NCBI GenBank assembly: GCA_024635485.1
Contig: JAGXIV010000024.1
Span: 1-64,000 of the forward strand
From: a bacterium
GTDB taxonomy: Bacteria > Patescibacteriota > Gracilibacteria > BD1-5 > UBA6164
Direction of reading: 5' to 3'
DNA: 64,000 nt
The notes below the pieces were generated by a model. It saw only the letters and a list, made by a program, of their open reading frames with translations. It ran no database searches and was not told where the DNA came from. Made by a program: the position numbers and the translations under genes. Of the stretch, positions 1 through 64,000 are shown piece after piece (the first letter of the stretch is position 1; every line of letters begins with the position of its first letter).

Positions 1-3000
1 ATCAACTCTAAAACCATTAATTGGATTATTTTCAATCAATGCATTATCTTCATATACGGTAATTCAACTTGCAACATTTTCCATATAATTATTTATAATT
101 TTTGCACTTTTTCCAGAACGAAAAACAATTGAATTTTTAGCTTGAGCTAACCAATCTGTAGCTGACCAATTGGCAGAATTTCAAAAACTAATGTAATTAT
201 TTTCTAGACTCACATTATCTGCTCAAAGTACATATATGGCTGTACTCACACTTGAATCAGGTAATATTTTTAAATTTTTAATTTTCACATTGGAAGATCG
301 AATATTCAATGAGCTGACTTCTGCTTTGTTATTTATGTCTTTTGAGCCAATAGTCAAAGATCATGAATAAGTCTTTGTAATATTTATACCCTCATATTTT
401 CAAGCATTGAGAAGTATTGTTTCTCAACCAAGTGCTTGAGATATTGAAGATGATAGTTCGGTAGAATTTGATACTACAATTGTAGGAGCTGTAACTTGAG
501 TTGTAGTCGTAGTACCTTCAAGTACTGGGTCCGTATTAGAAGTAGAAGTTTTAGGTGCAGTAGTTTCTGTATTTGTTGTCACTGGAGCATTAAAATCAAA
601 ATAAGGTGTTTTATTAGTGTTTGAACTTAAAACGACGAGGCTAGTATTGGAAGTATCAATATCGAGTGATTCTACAAATGGATGAAAGCGAATTTTATGC
701 ACTGAGGTGTCTCCATAATTAGAGGCTGGAACCAGCAGTCAGTAATCAATAGAATCTCTGAGTGAAGTAAGAATTGAGCCATTAATAATTTCTCAGGTTC
801 GTATTTTAAAGGTCAATCTATTTTTTGAATTATTTATATTTACTCTCACCGAGTCTTTATCAAGCAAAGAATAAGAATCGATAATAATATCACTCGGAAA
901 ACCAGAAAATCATCACTTTGTAAGTTGATATGGAAAATAACTTTGAACATTTTCAACAAATTTTGGAATAGTTTGAGCAGGAGTATAGGTCTGATTTAAT
1001 AAAGAATTATCATCTTGCAAAGATCATTTTAGTCCTGAGAAATTGATATCTAAAAATCATGAACTATTATATTGATAAGAGGAGACATAGGGAGTTTCAG
1101 AGTATCATTTCGTCATAATATCAAATAATTGATATCACATATTTTCACCCATTATTCTGTATCAGAGACTATTTAAATGTCCTCAGACTGCATCAGTATT
1201 TCTTTGTGGATATTTTATATTATATGCATATTCTGGATATCAATAATGAACATCCGACCTATCACGAACGAGCTTTGATTGTGCTCATGGAGTTGTATAA
1301 GCATATCGAGAGACTTGATTAATCATCGAAACTACTTTAACTTGTTTTCAATATATGACTGATAAATCAGCTTCTAACATATCAATAATATGACCAAGAT
1401 GATAATCATAACCATATGGAAGTGAACCTGTGTTTGATTGTCCTTGTGTCCAATTAAAAAATATAGTAGTAGCAAGTATTTCTCATTTTGAATCTGCTAT
1501 AGCTTTACTTTGTTTAAACTCTTTTATCATATTCGTATATCAAAGTGGTTCAGATTTACCACTTGAAGATATTTTAGGAGCGAGTGTTCCATCATCAATA
1601 TAAATATCGTAGTTTGTTCCGTTAAAAAGTGCAAAACTATATTTTGTGTCTACTTTTGCTGCAGCTTCACTCAGAGTTCAGGATTTAAATATATGTTCTG
1701 GTCGAACAGCAAGTTCTTGAACCGACCTCCCTCAAATCCCTGAGTTTTGACTTAAAAAATCTGGAGAGTCTCAATAGGCGTTAATAAAATTTTGAACAGT
1801 TCTCTCAAGCATTCCCTGGTCATGACTTCGAGAATTAATAGATGCAAGAGTGACAAAATCATCTCAGGAAGAATTCAGGGTACGAATATGTTGACTCCAG
1901 AGAGTATTTTCTGGTCCGTGAGCATCAGGAGATAGTATTCATCCTGCTCACACAGAAACTGACTGTCCATAGGAAATAACAGGTATAATACCAAATTTTG
2001 AATAATTTCAGCTTCAAGAATTACTTATACTTGAGCTACTTAAAATAGTTGTACTATTATCTTTTATAGATTCTTTATTTGTTATAAACTTATTCCACAG
2101 AGCATCAGCAAGTGGGACTCTATATCGAGCATAAGCTCATGCATCCCTATCAGTTCCATCTAAAAGAGGAAATCTCCCAATTCCATCACTCGAATCCTTA
2201 TCAAGTATACATCCACCATTTCAATCTGGGCCATAGGTAACTCATCTATTTGCTGTATTTCCATCAAAAGGAGCACAAATATCTCACGCAGTCCATTTTC
2301 AATGTTCTACATATCTATAGGTCACATCAATATTATCTTGATCGTTCCAAACTGCTTGAAGTTCTGGCATTAATTTCATCGCAACAACATTTGCTTTCCA
2401 AAGTGCTGCATTAATAGGTATAAGATATGAATCCCCTGCTTTTGGGCCTCAATCAATAAGTCCATAAGGATCTCTATTCGTTCGAAAACCTGTTCCATCT
2501 TCTAAAAGTGTCCAATATTGTCTCTCACTTCCTCATTTTTCATCTCCAAGTAAAGCAAGTCATTGTCAATTATTAGCTTTTGAACTAAAATATGAGTGAT
2601 CATTTTCTGAAAATATATTATCTGTAGCACCACTTACGAGATTTTTCATTTCGCTATCATTCAATAGTACACCAGCATAAGCAAGTACTATTTTTCTTCC
2701 ATTTTCATGTCATCCATTTCAAGGAAATCTTGTCCCAGCTTCAAGCATCATTCACTCTAAATCGATACCATACTGTACAAGTTGAGTTACACTTGATACT
2801 TTATCCTGTGTAGGATCATCAAGCATAGTTCTTAGAATTGCTGTTCCTATCCTATTCATCATATCTCATCCATAATTTGGCATATGGTCAATTGGGTGAA
2901 TATTTCTACTTTGATAATCAGTAATATGATCTAACCAAGGACGAGAAAAATATGAATAAACTGTATCTAAGGAAGGAATATTTCCCCCATCTATACTGTA

Positions 3001-3660
3001 ATTTGGAATATCAGTATTTGTATATTTTGGAAATGTGAGAGTACCAGGAACAACTTGAGGGAGTAAATTCCAATTAATATCTCATAGTGTATATTCTCTT
3101 TTTGTATTTCAAGCATAAGCTGGTCGAAAAGCGTCATCACTTGGAGCTTGTGATACTACCGTCAAAATAGAAGCTTCTTTCGTACAAGGACGGCAGTTTG
3201 AAACACTAGCATCTACTGAGACTGTTTTTACCAGTGAATCTCAAGCTTTTGCTAAATAAGGGAGTTGTAAAAGAGTAGCAGAATTATAGAGAGGACTACG
3301 TATATCAAAAGCCTGACTTTTACTAGAGATAATATTACGCTCCAGTCCATGAAGACCAGCTGAAGCATCTGGACTCACGCTTATGATTTCAACAGGTCAC
3401 ACAACCCAATAACCTCAGGAAATATATTTCCCATATGCAACAGGATTTTTAAAATTCCAAGTAATTCAATAATCACTTATTTTACTGCTTGTACCTATTT
3501 CATTGGCATGAGTCATTGGAGTCTGAATATCTATACTAATATCAAGAAATGATATAGGAGAAACTATTAAAACTGCAATGAGCCAATGTAAATGCAAATG
3601 CTTATCTCAAAATATTTTTCTAAAAGAATTTCTATAGAGAGCTCTTATGTTATTAATCAT
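1..3660 (-). CDS. Large secreted/surface protein with SGNH-like and beta-helix-like parts, C-terminus cut by window
   Basis: Reading TGA as Gly gives one open frame of 1220 codons from ATG at 3660 to the window edge, so the C-terminus is missing. Residues 22-40 are hydrophobic (LHWLIAVLIVSPISFLDI) and fit a signal or anchor. Around residue 558 the stretch ISYGQSVSVGAGG, and around 735 FNWTQGQSNTGS, resemble the GQS blocks of SGNH/sialate-O-acetylesterase-type hydrolases. After a Thr/Ser-rich linker near 1030-1060, the segment beginning ELSSSISQALGGETILLNAG looks like the start of a right-handed parallel beta-helix (pectate-lyase/chondroitinase-B type repeats with N and G turns). The gene diverges from the one starting at 3850. 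Surface location is well supported by composition; enzymatic function is only a suggestion from short motifs. It could equally be a carbohydrate-binding adhesin. Confidence 0.8.
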
Positions 3661-3745
3661 AGTATATCATAAATTATAATACTAATAGAGTACCATATTA
3701 AATAGAACTGATGTAGGATATGTAAATATAGTATGATTTTTTAGT

Positions 3746-3775
3746 TTGACAATGTAAGAATTTCTGAGCTATGTT
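3746..3775 (+). promoter_or_regulatory. Candidate promoter for the 3850 gene
   Basis: TTGACA at 3746-3751 and TATGTT at 3770-3775 are separated by 18 bases. They lie about 75 bases before the ATG at 3850, within the 189-base divergent intergenic region that must also hold the promoter of the large minus-strand gene. The -10 box is weak, so this is a sequence-only suggestion. Confidence 0.35.
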
Positions 3776-3849
3776 TTTGTATTTTTTATATATTGATTAT
3801 AGTATAAAGAATTATAATTGAGGATATATAAATAGAAAATAATAAATAT

Positions 3850-5049
3850 ATGAAAACAAGAACTGATGACATAGATTCAAATCCTCAAGTATTACAAATC
3901 CCTAAAAGTATACAGGATGATATTATGGATAAGTGATTTCATTTATATAAATGGATCAGTCCAGATGAAGTAAAATTATCAATAGAGAGGGATTTTTTAC
4001 ATACTATAAGTAAAATTGGAATTCCACTTGCAGTAATTTCAGTTTTAGCGTGACTTATTTCTGGACTCAATATTTTTATATTTTTCGTTACAATCGCTTT
4101 ATGAGTTTTATTGATGTTTCTCTATCTTTTTTATCTCTCAATAAGACGCTCTTCCCTGCTCTCAAAATCTGCATTTGTCGTTATGACTGACAGCTCTATC
4201 TCTCTTGGTTGAAAAGTACATAAGCTCTCTGATATAAGCTGACTTGAGTCAGATATTTCTCAAGTATCAAAAACCTTTGAAGAAGATTTATTTTGAGAAT
4301 CAAAACTTTCTGGATCAAAAAAAACTCTCACAAAGGCCATTATGGATCAACTTTTCGGTTGATATGGGATGATACTGAAAGGATTTTCTGGATCAAGAAG
4401 CAGAGATAGTGAAAAGGCTATTTTACTCATCATAGCCCTCTATACATTGTATGCAGCTATTATGGCTTGTGTCTACTTTGTATGAGTATTATTTCTTTGG
4501 GTACTATGAACACTTATCACTTGGATAAATAAAAAATACCTTATTAAAAAAGGACATGATGTTATAAAAATTAACGAACTATTTGCTACTCTTGATAGAA
4601 GCTCTGAAGATATATATGGAGAAAAACAAAATCTCGAACTAGTTTTAACACAAGCATATAATAATAATTGGAAAGATGGTTTACTCTTAGAAATAAACCA
4701 GTGAATAAATCATATTAATTCTAAAACACAAGATGCCATTGAGAGTGTTATTGAACTCAAAGATACCATTGAAAAATCTCGGTATAATGATATGTTTTCT
4801 TTCCCAGTTTATAATGCTTGGATTAAAAAACAAATCTGAAAACCTCTCGAACAAATACTAGCACTACTTGAAAAAAATCTTTCTATATTAATTCAAACGA
4901 GTAAAGAAATTGAAATACAAATATCTCAAACGGAAAGAATTGAATATAAATCAGGCCTTGAATTACAACTTCAAAGAATAGAAATACAAAAAAGAGAAAT
5001 AGAAAAATTTATTCCTGAACTCCAAGCATCTCTGGAAAAATTAAAATAG
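3850..5049 (+). CDS. Membrane protein with C-terminal coiled coil, unknown
   Basis: A 399-residue protein read with TGA as Gly. It has a soluble N-terminus, a hydrophobic hairpin at about residues 57-98 (two segments), a second hydrophobic hairpin at about 192-227, and a Glu/Lys/Gln-rich C-terminal third (about 330-399) that should form a coiled coil. The loop between the membrane pairs contains Ser/Gly-rich stretches. No family is recognised. It is followed after 56 bases by another charged, helical protein (5106), so the two may act together at the membrane; that is inference from proximity only. The start ATG follows an AT-rich leader without a clear Shine-Dalgarno, as is common here. Confidence 0.8.
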
Positions 5050-5105
5050 TTTTTTGCGTAATATAAAAAAATATTATATGATGTCGTATAATTTAAAAAA
5101 CTACT

Positions 5106-5660
5106 ATGCAGGAACACATACTCAAAAAATCTAATACGGAACTTGAGCAAACTCACCGTTTAGTTGAGAACTATAAGAATATAAATTTAAAAGAGTTAAT
5201 ATACTCTTTATTTTGAATAAGTTTCAAAAACAAACTTATTGCTTATGCAGAAAAAAAAGAAGAAATATTACTCAATTATTCTTCCCTTTATTCAGATATC
5301 TGAAAAGATATTCTAGATCCTAAAGCTCAGGCTATAGATCTAGAAAGTGTAAGAAAAAGTATTAGTTATATAACTGAAATGATGAAAGAATGTGGAGATA
5401 TTCTAGAAACACTCATATCACACAGTTCGACTCAACATGAAATAATAGAACACGAAAAAATATTTTTTGTAGAACTCCTGAGTAGTTTTCACGATGATTT
5501 AAAGGGGTGGATTTGAGCTCATGAAAAAGAAATTTTTTGAGAAATTAGCATACTCGATTCTGCACAGTCTTCTTCCCCCCTCATAGAAGGAAAAGCACTT
5601 TTAGAACTCCAGAAAAAAAGACTCGAATCTCATCTACAAAATATACAAGAAAGTACTTAA
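5106..5660 (+). CDS. Helical hypothetical protein
   Basis: A 184-residue protein, strongly charged (Glu/Lys), predicted mostly alpha-helical, without a signal peptide or membrane segment. TGA-Gly codons occur at several positions. No catalytic motif or known family is recognised. It follows the membrane protein at 3850-5049 on the same strand and ends 14 bases before the stop of the convergent MATE gene. A role as a soluble partner of the upstream membrane protein is possible but unproven. Confidence 0.75.
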
Positions 5661-5674
5661 AACTACTCTTTTAT

Positions 5675-7102
5675 TTATTTTAAAACTCACTGTTGTGTCA
5701 TCGATTCTTCAGAAACTTCAAATATTGAAGTTTGTTCTCGAGTAATTTTTGTTTTTTTCCAGTTCCCACTAGCAAACCATGCAAGACTAATTAGTGAAAT
5801 TAAAATATATGTAATTGGAAATGAATACCATATTCAATTTATACCTAAATCTGTATGTTTTGAGAGGATATATGCAAGAGGAAATTGTAATACAAGTTGA
5901 GAGACAAGGGTAAGCAAAAGTGATGCAATCATATTACCACTGGCTCTAAAAACACCATTTATCGCAACTTGAATACCAAGAAAGCCAAAAGTCAGTGCAA
6001 TAGTTCGAAGAAATACGGAACCAGAAGCTATAACCTCAGTTTCTCAAGGAATAAAAAATCAAATTAAAGCAGGAGCAAATATGAATACGATGAGTCATAA
6101 AACAGTTAAAAATCCAAATGAAATCAAAATGCTCATTTTTGCAATATCAGAAGCTCGCTGCATATTTTTAGCACCAATATTTTGTCCTATAAGTGCTGCA
6201 TTTGCCATAGAAAGACCAAGAGCAGGAATCATAACAATTTGTAATATATTTCATCCAGCTCAATAGGCAGCAATCGCTTGAGTTCCAAAACTTGTAATCA
6301 AAAAAGTCATGAGTATAAGTCAAAAAGCTCGTGAGGACATTTCTATAGAAGCAGGAAATCAAAGATTAAATGCTTGTTTGATATAAGAAAAATCTGGTTT
6401 TAGATCTTTAAATTTAAGTTCGATTCCATATTTTCCACTCAGTAACACAAAAATTCAAATAATCGAAGCAAGCGCTTGAGTGATAAATGTTGCTATCGCT
6501 GCTCCGGAAACTCAAAATCCAGTAATAGGACCGTATCCAAATATTAAGAGCGGATCTAAAACAAAATTTAGAAGCACGGTTCATAACACTATATATACTG
6601 GAAGTTTCACTTCTCATACTCCGCGCATAATAGATTGAAACATTACAAATCAAAAGACAAAAACAATCCCTATAAAAGAAACTCGCATGAAGCTCAGAGC
6701 TCATGGAAATACGTCAGGAGCTACTCCCATAAGATTAAGAATTCCTCCAGCAAAAGTATATCAGATAGCTGAAAGTACGAGTGATACGAGCACAATCATG
6801 AGAAGTGTTTGAGCTGCAACATGATTCACCATTTTTTGATTTTTCTGACCTACATATTGAGCAATGAGTGTAGAACCTGCAATAGCAAAACCAGTTCAAA
6901 TTGAAATAAGTAAAAAGACGACAGGAAAACTGACAGAAACAGCAGCTACCGCATTTGCACCAAGTTTTCAAACCCAATACGCGTCTATAATTTGGTAGGC
7001 ACTTTGGAGTAGATTCGCTATTAAAATCGGTATTGTTAAAGTGAAAAGTGCTTTAATTATTGATCCATTTAAAGAGAGTTCTAAATTTTTATTTTGTTTC
7101 AT
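5675..7102 (-). CDS. MATE-family multidrug/cation antiporter
   Basis: A 475-residue polytopic protein of the usual length for MATE (multi antimicrobial extrusion) transporters. The N-terminus carries the family pattern LTIPILIANLLQSAYQIIDA, followed by a glycine-rich first half and a second, homologous half starting near residue 240 (PASIEMSSRAFG). Twelve hydrophobic segments can be drawn. MATE proteins expel drugs or metabolites across the cytoplasmic membrane using H+ or Na+ gradients; the substrate cannot be deduced. More than twenty TGA codons sit at glycine positions, so without recoding the gene appears as fragments. ATG at 7102 gives the expected short cytoplasmic N-terminus. It is transcribed away from the AAA+ gene at 7283. 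Confidence 0.9.
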
Positions 7103-7282
7103 TATTAAATATTATTTTTAAATCAGAAAAGCATTCTATTCTGGAAAAATAAAAATCAAGTTAAAATTCATACTTTTCCTACTTTTCCTACATTTCATTT
7201 ACCATTCAAGTTATTTTCATATGAAATTTACTTTGAGACTCTTTTATATAAGATGATACTATAAGTCTCTAACATTCATTAT

Positions 7283-8572
7283 ATGACAAAAAAAGATACC
7301 TGATTTGATTCATTTTTTCAAGCAGTAACAACCACTCCTGAATTTAAAAAAGTAGTAGAAAAAGATTGGAGTTGAGATCTCTCTGAAGCACTCAAAAAAA
7401 TGGAAGCTTCTGTCGCAAAAGCCTGAGATATAACCAAGGCTTTTGAGAATACTTTTGCAACTCCAGAAGCAAAAGAAATATGAAATAATATGAGTTCAGA
7501 TATCGGTGAAGTCTCTCAAAAATCAATAAAAAATGCTTGAGATGATGAAACGCGAAAACTTAGCATAGAACCAGAATATTTCACTATGAAAAATCCTGAT
7601 ACATGGGGTTTTAAAGGGCTTGCAGGAATGCAAAAACTCAAAGAAGAACTCAGAGATGGATTTATAAAACCACTGCAATTTTTGTTTCTCGTTCGAAATC
7701 TCAAAGAAAAATACGAAAATATGCCCGATTCTGAGATTGATACGCAGGAAGAAAAAAAGGAAAAAATGCTCGTTGATCTCTACGCAAGTTATGAAGCATT
7801 TCAAGTAGGAATACCAACAGGTATGCTCTTGTACTGACCTCCAGGAACTGGTAAAACCTTTCTTACGAAGAAACTTGCTCAGGAACTAGGGGCTTGACTC
7901 ATCACAAAATCAGTATGAGAATTTGGATCTAGTTATCTCCATGAAACCAGTAAAAATATTAGAGAGTTTTTTGCTGCAGCAAAACAAGCCAGTGAGAAAT
8001 GACCAATTATTCTGTTTTTAGATGAAATTGATTCTCTCGTATCTAAAAGAGATAACAAGGTAGATGCTAATAAAGCAGAAGAAGTATCACAATTTCTCCA
8101 AGAATTTAACAAACTGGAAGAAGCTCCCAATCTCATTGTCATAGCTGCAACCAATCGTCCAGATCATTTAGACAGTGCGATACTTCGTTCTGGTCGACTT
8201 GATAAAAAGTTTTATATCTGAGCCCCTGATTCTGAAGCTCGAGCAGAACTCTTTGAAATATTTATAGAAAAGCAAAAACGACCTCACGCAAAACTGAGTT
8301 ACTCTAAACTTGCAGAATTTACTGAGGGATATGTTGCTGCAGACATAGAAGCTATTGTCGAAGAAGCAAGCCGTGATGCGAGTAAAAATATAATTGAACT
8401 TGCTGAAAAAATACAAGCACACGATGGAGATATCAGCGAATTTAAAGAAGCGCTACAAAAGCATGAAATAACTCAGTGACTTCTTGAAATTGCTATTTCA
8501 GAAACTACTCCCTCACTCAAAATGGTAGATATGTCAGTATTTGAAAATTGGGAAAAGACAATTGATACATAA
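7283..8572 (+). CDS. AAA+ ATPase, single-domain (classic AAA type)
   Basis: A 429-residue protein with a helical N-terminal region (1-110) and one AAA module. Walker A is GPPGTGKT at about residues 185-192, with the first Gly encoded by TGA. Walker B is LFLDEID near 243-249. The second region of homology reads ATNRPDHLDSAILRSGRLDK with the arginine finger. This is the FtsH/p97/spastin-like classic AAA group, but no protease or membrane segment is present, so it is a stand-alone remodelling ATPase with unknown clients. It stands alone between divergent MATE and the prepilin-like gene; no partner is evident. Confidence 0.88.
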
Positions 8573-8693
8573 AACTTTTTAAAATAATTTTAGACAATAA
8601 ATTAATCTAACTTCAAGGAGTAATTTAAAAAAATACTTACAAGATTCTCACTTAAAGATATATTATATTGAAACTATCCTTTAAGATGCTTTC

Positions 8694-11426
8694 ATGAATA
8701 GTGTATTTAAAAAACAAAAACTTACTGCTTTTACCTTAGTAGAACTCATTGTTGTTATAACTATACTTGCAATATTATGAACTATTGGATTCATATCAAT
8801 ACAAAAATATGCACAGTATGCAAGAGAGTCTCGCAGACTTTCAGACATGAAAACCATAGAAAAATGATTGGAGCTATTTAAGACATCAAATTCATATTAT
8901 CCCGATCCTGAAAACTCTACTTCAGTTACTTATAGTGGCTCAATACTCTTTACTCAATGAATTATCTGAGAAAAAGTATCTGGAACAATTCGAGTAAATC
9001 CACTTCCTGTGGATCCAATTTCAAATCTACCCTATGCTTACTCTGTTTCAGCCAATAGATTTGAATATCAAATCGCCTGAGTTTTTGAAAATCCAGTTTC
9101 TAGTATATGACTTGTGTGAACACAAGAAACCTATGCTGCAAAAAGAACAGGCTATGTTCGACTGTGATGACAATATAATTGAGTTTTAACACTGAGTAAC
9201 ACTGGATGATTGAGCTATGTTTTAGCACTCCCATCGCTCTTTACTGCAGATTTTACAAATCCAGATATTACGAGTATTTATGCAAATAGAAATATTATCA
9301 TAAATGGAGGAACAAATCTCCCAGCTCATTATTCTAGTCTCGTTTGATCAGAAGAACTTTCATATACTATGACATGAGGCGTAAATTTTTGAAATCCAAA
9401 TTTTATAGTTTTTTCATGAGATCTAGAAAGTCTTATAAATGAAGCACCTCGACTCAGTTTCTTTAAAAATTTATACAGTATCTATACGACAGGAGATACA
9501 GTAAATAATAAATATTATGATGAAATTACACAATTAAATCCTAATGTAGATCCGACAAAAGCAAAAAACTATGTTGCAGATGTAATATGATACGGAGTAG
9601 CTGGACTCTATGTCGAAAACTTTAATGATCGAGTTATCCGAGGAGCCATTGACTGGTTTAATATCTTTAGTTTTTGAGATGTTGGTTTATTATCAAACGG
9701 TATAGAAGCAATAGCTGAATGAATTAATGGTGAGATGGTTTTTTGAAGTGATGTTTGAGTAAGTATACTCAAAGATAATACGTGGAAAAATTTCACAGGA
9801 AGTAATACGGCAAATGGACTTAAAAATGATGTAGTGAGGAGAGTATATATTGATCCTGATACATGAGATTATTATTTTTCTCATAATTTATGAGTCAGTA
9901 AGTATGATGGAACGGCTTGGACTCAGTATCAATTTGGAGGTTTAATTTGAACTTCATGAGCGTGAAATGTCACAAAAGATAAGAATTGAAACTTTTGGAT
10001 ACGAACATGAAAATGACTCATCAAAATAGAAAATGGCACTATGACAGCTATCACGACAACATTGGCTGATCCAAATTTATCATGAGATTTTATTATAAAC
10101 CCAGCTAAGGATACTCTTTATATTCCTTCAAAAACTTGAGTGGTAGTTTACAACATAGATGCAAACACTTCTACTATTTATAATTATACAAACTCTGACG
10201 TATTTTGTGAGACCTGTGGTTGAAATAATGTAGTGTATGAACTACTGCTTTGAAATAACTGAGATGTTTGGATGGATAAGCATTATCAAGAATTATATAA
10301 TATGAATCTTACGACAGGGAGTGGTACAAGATATACAGATCTCAGAAATGGATCAACATTTTGAAGAACAAACAGAGCAGACTTAGCAAAGGATAATGCT
10401 TGAAAACTTCATTTTCCTACCTGAGAAAATATTTCAACATTTGATGGAACAAGCTGGTGACTCATTACTCCAGCAGATGGTATGGTAGGGTGAGAGAAAT
10501 CATTCGCTTTTTTCGATAAAAAAAATGAGCTTTGGGTTTGAAGTAGATCAGAATGAATCTCAAAATTTAATGGTTCTAACTGGACATCATATTCTGTGAG
10601 TCCTACGCTCGCAACCAATACAATCTACGATATTTATATAGACTCTGATTCTAAAGTATGGATTTGAACAGATATATGATTTTATATTATAAATACCGAT
10701 AAGACTTGGAAACTTTATAGTACTTCTAATCTTGCTTTGTCGCGAAGTGAAATAAAGCGTTTTTACGAATATAATTGAAAATTATTTTTATCTCATGGAT
10801 ATGGTATGAGTCTACTCAATCCTCAAACAATGGAAGTGATAAAAACATTTAATGAACCAGGTTGATCATTTTACACAGATACGCTTTGAGAACTCTGGCT
10901 TGCAACGTATAATTGAGTGAAAAAATATGATTGAACATCATTTAATCTAGTTTATAGTACTTGAAATTGAGATAATATACTGAGTTCAAATGTACATGAT
11001 ATGACACAAGATATTGATGGAAACTTTTGGTTTGCGACACAATCAGGTGTGAGTAAACTTGAATGAACTACTTGGGTTAACTATCCTTGAGAATACCCAA
11101 ATCAAATAGAATTCTATAATGGATCAATATTTGTAAATGGAAATAAGGGTTTAAGAAAATTTGATGGAGTCGCTTTCAAAACGTATACAAGTTCAGATTG
11201 AATTCCATCTAGTACTATAACTGATTTGATTGTAGATGATAAAGATAATCTTTGGCTATGAACTGACAAGTGAATTGCTATATATCTTCCAGAAACAGAA
11301 AAATTTAAGACCTACGATAGCACCATTGGAATAATCAATGACTCTATAAATTCAATTTTCATAAAATGAAAAGAAGTCTGGCTTGCTACAGCAGGTTGAA
11401 TTGCAAAATGAGTTTTGAAACAATAG
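8694..11426 (+). CDS. Prepilin-type N-terminus fused to a large propeller-like domain
   Basis: A 910-residue protein. Residues about 11-40 form a type III/IV prepilin signal and pilin helix: FTLVELIVVITILAIL, with the conserved Glu five residues after the presumed cleavage point. Ordinary pilins end near 150-200 residues; here the rest is a long extracellular domain. The C-terminal half has repeated units such as DIDGNFWFATQSGVSK, DKDNLWLGTDKGIAIY and KEVWLATAGGIAKG, the pattern of two-component-regulator-propeller (ligand-binding beta-propeller) blades. Asn/Asp/Trp repeats continue back to about residue 430. It is probably displayed by a type IV pilus-like machine as a tip or minor pilin adhesin; a shorter prepilin-like protein occurs at 50691. 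Function as adhesin is inference. Confidence 0.85.
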
Positions 11427-11490
11427 CTTCTTACAATTCTCTCACAGTCAAAGATTATAGTATAACAATTATTTCATTACTCTAAATCTT

Positions 11491-11751
11491 ATGCCTGAAA
11501 TGACTGAATATCTAGAAAATCTCTATGCTGCTCTTAAAGAGAAAGATTTTGCAAAAATCGAAGAAATTTGAGTATTTGTAGAGGATGATGACCAATATGA
11601 TTATGAATCACATGATGTGAGAGAAATAAACTTACTCGTTGATGATTATGTTAAAAATAGAAATGATATCAGTCGAGAAAAAGCGCTCATACTCATTGAC
11701 GAATTTGATATCTGAGATAAAAAAGATGAGTACGCAACAACTGACTATTAA
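11491..11751 (+). CDS. Small acidic hypothetical protein
   Basis: An 86-residue, Asp/Glu-rich soluble protein with two TGA-Gly codons. It follows the prepilin-propeller gene after 64 bases and ends just before the T-box leader of ilvA. No conserved motif is recognised. Codon use matches the neighbours and the frame is clean from ATG to TAA, which supports it as real. Confidence 0.65.
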
Positions 11752-11782
11752 AATTTTGTAAATATAGATTTTTATCTATAAT

Positions 11783-11960
11783 GCTTCAAAGCGTTAGAGC
11801 AGCTATCCCCTGCAAGCTTGAGGAAGAACAGATTAATCTCAGTAGAACCTCACGAAGTCGCAACACTTCGATAAAAAATAAATCAAGCACAGCTTTAGGT
11901 GGTACCTTCATTGAAAAATGACCTCAAAGCATACAAACTCTTATTTTGTATGCTTTTTTT
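11783..11960 (+). promoter_or_regulatory. T-box riboswitch (isoleucine type, ultrashort stem I) controlling ilvA
   Basis: The antiterminator is a close match to the T-box consensus: GCTTTAGG (892-899 of the 11 kb block) pairs with CCTCAAAGC (11922-11930), enclosing the 7-base bulge TGGTACC (11900-11906) and an inner helix TTCATT/AATGA with GAAA loop. The mutually exclusive terminator is AAAGCATACAAA / TTTGTATGCTTT followed by a T run (11926-11960). UGGU in the bulge matches a tRNA ending A73-CCA, as expected for tRNA-Ile. Upstream, a short stem I (GCAG 11799-11802 / CTGC 11810-11813) has loop CTATCCC holding AUC, an Ile codon, at 11805-11807. It is followed by a stem with an internal loop containing GAA and AGTA (loop-E/S-turn pattern, 11821-11851) and a stem III CGAAGT/ACTTCG (11853-11870). 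Uncharged tRNA-Ile would favour readthrough into ilvA. Confidence 0.85.
11926..11960 (+). terminator. T-box regulated terminator
   Basis: Perfect 12-bp stem AAAGCATACAAA/TTTGTATGCTTT with loop CTCTTA... and a seven-T tail, immediately before the ilvA ATG. Its 5' arm shares AAAGC with the antiterminator, which is the switch. Confidence 0.85.
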
Positions 11961-13196
11961 ATGCTTACTCTCGAGAACATCACCGCAGCAAAACATAGAT
12001 TTTGAAAAGTTGTCAAAGATACTCCTTTACAGTATAGTGACCGACTTTCAAAAAAATATGGAGCTGAAATTTACCTCAAACGTGAGGATCTTCAAAAAGT
12101 GAGAAGCTACAAAATTAGAGGAGCATATAATCTCATCTCTTCCCTTTCAGACACTGAAAAACAATCTTGAGTAGTTTGTGCAAGTGCTGGAAATCACGCT
12201 CAGTGATTTGCCCTCTCTTGCGCTGAACTCAAAATACAATGAGTCGTCTATATGCCTGTAACCACTCCAGAACAAAAGGTCTATAAAACTCATCAATTTT
12301 GAGGAAAATACATTAAAATAGTACTTATAGGGGATACCTTTGATGAAGCACTTTCTGCAGCAAAACAATACGAACAAGATACGTGAGCTATTTTTGTTCA
12401 TCCATTTGATGATATGCGTATCATCACTGGTCAGGCAACGATGTGACTTGAAATTTATGAAAAACTTCCTGAACCAGACATGATTATTTGTCCGATTGGA
12501 GGAGGTTGAGTTATTTCAGGAATTATTACAGCACGAAATGTTCTTTGAAAAAATACAGAAATTATCTGAGTTGAACCAGAATGAGCTGCCAGTATGAAGA
12601 CAAGTTTAGAAAAAAATGAGAACACGACACTCAGTAAAATAGATACATTTGTAGATGGTGCCAGTGTTGCACGAGTATGAGAACATAACTATGCAATTTG
12701 TGAGGCAAATAATATCGAAGTAATCAGCGTTCCAGAAAATAGAGTCTGTTCCACTATTCTCGAGTTCCTCAGAGAAGATGGAATCGTCCTGGAACCAGCT
12801 GGAGCCATTGAATCTGACGCACTGAAATCATTGTCTGAAAGAATAAAAGGAAAGAAAATAGTCGTCATAGTTTCTGGATGAAATCTCGATTTTGAACGAC
12901 TTCCAGAAATCAAAGAGCGTTCTCTCAGGTATGAGTGAAAAAAGAGATACTACCTCGTTAAATTCCCACAGAGACCAGGCGCTCTCAAATCATTTCTTGA
13001 GTTTCTCTGACCTGATGATGATATAGCTCGTTTTGAATATATGAAAAAATCAAACCGGAATACAGCTCCTGTAATGATAGGCATAGAAGCACTGTGAAAT
13101 CAGAATTTTGAAGCAATTGAGCAAAATATGCAAGCATGAGGGTTTCAGTTTGAAAATATTACCAATAATGATCTTTATTTTAATCTTTTAGTATAG
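11961..13196 (+). CDS. ilvA: Threonine dehydratase (threonine deaminase)
   Basis: A 411-residue PLP enzyme converting threonine to 2-oxobutyrate and ammonia, the first step toward isoleucine. The PLP lysine lies in RSYKIRGAY (Lys51). The phosphate-binding glycine loop is PIGGGGVISG (about 178-187), and VSGGNLD near 305 contacts the cofactor ring; some of these glycines are TGA. The N-terminal block [19 protein letters not shown] is typical of IlvA. Residues about 320-400 form the ACT-like C-terminal regulatory domain ([20 protein letters not shown]), the short single-domain form. The ATG lies directly after the T-box terminator, so expression should respond to charged tRNA-Ile. ridA follows after 4 bases. 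No other Ile-pathway gene is in this window. Confidence 0.95.
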
Positions 13197-13200
13197 TGAT

Positions 13201-13551
13201 ATGAAGTATCCAACTGCGCTTTGACCCTATTCTCCCTTTGTGAAAGTGTGAAACTTCATATACTTTTCTGGACAAATTGGTTTATGTCCCGATACTATGA
13301 AACTAGAAGCTACAGTAGAGTCTCAAACGAAACAAGTTTGTGAAAATATTCTTTGAGTGTGTGAAGCCACTTGAGTCGAGATAGATAATATATTTAAAAC
13401 AACTATCTTTCTCACTCAAATGTGAGACTTTGCAAAAGTAAATGAAATATATGGAAAATATTTTTTACACAAGCCAGCACGAAGCTGTGTTGCTGTCAAA
13501 GAGCTCCCAGTATGAGCACAAGTTGAAATAGAATGTATAGCGTATAAATAA
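13201..13551 (+). CDS. ridA: RidA/YjgF family enamine/imine deaminase
   Basis: A 116-residue protein, a little short of the usual 125-130. It has the family blocks GPYSPFVKVGNFIYFSGQIG near the N-terminus, a central FKTTIFLTQMGDFAKVN, and the signature PARSCVAVKELPVGAQVEIE with the substrate-binding Arg94 and Glu112. RidA hydrolyses reactive 2-aminoacrylate/2-iminobutanoate set free by PLP dehydratases such as IlvA. Its position 4 bases after ilvA, behind the same T-box, matches this role well. Seven or so TGA codons are read as Gly. It is presumably a cytosolic trimer. Confidence 0.93.
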
Positions 13552-13559
13552 AAAATAGA

Positions 13560-13781
13560 ATGGAAAAAGAAAAAGTATGTCAATTATGAGGTAAAGTTCT
13601 AGAAGATTCAGAAGTGATGCGACTTCAATGCTGACTTATGAGAGAATATAATAAAAGAAAGCATTTAAAATCTCACGAGTGAGCGAAGCAATGGGTAGAT
13701 AATTATTCTGATAAGTGTAGAAAAATACTCGAAGAGTGAGTGACTGATGTACAAGATTTAACACATCAATTATACTGATAA
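13560..13781 (+). CDS. Small CxxC protein
   Basis: A 73-residue basic protein starting 8 bases after ridA, so probably the last gene of the ilvA operon. Near the N-terminus is CQLCGK, and further cysteines follow at CGLMREY and DKCRK, which could bind zinc as a small ribbon. No family is recognised. The TAA stop is formed by the first bases of a dispersed repeat (TAATATTTGTCCGAAA...), suggesting that the repeat inserted at or replaced the original 3' end. Confidence 0.65.
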
Positions 13782-13808
13782 TATTTGTCCGAAAAGACAT
13801 AAAACTAG
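13781..13808 (+). repeat. Dispersed repeat type 2, copy 1
   Basis: ATATTTGTCCGAAAAGACAT followed by AAAACTAG. Related copies are at 14938-14970 and 15367-15404. The core TTTGTCCGAAA-GACA is an imperfect palindrome (TGTC...GACA). Confidence 0.7.
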
Positions 13809-13810
13809 AT

Positions 13811-13858
13811 TCCTATCCTGAATCCTTTCCTTTAAGTCTAAAGGAAAGGGGCTACAAT
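13811..13858 (+). repeat. Palindromic repeat type 1, copy A
   Basis: The core CCTTTCCTTTA-AGTC-TAAAGGAAAGG (13824-13849) is a perfect 11-bp hairpin flanked by TCCTATCCTGAAT on the left and GGGCTACAATT on the right. It lacks a T tail, so it is not a standard terminator. It ends 8 bases before the tRNA-Ser gene. Confidence 0.75.
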
Positions 13859-13865
13859 TGATTTT

Positions 13866-13956
13866 GGAAGGGTGGCTGAGTGGTTGAAAGCGCACGCCTG
13901 GAAAGTGTGTAAACGGTATACCCGTTTCGCGAGTTCGAATCTCGTCCCTTCCTCCA
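13866..13956 (+). tRNA. tRNA-Ser (anticodon GGA)
   Basis: A class II tRNA of 91 bases including an encoded CCA. The acceptor helix is GGAAGGG/CCCTTCC, anticodon stem CACGC/GTGTG with loop CTGGAAA (anticodon GGA, reading UCC/UCU), long variable arm AAACGG/CCGTTT, and T arm GCGAG-TTCGAAT-CTCGT. The discriminator appears to be U73 rather than the G73 usual for serine tRNAs. Confidence 0.95.
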
Positions 13957-14040
13957 TACATACAAAACTAGGACGTGATGAGAAGTTTAAGCCATCGGGT
14001 AAATCTCATCTCGACCACAATTTTATTATTAAAAAAATAT

Positions 14041-14274
14041 ATGACTGCAGACTCCTACTCTGATTTTCTCGAAAAACTTCGAGATGCCCTCGAAAATAAA
14101 CAAAAACAAAGTGTTGATTATCTTCTAGAATATGCTTTTAGTGGAGCACTTGCACAGGATGAAGTTGACGCGATTGAGGATATAATCTCAGAAGCAACTC
14201 TCTATCTCGAGCTCTGAGAAGATGATTATAGAGAAACAGCTATTAAATATATTGATAAGCTCGAAGAAAATTAG
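14041..14274 (+). CDS. Small acidic hypothetical protein
   Basis: A 77-residue, strongly acidic helical protein with one TGA-Gly near the C-terminus. The frame is also open upstream to an ATG at 13975, but that start lies 19 bases after the tRNA and adds an unlikely 22-residue extension, so ATG at 14041 is preferred. No family is recognised. It sits between tRNA-Ser and the repeat cluster. Confidence 0.6.
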
Positions 14275-14310
14275 AGTATTGCTTGCTTGAATTGATTTTT
14301 TTTTAATATT

Positions 14311-14357
14311 CCTCGCTTGAATTCTCTCCTTTTAGACAAAAGGAAAGAGGCTGCATA
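14311..14357 (+). repeat. Palindromic repeat type 1, copy B (left flank of DUF559 gene)
   Basis: CCTCGCTTGAATTCTCTCCT followed by TTTAGACAAAAGGAAAGAGGCTGCATAAT. The hairpin is CTCCTTTT/AAAAGGAAAG. Its right end GAAAGAGGCTGCA-AATTT reappears inverted at 14736-14755. Confidence 0.75.
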
Positions 14358-14380
14358 ATTTGTTCTTGAATAATATAAAC

Positions 14381-14755
14381 ATGATAGTACCTGATATTAT
14401 AAAACAAGCTGCGAGAGATTTACGTAAGAATATGACTCCAGCTGAACAACATTTATGGGAATATATAAAATCTTGAAAGTTAGAGTGAAAAAACTTTTTG
14501 AAACAAAAACCTATATTTATGTTCGAAGAAGATTCCTGATTTCCTCGATATGTAATAGCTGATTTCATTTGTCTTGAATATAAACTCGTTATAGAGATTG
14601 ATGGGAATATTCACAATACTCCTGAAGTATTAGAACTAGATATATTCAAACAAGAAATGTTATTTGAAAAATGATACACAATATTACGATTTAGAAATGA
14701 AGAAGTACTACATAATATTGATAAAGTTTTGAGTAAAATTGCAGCCTCTTTCTAA
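14381..14755 (+). CDS. DUF559 family endonuclease-like protein
   Basis: A 124-residue protein with the DUF559 signature: N-terminal ARDLRKNMTPAEQHLWEYIK, a central core ADFICLEYKLVIEIDG (Asp61, Glu72, Asp74, Gly75) and the C-terminal GYTILRFRNEEVL. DUF559 is related to very-short-patch-repair (Vsr) and other PD-(D/E)xK-type nucleases, so DNA cleavage or nicking is expected but has not been shown for most members. The last codons (KIAASF and the stop) coincide with an inverted arm of the surrounding palindromic repeat, and the gene start follows copy B by 24 bases. The gene is thus bracketed by inverted repeat arms, which suggests a small mobile or repeat-associated unit. Confidence 0.85.
14736..14755 (-). 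repeat. Partial inverted copy of type 1 repeat overlapping the DUF559 gene end
   Basis: AAAATTGCAGCCTCTTTC is the reverse complement of the right end of copy B (GAAAGAGGCTGCAT-AATTT) and is also found in copy D. It encodes the last six residues of the DUF559 protein. Confidence 0.7.
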
Positions 14756-14760
14756 ATATT

Positions 14761-14929
14761 CTTCCTCTGAATCTCCTCATTTTATAAAAAATGAAGAGGT
14801 CTCCACACTAGACTCCTAGAAAAATTGCAGCCTCTTTCCTTTAGACTTAAAGGAAAGAATTCAAGATAGGAATGGTGTAATATTCCTCACCTGAATCCTC
14901 TCCTTTTATAAAAAAGGAAAGGGGCTACA
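14761..14929. repeat. Palindromic repeat type 1, copies C, D (inverted) and E
   Basis: Copy C at 14761-14806 (CTCCTCATTTTATAAAAAAT with GAAGAGG), copy D at 14823-14874 in reverse orientation (ATTGCAGCCTCTTTCCTTTA...TAAAGGAAAGAATTC), and copy E at 14882-14929 (CCTGAATCCTCTCCTTTTAT, then AAAAAAGGAAAGGGGCTACA). Copy D is nearly the reverse complement of copy A 1 kb away. No gene lies in this 170-base stretch. Confidence 0.75.
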
Positions 14930-14937
14930 AGAGAGAG

Positions 14938-14970
14938 TTAGTCCGAAAAGACACAAACTAAAATATTTTG
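14938..14970 (+). repeat. Dispersed repeat type 2, copy 2
   Basis: TTAGTCCGAAAAGACACAAA followed by CTAAAATATTTTG. It directly follows type 1 copy E, in the same neighbourhood relation as copy 1 has to copy A but in the opposite order. Confidence 0.65.
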
Positions 14971-14993
14971 AGAACAGAAATAAATAGAAAATT

Positions 14994-15368
14994 ATGGAAA
15001 TATTAGAACACCTAGAAAGGAAATTACAAAATCCAAAAAATCGTTATGATTTAAAAGTATTACAAGAACTACTCCACGAAGATTTTGAAGAAATTGGATA
15101 TTCTTGAAATACTCATACCAGAGAATCTACCATTGCTTCTCTCACTCAAGAAATAACGTGAGAATCTTCGATTCACTCACAAGAGTATGAATTTCATTTA
15201 CTCAGCAATGAATTATCTCAAGTAATTTACAAATCAGTAGAAAAATGAGCCAACTGAGAATATACAAGATATACAAAACGGATGTCTCTCTGGATTCAAG
15301 AAAATAATACTTGGAAACTCAGATATCATCAAGCAACTCCAACAGAACAATTTGAAATTATACTCTAA
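14994..15368 (+). CDS. SnoaL/NTF2-like (DUF4440-type) protein
   Basis: A 124-residue cytosolic protein. Its order of elements (HLERKLQNPKNRYDLKVLQELL at the N-terminus, a FxEIGYSG turn, beta-rich centre and C-terminal WIQENNTWKLRYHQATP) matches small NTF2-fold proteins annotated as nuclear transport factor 2/DUF4440, some of which act on small ligands. No catalytic residue can be assigned. Four TGA codons read as Gly. It lies between type 2 repeats; its TAA stop is the start of copy 3, just as the 13560 gene ends in copy 1. Confidence 0.75.
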
Positions 15369-15404
15369 TATTTGTCCGAAACGACACAAAACTATAATAT
15401 TTTG
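15367..15404 (+). repeat. Dispersed repeat type 2, copy 3
   Basis: AATATTTGTCCGAAACGACA followed by CAAAACTATAATATTTTG, overlapping the stop codon of the preceding gene. Copies 1 and 3 share 21 of the first 23 bases. Confidence 0.7.
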
Positions 15405-15434
15405 AAATTAGAAATAATATAATTAATAAATACT

Positions 15435-15935
15435 ATGAAAAAAATATTATTACTGACATGGTTTTGAATAAATTTCATAATAGTTGCATTTCTATTTTGA
15501 ATATACAATTCTTGAATAATTACTGTTGATTACGCATACATATTAATCTTTTGCATTAACTTTATATTAGTAATTATTTTCTGATTTATTTTATTAATCA
15601 AATCTAGTAATAAAAATTTAGAAAAAGAAATACAGATTTACCGAGAAGAAAAAAATAAATTTACAGGTGAAAAAAGAAAAATAATTAAAGAAGAAAGTGA
15701 TATCAAATCTCAAGAAAATATTAGAAATTTAATTTATATTTTTATTTTCATACTAGTAATTTCAATATTATGAGAATACTGGGAACCTATTAGTAATATT
15801 TTATTATGAATAATATTCTTAGTATTTTGATGAATTTGAAGCGCTATTAATTGATTAACTTCAATTAAATGACTACTTTTTATAATAGTTGTATTACTTT
15901 TTATAATTATAAAAAAATTAAATAATAATAATTAA
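15435..15935 (+). CDS. Small membrane protein, unknown
   Basis: A 166-residue protein with four likely transmembrane helices arranged as two pairs (about residues 4-30, 38-55, 98-120, 125-160) separated by a highly charged cytoplasmic stretch rich in Lys/Glu (about 58-92). It is unusually AT-rich even for this genome (many ATA, TTA and AAT codons), and TGA-Gly is frequent in the hydrophobic parts. No family is recognised. It ends 12 bases before ileS, so it might share its transcript. Confidence 0.7.
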
Positions 15936-15947
15936 CCCAACCCACCT

Positions 15948-18900
15948 ATGAAATTCCCAAAAGTAAACCAAAAACAATCGTTTCCAGCTTTGGAAGAAGA
16001 CGTGCTAAAATTCTGGAAGGAGAATAATACCTTTCAGAAATCTATTGACCAGAGACCAGAATCAAATCCCTATAGATTTTATGATGGACCTCCATTTATT
16101 ACTGGAACTCCACACTACGGTTCCCTGCTCTCAAGTATCGTAAAAGATATCGTACCACGATATCATACGATGCAAGGAAAACGAGTGGAACGAAAGTGGG
16201 GTTGGGACTGTCATGGTCTTCCGATTGAAGAAAAAGTACAAAAAAAACTCGACCTCAAATCAAATAAAGATATCGAAGAACTGGGAGTAGAAAAATTTAT
16301 CGAAGAATGCTATACCTATACAAAAGAGGTTTCTTCAGAGTGGGATTGGTATATCGACCATATTGGACGATGGGTTGATATGGATAATGCCTACAGAACG
16401 ATGGACCAGGATTATATGGAATCCGTTCTTTGGGTGTTTAAACAAATGCATGAAAAAGGAAAAGTTTATAAAGGTCGAAGAGTTTCACTCTATTCATGGA
16501 AACTCTCAACTCCTATTTCAAACTTCGAAGTTGCGATGGATGACTCCTATGAAGAAGTCTCTGATCCAGCGGTTACTGTGATGTTCCCTCTCACACAAAG
16601 TCATAAACATGTACAAGAATGAGATTATATCATCGCATGGACAACCACTCCTTGGACGATTCCTGCTCATATGAGTATGGCTCTCAATAAAAATCTCTCC
16701 TATTCACGAGTGAGTTCAGAAGATAAAATATATATTCTCGCAACTGCACGAGTAGAAACCGTATTTAAAGGACGAGAATATGAAATTCTTGAGAGTTTTA
16801 TGGGGAGTGACCTTATTGGACTCAAATACACTCCTCCATTTGATTTCTATGTTGGTAAAGTAGATCCAGAGAAGAATCACAAAATACTACATGCTGATTT
16901 TATCACAGATACAGATGGGACGTGAGTCGGTCATCAAGCCCCAGAGTTTGGTGAGGTGGATTTTCAGCTCGCTCAAAAAGAAGGAGTGCATATTTCAACA
17001 GCCCTCGATAATGCTGGGAATTATACAGAAGAAATTCCTGATTATGAAGGAATGCACTACCAAGCAGCCAATGATGTCGTAGCTGAAAAACTCAAAGAGT
17101 TTGGACTGCTGTTCAAAAAAGAATCAATCAACCATAGAGTAGCGATGTGTCCTCGCTCTGGAACGAAGCTTATTTATAAAGCGCAAGACTCTTGGTTTAT
17201 TAATATCCAAGAAATGAAAGACAGACTCCTTGCTGAAAACGAAGGAATCAACTGGCAGCCAAATCATTTGAAACATGGTCAATTCCTCAAATCAGTAGAA
17301 TCAGCACCAGATTGGTGTATTTCTCGAACGAGATACTGGGGAACTCCGATGCCTATTTGGATGGGAACAGACGTTGAAGGAAATGAAGTAGATATGAAGG
17401 TATTTGGTTCAAAAGCTGAAATCGAAGCAGCATCTGGAATGACGGTGACTAATTTACACCGACCTTATATCGATGATATTACATGGAAGGAGGGAGAGAT
17501 TACCTATACACGGCTTCCTGAAGTACTTGATGTGTGGATGGATTCAGGTTCTATGCCATATGCTCAAATGCATTATCCATTTGAAAATAAAGCTCCAATG
17601 GAAAGCTCATACCCTGCTGACTTTATCGTAGAATATATCGGTCAAGTTCGAGCGTGGTTTTATGTAATGCATGTTGTTTGAGTAGCTCTCTTTGATAAAC
17701 GAGCATTTACCAATGTTATCACAACAGGGATAGTGATGGGTTCTGATGGAAGAAAGATGTCTAAATCATACGGGAACTATCCAGATCCTAAAGTAACGAT
17801 TCAAAAATATGGAGCTGATGCTATTAGATTTTATATGGCAAACTCCCCTCTCTTAAATGGAGGAAATATGGATTTCAAAGAAGAAGGAATCGTAGAAGTC
17901 ATCAAAAAAGTAATTCTTCCACTCTGGAATACTTATAGTTTCTTCACAACCTACGCAAATATAGATAATTTTGTTCCAACAGGAAAATACACTCCGGAAA
18001 ATCCTCTCGATGTATGGATTATTTCAGAAACAAACCAACTCATATCCGATGTAACGAAATGAATGGAAAGCTATGAAGTAACAGAAGCAACTCGTCCCAT
18101 TGTCCATTTTATGGATAATCTCACAAACTGGTATATCAGAAGAAGTCGAAAACGATTCTGGAAATCAGAAAATGACGGAGACAAGATGCAGGCTTATGAA
18201 ACACTCTATGAAGTACTCGTAACGCTTACAAAAGTTATGGCTCCATTCACTCCATTTGTAACTGAAAATATATATAAGAGTCTTACAGGAAATGAATCTG
18301 TCCATCTGGAAGACTTTCCTCTCGCAGATACTAAACTTATTGATTCAGAGCTCAATGAAGCCATGGATATCTGCCAAAAGGTTATTAATCTTGGGCTTTC
18401 ACTGCGAACTGCTCAAAAGATTAGAGTACGTCAACCACTTCAGTCTATTTCTATCGGATTTGATTTATCAGATTATTATAAAGAGATTATCAAAGAAGAA
18501 CTGAATGTAAAAGCCGTGAATACCGTAGATTCTAGTAGTATCGCTCAAAAAATCTGTAAACCAAATGGTCGACTTATCTGACCAAAATTTGGAAAAGATG
18601 TGAAAAATATTATCTCTGAAGCGAAAAGTGGTAACTTTGAAATTATAGATGAAAATACTGTTAAAGTTTGAGAATTCACGCTTGAAGGAGATGAATTTGA
18701 AATAGCCTATGTAACTGATGGAGAAAATGATAATATAGAATCTGGATTTGGAATGGTAATTGCTATGGATTTAGAAATAACTCCAGATTTACAAATTGAG
18801 GGATACGCTCGAGATATCGTTCGTCATATTCAAGAAGCTCGAAAAGAAGCCGGATATCAAGTAGATGATAGAATTAAAATAAATATCATCACTCCACAAT

Positions 18901-19034
18901 TAGACGCTATATTAAAAAGCTATGATATCGCTTCTGAGACACTTTCGACACTCGATACGAGTTTAGACTCATGAGATATAGAAAAGGAGCTTGAAGTCGG
19001 AGAAAACACTGCTAAAATTATTCTTAAAAAATAA
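15948..19034 (+). CDS. ileS: Isoleucyl-tRNA synthetase
   Basis: A 1028-residue class I synthetase that charges tRNA-Ile. The HIGH-like motif is GTPHYGS (about residues 54-60), preceded by the typical FYDGPPFI. GWDCHGLPIE follows, and the KMSKS loop is GRKMSKSYGN (about 600-609). The long insertion between them is the CP1 editing domain (WTTTPWTIPAHMSMALN). The C-terminal part has the tRNA-anticodon domain WYIRRSRKRFWKS and a further extension, so the overall type is the longer, eukaryote/archaea-like IleRS clade often seen in bacteria as the second type. TGA-Gly occurs, though less often than in other genes (GGA is common). The HAD-like gene follows after 5 bases. It could feed back on the ilvA T-box through tRNA-Ile charging. 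Confidence 0.95.
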
Positions 19035-19039
19035 AATCT

Positions 19040-19642
19040 ATGCTCACTCATGAAGAAATGCTTACAGCAATGCAAGAACTTACTGATAGACCATTAGTAC
19101 TTAACTTTTATACCAAAGAAGCCAAGGCTTTAGAAAAAAAAGAAAGTATTCTTCGAGTTTCAGATTTAGATGATACACTCTTTGCAAGACGAGATCAGCT
19201 TGAGTCAGAAGTAAAACTCAGAGAAAATAGATGAGCTGCTGGAATAGATGTGATTATAAACGATTTATGATTACATACATTTATACAGGAGCAATATCAT
19301 ACAAATTTTCCTCGAGATATCCTTGGTTTACTCAATCCAAAGACTGATATTATTCTTACTGCAGGGATGATAGAGCTGCAACGTATGAAAGCACAAAAAA
19401 TGCAATTAGATAATTATACTGTTAAAATTGTAGATTCTTGAATTGATAAAATTATGGCCGTAATACAATATGTAATTTTTGAACTCAAATATATACCAAA
19501 TGAGATAATTATCTATGAAGATAGACCACAATACTTTATAGAATATAGAGAACTTATGGAATCTCTGCTTTGAACGAAGCTTAGTATTATGTTAGTTGAA
19601 ATGCATGGGAATGATGGATATAAAAGTATAAAAGAAGTGTAA
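19040..19642 (+). CDS. HAD-like phosphatase-type protein
   Basis: A 200-residue protein. Residues about 40-50 read RVSDLDDTLFARR, the HAD motif I (DxDDT) with two aspartates. Later TDIILTAGM could serve as motif II (Thr) and IIIYEDRPQYF carries the acidic motif IV-like pair, so a haloacid-dehalogenase phosphohydrolase fold is probable; the substrate is unknown. It starts 5 bases after ileS and ends at a bidirectional terminator, giving an ileS-HAD transcript. It may act on a nucleotide or sugar phosphate, but there is no direct evidence. Confidence 0.75.
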
Positions 19643-19643
19643 T

Positions 19644-19676
19644 AAAAAAGAGGACCCAAGTGGGGTCCCCTTTTAT
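19644..19676. terminator. Bidirectional hairpin terminator
   Basis: GGACCC-AAGTG-GGGTCC with AAAAAAGA on the left and CCTTTTATT on the right. It ends the ileS-HAD transcript on the plus strand and has an even better T run for anything read from the minus strand. Confidence 0.8.
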
Positions 19677-19677
19677 T

Positions 19678-19900
19678 CTACTCGCTATGTTGAAGCTTTT
19701 ATTGCCCTACATAATCTTATTTTTACTGGTTTATTCCAGAAGGGCCAAGATTGCCAGTCCTGACTTCCCGACTCAGTTTGTACTCAAGCTCGACGGCTGA
19801 TTTCCATACTGCGGGCGAGATAAGTGATCACCTCCGATCAAACCAGGATTTCTTCCGAATTATTCAGGTTGATTGAAAAATTTTTCATAATCATCTCCAT
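19678..19900. other. GC-rich intergenic island, possible structured RNA
   Basis: This stretch is far richer in G and C than its surroundings and lies in a 378-base gap. CTCGC (19681-19685) can pair with GCGAG (19815-19819), and CTGGTTT (19726-19732) with AAACCAG (19840-19846), giving a closed domain. On the minus strand the segment would be followed by the hairpin terminator at 19644-19676. Open frames exist on the minus strand in two overlapping phases (about 60-70 codons each), but codon use (CCC, CGC, GTC) is foreign to this genome. It does not match RNase P, tmRNA or SRP RNA by eye. A noncoding RNA is the best guess, family unknown. Confidence 0.4.
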
Positions 19901-19982
19901 TTTTGACTCATATCACCGTGATATAAGTTTAGGCAAATTTATAATAAGAATTATTGCCAAGTAAGTCAAAGTATTTTTAATA

Positions 19983-20016
19983 AAAAAAACTTAGAATGAA
20001 TTCTAAGTTTTTTTTT
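19983..20016. terminator. Hairpin terminator after the beta-CASP gene
   Basis: AAACTTAGAA-TGAA-TTCTAAGTTT flanked by A and T runs, 5 bases past the stop of the minus-strand gene ending at 20021. Confidence 0.85.
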
Positions 20017-20020
20017 ATAA

Positions 20021-22252
20021 TTATTTTATAAAACCGTTATTAACTATTTTTTTAGACCTTGGAAATGGAATTTCTATAATATCTCAAGGAGCTGGAATTT
20101 TAATCGATTTTTTATTTCTAACTAAAGGATCTGCAGCAAGTTTAAATCTATCATTTCAACCATGAACTATAGTAGTGACTCTTGCAGCACTAGAGTTTAA
20201 ATACTTAATTAAAGTGGACTTTCAAGCATGTCATGAAAATCAAGATATATCTTGTATTCTAGATCTTACATTAAATATTTCTCCATCAATAATAACTTGG
20301 GAATCAGTTTTAAGCTTTCAACCTAAAGATTCTGGTGGAGCATATCAAGTAAAAATAATTGTTGAATCTACCTTACTTGTTAATCATTTTAAATGTTCAA
20401 CTACAGGTCCTCCTTCACACATTCATCCAGATGAAACATAAATCTTTGTTCTTCTATCTTTTTTCTTAGAATCATTTATATTTTTATAATCATCAATAAG
20501 AAGCTTAGATTCTTTAGGTTTTAAAAATTTTATTTTTTCTTTTCAAAATCTTTCTAATTGTGATTCTGGAGTTAGTTTATCGTAAATGTCAGGTTTAAAT
20601 ACTTGAAACACTGTTCATAATGCGTGAGAAAGAGGACTATCAGAAATAATCGTTATATCTAGTCTATCTATCTCTCATTCATTGAATTGGATTTTTTCTT
20701 GAATCACATGAATTTCAGCTTGTATTGTTTCTAAGATCTCAAATTGTTCATCTGAAATATTTTCATTTTCAGTTCAATTATTACTTTCACCGTGAGATTT
20801 TTTGAGTTTTTTGAAATCCTTAATATCTTTTTTATAATTTCTATTTTCCTCAATGAGGGCTTTTCTTCTAGGTTCAATAACTTGTTCTATGTAGTCTAGA
20901 AGCAAGAGTAAAGTATCTTGTGTTCGTTGTAGAGCAAATGTAGGAAGAAGAATATGTTTTCAAGAATCAAGTAATACATCAAATAATTTTTGAATAGATT
21001 CTAAACTATCTGGATGTTCCTTATCAGCGTATGTCCCTTCAACTTCTAAAAATTCGTATTCTCAGCTTGGAAATTGTATATTTCAAGCATTATTTCAATC
21101 GTGTTCTCGTCATAAATCTCATGATATTCTGTATCTTAAATTTTGTTCTCTCGTTTCTTTTCAAAAGTTTTGAGTATTATCTCATTTTAGGATGGATTCA
21201 ACTCTTACAGTAAACTCAACTTGTACTGATCATAAAATATGTCACGCATCAAAAAGTTCTAAAAATATTTCCCTTATTTTTGGAGTTTCTTTTAAATCTT
21301 TTGCTCAAACATGTGAAGAAACAAAATCTAATTTAATTATCTGTTCTGGACTCAATGTTACTATTGAGTGAACATCTCAAGAATCTTTAGGAATTCTTCA
21401 ATTTAAATCTTCTGAGATTCTAACATCAGAACTCGTCTCAAAAAATCTTTCATATTTTGTCCCTACAACATTTCATGTCGATAAAATATCTTCATCTTTC
21501 AATGATACTTCCTCTTCACTATTATCTGTAATTCAAAATATATCATCGAATAAAGGTTCAGTGAGGAGAAATCATTTATCTCAAGTAAATAAAAATATAA
21601 CATCATTCTTTGAAAATAATGGTTCAATTACATTTCATAAAAGTAGACTAATATCACCATCTACCCCTTCAATATCTCAAATGAATTCGTTGAGTTTGTC
21701 CTCTCAAAGTTCATTTAAAACATTAGTATTTTCTTGAGATAACTTATCTTTTACTCATTTTTTAAGTCAGTTATCATCAAGTTTCTTTAAATTGGTTACA
21801 TATTTTTTTACTTTTCTATATCTATCCCCGTCTCGTTTATTTTGTTCAATCGAATTTAAATAATTATCTAACATCAATTTTGCTGAATCTTTCAAAGAAA
21901 TTTCAGCTAATGCTTTTGTTTCTGGAGTCATAAATATTTTTCCAGTAAATCATAGTTTTGTAAGCATTGGTAATCTTCAAACATGGTCGAGATGAGCATG
22001 AGTGATAATAATATAATCTGCTTTTAAAATTTCTGGATCAATATTTTCATTTAATTCTCATAATTTTTGTCCTCATTGGTACAATCAAAAATCAACAACT
22101 ACTGATATAAACTTTCATTGAGTATCTTGAAATTTTATAATTTTGCATGATCATGTTAAAGGAGTTTCTTGATTATCATCTTCTATTCAACCTATATATT
22201 TTATTTTCATTCAAGCAAAAGTATCTCTAGATTTATTTTTTTTCTCCAACAT
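20021..22252 (-). CDS. Metallo-beta-lactamase/beta-CASP ribonuclease with large insertions
   Basis: A 743-residue nuclease-like protein. The metal site motif THAHLDHVGRL is at about residues 83-93, later LFDAGHILGSVQVEF supplies a metal ligand, and the C-terminal FSGHAGKSTLIKYL and IVHGGNDRFKLA correspond to beta-CASP motifs B and C. The DAGHILGS form is that of CPSF-73/Ysh1-type (COG1236) enzymes rather than RNase J. Such enzymes are usually 430-470 residues; this one has an acidic insertion of roughly 140 residues after the first motif and a helical, Lys/Glu-rich insertion near 490-560. Members process or degrade RNA in the cytosol. ATG at 22252 is used; an ATG 14 codons downstream is an alternative start. 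Confidence 0.85.
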
Positions 22253-22279
22253 ATGTTTTATTTACAAAAATATATTATT

Positions 22280-22307
22280 ACTATAAATTATTTATACTAA
22301 CTGTCAA
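22280..22307 (-). promoter_or_regulatory. Promoter of the beta-CASP gene
   Basis: On the minus strand TTGACA (22307-22302) and TATAGT (22285-22280) are separated by 16 bases, about 28 bases before the ATG. The boxes and spacing fit a housekeeping sigma factor. Confidence 0.6.
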
Positions 22308-22324
22308 AATTATTTTATAATATA

Positions 22325-22356
22325 AAAAATCTCAGAATTAGTTCTGAGATTTTTTA
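22325..22356. terminator. Hairpin terminator
   Basis: AAATCTCAGAA-TTAG-TTCTGAGATTT with flanking A and T runs. It lies 20 bases after the stop of the minus-strand gene at 22377. Confidence 0.85.
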
Positions 22357-22376
22357 TTATTATTATTAATGTATGT

Positions 22377-23111
22377 TTATTTCTTTACGCTTCTATTTGC
22401 GTTATGCTCTTTCACTGGATCGAGTTTCATTCCTTCGAGTTCCTCGATATTTGAAGTAATCTTTTTTGATTCACTCTCTAGTTGTTTCATATCAGATTCA
22501 AGTTCTTGTACTTGAGTTTGTAGTTCTGTAATTTGAGACTTAATTTCTTCTTCTTTTTTTGCTTTATTTTCAGTATCAGTTGCAATAGCTTCTTGTCTCT
22601 TTTGAAGTTTACTAATAGTAGCTGAAAGTATATCATTCAAACTTTCATGAGAATCACTGACAGAAGTCGATTCAGGAGAAGTCTCTGGAGCTGATTTAGA
22701 TATACCAGTTTCTTGTGATTGAGAATCACTCATAGTTTCTTGTTTATCTTCTGCACTTGCAGTGAGATCCATACCAAAGTCATTGGAATCTTCCTTTGAT
22801 TCTATTACTGATTGAGTTGAAGAACTCTCTTCATTTGATGTTGAAGCTTCATGAGGAGTTTGAGATTGAATATCATCAATAGAACCTAGCGAATTCTCGC
22901 TATCTTCTACTGAAGTAGATTCTTGTATATCTGTAATTTGCGTATCAATATCAGAAGTAGTATCTTCCTTCATTTCAATCTTAGGCTCAGATGATGTTCC
23001 ATCATCATCTCAAAAATCAAAAGTAAAGTCCATTTCACTATCAGAAGTATCGGAAGAATCATCTGTAATGATAAGGAGATCTTCGTCTTGAGTAGTAGTT
23101 GTTTGAGACAT
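22377..23111 (-). CDS. Acidic Ser/Thr-rich protein with C-terminal coiled coil
   Basis: A 244-residue protein. Residues 1-140 are low-complexity and very acidic, rich in Ser, Thr, Glu and Asp and probably disordered. Residues about 145-225 form a heptad-patterned coiled coil (LQKRQEAIATDTENKAKKEE and onward) ending in a short basic tail (RSVKK). One TGA-Gly codon near residue 38 joins the first 46 residues to the rest. There is no signal peptide. Function unknown; the layout suits a scaffold or partition-type adaptor. It is divergent from the YbaB gene. Confidence 0.75.
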
Positions 23112-23248
23112 ATGACATATGCTTAATAAATATATACTCGTATCATAACATACTCTAAGCTCGTGTGCAAAAATATAAAAGTTTTATTCTTGAAAAAAAA
23201 TAAAAGCCCTCTATAATCAGTGACATTATAATATAAATAATACCAAAT

Positions 23249-23569
23249 ATGGATTTTAGTAAAGCTGGAGAGCTCATGAAGCTCCAACAAGAAGCAATGA
23301 AAGTAAAAAAAGAGCTTGAAAATACTCTTATTGAAGCAGAAGTAGATGGACTTGTTATTACAGTAAATGGAGAAATGAAAGTCGAAAAAGTTGAGTTTGA
23401 AAGTGATGCACTTATCGGCAATAAAGCTGGACTTGAAAAAGCAATTCAAGAAGCTGTAAATAAAGGAATGAAAAAAGCTCAAGACGTTGCAGGTGAAAAA
23501 ATGCAAGGAGTTATGCAAGGAATGGGGATGGGTGATATGCTCGGAGGTCTTCCAGGTATGACAAAATAA
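23249..23569 (+). CDS. YbaB/EbfC nucleoid-associated protein
   Basis: A 106-residue protein with the full YbaB/EbfC pattern: N-terminal helix LMKLQQEAMKVKKELENTLI, beta core VDGLVITVNGEMKVEKVEF, and the C-terminal helix KAIQEAVNKGMKKAQDVAGE followed by a Met/Gly-rich tail. These proteins dimerise and bind DNA, shaping the nucleoid; the gene often lies beside dnaX-recR, but not here. It is one of few genes in the window without any TGA. A terminator follows 16 bases after the stop. Confidence 0.92.
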   Translation: MDFSKAGELMKLQQEAMKVKKELENTLIEAEVDGLVITVNGEMKVEKVEFESDALIGNKAGLEKAIQEAVNKGMKKAQDVAGEKMQGVMQGMGMGDMLGGLPGMTK

Positions 23570-23584
23570 TTATTCATTGTAAAT

Positions 23585-23620
23585 AAAAAAAGAGAGAAAT
23601 TAAATTTTTCTCTCTTTTTT
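23585..23620. terminator. Bidirectional hairpin terminator
   Basis: AAAAAAGAGAGAAA / TTTCTCTCTTTTTT around a short AT loop. It serves the YbaB gene and the convergent bat operon. Confidence 0.85.
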
Positions 23621-23624
23621 TATT

Positions 23625-24377
23625 TTACCAGTCTTTTTCTCATTGCCTTCCTATAAATGCATCAAAGGCTCTTTCAAAATCACTTGCCTGAGTTTGTTTA
23701 TCAAAATATCGTTGATTACTGACTTGGTCTTGTTTCAGATCTCTAACCGCTTGGTCAAGTGCTTCTTTCTCTTGTTGACTCAGCTGTGATATTGTATCAT
23801 CTTGTCAGAGTTGATATTCTTCAGGTCTACTATTTTGTATTGCTTCATTTCCATTATTTTGAGACTCTCAAGATTGCTTATCTCATGGATTTTCTCCAGA
23901 TTCTCAGCTTTGAGATGATTCCTCTCATCCATTTCAGTCCTTTTGTTCTTCCTCTTGTCCATTCTGATTTTCATCTCAGGAATCTTGTTCCTTTTGTTTT
24001 TGCTCTTGTTCTTGCTGTTTTTCTTCTTCTTGTTGCTTCAAGGTATCCAAAATATTTTTTGTATACTCATAATTAAATCGTGTATCTTCATTTTCTTCCA
24101 TCACCAGTGAACCTGAATATGAATGTACTGCTGCTTCAAGTTCATCTAAACTATCAATTTCTTCCTGATTTATAAATTTTTTGAAGAGACTATTTCAAAG
24201 ATTATGAAGATTCTCAGGAGATTTTTTTACATGTTGAAATGTAGTAAGAGCCTTTTCATAGTCTCAAGTATCATACATTTTCTGAGCATGTATCTTTGAA
24301 TAATAGTCATTTCACAAAAATACGATACCTCAAAATAGAAATATAAGAAGGAGAAATGTTGCAAGATAAAATTTCAT
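23625..24377 (-). CDS. batC: BatC-like TPR membrane protein
   Basis: A 250-residue protein, last gene of the bat operon. Residues 3-20 form a membrane anchor (FYLATFLLLIFLFGGIVFLG). It is followed by a TPR-like part (IHAQKMYDTGDYEKALTTFQ and LHNLGNSLFKK) and a long Gln/Glu/Gly/Ser-rich low-complexity region before a charged C-terminus. BatC/BatE proteins in the Bacteroides aerotolerance operon have this anchor-plus-TPR plan. It begins 14 bases after batB ends. The symbol rests on operon position as much as on sequence; no other function is suggested. Confidence 0.75.
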
Positions 24378-24391
24378 ATTATTAAAAGGAA

Positions 24392-25210
24392 TTATAATAA
24401 ATTTTTTCGTATCCAAAGACCCATATAACTGATCCAAAGCAAGAGTGCTATAAGAAATAAGGAAGGAAAAGATGTTTTTATTTCTGTCTGAATGATATTT
24501 ACTCACTGAATATTGAGATCATCACTATAATTTTTGTACAGACCTCAAATGTCACTTGCGAGTGTTTTTAATCAATCACTGTTCGCTGTAGCAATAACTC
24601 TTTGTCACTGAAACACCACATACGGATCCATTCACTCAGTATTAGGTATAAATCCTCATTCTTTGGTTCATACTCCTATAATGTATGATTCAATGTTTTT
24701 TTCTTGTAATCAAGTAGATATTTCTGGAGGAATATCAATTTTTTCTTCATCTCCATCAGTAATAAGAACTAAAATTCAAGTCTTATCTTCCCCAAAACTT
24801 GCTAAAGCATCTTCTAAGTTTGCTGCTATATTACTCCCTTGCTTTGTAAGATTTTGGTAGTTCACACCAGCAAGAAAAGTTGTAAAAAGACTTGTGTCAC
24901 TTGTAAATGGCACTACTCGTTGTGATTCTCAAGCAAAAATATTGAGAGCATACTCATATCATGGATTTTCTTCAATAATTTTGATTATTTTTTCTTTTGC
25001 AGCAAGTAAGCGAGACTCAGAATCCATATCTTGGACGTTCATACTTTTAGAAACATCGAGTGAAAATAAAATATAATTATTTCCATCACTTACGAGCTTT
25101 TCTTGAGTTTTTAAAAACTCAAAAATTCATAAAATAATCAGCACAAAAACTAATATCCATAATAGAATTTTTGAAAAAAAATCGGTATATATAAAGCTTA
25201 ATTCTTTCAT
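24392..25210 (-). CDS. batB: BatB-like von Willebrand factor A membrane protein
   Basis: A 272-residue protein with an N-terminal membrane helix (about residues 14-32), a von Willebrand A domain with the metal-ion-dependent adhesion site DxSxS in FSLDVSKSM (about residue 55), a conserved Thr in the GSNIAANLEDAL region and ITDGDEE near 150, then a C-terminal membrane helix (LFLIALLLWISYMGLW). This is the BatA/BatB topology, with the vWA domain facing the periplasm. Its ATG overlaps the 3' end of batA by 13 bases, so translation is likely coupled. TGA-Gly codons are frequent. Confidence 0.88.
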
Positions 25211-26208
25211 GGAGTTTTATAGACTCAAAAATATAAAATCGGAAGTAGGATCAATAACATACTTAAAACTACTAGATATCTCAATGAACTATGAAGTTCT
25301 ATACTCTGTGTTTCAAGTTCTTTTTTTTCTAAATTTGCAATGGTATCCAAAATCTTTTGAAAACTTTGTTCAGAATCAGCTCTTTCGTAAAATCAACCAG
25401 TTTCTTCTGCTATTTTAGTAAGAATTTCTTCATCTACTCCACTTATACGTACAGTCTGCGTAAATCATCCATAACTTGGAAGCTCAATCGTCGTTTCTCA
25501 TTGTTGTCAAACTCAAATAGTATAGACTTTGATACCGGCATCTTTTATATACTTAAGTGCGAGTTCTGGATTGACTCATTTATTTGCTTCTCAATCTGTT
25601 ATAAGAATCATTACTTTTTCTCTTTCATTTTCATCTCGAGTCAAAGCGTCACTTGCAAGTACAAGTCAATCCCCTATCGCTGTTCCCTGTAATTCTGGCC
25701 TTGATTGATTAATAGTTTCTATTTGTAAATCTCATATAAAATTTTCAATAAAAGTATAATCATAGGTCAAAGGGATAGATTGAAATGGTTTTCCAGAGAA
25801 TAATACAAGTCAAACTCTATCATTTTCTACTCTGCTTATAAATTGTCTCAGTACGTTTTTTGCAGCTTCAAGTCTATTTGGCTGTATATCATTAGCTATC
25901 ATGGAATAACTCAGATCAAACACTATCTCTATATCAATCCCATTTCTCTTTATTTTCTCTGTACTTTGAGTGCTATAAGGAGCAGCTAGAAATACAAAAA
26001 ATAAAAAAGTAAGCACTAAAAATAAACTCAGTAAAATAGTATAATTCGTACTACTTCTCTTATATACTTGATTGAGTAAATCCATATCAACAAAATTTTC
26101 AGAAGACTTTGAAAATGAATACAAAATCACAGCTCAAAAACATAGAGCTCAACCAAGAACTATCCATCCAAGAGATTCAAATCAATATTGGCTTAAGACT
26201 GGTATCAT
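25198..26208 (-). CDS. batA: BatA-like von Willebrand factor A membrane protein
   Basis: A 336-residue protein with two N-terminal membrane segments (about 12-32 and 55-75), then a vWA domain with the MIDAS motif IVFDLSYSM near residue 96 and ILITDGEANKG near 205, and a C-terminal membrane helix (YLVVLSMLLILLPILYF). BatA and BatB act together in the membrane with MoxR ATPase. The ATG is formed as TAATG with the stop of batD, the sign of coupled translation. Read with the standard code only the middle of the protein would appear, starting at a GTG. Confidence 0.9.
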
Positions 26209-27155
26209 TATTTATTTTTTAGGTAATGGCATAAGTCATTCACAAAGCTATCTTGGAGAGTACTCATATCTTCATTTTGAGAAAATTCTTTATAATAACT
26301 TTTTTGATATATATCAAATAGCTCACTCTCTTGTATATTTTCACGTTGCAATAACTCTTGTAAACTCGCACTTTCTACGATTGAAAAACCTTCATGAGAA
26401 AAAATATCACGTATTATGTGATTAAATTTTCGGAAAAAATCTTGCTGTGACACTCTCTCTTTTTCTCATCGTAATTGTTCTACTTGAGCGAGCTTTTTAT
26501 CATAATAACTTTGAGTCGGTGCAGTAAATACTACTTCTTTTTCACTTGTGTTTTTCGGTGTAATATAATAACGAATAAGAAGTGAAAATAATACAATAAA
26601 AAATAGAAGTCAGAAAATTAGCAGCATGAATGGAAAACCTTCTCGTCTGAGATCTTTAATATCATCATCCGTACTTCAAGAAAGAGTTTCAGAAGCACTT
26701 GGAGTGGATATATCACTAGAACTCGGATTTTGTGTAGGTGTATTGCTAGGAGTTAAAGATCACTCTTCCACGACTTCCAGTGGAAAAACTGTATCATCTT
26801 GAAACTCCTTTCAATTCTTGAGTATTGTAACCGGACCAATTGTAAATTTTCATACTACTGGAGCAGTCAGTCTCATACTAAAAGATAATACAGAGCTCGT
26901 AACTCCATTAATGCTTTGTGTATTTGAAACTTGTGACTGAGACAGCACATCAAAATTATCGATTCATGCTATACTTATTTGGAGATTTTGACCTTGAGAG
27001 AGCTGATTTTTAAGTTCAATAGCAACATCAAAAGTATCACCGACTTCTAATTGTGACTGAGATATTTGTAAATTTATATCTTCGTTTGCAAATACACTTC
27101 AAAATCATAGCAAGACAAATACAAAAAATAGTGATATTGATTTTATAATATTCAT
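26208..27155 (-). CDS. batD: BatD-like protein
   Basis: A 315-residue protein with a signal peptide (MNIIKSISLFFVFVLLGFGS), a beta-rich extracytoplasmic part resembling the Ig-like BatD domain (LQISQSQLEVGDTFDVAIEL and following), a Ser/Thr/Pro-rich linker, one transmembrane helix around residues 195-217, and a cytoplasmic helical tail. BatD (oxygen-tolerance, DUF/PF13584-type) sits in the same operon in many bacteria. It follows the DUF58 gene by 8 bases and overlaps batA by one base. Confidence 0.82.
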
Positions 27156-27163
27156 ACATTTAT

Positions 27164-28009
27164 TTAAAAAATATTTCTTTGTTCTTTTCGTTTCATGAGC
27201 TTTAAAAATTCCGCAAAAAGTGAACTCTTTTCATTAAGAAACAATGTATCAATTCAAATAGTATGCATACTTTTCTGAAAAGCTTTGAGTTTTTGAGCTC
27301 TTTTTTCTTTGTATTCTTGTTTCTTTGTATTATTGGAAAGATCAATTCAAAGTTTAAATCTTGAACTCTTAAATATTTCTAAGCCATTTCACATAAGTGT
27401 ATTTTCAAAATCACTTGAAATATGAATATAGACTACATCGTGTTTGAGGCTCAACATTTTAAAACTTTTTTCATCAATATTCAGCGAATCACTGAGTATA
27501 AAGATTACTGAGCGTTTCATAGATTTTTTCACAAACTGCTTCAGAGAGAGAGCATTGCGAGAACTTCTGAGTTCAAAATCTCAAAAATTTTGAAGTTCAT
27601 GCATACCTGTGATCGATTTTTTGGGAGTTATAAAATGATTTTTATCTTCACTCAAGATATATCATCAAAAATTTTCTCAAGATTGGATACTCGCTCTTCC
27701 AAGTAAGTCTATAATTTCAAGAACCAGTGTTATTTTTTCATTATTTTTTCAATAATATAGTGTTTCAGAATTATCTATAATTGTAAAAATAGTTCCTTCT
27801 TTGTCTTCCCTGTATCTTCTCATAATAGTCGTTCATTCTTGAGTTGATCTGGCCCAATCAATATACTTAGCATCATCTGATGGACTATATTCTCTAAAAT
27901 CCTGAAATTCAATTCATCGTCAAGAAAATGCAGCTTTAAAGTTCCCAATAAATAGGCTCTCCATTAATTTAGAACTCTTAAACCTAATATGTTGATGAGT
28001 TTGTTTCAT
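27164..28009 (-). CDS. DUF58 protein of the bat operon
   Basis: A 281-residue protein. The DUF58 signature is present: IGNFKAAFSGRGIEFQDFRE (about 21-40) followed by SPSDDAKYIDWARS, then a vWA-like fold with VIFILSDSLN. Start choice: ATG at 27964 would cut the usual N-terminal block, while ATG at 28009 overlaps the moxR stop as TAATG and extends it properly, so 28009 is taken. DUF58 proteins pair with MoxR ATPases and vWA proteins, perhaps acting as a metal-insertion or protein-complex chaperone. Unlike many members it has no membrane segment at the N-terminus. Confidence 0.85.
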
Positions 28010-28950
28010 TATGAATTGAGTTGTGTGTCAGTAAGTATTTTTTCGATGATATCTTCAGTGATAATTCCATCTGCCATTGCTTCATATTCAAGAATAATTC
28101 TATGTCTGAGTACTCCAAAACACATTTCTTTCACATCTTCTGGAATAACAAAATCTCTTCCTTGCATAGCAGCCATAACTTTTGAAGTCCGAAGCAGTGC
28201 AAGAGAGGCTCGAGGAGAAGCACCGTAAGCAATTTCTGGATATTTTTTCGTATCCCTCGTAGAAAATACAATATTACAAATATAATCATAAATACTCTCT
28301 GAAACTTCAATATTCTCAATTTCACTTCTGTAATCTAGAATTTCTTTTTTACCAAAAATTTTGGAGAGCTGTGTCTTGTCTCGTATGAGAGATTTTTTGA
28401 GAATTTGTTTTTCCTCAGACATAGTTGGATAATCTACGATAGTTTTTAGAAGAAATCTATCAAGCTGAGCTTCAGGAAGTTGAAAAGTTCATTCCTGTTC
28501 CAGAGGATTTTGTGTCGCAAGTACCATAAAAGGAGCATCAAGAGGAAATGTTGTTTCTCCAATGGTAACTTGACGCTCTTCCATAGATTCCAGAAGTGCT
28601 GATTGCACTTTACTTGGAGCTCGGTTAATCTCATCAGCTAAAACAAAGTTCGCAAATATAGGTCATTTTTTTACCTCAAATATTTTTGCATCTGGATCAT
28701 AAATTTTTGCTCATATAAGATCACTCGGAAGAAGATCAGGAGTAAACTGAATTCTTTGAAAACTAAGCTTCAGTGCCTGTGCATAACTTGAAATAGTACG
28801 AGTTTTCGCAAGTCCAGGAGCTCATTCAAGCAAAATATGACCTCATGCAAGAAGTGCCACTACTATATCTCGTTTTAGTTTCTCTTGCCCCACTATTATA
28901 TTTCAAACTTCAGCTTGGAGTTCTTGAATTTTTTGTGCGAATTCTATCAT
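28009..28950 (-). CDS. moxR: MoxR-family AAA+ ATPase
   Basis: A 313-residue AAA+ ATPase, first gene of the bat operon. Walker A reads GAPGLAKT (about residues 45-52, first Gly from TGA). Walker B is [10 protein letters not shown], the sensor region [20 protein letters not shown] is diagnostic of MoxR, and the C-terminal lid contains [17 protein letters not shown]. MoxR proteins act with vWA-domain partners in maturation of complexes and stress resistance. The operon order moxR-DUF58-batD-batA-batB-batC with overlapping stop/start codons shows tight co-expression; no promoter stands out upstream of 28950. Confidence 0.93.
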
Positions 28951-29035
28951 AAAATGTATTAAAAATTATTTCTTCTTATTGTACTTTAAATAGTATATTT
29001 TAAAAGTAAGAAATATATAAGAAATCCTATAGTAT

Positions 29036-29063
29036 TTGACTAAAAATACGAAATAACTATAAA
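29036..29063 (+). promoter_or_regulatory. Promoter of the 29092 gene
   Basis: TTGACT (29036-29041) and TATAAA (29058-29063) with a 16-base spacer, about 29 bases before the ATG. Confidence 0.55.
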
Positions 29064-29091
29064 ATATAAATACTATTATTGCTACATTATA

Positions 29092-29631
29092 ATGAAATTA
29101 AATACACTCACTCATATTTGAGAAAAACACATTTGCTATTGAGCAGAGACTGAGAGATGAAAACAAAGATTTGCAGAAATTGCAGCTTGAATATTACAAA
29201 ATCAAGAAAGTGATTTTATAGCAATAACAAAAAAACTCACATTGGAAGAAACACTCTCAGAGATGAAAACTCATAAATTCCAAGTACCCAGTCCATACTT
29301 GTGAGCGTATCTTATTAGTAAATGTAAAACTTTTAGAGAACTTATAATACTTAATGAAGTAGTAGCAATACCAAGAACGAAAGATATATTAATTACAACT
29401 ATTTTAATTCTTCTCAAAACTGATGAGATTGAATCTATAAAAAAAATAAGCGTATTACAAAATCTATTAGGTGAATTAAAGGATATTATAAATACTAAAA
29501 GAATTGAAAAAAATACAACAAAAGAACAAATGAAACATGAACTCAATCTGAGATTTGATAAGATTTTGAGAAATCCACACCTAGATTTATCTTTGAAAGA
29601 TCTAATTATCAAATTTATTGAATGATGCTAA
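29092..29631 (+). CDS. Hypothetical cytosolic protein
   Basis: A 179-residue, helical, Lys/Ile-rich protein without signal or membrane segments. It has two cysteines near the N-terminus and centre (HICYG, SKCKTF) and ends in EGC. Six TGA-Gly codons. No family is recognised. It is a monocistronic gene with its own promoter and a strong terminator shared with the convergent sodB. Confidence 0.7.
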
Positions 29632-29651
29632 AGTACGAAGAAACGAGAAAT

Positions 29652-29683
29652 AAAAAAACCTCAATGATTGAGGTTTTTTTATT
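29652..29683. terminator. Bidirectional hairpin terminator
   Basis: AAAAAACCTCAA-TGA-TTGAGGTTTTTT between the convergent 29092 and sodB genes. Confidence 0.88.
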
Positions 29684-29688
29684 TCTCA

Positions 29689-30264
29689 TTATGTCAATTT
29701 TGTTTCTAAAAGTTTCCAGTTAACAATATGAAAGAAGTTATCTATAAATTTTTTTCTATCATTCCTATAGTCAATATAATACGCATGTTCCCAGACATCA
29801 CATCACAAAATAACATCACCTCCTTCTGTAAGTGGATTTTCTCCATTCGGAGTTGAATATATTTCTAATCTATCATCTTTTTGAACAAGCCAAACCCAAC
29901 CTGAACCAAATCTCGCTAGAGCTTCTTTTGTAAAGGCTTCTTTAAATGCTTCAAAACTTCCAAAATTTTGAGTCAACATTTCAGCGAGTCTTCCCATAGG
30001 TTCTATTCCGTCATTTATCTTTAATGTATTCCAAAAAAGATTATGATTCCATATCTGAGCAGCATTGTTGAATATTCATCCACTTGATTTTTTTACTATT
30101 TCTTCTAAATCCATATCTTCAAATTCAGTCCCTTTAATAAGTTCATTGAGTTTTGTAACATAGGCTTGGTGATGTTTTGAATAATGATAGTCTAGAGTTT
30201 CTTCAGACATAAATGGCTCAAGCGCATTTTTTGCAAATGGAAGTTCAATGAGTTCATGTGTCAT
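29689..30264 (-). CDS. sodB: Superoxide dismutase, Fe type
   Basis: A 191-residue Fe/Mn superoxide dismutase, the normal length, converting superoxide to hydrogen peroxide and oxygen. The four metal ligands are visible: His27 in [12 protein letters not shown], His74 in [13 protein letters not shown], Asp156 and His160 in [10 protein letters not shown]. Gln70 in the NAAQ motif is typical of the iron form. TGA encodes two glycines, including the one before Cys-Asp156. No signal peptide, so cytosolic. It carries its own upstream region with an inverted repeat (30296-30309). With the two peroxiredoxins nearby it forms an oxidative-stress set. Confidence 0.95.
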
Positions 30265-30295
30265 AATATTGTATTTTTATTTAAATAAAAAACGA

Positions 30296-30309
30296 GTTAC
30301 TTTCGTAAC
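30296..30309. promoter_or_regulatory. Inverted repeat upstream of sodB
   Basis: GTTAC-TTTC-GTAAC, 32 bases before the sodB ATG and thus in the promoter or leader. It could be an operator or a small leader hairpin; no regulator is known. Confidence 0.4.
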
Positions 30310-30453
30310 ATCTAAATTCATTTTAATGCACTAATGTAAGAGCTATGTAAGGAAAATATAGTCTGATTTCCACAAAAATTTCTTTTTGATAAAAAGAAGT
30401 TTTTGATTAAAGTATGCACGCAAAAATTGCGTCTTATAATATTACTACAAAAC

Positions 30454-31833
30454 GTGTTTTTCAAGAAAAAAAAGATATCATCTGAAAAGAAAAAAATACC
30501 AAAAACTCCCCTTCTTCTTTGAAGTCTAGGGGTCATATTTATTTTATTCCTCTGAACTTTTGTGGTTCAAGCAATGAATTCAATTCCATTTCAAATTTTT
30601 GATTTTGCAGGAACAGGCTCAATTCTAAGTTTTTGAAATAAAGAAGACAAAAACCAACTTGATGAAAATGTATATATTCTTGTAACTGGAAGATGAGGAG
30701 GAACACATGATGCACCAAATCTTACAGATACAATTATACTCGCTGGAATTAATTCAAAAGCAGAAACAATAACACTTTTTTCACTTCCTCGTGATCTTTG
30801 GGTACGTTATCCAACATGAATGAAATGAAGAATTAATGGTGTCTATCAAAACTGACTACTCGGAACTCAAGCTGAGGCTATGGCTGGACTTGGAGAAGTA
30901 GTAACAAATATTACCGGAAAAAAAATCAATTATTATATTAATATCGATTTTGAAGGATTTAAAGAAATAGTAGATACTCTTGGATGAGTAGAGGTAACAC
31001 TTGAAGAAAATCTAGTTGATTATGAATATCCAGATGGAAATAGAGGGTATAAAACATTTATTTTAAAAAAATGAACATGGAACCTGGATGGTGAAGTCGC
31101 TCTTATGTATGCAAGAAGTAGGCATTCAACAAGTGATTTTGATAGATCACTCAGACAACAACAAATTATTTCATCTCTCAGAGAAAAAGTTTCTAATCTA
31201 GGATACTTTAAAAATAGAAAAGAGATTACTGAACTCTATAGTATTTTTACCGAGTATGTAGATACAGATTTAGGCATTACAGATATGGTAAAACTCTGAC
31301 TCGCTGTAAAATGATGGGAAGATCCAAAAACGCTCAGCTTTAATCTTAATGATAGCTGTTATCAAAACAGTCCAAGTTGTGTTGCAGGATGATTCCTCTA
31401 CACCCCACAAAGAGAACTTTTTTGAGGAGCCAGCGTCTTACTTACAAATGGGTGAACTTGAACCAATCCAGGAGAATATCCAGACGTTCGACAACTAGCA
31501 ACTTACATCTATGAGACTCCAGACATGCTCTCTGATCCAAAAAATATTGTTATTTTTAATGCGACAGCTCAATGATTTTTGGCCCAAAGACTTGCTGAAA
31601 AACTCAGACCCTATGGTTTTAAAATCGATAACGAAGTTTGAACACAAAGCTTAAAAGAAAAAAAGTTTGAAAATTCAATTTTGTACTATAATGGTATAGA
31701 AGCTGATGACTCAACACTTACAGCTTTAAAAGACTTTTTAAATATACAACAAATTGAGCAGACTGATGCTCCTCTCTATAGCCCTACAGGAACTAATATA
31801 GAAATAATTTTAGCTGACACAGACAGTTTTTAA
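30454..31833 (+). CDS. LytR-CpsA-Psr (LCP) family protein
   Basis: A protein of about 459 residues with a cytoplasmic Lys-rich start, one transmembrane helix (about 18-40), and an extracytoplasmic LCP domain. The LCP pattern is clear: LVTGRGGGTHDAPNLTDTIILAG, FSLPRDLWV, RINGVYQNG, GGVEVTLEE and LYARSRHSTSDFDRSLRQQ. LCP enzymes transfer lipid-linked glycopolymers onto peptidoglycan. The C-terminal part resembles the LytR_C domain (IVIFNATAQGFLAQRLAEKL). The start is unsure: no ATG fits, GTG at 30454 is chosen and TTG at 30427 is an alternative. It precedes the PBP gene by 9 bases, so both probably form one cell-wall operon. Confidence 0.88.
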
Positions 31834-31842
31834 ATTCACATT

Positions 31843-34800
31843 ATGGCATTTCAAAAAAGAAGAGTAGCTCCAAGTACTCCAAAGAGTTACGAAAAGAGAA
31901 GCTACAAAAAAATTAAAACATCTACCGTGAGTTCAGATGGAACCAATAAACCAAATAAAAAAATTGGAAAAACACTTTTATATATTGTGTGAGGTCTGAC
32001 TCTTTTTATCGTACTATGATTATTTGTACTCTATGTGAAAATAATTGCGCAACTCCCATCAATAGAGGAACTTGAAAACTTAGAAATTTCTGAAGCATCT
32101 ACGATATATGATAGAGATTGATGAGAACTGTATAGTATTTTCCAAGAAAAAAGAAGATATGTTACATTTGATGCAATCAACAAAAATATGATCAATGCAA
32201 TTGTCGCTTGAGAAGATAAAAGATACTGGGAAAATCCAGGAGTTGATTTTATTGGTCTAGCACGTGCAGGAGTGTATGGTATTATTGGAAAAAATGAAGG
32301 ATTCTGATGAACATCTACACTAACACAACAGCTTATTCGTAATACTATTATTGAAAACAGAAGTTCTCAAGAAAGTGTATTTGATAAAATAGAGAGAAAA
32401 ATTAAAGAAATATACTTAGCGTTCAAACTAACAAATGGAGTATCCAAAGAAAAAATTCTAGAGCTCTATCTTAATAAAATTGCATATTGAAGTAATGCCT
32501 ACGGTATAGAACAGGCATCTAAAACTTTTTATGGAAAAAGTGCAAAAGATCTATGAATTTTAGAGTCTTCCATGCTCGCTTCTCTTCCAAAATGACCAAC
32601 ATATTATTCTCCGTATAATAATTTTGATAGGCTGGTTGGATATCCATATACGTATGAAAATGATGATAGTGAAAATGCTATTTTTATAATTTCAAAGAAC
32701 TCAATCGAAGAAAACCAGGATTCGGTGACTGCTCTCAAGGATTTTATATCAGGACTTAAGGCCCAAAGATTTGATAGTTCAAAAGCTCTCTTATGTGGCC
32801 TTAAGAAAGAAAATTTAAAATCTAATATTTCTATAGATTCAGATGGTTGTAGTGTTATTAACTATAACGAGTTTTTGACGCTCTTAAATAATATAAAAAT
32901 TGAAGTGTGAGATAAATACGTTGAATATCAAGTAGGAAGAAAAGACTTTATTCTTGGACGTATGTTAGAAGACGATTATATAACGTTTGATGAATACAAA
33001 AAGTCTATAATAGATGGAATTGGTTTTGAGTTCCAAGCATACAAAGAAGATATTAAAGCTCCTCATTTTGTATTTTACGTTCGTGAATATCTTGAAGAAA
33101 AATATGGAAAAGATATTTTAGAAACAGGATGACTCAAAATATATACATCCCTAGATCCAAAACTCCAAGAAGAAGCAGAAAGAATAGTATCAGAAAGAGC
33201 TGCTTCTAATGAAGCAAAATTTTGAGCTCAAAATGCTGCACTTATATCACTTGATAACGAAAGTGGACAGATACTCGCTATGGTATGAGGAAGAGATTAT
33301 TTTGATGAAGAACATAAGTGAAATATCAATATGACAACTTCTCTCCTACAACCAGGGTCATCATTTAAGCCCTTTGTATATGCTCTTGCTATAGACCAAG
33401 GTGAGATTGGTACAAAAACACCTATCTATGATCTAAAAACAACTTTTCCTTGAGATTATACTCCAAAGAATTATGATGGTAAATTTATGGGAAAAATGAC
33501 AGTTTCTACAGCGCTCAATTATTCTAGAAATATTCCAGCGGTAAAAATGTTTTTCCTCGCAGGTGGGGAAGAAAAAATTATAACATTTATGGAAAAACTA
33601 GGAATTGATGGAATACGTAAGTTCAGAGATGAATATTCTGCAAGTTCTGGTACAAACTATACCTATTGAGCTTCAATGGCACTGTGAACTGCTATGATGA
33701 CTCCATTAGAAATGGCGCAAGCATATAGTGTCTTTGCTAATCTCTGAATAAGAAGAGAACTTGTACCTGTAATAAAAATTTTAGATTCAAAGTGACTAGT
33801 GATTGAAGAGGCGAATAAAAACATAGGAGAACAGGCAATCGACGCATCGACTGCATATATAATAGACAGTATTCTTTCAGATACGAGCGCAAGGCCATCA
33901 GGATGGAATAATTACCTTTCTCTCTCTGGAAGACCTGTTGCGGCAAAAACATGAACTTCTACGAAACAATCATCTAAATGAGGTGAGACCGTATATCCAA
34001 GAAACCTTTGGACCATTGGATTCACACCACAAATCACAACGGTAGTATGGACATGAAACAATGATGGGAGTGAAACAAATCTCAATGCAAATGGATTAGA
34101 ATCTGCGTGAGTCATCTGGAAACAATTTATGGATATAGCTCATGAAGGCAAAGAAGTATTAAATTGGAAAAGACCTGCTGGAGTAAAAGAAGTAAATATA
34201 TCTAGAATTTCTGGTAAACTTGCTCCTGAATGACTTGATTGAAATCTTAGGTCCTCTTCCCTCTTTGTAAATGTTCCAAAAGAATATGATCAAAGTTTAC
34301 AACCAATTCAAGTAGACTTGCTCTGTAATGGTCCCGTTACCGAGAGTACTCCTATATCAGCTATAGGAAACGTTAATCTTCTTGCTCTACATTCACTACA
34401 GCCTGATAATCCTGCCTGGGAGTATCCAGTTCAGGCTTGGGTAAACAGCGGGTGATACGTCTCAGAAATTGGTGAAGTTGGTACATTTATTACTACACTT
34501 AATACGCAAACTTGTGAGCGAAGTGGATATGCTGGGAATATAGATGTAGGAGCGAGTATAAATCCATGAGATACTTTTGTAAATGGTTCTAACTACATAG
34601 AAATAGCCTACCAAAGTTCTACACCTATTACTCAAATTGATGTATTCCTTGATGAGGAAAAAATAAAACAAATTGATTTACAAGATAAGAAACAATGAGT
34701 GTACACATGAGATATAACCATTCCAGATGGGACAACATGAAATAAAACCTTAGTAATTAGAGCTATTGATACAGAATATTATTCTCAAGGTAAGTCTTAT

Positions 34801-35115
34801 AATATTAATGTCATAAAAAGAGATAGTAATCCACCAGAAGTTAATATTACAAATCCAAGTAATGGAAGTATCTCTCTTTATAAATGAGATTTCTTTAATC
34901 TCAGAGGAAATATAAATGACAGAAGTGTAATTCGCTCGATAAATATATACTTAGATGATACTCCAATTAAAATCGGAATTCAATGAAGAAGCTTTACTCA
35001 AGAAATAGATAGTAGTGAGATAAGTCTTGGAAATCATACTATTCGTGTAGAAGCAGTAGATATGGATTTCAACATTTGAAAACAAAATATCTCACTGGAA
35101 GTATTACCAAGATAA
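31843..35115 (+). CDS. Class A penicillin-binding protein (glycosyltransferase/transpeptidase)
   Basis: A 1090-residue bifunctional peptidoglycan synthase. A basic cytoplasmic tail and a membrane helix (about 47-70) are followed by a GT51 domain: [15 protein letters not shown] (catalytic Glu near 124) and [13 protein letters not shown]. The transpeptidase domain has Ser506 in the SxxK box [11 protein letters not shown] in [11 protein letters not shown], and KTGTS near 702. The C-terminal 350 residues carry a PBP C-terminal part and Ig-like repeats ([19 protein letters not shown] and later). TGA is used within invariant motifs such as KTG. The gene follows an LCP gene and ends at a terminator. 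Family length is usually 700-900, so the Ig-rich tail is an extension. Confidence 0.93.
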
Positions 35116-35137
35116 TTCATCCCCATTTAAAATTGAC

Positions 35138-35177
35138 CTCAGCGAAAATGAGACTACAATCTTCGCTGAGTTTTTTT
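35138..35177 (+). terminator. Hairpin terminator after the PBP gene
   Basis: CTCAGCGAA / TTCGCTGAG followed by seven T, 22 bases past the stop. Confidence 0.85.
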
Positions 35178-35196
35178 ATTCATTAAATATATATAA

Positions 35197-35811
35197 ATGT
35201 TCGAAAACGATCAAGATTACTCGATAGTAAAAATAGACACAAAAGCACCTAGTTTCAACCTTCCTTACTATTGTCCAATAAAAGATGATGAAGGGGTTAT
35301 GCACTTAGATGACATGAAATGAAAATGGGTAGTTCTTTTCTTTTATCCAGCTGATTTTACGTTTGTATGTCCAACGGAATTAAAAGATATGGCAGATAAC
35401 AAAGAAGCATTCAAAGATATGTGAATTCAAGTACTTGCTGCGAGTACAGATACTGTATACTCCCATAAAGCTTGGGTAAAACATGAAAGTCTTATGAAGA
35501 ATTTTCCATATAAAATGCTCGCTGATCATAATCTCTCTACAGCTGATGCTTATAATATCCTAGATGAAGAAACATGACTTGCTGGAAGAGGTACTTTTAT
35601 AATTGATCCAGAAGGAATTTGTCGAGGTATAGAAGTAACATCATGACCTCTTGGAAGAAATTCAGAAGAACTCCTACGAAAAGTAGAAGCACTCCAATTT
35701 ATGTGAGCAAATCCATGAGTAGCCTGTCCAGCACGATGGAAATCAGGATCTAAAACACTCACTCCTTCAATAAAAATATCTGGAGAAGTTGGTGAACAAC
35801 TCAAAGATTAA
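35197..35811 (+). CDS. 2-Cys peroxiredoxin (AhpC/Prx1 type)
   Basis: A 204-residue peroxidase reducing hydrogen peroxide and organic peroxides. The peroxidatic cysteine is Cys58 in [11 protein letters not shown] and the resolving cysteine is Cys177 in GVACPARW. The Thr55 and Arg of the active site ([11 protein letters not shown] follows) are in place. It is an AhpC-like enzyme of typical length, cytosolic. The reductant (AhpF or thioredoxin) is not in the window. It is flanked by terminators on both sides and so is a single-gene unit. Confidence 0.92.
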
Positions 35812-35831
35812 TTCTCAAGAAATAAACCTAC

Positions 35832-35866
35832 CAAAAAAGCTCAGAATAAATTCTGAGCTTTTTTAT
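35832..35866. terminator. Bidirectional hairpin terminator
   Basis: AAAAAAGCTCAGAA-TAAA-TTCTGAGCTTTTTT, serving the peroxiredoxin gene and the convergent YtxH-like gene. Confidence 0.88.
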
Positions 35867-35885
35867 AAAATGTATTAAATATTAA

Positions 35886-36356
35886 TTACATTTTTTTAAA
35901 ATTTCTTTTTGTCTCTTTTTTAGCCTCAACAACTTTTGAGTCAGCTTTAGCTACACTTTTTTCAGCATTTTCAAGTGCATCTTCCGTAGAAGAGAGCATA
36001 GATCTAACACCACCAAAGAATCTTGAAAGTAAACCTTGTGCTTTATCTTTGCCAGCTTCTTTTGTTGATTGTAAGTCTTCTAATAATTGTTGTCCTTGTT
36101 CTTGATATTTTTCTGCATATTTTTTAAACTCAGCTTTTTTAGCTGCTATTTTTTCCCTATTTTCATCAGAAACATATTTTTGTTCAACATCAGAAATAAA
36201 ATTTTTTTGAGTCGCAAGGAAGTTATCTACTAAAAGTTTAACATCTTCCTTCGATTGGATCTTTTTCGTAGTATTCTTATTCTTTCCATACATATTAGCA
36301 ATAACATTTCATGCTATGTAACCACTTGCAAGGAAAAGGAGTTTTCTTCAAAACAT
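35886..36356 (-). CDS. YtxH-like membrane-anchored protein
   Basis: A 156-residue protein. ATG at 36356 is chosen because the frame runs through two TGA-Gly codons and adds a hydrophobic, glycine-containing anchor (KLLFLASGYIAGNVIANMYG), as in YtxH-type proteins. The rest is a charged, Lys/Glu/Ala-rich helix likely to form a coiled coil. Taking the ATG at 36293 would remove the anchor. YtxH proteins are stress-associated but of unknown function; here the family assignment is tentative. Confidence 0.7.
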
Positions 36357-36477
36357 AAATTTAATAAGTGAGAAAATAAAATTGTACAGGTATATTACTT
36401 TCAGGATGTAAGAAAATAGTATATTATGAATTATATTATTTTAAGCACGAGAATCAATTGTATTTTTTAACATAAAA

Positions 36478-36489
36478 GTGAGCTCTCAC
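36478..36489. promoter_or_regulatory. Inverted repeat upstream of the ClpC-like gene
   Basis: GTGAG-CT-CTCAC lies 67 bases before the ATG at 36556, in a 199-base gap otherwise without visible genes. Possible operator or stem; not a CIRCE element or a CtsR site. Confidence 0.3.
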
Positions 36490-36555
36490 CTTTACAAGGA
36501 CTTATATATAGCTACACTGAGATACACTTAATTTCAAATAAAAAAACAAAGAAAT

Positions 36556-39129
36556 ATGGTATACAATAATTTTTCAGATGGATACAAAAAGACTCTCATA
36601 AACGCAGAAAATAAAGCGAGAGAAATAGGATTTAAAAACTTACAACCAGAAGATATTTTTCTGGAGTTATTAGAAACAGCTGATGGTGGTATTTTAGAAA
36701 TTCTAACACTGTACGGAGTAGATAAAAAACTTACACTCGAAATAATTAATAAATGACTCTTTAATGTTTCTCCGATAAAAAGAAAATGAGTATATAGTGG
36801 CATGCATCAAAAATGCAAAGATATTATTCTATGAAGTGTCAAAATTGCAGCTCAAAATAGTAAGCCAAGAGCAACTATTGAAGATTTACTTCTTTCCTTA
36901 CTCACCAATGATATTTGGCTTGCAAATTTCCTTGAATATATTTGAATCAATCCAAGTGATGTAGAAACAAATATCAATGATCTCATAAAAATGTGAGCTA
37001 CTGATGGTCTCAATGGACAAATTATTGATGATAATGACTGAGACTCTTCTATAGAAAAACTTTTCTGAAATTTAACAGAAAATATATTCTCATGATTTCA
37101 AAATGGCCAAAATCCCGAGGATGGAGATATTCCATTTGACGCAAATCCAGCTCAAGATTCTAAAAAAGAAGAATCTAGTACTCCTGCTCTAGATTTCTTC
37201 TCTACAGACCTTACTCAAGAAGCAAGAGATGGAAAAATAGATATTATCATTTGAAGAGAAACTGAAATTGAAAGACTGATCGCTATTCTCAATAGAAAAA
37301 CAAAAAATAATCCATGTCTCGTATGAGATGCTTGAGTCGGAAAAACTGCAATAGTAGAATGACTTGCTCTTAAAATTGCACAAGGAATGGTTCCATTTTC
37401 TATGAAAGATAAAAGAATACTTTCATTAGATATGTCATCTCTCGTTGCAGGAACAAAATTTCGAGGTGAGTTTGAAACTCGGATCAAACAAGTTATTGAT
37501 GAGGCGAGTAAGGCTGAAAATGAAGTTCTCCTCTTTATTGATGAAATTCATACAATCATCGGAGCCTGAAGTGGTGAAGGGAGTTTAGATGCTTCAAATA
37601 TACTAAAACCAGCAATGTGACGTGGAAAAATCAGAGTTATTGGTGCAACAACATTAGGTGAGTATCAGAAATATATAGAAAAAGATCCAGCTCTAGAAAG
37701 AAGATTTCAAAAAATAGTGGCAGCAGAACCGGATAGAAAAACTGCTACAGAAATAATATGTGGACTCAAAGAAGTTTTTGAAGAATACCACAATCTTAAT
37801 ATTTCAGACGAGGCAATTAGCGAAGCTGTTGATCTTTCAATGAGATATATTACTGACAGACAACTTCCTGATAAAGCAATAGATCTAGTTGACGAAGCCT
37901 GTTCTTTGAAATCTATGAAATATAATTTTGATGAAGCTGAAATCAAAAAAATTAAAGAAAAAATAGCAAAAAATCAAAAAAAGATAGAAGATGCTGTGAT
38001 ATCTCAGCAGTATAAACGAGCTGTTACTCTCAAAGAAACACAAAAAAAACTAGAAAAAGATGTCCAAAATTTGAAGAAAAAATTCTCTATTCCAAAAGAT
38101 AAGAGATTCTGGGTTACTCCAGAAGATATTCATAGAGTTCTTTCCATCACAACTGGAATTCCAGTTGCAAATCTTTCAAAGAATGAAATAGAAAGACTTA
38201 AGAAGCTCCCAAATGTTATGAAAAAGAGCATTATCTCTCAAGATGATGCTATTGATGCAATATCAAAATCAATTATTAGAAATAAAACTGGAATTTGAGA
38301 ACCACATAGACCACTAGGAAGTTTCTTATTCTTAGGTCCTACAGGGGTTTGAAAAACAGAAATAGTTAAAGTACTTGCACGAGAATATTATGGAGATGAG
38401 GAAGCACTTATTAAAATTGATATGAGTGAATACTCTGATAAAACAGCAACAAATAAATTGATAGGTTCTTCTGCATGATATGTAGGATACGAAGAAGGAT
38501 GACTGCTCACTGAAAAAGTAAGAAAAAAACCCTATTCTATTATCCTCTTTGATGAAATCGAAAAATGAGATGTCGAAGTATATAATATTCTGCTTCAAAT
38601 TCTTGAAGAATGAATTCTCACAGATAATAAAGGAAGAAAAATAAACTTCAAAAATACGATTATCGTCATGACCTCTAATATTGGTCAAGAAGAGTTCTCT
38701 GAAAAAGCAGCACAAATTGGATTTGATATATCAGATTCTGCAGAAGTAAAGGTCATAGCTGATTATGAAAAAGCGAAACAAAAAATTAAAGATTCACTCA
38801 CTGATTATTTTTCTCCAGAATTTATCAATAGAATTGATAAAGTTATTGTATTTAATCCACTTGATACACAAGCGATCAAAAAAATTGTAAAACTATTGCT
38901 GAGTAAATTTAATACTAGACTTAAAACAAAAGGATTGGAGTTAAGCTATGATGCAAAATCAATTAACACCATCGCAAAAGAAGTCTATAACCCAGAGTTC
39001 TGAGCTCGTGAAATCAGACGGTATATTACTGATACAATAGAGGATGCTATAGCAGCGTCCATTCTCACAAATCCAAATAAAAAAGATTTTAAACTCAAAT
39101 CAATCAAAAATAAAATTGAAGTAGAATAA
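36556..39129 (+). CDS. ClpC/ClpB-type AAA+ unfoldase
   Basis: An 857-residue Hsp100 ATPase with two AAA+ domains. The N-terminal domain (about 1-145) shows the double Clp_N helical repeat. D1 has Walker A GDAGVGKT (about 257-264), Walker [15 protein letters not shown] and the [20 protein letters not shown] block. D2 has Walker A GPTGVGKT, Walker B ILFDEIEK, and [14 protein letters not shown] near the end. The linker coiled coil (about 470-510) is short, closer to ClpC than to ClpB, which has a long middle domain. No obvious ClpP-binding tripeptide was confirmed. Clp unfoldases deliver damaged proteins to ClpP or, as ClpB, dissolve aggregates. Several P-loop glycines are TGA. Confidence 0.9.
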
Positions 39130-39136
39130 ATAAAAT

Positions 39137-39163
39137 AAAGAGGCTCATACGCTTCTTTTTTTT
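39137..39163 (+). terminator. Weak hairpin terminator
   Basis: AAAGAGGC-TCATAC-GCTTCTTT followed by a T run, 8 bases after the clp stop. The stem contains a mismatch. Confidence 0.6.
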
Positions 39164-39221
39164 ATTTTTAAGATATATTATCTTATAGTCAATTATCTTT
39201 TCTGAAAAATAGTGAAAAATA

Positions 39222-39230
39222 TGCTATAAT
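39222..39230 (+). promoter_or_regulatory. Extended -10 promoter for the 39273 gene
   Basis: TGCTATAAT is a perfect extended -10 box; no good -35 is present. It lies about 43 bases before the ATG. Confidence 0.5.
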
Positions 39231-39272
39231 TTGTATTATATACATGAAAATTCTTTAATACTTTTGGGCTCT

Positions 39273-40910
39273 ATGAAGAGATTTTCTCAACATATTCTAA
39301 ATAAAATCATTTCTTCAGTGAGTATCTGACTTCTCAGTATACTTTTATTGTGTGTTAATTTTCCTCAAACTAATGCTCTCTTATGAGAAGATTTAGGACT
39401 AGATATGTATAAAAAAATAGATGAAGGACTTGAAAAACTTGAAAAAAAGCAATATGAATACGAATTATCTGGTCAATGAGAAGCTCCAATTTGAGACGTA
39501 ATAGGTCCAATTTTAGCTAGCAGATGATTAGTTTGTGATATTCGTACAACAGAAGATATGGAAACTATTTTATGAAATACACAGGAATCTAGTGTTGGAT
39601 TTATAGTAGAGAGGTGTAATACAACTCAGGAATGAGGAACCCAAACAAATCTAGTTGCGCAAGTTCAAAAAGCAATTGCTTATACAAAAAGTAGTTTTCT
39701 TGTAAGAGCTCAAGAAAAAACACAGGCAAGTTATGATATTGGCAGAATTGGACTTTATAGCGATGGAAATATCGAAAACTCACCTTTTGATCTTATTTTT
39801 GATATACAAGAGATAGATAGAGTCATATTTAGTGAAGAAATTGAATACAATGGAGTGGAACAAGATTCATCAAGTGATAAAAAATTAGATGATTTTATGA
39901 AAGAAGATAAAAGCTATCTCTATCAAGATGATGTTCCTCTAGATGATGGAGATTTTACTGGTCTTCCTGACGCAAATACATGAAATACATGAGAAAGTCC
40001 AGTTATACTCCTGCCTCAAATTCGAGATCACCAATATATGTGTCCAGTAAATAATAGTTGATTTATACAGGCTGATTTTGAAGAACTTTACAATTCGATT
40101 AATTGAATTGGTGGAGCGAGCTACGTTTCTTCAACAAACACGTGGGTCTATCCTGATGGGAGTCTTTCTAATGGAACAAGTTGGGGAGGACCATTTCCAG
40201 GTCCTGGGCCTGAATGAAATTATACTCAAGTACGTGATGATTGGCCATGTGGCCCAGATGAAATAATCTGTATCATAATAGAAATGCAGAAATCAACCTA
40301 CTGACTTGCTTGAGGAACTACCAGTTCAATTGAAAAAATATTAACAAAAGTTGCAGAATATTTAGAAAAACCTGCAAATGCATCATTGACTCAAAGGAAA
40401 ATGACCACAAATAATTTTGAACTTGGGAGTATTATTTCAAATCTTCCATGAATGCTACGAGGATTTTGAATCGAAGTATCTACGAAACCACTTCCAATAT
40501 TAGACTTAGAATCTGAAAATGAGTGACTGCTTGCGTGATCAAAAGAAATAGTTTCTAATAAAATTTGTAAATATTATAAAAATGCAGGACTAGATTGTAA
40601 ACGTAAAAATGATGTAGACGTATTTGAGTGAAGTGAGTTTGAACAAAAAATACTAATTACATCAGCATGAATGCCAACAAATTCAGTAGAAGTAAGAAAT
40701 AATGAGAGACTTAAATTCCAAGATGCACTCAAAGATAGAAATAGAACTCTCTATGCAGAGAGTAATAGAGCACTTCTATCTGATAATATGAAAAAATTTG
40801 AAAAACAATTTAGTGAGTTAGAATTATTTTTATCTTCTTTCCAAGATTTTTGTAATTCTCTGGCATGAATCGTTTGAGAAATGAAAAAAATTCCAACCCG
40901 TAGCAGTTAA
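39273..40910 (+). CDS. Secreted protein, unknown (first of a pair)
   Basis: A 545-residue protein with a signal peptide-like start (about residues 12-34, IISSVSIGLLSILLLCVNFP) and no other membrane segment. It contains paired cysteines (VCDIRTTED, ERCNTTQE, YMCPVNNS, WPCGPDEIICII, KICKYYKNAGLDCKRK, DFCNS), suggesting disulfides or metal sites outside the membrane. The C-terminal third is helical. No family is recognised. The next gene, also secreted with similar helical, Cys-containing features, starts 6 bases after the stop; the pair probably works together. Confidence 0.72.
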
Positions 40911-40916
40911 AACAGC

Positions 40917-42191
40917 ATGAATAAAAAAATACTTACATTTTTTGTCATAATTTTTCTTTCACTATGAATAGCAATAGTTTGAGTTTTTGCTGACGAATGT
41001 TCACAGAGTTGCAATATAGAAGATGCTCCTGCTCCTGCTTTGACGGAGTATTTTGCAAATATAAATCAAATTACAAACAATATAATCAGTTGACTCACAC
41101 AAGTTGAACAAACAAATTCAGAAAAAAGACAAACGCAAAATGTAATACTTTGAGGTATGAACAAAGTACTCAGTGTCTGAAAATATTACACCAGTTTTGA
41201 TTATACTCTTTCCCTGCCAATGACTCAGGAAATTCCAGCTCAGATGAAGAGAGATATGAAAATGTTTGATTCTTATAGTGAAAAATTAAATCAAATATTA
41301 CTCAATGCTACAAAACGAGGTTCGGCAGCATGAATACTCACTAATGTCTGTAATGGAGTTTCAAACTGTGATTTTCAAGACGATACATCTGCAAATATCA
41401 TTGTAAAAGTTATAAATAATAACGAACAAATTCGTGATTATATGAGGAGTTCTATTTTATGAAAATCTTATCTTGCTGATCAAAGTACATTTATACTGAC
41501 TTCATCTGATATGAGTTCTCAAATTTCTGAGTACTATAATCCTGATACACTCAATGCATGTTCGCAATGTGATTGAGGTTTTAAAAAACAAAGTCTAGAA
41601 CAAATTCTAACAATAAGTAATTTCACAGCAGGAGCAAAAAAATGAATCCAAGAATGGAAAGATGCCTGGAAACTCGCACGAGGTTGAAGCTCTGATGCGA
41701 ACTATCGTGAACAGGAAGCAGTTATTCTCGCATGATATCTCGAAGAGCAGTGAATATCTGCTGATCAGGCTTGAGTTGTTATGTGAAATTTAAACAGATA
41801 CAATGGTGGATGACTCACAAGTAGTAATCCGCTTTCAAACACAGCAGGAAATGCTCTTGCTCAAGTAGAAAATACTGCAGATAGTTTCAGTGAGATTCTC
41901 AATCAAAAGTTATCTTCATGACAGGATTCTATTCCATTTATAGAACTTACAAGAGTAGATACACAAGCTCAAAACTCAATAGATATAGATAGTTCTATTG
42001 CTTCAATGTATGAAAAGCAACTTCCCTTCTCATATGCGCAAGATGTATGAACACAACAACTTCAAGCCCGAATTATTAAAATGCATTTTTCTCTCACTCA
42101 AAGTATAAATATACTCTCAAAACTCGTTCCACAATCAGAAAAACTCTGCAATAAACAAGGGGTTTGAATGTGAAATTGTAGCTTCAGATAA
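40917..42191 (+). CDS. Secreted protein, unknown (second of a pair)
   Basis: A 424-residue protein with a signal peptide (ILTFFVIIFLSLGIAIVGVFA) followed by CSQSCNIEDAPAP. Cys pairs recur (NVCNGVSNCDF, ACSQCDGGF, KLCNKQGVGMGNCSFR at the C-terminus). The body is mainly helical with many Asn/Gln/Ser. It is translationally close to the 39273 gene. No catalytic motif found. Cysteine-rich exported pairs in episymbiotic relatives could act at the host-contact surface, but that is a guess. Confidence 0.72.
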
Positions 42192-42258
42192 ACTTATTTT
42201 GGAGTTTTTCAATTCTTCTCTATAATTTTAGCAAAAGTACATCATAAACTGTTGCTCA

Positions 42259-43002
42259 ATGCTCAGCCAAAAAGAACTCGATATAATGCGAGCCAACGCA
42301 AAAATTCATTCTAGAGTTTTTGATAAAATCAAAGAAGTCACTATTCCTGGAACAAAAGCCCAGGATATAGATGCACTTGCCTTAGAAATCTGTCAATCAG
42401 CTTGAGTACTTTCAGCCTTTACATGAGTCTATGGATACAAATATACGCTTCAAACGAGTGTCAATGACGTCGTAGTTCATGGTCGACCACTGAAAAGTAT
42501 TGTTTTTGAAGAATGAGATGTCGTTACCTTTGATTTTTGAGTGAAAGATAAGCAATATGGTATTTGTACAGATGCAGCTTTTACGATGATTGTTTGAGAT
42601 GAAAATAAATTTCCAGAAAAAAAGAAATTTTTAGAGGTATGAAAAAAGGCCCTTCAAAAATGACTTGAACAAGCAGTAGCTTGAAATACAGTATGAGATA
42701 TAGGTTACGCAATTGATTCTTATGTTTCAAAAAAATGATATCATATTATTCGAGATCTTACAGGTCATGGGGTTGGAAAATCTCTTCACGAACAACCATA
42801 CATTTATAATTATGGAACACCTGGAACTGGGATGAAGCTCAAAGCAGGAATGACTATAGCTATCGAACCTATTATAGGTTTTTCATCGTGAAATATCGTC
42901 GATCATGGAGATTGGGAAATTTACGTCGAAGATGGAAGTATCGGATGTCAGTTTGAGCATACTATCCTCATTACCAATGGAGCTCCAGAAATAATTGTGT
43001 AA
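42259..43002 (+). CDS. map: Methionine aminopeptidase
   Basis: A 247-residue type I methionine aminopeptidase that removes the initiator methionine. The metal ligands and motifs are visible: VTFDFGVKD (first Asp), GICTDAAFTMIVGD (second Asp), TGHGVGKSLHEQPYIYNYG (His), MTIAIEPIIGF (Glu) and FEHTILIT (Glu). Length and order are standard. TGA-Gly occurs at the conserved Gly after DF. It is followed by the Nudix gene after 11 bases, and may be cotranscribed with it and the recombinase. Confidence 0.95.
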
Positions 43003-43013
43003 ATATTTCAAAT

Positions 43014-43445
43014 ATGGAAAAAATAATAAGGGTATGAATATGATCTTTTATAGTTAAAGATTGAAAAATACTATACGGACTGAGAAAGTCTAAACACTGA
43101 GAATGAAAATATTCTCCTCCCGGTGGACACTTAGAATATTGAGAAAGCATTGAGTGATGTGCAGTAAGAGAATTATATGAAGAAACTTGACTGATAGCTC
43201 AAGAAAAAAATGTAATAGTATACGCAACGCTCAATGAAATATATCCAAACAATGAAAAACATTATATAAATATATCTACGTTTATTACAGAGTTTACATG
43301 AGAGCTTAAAAATATGGAACCAGATAAATTAGAAAAATGGGAATGGTTTTCTTGGGATGAGATTAAAAAATTATGAGATAAAAATTTTCTTCCTGTACAA
43401 AATTTTATTGAAAAATATCCCGACTTTGATCCTAATACATTATAA
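43014..43445 (+). CDS. Nudix hydrolase
   Basis: A 143-residue protein with a complete Nudix box (GX5EX7REUXEEXGU) in GGHLEYGESIEGCAVREL followed by YEETGL; several of its glycines, including the GE-preceding one, are TGA. Nudix enzymes hydrolyse nucleoside diphosphate derivatives; WFSWDEIKKL is a typical C-terminal helix. The sequence resembles MutT/ADP-ribose-type housecleaning enzymes, but substrate cannot be fixed. It starts 11 bases after map and ends 2 bases before the recombinase gene. Confidence 0.93.
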
Positions 43446-43447
43446 AT

Positions 43448-44368
43448 ATGAAATTCCAAGAAGCTCGAGATGACTTTAATAACTGGCTTGAAGTAATTAA
43501 AAATAAATCACCAAAAACAGTAGAACAATACAATCGTCATTTAGAAAAATTTTCTGAGTATCTGGAAGAGAAAAATATCGATAGTTTTGAATTTAAGGTC
43601 GAAGAAATAACTCTCAAGCTTGCAGAATGATTTCGAAGCTACCTCTACAAAGCTAATAAAAAAATTTCTATCAAAACAGCGAATGCCTATATGATTACAA
43701 TTCGTAGTTTTCTCAAGTATTTAGAAAAACAAGGTATTATAAGTCTCTCTGCTACCAGTATTGATTTGATGAAAGCAGAAACAAGACAAGTTGATTTTCT
43801 GAGTCCTGAGGAGCTCCAAAAATTATTTGCTGAGCCAAGAAGCGATTCACTGATTTGAAAGCGTGACAAAGCAATTATGGAGTGTATTTATTCAACCTGA
43901 CTTCGTATATCAGAACTCACAGCGCTCAATAAGACCGATATAAATTTAGAAACTCGTGAATTTGCCATTAGATGAAAATGAAGAAAACTCAGAATTGTTT
44001 ATTTAACACAGCATTCAGCTGAACTCATAGACAATTATCTCAGTGCAAGAAATGATCATGTGAGTCCCCTGTTTATTCGTCATAATATCAAAATTGATTC
44101 TATCGATGCATTAGATGATGAAACGACGAGACTCTCACGATTTTTTATCACTTGAATGATAAAATCATATGCAGTTAAAGCAGGAATACTCAAAGATATT
44201 TCTGCCCATACGCTCAGACATAGTTTTGCAACCAGTTTATTAGAAGCTTGAGCAGATCTCAGGAGTATCCAAGAAATGCTGGGGCACTCAAGTATTTCTA
44301 CCACACAGGTATACACACATGTTACGAATCCTCAGCTTAAGAAAGTACATTCTAAATATATGAAATAA
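43448..44368 (+). CDS. xerC: Tyrosine recombinase (XerC/XerD type)
   Basis: A 306-residue tyrosine recombinase. The N-terminal SAM-like core-binding domain ([20 protein letters not shown]) is followed by the catalytic domain with Arg153 (TGLRISEL), Lys in GKGRKLRIV (about 177-180), His254 and Arg257 ([11 protein letters not shown]), His280 (LGHSS) and the nucleophile Tyr289 (TTQVYTHV). Length is standard for Xer enzymes that resolve chromosome dimers; XerC versus XerD cannot be decided, so the symbol is provisional. There is no att-like or integron context, which supports a housekeeping role. The stop overlaps the next ATG (TAATG). Confidence 0.88.
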
Positions 44369-44943
44369 TGGATAAAGAAGCCAGTATTATTCAAGAAAAA
44401 AGAAAATGAAAATTTTCATGGAGACTTTTATGAGAAAATTTTGTTTTTGAAGAAGACGGGCATTTTTATAAGATGCCTACCGTTTTAGCAAAAAATACGA
44501 TGTATCGAGATTGTAGTTCATATGACAAGGTCAATAGTTCTCTTGAGATTATCAAAAAATATTTTTGACCTATAGCATATATTCCAGAAACTAAAATTTA
44601 TGAAGATAAAGATGGTCATTTTGTAATTGACCAAATAAAAGTACAGGGAGGAAAGGAACTTACTCGAGATATGATGGATACAAATCCTGAACTCTTATCT
44701 CGATTCAAGAGACTTATTATTGCGAATGAAATTATGTGGGAAAAAGAATGAGTATTTCTTGATTTACTCTGAAGTGATATAGTAGCTCATCCACAGACCA
44801 TCCATAATCTCATTACTGATGGAAAAGACCTCTATGTATTTGACTTTGGTCTTCTTGAGAAGAAACCTGGAAATTTTATCTTTCGATGTATTTCTCATAG
44901 TGTGAAAAAATTTCAACTTCTTTTTGTGAAAATTTTTTATTAA
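44368..44943 (+). CDS. Kinase-fold-like protein
   Basis: A 191-residue protein overlapping the recombinase gene by one base. The C-terminal half has DLLGSDIVAHPQTIHNLITD followed by GKDLYVFDFGLLEKK, recalling the catalytic loop (Asn) and the DFG metal-binding motif of protein-kinase-like folds (APH, lipopolysaccharide core kinases). The N-terminal lobe has a candidate beta sheet (GHFYKMPTVLAKNTMYR) but no clear glycine loop, and the usual HxD is not seen as such. It is either a small atypical kinase or a degenerate one. pth follows after 62 bases. Confidence 0.6.
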
Positions 44944-45005
44944 AAGCTCTTTGCTCTCGTGCATCTTTTAAATATAATTCATACATAATTTCTCGTATAT
45001 AATCT

Positions 45006-45533
45006 ATGAAACTCATCGTATGACTTTGAAATCCTTGAGAACAGTACGTGTCAACCAGACACAATGTTGGTTTTATTTTTGTAGATATATTTAGAGTAAA
45101 AAATGATTTTTCTGATTGGAAATACGAGTCAAAATTTTTAAGTGAAATTTCTACGTGATTATTAAATTGAGAAAAAGCTCTTCTAGTAAAACCACAAACA
45201 TTCATGAATCTCTCATGACAATCACTTCAAAAAATATGTCAGTTTTATAAAATTGATGCAAGTGATTTTATAGTGATTTATGATGATATTTCTCTTGAAT
45301 TTTGAAAAGTACGTTTAAGAGAAAAATGAAGTGCAGGATGACATAATTGAGTCAAGAGCATTATACAATATTTTTGAGAAAATTGGGATAGAATTAAGGT
45401 TTGAGTTGGATATGATGACAGATATGACGTCTCAGATTGGGTCTTATGAAAAATGAAAGAAGAAGAGCTCATTGCTTTGGATAATGAAGTATATGATTGA
45501 ATTAATGAACATTTAAAAAAAAAGATTTCCTAA
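45006..45533 (+). CDS. pth: Peptidyl-tRNA hydrolase
   Basis: A 175-residue enzyme that frees tRNA from peptidyl-tRNA dropped by ribosomes. The N-terminal GLGNPGEQYVSTRHNVGF holds Asn9 and catalytic His19; PQTFMNLSGQSL, VIYDDISLEFGKVRL (Asp) and SAGGHNGVKSIIQYFG complete the family motifs. About half the conserved glycines are TGA. It is slightly shorter than the usual 185-195. Its stop overlaps the murC start as TAATG, so the two are translationally coupled. Confidence 0.95.
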
Positions 45534-46894
45534 TGAATAAAAAACAAAAAATATATTGTATTGGTATAGGAGGGATAGGAGTATCAGCACTCGCGAGATA
45601 TTATCTTTCTGCATGATATGAAGTATTTGGAAGTGATATGCATGAGTCCGAGCTAATTTCAAAACTTATTGCAGAGTGATGTGACATATTGATTGGTACG
45701 AACTCTGAAAAAATAGACTCGAATTTTGAAAAAGTTATCTATTCAGAAGCTGTTCCAAAAAATAATGAAGAGCTTCTCAAAGCCAAAGAACTATGAATTT
45801 CATGCCAAAAATATTCAGAGGCTCTTGGTGAAGTAGTCAATGAATATAATCTCATCACCGTTTCTGGAACGCACGGGAAATCTACTACAACAAGTATGAT
45901 AGCTCAAATTATGAAATATAGTGGAGAAGATTTTAAAGCGATTATTTGAACACTACTCAAAGAATTAGATGGAAAAAATTTTTACTCACACTGAGAAGCA
46001 TGATTTTTTGTCATAGAAGCTTGTGAATATAAAGAACACTTTCTTTCTTATAAACCTCTCCTTGCTGTAATAACTAATATCGAGTATGATCATGCTGATT
46101 ATTTTAAAACACCTCATGATTACGTAAAAGCGTACGAAAAGTTTATAGCTAATATTAGAGTATGAGGGTTTTGTATCCTGAGTGGAGAGGAAGAAAATAG
46201 TAAAAAACTCGTGGGTCAAAGAAATGATATTCACTATATTGAAGTTTTTCAAAATAATTTTAAATTACATCCAGCCACCTGAAATAACGAACATGAAGTT
46301 CAAGTGATAGATTTTCCAGAAATAGTACTCCATATTCCATGAACTCACATACTCTATGATGCCAAACTTGCATATATAGTAAGCCATATGATTTGAGTTT
46401 CCGATAAGTTAGTGCTAGAAAGTTTAGAAAATTATTCTGGCGTTTGGAGAAGAATGGAAAAAATTTGAAAAACTATACATAACAATTTACTCATCAGTGA
46501 TTACGGACATCATCCTACAGAAGTACAAGTAACTTTGAAATCACTGAAAGAAGCTAACCCACAAAAAGAAATAATCTGTATCTTTCAACCACATCAATAT
46601 TCAAGAACTATTGAACTTCTCGATTGATTTACTCAAAGTTTTCATAATTGTGATACACTCATTGTCCCAAATATTTATGAATCACGAGATAGTGAAGAAG
46701 ATAAGAAAAACATGTCTGCTGAAAAGTTTTTAAAATCAATTCAGCATCCAAATTCTATTCTTTGAAATGGATTAGAAAATACAAAAAAAATTATTGAGAA
46801 AATAGATAGAGAAAATGAAGATTCTTGTATATTTATACTTCTTTGAGCTTGAGATGTAGATACTCTTAGATACCAAATAAAAACGACCGCTTAA
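45533..46894 (+). CDS. murC: UDP-N-acetylmuramate--L-alanine ligase
   Basis: A 453-residue Mur ligase adding L-Ala to UDP-MurNAc in peptidoglycan synthesis. The N-terminal Rossmann start [19 protein letters not shown] is specific for MurC. The ATP loop [12 protein letters not shown] is near residue 107, [16 protein letters not shown] and [10 protein letters not shown] follow, and the C-terminal domain has [15 protein letters not shown] and [13 protein letters not shown]. Length is typical. The final codons TTACGACCGCTTAA run into the terminator hairpin: the stop codon lies at its loop. Partner to the PBP and LCP genes upstream. Confidence 0.95.
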
Positions 46895-46907
46895 GCGGTC
46901 GTTTTTT
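46879..46907. terminator. Bidirectional terminator containing the murC stop
   Basis: AAAACGACCGC-TTAA-GCGGTCGTTTT with A and T runs; the loop TTAA includes the murC TAA. It also overlaps the stop region of the convergent bcp gene. Confidence 0.9.
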
Positions 46908-47379
46908 ATGAATGAGGAATTTGTATTTCTCTGAGTACTTTTTCAGCGTGTCATTTCGCTCTTACATTTCTCCATTCTTGAATGATTTCTCCATTTTGAT
47001 TGAGTAAAAAAGTAGAGCGTATAACTCATGTTACTATTTTTCAGTAGTTATTTTTTTCACCATATGCTCATAGTTCATTGTGAAGTGTGAGTTCAGGATC
47101 TGAGATGAGATCAATTTCTAAATTATGATCAACTATAAACTTTTTATGACTCTCAAGAGAGTTTTTTGAAACTCAAATAAGTGTGACTCATAATTCTTTA
47201 AATTCAGATTTCAGGCTAGAAAAACTCTTATTTTCTAAAGTACAACCTGGAGTATTATCTGCAGGATAAAAATAAAGTAATGTAAAAGGAGAATAGGATA
47301 CAATATCATTCATCGAAAGTTTAGCAGTATCTCACGAAGATGCTACTGCTTCGTATGTAGTTTCTAAATTAATTTTCAT
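46906..47379 (-). CDS. bcp: Peroxiredoxin of the PrxQ/BCP type
   Basis: A 157-residue peroxiredoxin. The peroxidatic Cys lies in LLYFYPADNTPGCTLENKSF (about residue 47). The resolving Cys five residues later, present in many BCP enzymes, is absent (Asn/Ser instead), so it would be a 1-Cys-like form relying on another thiol. It detoxifies peroxides in the cytosol. Start codon ATG lies 7 bases after the secD stop on the same strand, so the gene is probably the second of a secD-bcp unit. TGA-Gly codons in several positions. Confidence 0.88.
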
Positions 47380-47386
47380 ATATATA

Positions 47387-49036
47387 TTATTTTCAAATAA
47401 ATATTTTTTGAGAAATATCTGTTCGAGCTATGATTCTTATAAAGAGTCGACTTACGAAAAATACTGAGAATAAACTTACAAGAATCCCTAATCAAAGAAT
47501 AAATCAAAATCCTTTAATTAAATTGATTCAAAATATAAAAAGGATAAGCGCCACAATCAGCCCCGTAATATTTGCGTCCCAAATAGCTGAGAATGATTTT
47601 TCAAATCAAACTGACACAGCCTCACGAATCGTTACTCAAGATTTGAGCTCATCTTTTACCCTTTCAAAAATTAAGATATTCGCATCAATAGCAATACCTA
47701 TAGAAAGTACTAATCCAGCAATTGATGCCAGCGTGAGAACCACACCAAATTGTTTCAGAATTGCAAGCGTGATAACTATATATATGAAGAGCGCTATAGC
47801 AGAAATAAATCAAGCAAGTCTATAGGTAAATATAAGGAATAAAAGGATTACAAAAAATCCAAATGCTCATGCAAAAATTATTTTTTCGAGTGAGTTTTGA
47901 CCAAGTCGAGCATCAATAGTCCTTTCACTTGTGAGATAAATAGGCGCAGGAACTACTCAGGTATTAATATCTGTTGCAAGTTTTTGAGCAGATTCAGGAG
48001 TATAGTTCCCTGTAACTACTGCTTGTCCGGTTAAAATAGCATCATTTACAGTAGGAGCAGTTAAAAGTTCTCATCCTACAAAAATTGCGATTGGTTGCCC
48101 CACTAATCTTTTGGTAAGTTCTCCAAATATATCAGCTCCATCATTGTTAAATGTGAGTTCAACCATTGGTTGAAAGGCTTGGTTATATTGAACCGAAGCT
48201 CGAGTGAAATATCTATCATTTAGGACTCTCCCCTCTGAATCCTGAGCTGGCATCCAAATAGATGGTTCAGCAGCTACAATGATATAATCGTACATATCAC
48301 CATCTGTTTTATAAATGAGATATCCATTTTCTCAGGATTTATTTGTTACTTCAGTGAGACTTGTAGAGATGTCATTTTCTCCTAGATTTAAAGTAGTACC
48401 AGACTGTGTTGCTCATGTTGAAGTTGCTCAACTTTGAGATAATAATGTCGTAATATCACTTACTGAACCAGTTTCAATTCATTCATTACTGTTTTGATAT
48501 CTTTGAGTTTCAGTGACGAATTCTTGAGGATTTTTTTGTAAATCTAAAAGTATTTCTTGCGCAAGCTCCTTTCGTGCACTTCTGTCAGCTTCTGTAACAG
48601 TATCTCTTAACTCTTTGAATTCTATTTTAACAACTTTTCAAATAGCATCTTTTGCTCTTTGGATATTTGCAGAGTTTTGAAGTGCGTCATTTCATTTGAG
48701 AGGGATTTGAACAATGATATGTTCTTCGTCACCATAACTCGCACTTGTAATAATTGAATCATTAATATTAAGAGAAGCAATTCTCTTATCAATGACTGAT
48801 TTTAGTCCTTCAACTATTGAGGCTTCTCGTTGTTGCGTAAAATCTTCTTCTTGTCGAGCTTCAACTAAGTCAATTTTATAATCAAGTTCAATCCCACCTT
48901 GTAAATCAAGTCCGAGCTTATAATCAGGACCAGAAAAAGGAATAACTAAACCAAAGTAATTCCATGGAACAGCAAAGAGTAAAATAAAGAGTCCTCAAAG
49001 AACGGTAAAAAACAATTTAAAAATAAGTGATTTCAT
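47387..49036 (-). CDS. secD: SecD protein-export membrane subunit
   Basis: A 549-residue protein. The first membrane helix (about 5-24) is followed by the SecD motif [15 protein letters not shown] and the large periplasmic P1 domain. The C-terminal five-helix RND-like membrane domain holds [31 protein letters not shown] and the Gly/Phe-rich last helices. SecD with SecF uses the proton gradient to pull translocating proteins out of the SecYEG channel. No secF gene lies next to it, although the two usually are adjacent or fused; bcp follows instead. The start ATG at 49036 gives the expected short N-terminus. Confidence 0.93.
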
Positions 49037-49109
49037 AGAGTTAAGTAAAAATTATTGAGCTCATTGTATCCACAAACAGTAAATTATGAAAAATAGCTTA
49101 TAATTATGT

Positions 49110-49141
49110 TTGACAAAAACAGTATTTAGTTATTATATAAT
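49110..49141 (+). promoter_or_regulatory. Promoter of the 49158 gene
   Basis: TTGACA (49110-49115) followed by a TATTATATAAT stretch (49131-49141), giving -10 options with 15-20 base spacers. Transcription would start only about 10 bases before the ATG, so the leader is very short. Confidence 0.6.
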
Positions 49142-49157
49142 TAATTTAGTAACAATA

Positions 49158-49472
49158 ATGAGAGATTTTATGCATAAATGAATTTGAGTTTTATCTTTGT
49201 TAGCTTCAGTTTGAGTAAGTGATTTAGATGCGCAAACTTACCCAGTAGATGACAGAATGAAGGTTACGACACAATGATTTGAATGTGATGGAGTTTGAGT
49301 TTGAGATATAACTAAACAAAGAGTACTTGATTTAATAAATACTGTGGACTTAAACAATGACGATTTAACGGATAGAACACGCATATGATCAAATGGAGAA
49401 AGAATACTTACTTTTAAGTCTGAAGATATATTGATTTCTGTTGTTTGCAAAAGACCTTGAATACTTATATAA
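49158..49472 (+). CDS. Small exported protein, unknown
   Basis: A 104-residue protein with a signal peptide (GIGVLSLLASVGVSDLDAQT, several Gly from TGA) and a mature part of about 80 residues holding two cysteines (FECDG and VVCKR) that could form one disulfide. Beta-rich, no family recognised. Monocistronic with a strong promoter and a terminator shared with rlmN. Confidence 0.7.
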
Positions 49473-49477
49473 AAAAT

Positions 49478-49508
49478 AAAAAAACTCAGGATTAATCCTG
49501 AGTTTTTT
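49478..49508. terminator. Bidirectional terminator containing the rlmN stop
   Basis: AAAACTCAGGATTAATCCTGAGTTTT: a near-perfect palindrome with A and T runs; its centre ATTAAT includes the TAA stop of the minus-strand rlmN gene. Confidence 0.9.
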
Positions 49509-50559
49509 CTTCTGTATCTTTTTTCTTTCTCGCAAGTTGCCCACAAGCAGCTGCAATATCATCTCCCATCGTCGCTCGAATCGTTGAAACGACTCAATAT
49601 TTTTCAAGAGTTCTTTGAAACTTCTCTATAATAAATCTTGGAGTTGTGGTATATCCATCTGAAGCAGTACCTTCTCAAGCATTGTACGGAATGAAGTTCA
49701 CATGTGCGAGTCGCCCCTGAAGGAGTTTTCCAAGTTCATCAGCAAGTTTGAGATGATCATTTACTCCATTAATCATGATATATTCATAGAAAATTCTTTT
49801 ATTTGTTTTCTCTACATATCTATCAAGCGAAGTCATCAGTTTTTCTAAATCATACGTATGATCTACTGGCATGATACTTCTTCTTATTTCATCATTTGGA
49901 GCGTGTAAACTTACTGCAAGAGAAGTTTGAGGAAAATCTTCTGTAAATTTATTAATTCCTGGAACAATTCCACAGGTAGAAACAGTAACTCTTCTATTTG
50001 CTAAATCAAACTTTTTTTGATTGGTAAAGACATGAATTGCTTCTTTCATCACATCATAATTGAGCATTGGTTCTCACATACCCATAAATACTACATTTCT
50101 CAGCTTTTCTCACTCTGTATTGAGCATTCTAGCAGCGAACATCACTTGTTCTACTACTTCATACAAAGGTAGATTTTTTTGCAATCCTAATTTTCAGGTT
50201 GCACAAAATGTACAAGCCATAGGACAACCAGCCTGACAACTAATACATAAAGTATTTCTTCCAGAGAGATGTCTCATCAAAACTGCTTCAATAAAAAGTC
50301 AGTCTTGTGTTTCAAACAGAAATTTTGTTGTTTGACCATTTGCAGAAGTAGCTTGATTATCTACTTTTAAAGTTTCATAGAAACAGTTTTCATTCAAAAG
50401 TTCTCTGAGTTCTTTTGGGATGGTTTGAATTTCATCAAATTTTGTGATAAAATTTTTGTAAATTGCATTCTCTATTTGACCATAACGAAAAGCAGGAATT
50501 TTGTGTTGCGCAAACAGTTCCCTGAGTTTTGACTCGTCATGTATTGAGAATTTCTCCAC
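49492..50559 (-). CDS. rlmN: 23S rRNA/tRNA adenine-C2 methyltransferase, radical SAM
   Basis: A protein of about 355 residues. The radical-SAM cluster motif CxxxCxxC is in [58 protein letters not shown] and [16 protein letters not shown]-like blocks are characteristic of RlmN, which methylates A2503 of 23S rRNA and tRNA A37. A C-terminal Cys in [11 protein letters not shown] is the methyl-carrying cysteine. No ATG fits; GTG at 50559 leaves about 20 residues before the conserved [11 protein letters not shown] block, while TTG at 50664 would add an unlikely hydrophobic stretch. The start remains unsure. Confidence 0.9.
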
Positions 50560-50690
50560 AATTTTTGGGTTAAGGTTCGCTGATTGTATAAAAAAAAATT
50601 GTTTTGTAAAGAAAAAAATGAGTGTTCTTGTCCTTGTTATTTTATGATTTTTTTCTATACTCAAATCAGTCAGATATTTAAGAAGTTTTT

Positions 50691-51320
50691 ATGAAAAAAT
50701 CGTTCGATGCCACATCGATTGTTGAGGCTATGGTTGTACTTCTCATTGTCGTAACCTGAATTGTTTGAGTCTATTGAATTCTAAATTCATCTCAAAGACT
50801 TGCAGGAAGTACATGAAATAGAATTGAAGCTATCTCTATAGCAAGAGATGGAGTAGAATCATTTACAAATATCAGAGATACCAATTGGATTAGATACTCA
50901 GCAGATTTATTAAATTGTTGGAATACTCTCAACTATAATATTAATTGTTTATGAGCAAATAATAGCACTTATGATATTAAATTAGCTCCCTGAAATTGAT
51001 ATGTAATTTATAAAAATACGCAAAATCAATTTCAGTTAGCTTCAAAAAATAACACTTGAAATTTTAATACACCAGCATATAGAAATAGATTTAAAGTAAT
51101 GATTGATGCCAATTGATTATACACGCAAAGTTGAGGAACAGATACCCTTCCACTCTATACAAGAGAAATTCAAGTGGACTATCTCAATGCCTCATGAGTC
51201 GTAGTAGCAGACTCGAATCAAGCTAGAATGAGAGTGAGATCTCTCGTACAATGGAAGGATAATTGAAATGTAGAAGTAAAGTCACTCACTTTAGAAACTA
51301 TTCTTACAAATTGGAAATAA
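50691..51320 (+). CDS. Type IV prepilin-like protein
   Basis: A 209-residue protein with an atypical prepilin N-terminus: a basic start, then SIVEAMVVLLIVVTGIVGVYG with the conserved Glu at position five after the expected cleavage. The remainder is a beta-rich, Asn/Ser/Trp-containing domain with two cysteines (LLNCWNTLNYNINCLGAN), as in pseudopilins or pilus accessory proteins of the PilV/GspI type. It ends in a terminator. Along with the prepilin-propeller protein at 8694 it implies a type IV pilus-like assembly system encoded elsewhere. Confidence 0.8.
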
Positions 51321-51352
51321 AAAAAACACTAACTCAAGTTAGTGTTTTTTTA
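51321..51352. terminator. Bidirectional hairpin terminator
   Basis: AAAACACTAACT-CA-AGTTAGTGTTTT with A and T runs, between the prepilin-like gene and the convergent 1363-residue gene. Confidence 0.88.
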
Positions 51353-51363
51353 TTTTAAGCAGC

Positions 51364-54300
51364 TTAATCAAAGTAATCATCCCTTGTGGCTTGTTTAATA
51401 TTACTTGGTCTTTTCTGTTGATTCAGTATATCTCATGCTTTTCATTGTACTACTTGTGTAAAAGTTGGGAGTTGTTTTTCATCTTCAGCTCCTTCATCTT
51501 TGAATTTGTATCTTCATTCAGAATCTACTACTGTAGCTCTTTCATAACTCTTTCAACCATTTTCATGAGTAATGATATTATTTACAAATTTATCAATAAT
51601 TCACGTATTTTCTCATGCCGCTATACTTTCAGAACTCGCTCATGCATTTACGAGTTGGTCAAAGTACACTCCCCAATCATTAAGCTTTGAAAATTTTCAC
51701 GTTGGTGAATTAAAATTTGCTAATGTTCTTATTTCTGCATGCATACCCATAATTGCTGATAAAAAATCTCTTAGATTAATTTCAATAAGTTTCTTTTGTA
51801 TTGCTCTATTTTTAACAGGATCTGGGTCATATTGTCTTTTTGTAAGAGCTATAAATTCAGGCACAACTTCTTCAGTCCACATTATATTTCAAGCATCACC
51901 ATGAGCGAGTACTCACCCAGTTCTCATATTGAAAAGACCAGATGCTTTTTTTAAATTCAGGCCAGATGTTCATTTTTCAGCAAATTGATCAGTGAATAAT
52001 TCAGCTTTTGCAGTAAAATCTACATCAGCTCACATATATGCTTGGAGTTTATCATAATATTTTTTGAAAATAGGATCATCTTCTTTTTCTAAAAATATCA
52101 TCTTATTATCTACATCATCAATACCTCCTGTATTTAAAAGATAGAGAATATTGTTAATTTCTTCTCAATATTTTTGGTAGAATTTTATAGTGGCTTTTTG
52201 TTTATCTATTTCTGCTATAGAATTATTTTTTTGATTTTTAAATATTCAATTAGCATCAGAAAATATATCTGGATATTTTCATGGGTATTTTTCACTCAGT
52301 CTCTCGGAAATTCTTAGTATAGTTTGATTTATAATATCAATATCTCAAGAATAGGAAAGAAATCTCATCATCAGAAGCATACGAGATTGTCATGGAAAAT
52401 TTTTCGCTTTATCAAGTAAGTCTTTTTCAAAATTGTATGCCATTCCAGAATACATCATCACAAAGGGAATCATATTCATTTGCTTCATACTACCTCATTT
52501 TTCAGTAACAGATTCAAGCCATCCAAAAGAATTAGGATAATTTCAACTACTTAACTCAGAAAGTCATCATGTTATACGTTCTTCCACATCACGTTCATTT
52601 GATCCATCTTTGAGACCAGTTGCCCACTCTTCTTCTTTACCTTTTCCACGCAAAGCTTTGAGCTCTTTTGCAAGTTTTGATCTTCTCTTCACTCCATTAT
52701 ACCCTCATTCATTTACTTGTTTCGACATGAGATTATAGACTAACTCTTCTTCTGTTGTGTTGAGTCATAATTTATTATTTCTTTCATGAACTTCAACCCA
52801 GACAGAATCACCAATGATACCTCACATTTTTTGGTACCAATAACTCTGTCATTGATACTCATACATTTCTTTTGCACAAAGCGCTCAATATTTTTCAAAC
52901 ATATAGAACATTCCAGCTTCTTTTTTGTATTCTGGAGTTCGAGGATCTTTAAGCCAACTTTTTATAAGAAGTGTTGCAGGTTTTGAGTTAATATCTTTCA
53001 GTCTTTGAACAAATTCCTCCATACTCTTTTTTTGCGTCTGCTCTACTCGAGATTGCATATCAGTTTTACCATCTTTTCATAAAATTGGTCAGAAAAATTT
53101 GAGAGCGAACTGATTTGCCTTATCATCATCTCATTCATTAAGAATATTTGTAATTTGTTCAATGGCTGTTTTAGAACCTTTAATAACTGAAGCAATAGAC
53201 ATCCCTTGAAAAAGAAAATTAAAGAGACCGAATTTACTTTCAGGTGTTGGAACATTATCCATTTCTTCTTGCTTGACCTTTCATTCTTCTAAACTTCGGA
53301 GCTCTAATTTATTATCTACAATATACCTGTCTAGGACTCAAACACTCATGGTATATTTTTGACTCTCTACTTTAAAAATTTCTCAAACTTTTTCATCTTT
53401 TTTCTCTCAGTCTTTTTGTTTTACAGACTTTTTCTTATCAGCAACTTCTCAAAAACTTAGCGTAACCATTTCACCGTCTATAGAATGAATTTTAAAAAGT
53501 TGTTTAGATCATCCAGATTGAGGAACTAAAAAGTCATACTCAACATCTGTTTTTGATTTTCTATGTTTTATTTTTCCAGATTTTAATTCAAATTCTGACC
53601 ATTTTGTATACATATGGTCCGTTTGTGAAAACAGTTCTTGAAAATTAGTAATTTTAGATACTCTCACCGCTTTTGATTTCTTAAAAGCTTCTACAAATTG
53701 CTCATACGTGAGGAGCTCTTCATCTTTGAGTCATTTTACAAGTATTTTTTGGTCATCGTTAAATACTTTTAAAATACTAAATGAGTCTCATTTTTTGCCA
53801 TTGGTTGTAAAGGTAGTTCATTTTTCAAGTCAAAAGGCTTTTCACTCAGTATCTATTTCATCAATTTGAGCATGAAGTGTTTTAGTATTTGCGTCTGAAA
53901 CATTGAGGTATACCGTTTCTTTTTCCTCTTGAAGTTGTAGCAATTGCTTGAGTTTTGGGTCATCCTTCTGTTTAGATTTAGAAACTCATTGATTTGTTAA
54001 CTCATTTTTCCTGGCTTGAATCTGCTCAGCAATTTGAGTCTTTTCATTCTCTATTTGTTGTTTACTTTGATAGTTTTCAGAACCGTGTATATCAGTTATT
54101 TTTCATGTTTGAATTCGATGATTCAAGGTTTGCTTTGAAATAAACTCAATTTCAGGAACTCAATTTTCTGGATTTGCTGACTTACTGGCAAAATCTATAA
54201 ATCCAGAATAGGTTTGACGTGAAACATCACTCTTTGAGCGAGCATCATAAGATTCAGAACCCCTATCTACAAGTCAAAAAGTTCCAACATTTCAAGCATT

Positions 54301-55455
54301 GATAACCTCTGCATACAATTCAACTTCTTGTAATACTTTGGTTTCAGGATGGAGCATTTTTTGCTTCATGACAATAAAAGAACCTGGAAGGAAATGCTCT
54401 ATCCCCTCAACATTTGAAAGATTTCATAAAGCACTTTTTGCCTCATCAAGTGTCTGAATACTCTCTGATGCAAGCCTTTTTTCAATATCGCTAATCAAGG
54501 AGTTAAAGTCCTCAGTAAAAAGTTTATAGAAAAAGTTTTTCTCAAAAAGTTGTTTTTGAGAATTCGCATTTGAAAATAATCCTTGAGTCGACATCAAAAG
54601 TTCATCATCACTAATTTGTGAAATATAGGTGTCAATTTCTATCCCAGTACTCCCAAAAAGACCAGTTTCAACAGAGGATTCTAATGCATCTTTTTTAATT
54701 TCTCTCGCAGCTTGCTGGTCAATAATTTCAAGTTCTAGAGCTTGTGCTACCGTAATACTTGGCATATAAGACTCAATAATCTTTTGTTTTTCCGTCTCAC
54801 TAAATATTCATGATTCAAAAATAGTCATAACATCAGCTGTATCAAGTTTTTGTCGTGTTTTTAGCTTCTCATTTACACTACTTATAGCTCTTTGTTCATG
54901 ATCTGGAAGTCTTGAAAATCTTTTTTCAATCTGCATATCATGAAACAATCAAGAAAAGATTTTTACGCTTGGTGTTTGAGTATTTCCATATGTAGTTTTG
55001 ATGAATTTTCTTCTCTCTTTTTCTGAATTAAGGAGTTTTTCTAATTCACTTTCAGAATTTATTCCATCTATTTTTTGAGATATTTTAGTAGTATAATCCT
55101 GTGGAGTGATATTAAACTCTGCTAAAATACTATCCCGAATAGAGATTTTCTTAGATCGTATTCATGCTAAAAAATGAGCAATTTCTTTTTTAAAACTACT
55201 TATTTTAAGGGTATCATTGGATATTTCTAATCCTGAAAATCGTGAATCGGTTCAAGAAAAATTCTTGATTTCTTGTAATTGATCGCTATTTAAATCATTT
55301 AATCCATCAATAGATTGAGCAAATGAGAGTCGATCCTCCTTTTTATCAAGCTTATACTGAACAAAAGAACGTACAAGCTCACTATATACATTATTTTTAT
55401 TTCAAGAGGTATTTACATTTGAATCAGTTCACTCAGAAAGAGTTGGTCCTGTCAT
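51364..55455 (-). CDS. Very large helical protein, unknown
   Basis: A 1363-residue open frame with TGA as Gly. It has no signal peptide or membrane helix; it is rich in Lys, Glu, Gln, Ser and Asn, and long parts look helical or coiled (about 400-480, EKQKIIES, QIAEQIQARKNELTN-like stretches). A beta-rich part lies near 500-650 where Gly/Asp/Asn rise. No known domain is recognised. It is convergent with the prepilin-like gene and divergent from the RseP gene, and has its own promoter region. Candidate roles (secreted effector via an unknown route, cytoskeletal scaffold) cannot be chosen from sequence alone. Confidence 0.82.
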
Positions 55456-55591
55456 ATTGTGTAATTTAAAGATATTATAAATAGTATACTAGATATAGTC
55501 AAAAAAATCAAAATTAAAGGCACGGTAAAATAATATTGTAAATGGGAGTGAATACTATATTATAAATATAATATTTCATCAATCGTAATGT

Positions 55592-56953
55592 ATGATTTTT
55601 CTTTGAATACTCGTGAGTATTATAATTTTTAGTTTTATTGTGTTATTTCACGAATATGGACATTATAAAACTGCTAAAATTTTTTGAATTCATATAGAAG
55701 AATTTGGATTATGAATTCCTCCAAGGGCAAAAAAATTGTGGAAAAATAAAGAATGAACTCTCTTTTCTCTTAATTGGATTCCATTATGAGGATTTGTAAA
55801 AATAGCCTGAGAATCTGAAACAGAGTTTTATTATTATTCAGGAAAATGAAAAAAACTCTGACTCAAAGATATTGAAAAGAGACTTCATAAACATGAAGAT
55901 ATCTATAATATTGATGGAAATGAAATCAAAAAAATTGAAAGAAAATTTTTAGAATCTCATATCAAAAACCATAAAGCTGGAGCTAATTTTTATGAAAAAA
56001 ATATTTTTCAAAAAACAGCGGTACTTATTGCTTGAGTAGTTATGAATTTTTTGCTTGCAAGTATTATTTTTGCAGTGCTATTTATGATTTGAGTTCGCCC
56101 AATTGGAATAAACTCCGTTATTCCAACAAATCTTGAATCAAGAATAATTCCAACACTCGAGCAATCAATCACCCATGGACTTATTACACAGAATCCTTGA
56201 ATTGTACTCTACCCTGTAGAAGATTCTGTTTCTGCTCAAGCTGGAATTTTGCAGTGAGATATACTTATTCGTGTCAATGATAATCTATTTTGAGATATTC
56301 CGGCACTACAAAGCTATATTAAATCTAACCCTAAAAATACTCCACTTGTATTGTATATTCAAAGAAATACTCAATGTCTTGCAAATTCAAGTGATACAAA
56401 AAATTGTCCTTCTACGGAAATGTTAGAAATAAAAGTCACTCCAAATAGTGAAAACATGATATGAGCCTATCTCGCTCCAAATTATGTACACCAAGAAGAT
56501 TTTAAATATAAATACTGATTTTTAAAATCAATACAATATTGATTTTATGAGACATATGTTCAATCTCGACTTACCCTAAAATGACTTTGAATCTTGCTTT
56601 GAAATATCATACAACCTGAAACTCCGGAGCAAAGGCAAGAAGCACTAGATCAGGTTGCAGGTCCCATAGGAATAGTAGGCGTGATAACTCAATCTCTAGC
56701 CGGTTGATTCAGCCTTTTAATTATTTTATCAGCTGTTATATCAGTTAATCTATGAGTATTTAATTTACTTCCCATACCTGCTCTTGATTGAGGTAGAATA
56801 GTTCTACTCTGGATTCGAAGTGCATTTGAGGCTTTATTTTGAAAAAATACTTCACTTCAAAAAATAGAGAATCTGACTCATGTATTTTTCTTTCTTCTGC
56901 TTATTGCGCTTTCAGTTTTAATAGCGTATAATGATATTATAAAACTTTTTTAA
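55592..56953 (+). CDS. rseP: Site-2 protease (RseP/YaeL family)
   Basis: A 453-residue intramembrane zinc protease. The first helix carries the HExxH motif in VLFHEYGHYKTAKIFG (about 18-27) and the last helical part has NLLPIPALDGGRIVLL with the third metal ligand Asp. Between them is a PDZ domain (ILQGDILIRVNDNLFGDIPA). RseP enzymes cleave membrane-embedded anti-sigma factors and leftover signal peptides. The first ATG in the region (55588) is out of frame; ATG at 55592 is used. An HD-domain gene follows after 11 bases. Confidence 0.9.
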
Positions 56954-56964
56954 TATCATATTGT

Positions 56965-57555
56965 ATGAATAAAAAACTCATTTCTGACATAAAAAATTAT
57001 GTAAATTATCTCATGCTTCCACTTGATGAACTCTACTACCATCATTATGAACATGCACTCAGTGTTATGGAGCGTGCCATTTATCTTGCAACGATGGAAG
57101 GATGTGAAAGTGAGGAAATAGAACTCCTATGCATTGCTTCTCTCTTTCACGATACTGGCTTCGTGATTCAATATGATAATAATGAATACATAGGAGCAAA
57201 AATTGCACAAAACTATCTTAAAGCTACTTTATATCCAGAGGATAGAATAAAAAAAATAGAAAAAATTATACTTGCAACTGATCCAAATACAGAACCAAGA
57301 ACTCTCCTAGAAAAAATAATTAAAGATGCCGATATGGATAATCTTTGAAGAGAGGATTTTTTTGATATTGCTGAGAAACTCAAACACGAAAGAGAAACTA
57401 TAAAAAAAATAAAAATTAAAGATCCTGACTGGCATCATGCTGCACTAGATATAATCGAAGGACATAGTTTTTACACATCCACTCAAATTCTAGAAAGAAA
57501 TGAGAAACTTAAAAAAAATACAGAAGAACTGAGAAAACAACTTTGAAATTCTTAA
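56965..57555 (+). CDS. HD-domain phosphohydrolase
   Basis: A 196-residue protein with the HD superfamily pattern: HHYEHALSVMERAIYLA (first His), CIASLFHDTGF (HD pair), and later KIIKDADMDNLG (Asp). It most resembles small stand-alone HD hydrolases acting on nucleotides or phosphoesters. The C-terminus is helical. It starts 11 bases after rseP and ends before a hairpin terminator. The substrate is unknown. Confidence 0.85.
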
Positions 57556-57581
57556 TTTCAAACTATAATCGAGTCCAATAC

Positions 57582-57610
57582 AAAAGAATGATACAACATC
57601 ATTCTTTTTT
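57582..57610 (+). terminator. Hairpin terminator
   Basis: AAAAGAATGAT-ACAAC-ATCATTCTTTT plus T run, after the HD-domain gene. Confidence 0.85.
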
Positions 57611-57628
57611 AATAACCTAACAATAAAT

Positions 57629-58780
<1,152 letters not shown>

Positions 58781-58786
58781 TTGAAG

Positions 58787-58805
58787 AAAAAACTTACAGT
58801 TTTTT
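58787..58805 (+). terminator. Weak hairpin after tgt
   Basis: AAAAAACT-TAC-AGTTTTTT, 6 bases after the tgt stop. Confidence 0.4.
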
Positions 58806-58866
58806 GCATAATTAATTTTATTATATATAATAAAATAGACGATGCTATGAATTCTAAAAAATTATT

Positions 58867-59715
58867 GTGGATGATTCTATAAATATTTTTTGAAAAAATG
58901 ATTTCTCAGAGTATTGAGAATCATTTATTGATTTTTTACAAGATAGTATTAAGTCCTGAACCACTTTTTCTACACTCCAAACTCATAGAGATTTGGAGTT
59001 CTTTTTTAAAATAATTTTTGAAGTTTGTAAACGAACAGAGAGAAATTTTGAAGGAAAACAAAGACTTACAGGAGAATACAAAGAATATCACAGTCATCTC
59101 TACGAAGTAGCAAGACTCTATTTAGAATATTCATGAGAAAATGCTACTTTAGAATGAATAATCATTGCTCTCAGACATGACGATATTGAAGATTTACACA
59201 AAGATTCTAAATCTAAGATTAAAGTAAATTTTATAGATATACTACAAGAAGATTGATACAAACCAGCTATTGGGGTGGAAATGCTCACAAAGCCAAAGGT
59301 CCCTCATATTGATGAAACAAGATTACATTTAGGCAATCAGGATTTACATAGTGTAAGAGAAAAACAAAAAATCGAGAGAGACGATAAATATTATGAAGCT
59401 TTTTTAAATATAGATACTTTAACCGAGGAACTATCTAATATTGCAGATGCTAAGTTATGAATTAAGTTGAAATCAGATAAAAAACAACTCGCAAGAGATA
59501 TTGCTATCGTAAGAATAGTAGATAGAATACATAACCTCAGGACGATGCCAGAAAAGGAGTATAGTAATGAAAAAAGACTCAGAAAATTAAAAAATACTGA
59601 AGTATATTTATTACATTTAGCTCAATCTTTAAAAATGCCACGTTTATATGGTGATTTAGTATCATCTGTTATATACTGATATACTAGGTACTTCAAAGTG
59701 AAAAAAAATAGCTAA
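58867..59715 (+). CDS. RelA/SpoT-like HD-domain protein without synthetase part
   Basis: A 282-residue protein from GTG at 58867 (the first possible start after an in-frame TAA). The HD metal site is visible: ARLYLEY...IALRHDDIEDL (HD pair) and later VRIVDRIHNLRTMPEKEYSNEK, which is the RelA/SpoT hydrolase signature, with the distal Asp. The synthetase, TGS and ACT domains of full-length Rel are absent. It may hydrolyse (p)ppGpp as a small alarmone hydrolase, or another nucleotide. The middle (about 135-185) is longer than in SpoT. cutA follows after 41 bases. Confidence 0.8.
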
Positions 59716-59756
59716 TTGTGAATCTTTAAACAATAAAAATTAACTTACAACCTACC

Positions 59757-60068
59757 ATGCTTTGTATTAAAACAACCTTCCCTAATAAACCAAGAGATTG
59801 CAAAAAATTTATTCAGTGAATCATAGGTGGAAGACTCGCTGAATGCATAAATAGAGTGAATAATGTGAAGTCATTTTATATATGGGAATGAAAGATTACA
59901 AGTTCGTCTGAACTCGTTTTACTTATTAAAACAGTTCCAGAAAAAAAAGAAAAACTTCTCAGCTTTATCAAAAAAAATCATCCGTATGATACTCCAGAAA
60001 TTTCTATTATTGAAATGGAAAGTGATGAGAAATATGAAGAATGGATGAAGAAAAATCTATGAATATAA
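59757..60068 (+). CDS. cutA: CutA1 divalent-ion tolerance protein
   Basis: A 103-residue protein with the CutA1 fold pattern: IKTTFPNKPRDCKKFIQGII, LAECINRVNNVKSFYIWEGK (the C-N-V/YxWxGK block) and ELVLLIKTVPEKKEKLLSFI, ending in IPEISIIE-type strand (HPYDTPEISIIEM). CutA1 forms a PII-like trimer; its cellular role is unclear though it is linked to metal tolerance. It lies next to, and convergent with, the FTR1 iron permease, which fits a metal context. Confidence 0.9.
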
Positions 60069-60092
60069 AAAGAGATATTACATCTCTTTTTT
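60067..60092. terminator. Bidirectional terminator between cutA and ftr1
   Basis: AAAAAGAGAT-ATTAC-ATCTCTTTTTT. It overlaps the stop codons of both genes. Confidence 0.88.
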
Positions 60093-60878
60093 ATTTATAA
60101 AAAAGAAATAAAAAGCTGTAATCATATAAGCAAAATATCACATGAAAGAAAGGAGAGATGGGTCTGCATCATAGTGAACAGAAGCTTTTAGGATGCTCCC
60201 TATTCCCTCTTTCTCTGATAAAATTCACGAAAGATTATATAAGGGATTTATGAATTCTGGAAGTATTCAAGCTTCTTGAAATTCGACTATTCCATGAGCC
60301 AGTAATCATCCTGCAATGAAAATAAAGAATATATTACTGATATAGAGTAATTTTTGAATTTTCACCTTCTTGAGACTCTTATATAATATCATTGAAACAA
60401 TCAGTGCTCATAGTATTCATATAAAAGCTAGAAAAATTTCTCATTTTTGAGAAGAAAAGCTGAGTGCATTAAGAAAAATAACTGTTTCTACTCCTTCACG
60501 TAGAACACTCAATCACACCAAGAAGGTTAAGAGCCAAAGTTGACCACTTTGTTTAAAAGTTTCAGAAAGTTTTTTAACGTTTGATCAAATATTACGAAAA
60601 TGATGTTGTGTCCATAAAATAAATCTTGTAATAAGAATACAAGCTAATACCATCAAAACTCATTCGTAAATCTGTTCTGTTGTACCTTCAAACGAACCAA
60701 GTAAATATGTGACAGTAATAGCAAAGAGAATACTTCAGAGGACTCACGCAGCTATACCATAGGCAATATATCTTTTTCGTTTGGTACTAACTCCAAATAC
60801 CTGTAACATTGAATATATGAGTCCTACGATAATAGAAGCTTCTAAAGTTTCACGAAATGTTACCAAAAATATTGCCAT
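60078..60878 (-). CDS. FTR1-family high-affinity iron permease
   Basis: A 266-residue polytopic protein. The two FTR1 iron-binding REXXE motifs are present: FRETLEASIIVG in the first helix and VLREGVETVIFL in the fourth. Seven membrane segments can be drawn. It corresponds to EfeU/FTR1 permeases, which usually pair with a ferroxidase (EfeO, EfeB or Fet3); no such partner is nearby, so it may import ferric iron alone or with a distant partner. Preceded by a 84-base gap from the polytopic protein at 60963. Confidence 0.88.
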
Positions 60879-60962
60879 AGGTATAATTAGATTTTAAATA
60901 CACCCATAGATTATAAATAATGAATAATAAGTCAAAAGTAAGTTATGACTTAGTAATATCAT

Positions 60963-63900
60963 CTAATCATTAATTTTATAAAATGCCTTATAACTCATTT
61001 GCATATATGGAGCGAGCGTTTGGGCTACTACAGTAGCATTTTGTGAATCAATTTCACTTTGGTCTATAAGATTTTTATATGGAAGAAGATACCTATATTT
61101 TCACGTAGTTACCATATTTTGAGAAATATAGTCAGAAATAGTAGTTAAGCATAAAGTTAATTTTTCTTGTTTTTCTTCACTCGTTCCATAATTCACTCAA
61201 GCAAGCTTTAGGTACATTTCACTATTTTCTGTATCATCATATATATCCTGAGCGAGCTTCAAACAAACACTATCACTATTTACTAATTCTACCTTTGGAT
61301 GATTCAAAAAACTGAGTAAGTGTTCATATCTGACAGTGAGATTCTTCGCAGGATCTTGGTCTATTGTTGCAGCATTAAGATCTAAAAGTATATATGAAAG
61401 ATCTAATTTTTTAAATCTTTCATATGTCACATTATTATCTTCATCATATATATATTCTTCAAAAGCATTTAATAAACTGTCCTCAAACATTCGAGAATTA
61501 TTTTGAGAAACAAAATATTTTAAAAATGTCCCAACTCTATAAATATTGTTTTTATTTTTATTTTCTTCCTTTGGATACAATATTCTTTGATACATCTCTT
61601 GAAGGATTTTTTCTACTTCAATATTAATTCCTCCCTCTATATTATTTTTAGAAATTTGTGTCATTACTAAAAATAATCTTTCTATATCCTCTATATTTTG
61701 AATCATGCTAACAACGTCAGAATTTTGATCATTTGTATCTATTATATCAAGAAGCCTATTTCTATATTCTATAAAAAATGGTTCCTGATCCTCTGGAGCT
61801 ATATTAAGATTGAAAAGAACAGGAAAATAATCAGGATGAAACTGAAAGACTGCTGACTCTTCCGTTTGTTGTCAGAGCTTATACTCGGAGTAAGACGCTT
61901 GTACCAGATTGGTTATACCATGAGGAATAGCAGAAGATAAAAGATATAATGCTATAACTCACAATACAGAGTATGAGAGGAATCAATTATAAGGATTTTG
62001 CTTTTCAAGCTTATTTTCATAGCTCACAACTGATTGCATAATAATCAGTACAAATAGAAAATACATAAGTATTCCGTACCAAACTATTCAAAAAGCTGAA
62101 ATTGCCCACAAGAACAAGTAGATAGTAAGAAAACTAAGACTTAATAAAAACATTTTTTCTTCATTTTGATCTTTTTTAATACTAAAGTGAAGGTAATAAA
62201 AAGGAATAAAATAAAATGCTGCAATGAGGAGGTATCAAACAGGAAGAGATATATTTCAAAGAATAGATGTTAGAATATTTGATATAGGGCTTGGTATATA
62301 ATAGACTAGAGTCATACATATAAGTCAGGCAAATACATATAAATATTCATTTCTTTTAAACGCTAGGAAAAGAAAAAGAAGTGGAAGGAGTGCAAAAAAT
62401 ACAAAACTTATATCAGTAAACTCTCCTTTTTGATTTAACTGAAAAGTCAGATTAAATGGAAGCTTTAAATAGTTATTAATCCCCTTCTCATACCCAAAAT
62501 ATCTTCAAAAATCTTCATTATTTGTAGTTCAGCTACTACTGATTCCATTTGTATACTGATTCTGAATATTTTGTATTTCTTCACTTGTATAAATATTTGA
62601 ATACTCAGGAATATAGTCCGCTGAATATCAACTTATCATACTTCAAATACTTATACCTGCTCCATTTGGAGCTTCAGAGATATGTTGTACCGTCCAAGGA
62701 ATCAAAGCGACAATAAAACCGAGTATAAGTATTCATACCTGACTTATAGTATCTTTAAAGTATTTAGAATTCTGATTATCTTTTTTATAACTTACATACA
62801 GTAATGAAAGTCCTCAAAATATAAATACTCACGCAATGATAAGTTTAATGAGATAAGGTACCTCTATAATAACATTCATGAGTTTCCAGAGATTTCAGAG
62901 CGTAAAAACTCAAACAAATAGGGAAAAATACGCAGTAAATCATAATACTCACATTCTCTTATATATATACATTCATAGTGCAGATATCAAAAGTAAAAGT
63001 GAGGTGACCTTTATTGCAAATACGAGTCATATGAGCAATCAAATAACAAAGAATCTCTTCAATGTTTCACCTAGTATATTTTCTGATTTTTGAATAATTT
63101 GATGATACAATAGTGTGAAAGAAATTATTGAGAATGTAAGTAGACCATAATCAAGCTTCATATCTTTTGCGAGCTGAAACACTCACATTGGCAACATCAA
63201 AAGAATCACTACTCAAAGTAAGGGAAGAGAAAAATAATATCTATACTTTCATAAAATATAATTCAGAGACATATAAGCTATGAGAGCAACACTCAAACCA
63301 GCAAAAGAATTGAGAAAAAATGCCAGGGTTTGACTTCCAAAAATAAATCACATTCCAGTATACAATTCCCATGTGTACATCTTTCAGAGTGGCAGTAATT
63401 CACCAGCCTGACTTATAAGTTTTGGAAAGTTCATGTACACTCACAGGTCATCCCAACCTATAGGAAATGGACGAAATACACTTACAAAATTAATTGAGAG
63501 AAAAAAAGTAATAATTCATAACAATATCTCATTAATAATTCTTGGAATTCAAACAGGATCATTATGTTCTTCTGAAATATAAAATTTTGTAAGATCTCAT
63601 ACATTTTTTATGCTTTGATTGATTGAAAATCAAAAACATAGGAATAACCAAACTAAAATTCAATATATATTATAAAGGCCAACAAAGGCAAGAATAAATA
63701 TTCAGAGCATAAAGACAAAAAAACCTACTCAGAGTCAAGCCATAGACTTAATTATAGTATTTTCCTCTCGATATATATTACAGATATCTAAAATCTTTTG
63801 TCCTAAACTCATGAAACAGAGCCATAATCCACTGATAATGATGAGAATTCATAAAATTTTAAATGTTAATAATATCCCCAGTCCTACACTTAGACCATTG

Positions 63901-64000
63901 ATACTAAAAAACATCATTGATAGAAGTAGTAACTGAAATACAAAAAATCATACAATTTTTAAGTATCATATTCATGATTCTCGTTCTTTGAATCACACTT
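60963..64000 (-). CDS. Polytopic membrane protein with C-terminal soluble domain, GT-C-like, 5' end beyond window
   Basis: The frame is open from the right window edge to TAG at 60963: 1012 residues and still incomplete at the N-terminus. Roughly the first 720 visible residues carry at least 12 hydrophobic helices. A loop between the early helices reads RPFPIGWDDLGVYMNFPKLI and is rich in Trp, Asp and Tyr, as in GT-C glycosyltransferases using lipid-linked sugars (mannosyltransferase or oligosaccharyl-type). The last 300 residues are soluble and helical (QNIEDIERLFLVMTQISKNN onward). The assignment rests on topology; no catalytic residue was proven. Confidence 0.7.

Follow-up and report, generated by a model that had tools for sequence, protein, structure and literature searches.

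Transcriptional T-box riboswitches generally need a long stem I bearing the IDTM, and the expendability of this part has been described as a trait of the translational ones (PMC7583486). Ultrashort ileS T-boxes are known from Nocardia farcinica and Mycobacterium tuberculosis (PMC7583486, PMC10651847), and the class II model of the T-box database was applied to Actinobacteria and truncated class I matches only (PMC7778990). No paper linking T-boxes with Gracilibacteria, Patescibacteria or Saccharibacteria was found in the open-access literature; a prior description elsewhere is possible. The leader studied here lies in a window of 64,000 nt (the whole stretch of DNA that was analysed), and comparison with related leaders makes it very probable that it is an Ile-specific ultrashort T-box riboswitch without the tRNA-elbow-binding end of stem I, coupled to a terminator and reading through ilvA-ridA to ileS. 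As a T-box it is of a known kind; what is new, judging from the comparisons below, is the combination of an ultrashort form, lacking the elbow-binding domain, with a predicted action on transcription.

The leader extends on the + strand from about position 11789, where stem I begins, to 11960, the last U of the terminator run. A probable promoter precedes it (11756-11782, +), composed of TTGTAA (11756-11761), a 15-nt spacer and a perfect TATAAT (11777-11782), and 58 of 101 homologous leaders have a TANRAT box that ends 2-20 nt 5' of stem I, whereas shuffling of the upstream sequence gave 20 +/- 4. Because of this hexamer and the TANRAT enrichment, transcription most likely starts at about stem I, with no long stem I concealed upstream. 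Farther upstream, positions 8694-11426 encode a large protein with an N-terminal pilin-type methylation motif and two-component-regulator propeller repeats.

The ultrashort stem I (31 nt, 11789-11819, +) comprises an AAGC/GCUU base, a K-turn-like motif (GUUAGA / AA, the 3' side being A-A instead of G-A) and a GCAG/CUGC helix closed by the 7-nt apical loop CUAUCCC, which gives the specifier hairpin GCAG-CUAUCCC-CUGC. The K-turn was assigned from the sequence motif alone, and the specifier hairpin itself covaries. The specifier AUC (Ile) occupies 11805-11807 (+). The base 3' of it, at 11808, is C in the window, whereas most relatives have A, among them genome G005 with its near-identical ilvA leader. 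Stem II (11820-11851, +) pairs GAGG with CCUC and AGA with UCU around an S-turn-like internal loop (AAGAAC / CAGUAGAA), and is followed by the stem IIA hairpin CGAAGU...ACUUCG (11853-11870, +; helix 5, covarying). The antiterminator (11892-11930, +; covarying helices 6-8) is formed by helix A2 (GCUUUAGG/CCUCAAAGC) and helix A1 (UCAU/AUGA) around the T-box bulge UGGUACC (11900-11906, +), whose UGGU is complementary to the ACCA-3' of tRNA-Ile (A73); an exact match to GGTGGNACC occurs once in the window, at 11898. The intrinsic terminator AAAGCAUACAAA...UUUGUAUGCUUUUUUU (11926-11960, +) ends with seven U immediately 5' of the ATG at 11961 and has AAAGC (11926-11930) in common with the antiterminator, so that the two structures are mutually exclusive; folded in isolation, they reached -11.7 kcal/mol (terminator) and -8.4 kcal/mol (antiterminator).

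Folding of the single sequence gave z = -0.62 when the terminator was left out and z = -1.94 when it was included, and the proposed structure did not appear. The minimum-energy fold differed from it, with stem I and the antiterminator absent as drawn, and was not used as evidence. The structural support comes from comparison. A pattern search with AGGTGGNACC, followed by inspection of the matches, yielded 17 leaders of one plan (16 of them from one family), which were used with a hand-drawn structure to build a covariance model. RNAalifold, run on a plain MAFFT alignment of these 17 leaders, detected two-sided changes in 16 of 27 pairs. For 101 leaders of the order of the window, 95.4% of the pair cells were standard, compared with 36-50% in slid-partner controls, two-sided changes occurred in 31 of 34 pairs, and the covariation score was 0.603 versus 0.06-0.12 with slid partners. 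A wider set of 86 leaders, nearly all from elsewhere in the class or phylum, gave 92.1% standard pairs, two-sided changes in 34 of 34 and a score of 0.677. Both alignments lean towards the pairs of the model, since they were fitted to it, but an effect this large makes covariation in these sequences hardly doubtful. The stem I hairpin pairs covary (CG:55 UA:45 and GC:42 AU:39 CG:15), the nearly invariant GAAGAA and AGUAGA of stem II lie within a covarying stem, and the antiterminator helices covary in the order alignment and in the wider set. The linker between stem IIA and the antiterminator is A-rich and showed no covarying pairs that would represent a stem III; stem IIA covaries, and a mutual-information scan of all columns, in which the helices ranked top, revealed no prominent pseudoknot partner for stem IIA/B. 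Recurrence in the order and this very strong covariation confirm, at the level of sequence comparison, that the element is a real T-box, beyond chance.

The model, with which the window element scores 130 bits, found the element in 67 of the 77 order genomes, many of which have two copies, in 81 of 288 genomes at class level, and in 88 of 380 genomes sampled across the phylum, Patescibacteria (E <= 0.01). Named records with matches were Candidatus Altimarinus (placed by NCBI in Candidatus Altimarinota, Patescibacteria group), Saccharibacteria, Collierbacteria and, weakly, CPR2. A pattern scan across contigs returned nine loci: the model scored well in six of the seven Patescibacteria records and weakly in one, and the loci from Spirochaetia and Bacteriovoracaceae had no model match and were taken as chance. 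Very weak model matches at G075:C30, G031:C49 and G048:C15 resemble coding sequence and were rejected. Rfam release 15 reported no T-box in the window even at E = 10, only unrelated weak matches, and its T-box model had no members above the cut-off either in 60 relatives or in 20 loci bearing such leaders (17 of the window type and three of the Gly type described below). From these matches the element is assigned to a family found across the phylum, with specificities for several amino acids, and is not a lone oddity.

Specifiers were surveyed at 186 loci with an automatic reader, which left about 20 loci unparsed; a few loci disagree with the pattern. Directly 5' of ileS the triplet AUC was read in 57 cases, and it stood before other genes in 50; AAC preceded aspS 34 times, GAC preceded aspS four times and GUC preceded valS seven times; both serS leaders read UCC by eye. 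The triplet is part of an apical loop of 6-7 nt, usually with A as the next base, and varies among AUC, AAC, GAC, GUC and UCC with the downstream synthetase. Of 70 readable AUC leaders, 66 have U as the variable base of the bulge, and of 38 AAC leaders, 35 have C, so that specifier, downstream gene and bulge co-vary (AUC-ileS-UGGU, AAC-aspS-UGGC, GUC-valS, UCC-serS), and the tRNAs of the genome itself fit (tRNA-Ile with GAU and A73, tRNA-Asn with GUU and G73). The only strong signal in the mutual-information scan that is not a base pair, ranking 9 of all column pairs, links the middle base of the specifier with the N of the UGGN bulge; part of it reflects the division into ileS and aspS leaders, but no other unpaired columns separate these groups so strongly. 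Such a signal is expected if one tRNA reads both sites, and the simplest reading of the alignment is that it arises through the tRNA (Ile A73, Asn G73). No AsnRS above the cut-off was found among the 77 order genomes; AspRS therefore presumably charges tRNA-Asn too, which would make an Asn sensor on aspS sensible.

Other loci broaden this picture. The second window-type element of the same genome (L046 / L082, C37:18288-18436) is intact, carries AAC and precedes aspS, and one relative (L035/L097) has GAC in place of AAC. Enlarged loops such as GATTAATGTCAC, with GUC near the 3' end, occur at L110, L117, L119, L122, L135, L250 and L253, mostly before valS. A smaller second T-box type, mostly before glyS (GlyRS), has an apical loop U-GGN-A, a terminator, no stem II and a bulge UGGA that fits U73 of tRNA-Gly, some of these elements also being without stem III; it was found at L323:1978-2098 (-), which is C29:93776-93893 (-) of the same genome, and in relatives (L001-L011, L043, L044, L209, L327). 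These Gly-type leaders were aligned with one another.

The original prediction, made from the letters of this stretch, had proposed a T-box with an AUC specifier, an ultrashort stem I, an S-turn-like stem II, a transcriptional terminator and a likeness to the actinobacterial ileS T-boxes. Its coordinates hold, the structural parts were all borne out by the features and covariation described above, the likeness holds in that stem I and stem II follow the same plan, and AUC has no better alternative as specifier. A covariance-model search of related genomes had been proposed, and recovered the element in most of the order; a lack of covariation in related leaders, named there as speaking against the T-box, is not what the alignments showed. 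The genome had also been placed in a candidate phylum reading code 25, in agreement with the TGA codons read as Gly in ilvA (17) and ileS (7).

The proposed mechanism follows the general one of T-boxes. RNA polymerase would start almost at stem I, and the AUC of the apical loop would pair with the GAU anticodon of tRNA-Ile, while the K-turn-like base would allow docking of stem I onto the stem II S-turn, which would brace the codon-anticodon helix, as suggested by the Nocardia and Mycobacterium ileS structures. With uncharged tRNA-Ile, the 3' ACCA would pair with the UGGU of the bulge and hold the antiterminator, so that transcription would continue as a single transcript via ilvA-ridA to ileS, 4 kb downstream; with charged tRNA-Ile, the terminator would form, a charging sense that we infer from other T-boxes.

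Downstream of the element, all on the + strand, are ilvA (11961-13196), which is lineage-specific as first gene and encodes a complete threonine ammonia-lyase with a C-terminal regulatory domain (code 25), ridA of the Rid family (13201-13551), a tRNA-Ser gene (GGA, 13866-13956), small genes and ileS (15948-19034), and no further + strand terminator was found between 11960 and ileS. The interval between element and ileS (13201-15947 in the window; loci L303-L322) is a hot spot of co-directional cargo that differs by genus (NUDIX, CYTH-like, DUF559, Rid, tRNA genes). The original prediction had taken ilvA as the controlled gene, and it is an unlikely alternative that the T-box controls ilvA-ridA only, ileS being expressed from its own promoter and the gene order being coincidental. 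The gap of about 4 kb, with its tRNA gene and several promoter-like hexamers 5' of ileS, speaks for this, as does locus L322 of a second genus, where ilvA-ridA again lies between element and ileS. However, the element was found 47-7310 nt upstream of ileS and on the same strand in 50 of the 62 genomes with a mapped ileS N-terminus (the other 12 had it only on another contig, in seven cases, some of AAC type, or yielded none, in five), with unrelated genes in between: the intervening ORFs are 93% co-directional by length and their content varies freely. Outside the order the element is mostly directly 5' of ileS, and ten ilvA homologues outside the genus had no T-box directly upstream. The genus also has no ilvD, so that IlvA has no complete isoleucine pathway to belong to. 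From same-strand ileS downstream, the variable genes between and the ilvA genes elsewhere without the element directly upstream, we conclude on comparative grounds that this is an ileS leader, that ilvA-ridA would have entered the interval, and that ilvA is a local passenger. T-box operons in which the synthetase is not the first gene have been described (PMC2494555), and ileS may have its own promoter in addition, given the tRNA gene and promoter-like sites in the gap.

For an ileS leader, a translational (class II) T-box as in Actinobacteria, with the following hairpin incidental, might be suggested by the stem I and stem II plan shared with the Nocardia ileS T-box (PMC10651847), but it is very unlikely, considering that the window terminator ends in its seven U just 5' of the ATG and that a terminator overlapping the antiterminator strand lies 3' of 96 of 100 order elements, compared with 26 of 100 in shuffled sequence. 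Transcriptional control is therefore the supported mode in the order; outside it, the same scan found a terminator after 58 of 86 elements, so that other modes may exist there. That the stretch encodes an attenuating leader peptide or extends IlvA by 60 residues at the N-terminus hardly merits belief, even though a frame is open from ATG 11781 into ilvA under code 25 (ORF 11781-13196, 471 aa) with AUC in frame, since the leaders of ilvA relatives are 142, 144 and 147 nt long, differences not divisible by three, substitutions track the stems, Ile codons occur only in isolation, and the same RNA precedes aspS, valS and serS. A decayed T-box that has lost switching in this strain, as the C for A after the specifier and the 3' A-A of the K-turn-like motif in place of G-A could indicate, is likewise highly improbable: all helices and the specifier are intact, as are the bulge, the terminator and the -10 box, the element scores 130 bits, and the aspS element of the strain is intact too. 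The terminator-coupled, Ile-specific T-box for ileS thus remains the preferred reading.

Beyond this locus, we consider it somewhat probable that the standard T-box of Patescibacteria is an ultrashort one that has no elbow-binding domain, acts on transcription and serves five amino acids or more (Ile, Asn, Asp, Val and Ser among them), alongside a smaller Gly form without stem II. If so, the IDTM would not be required for co-transcriptional tRNA sensing, and aspS could be under a T-box that senses tRNA-Asn in genomes without AsnRS. So large a family of naturally short T-boxes coupled to terminators would contradict the long-stem-I rule (PMC7583486), provide compact natural RNAs for kinetic and structural studies, extend T-boxes to a very large uncultured bacterial group where the standard Rfam model misses them, and bring tRNA-based functional annotation to Patescibacteria.

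Among known systems, the element has the general T-box features of a gene-matched specifier, a UGGN whose N fits the discriminator base, and A1/A2 helices around the bulge. With the canonical transcriptional T-boxes of class I (RF00230, mainly Firmicutes) it shares the specifier, the UGGN-ACC bulge, an antiterminator exclusive with a terminator and the control of aminoacyl-tRNA synthetase genes, but it lacks the long IDTM-bearing stem I and stem III, its specifier is apical whereas that of RF00230 lies in an internal loop, and the members of its family that were scanned fall below the Rfam gathering threshold. The glyQS-type T-boxes have no stem II; the small glyS elements of the same genomes, which read GGN, are likewise without it and also without a long stem I, a type to which the window element does not belong. 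With the ultrashort ileS T-boxes of N. farcinica and M. tuberculosis (PMC7583486, PMC10651847), class II in plan, it shares a short stem I with a K-turn-like motif and an apical-loop specifier, an S-turn stem II, a stem IIA, the lack of an elbow-binding IDTM and the ileS target. In contrast to these, which sequester the Shine-Dalgarno sequence, the window family is predicted to terminate transcription, is without stem III, has a compact antiterminator and several specificities, and belongs to Patescibacteria. Since the general T-box features are present and both the IDTM and stem III of class I and the translational mode of class II are absent, the element is assigned as a variant of the T-box.
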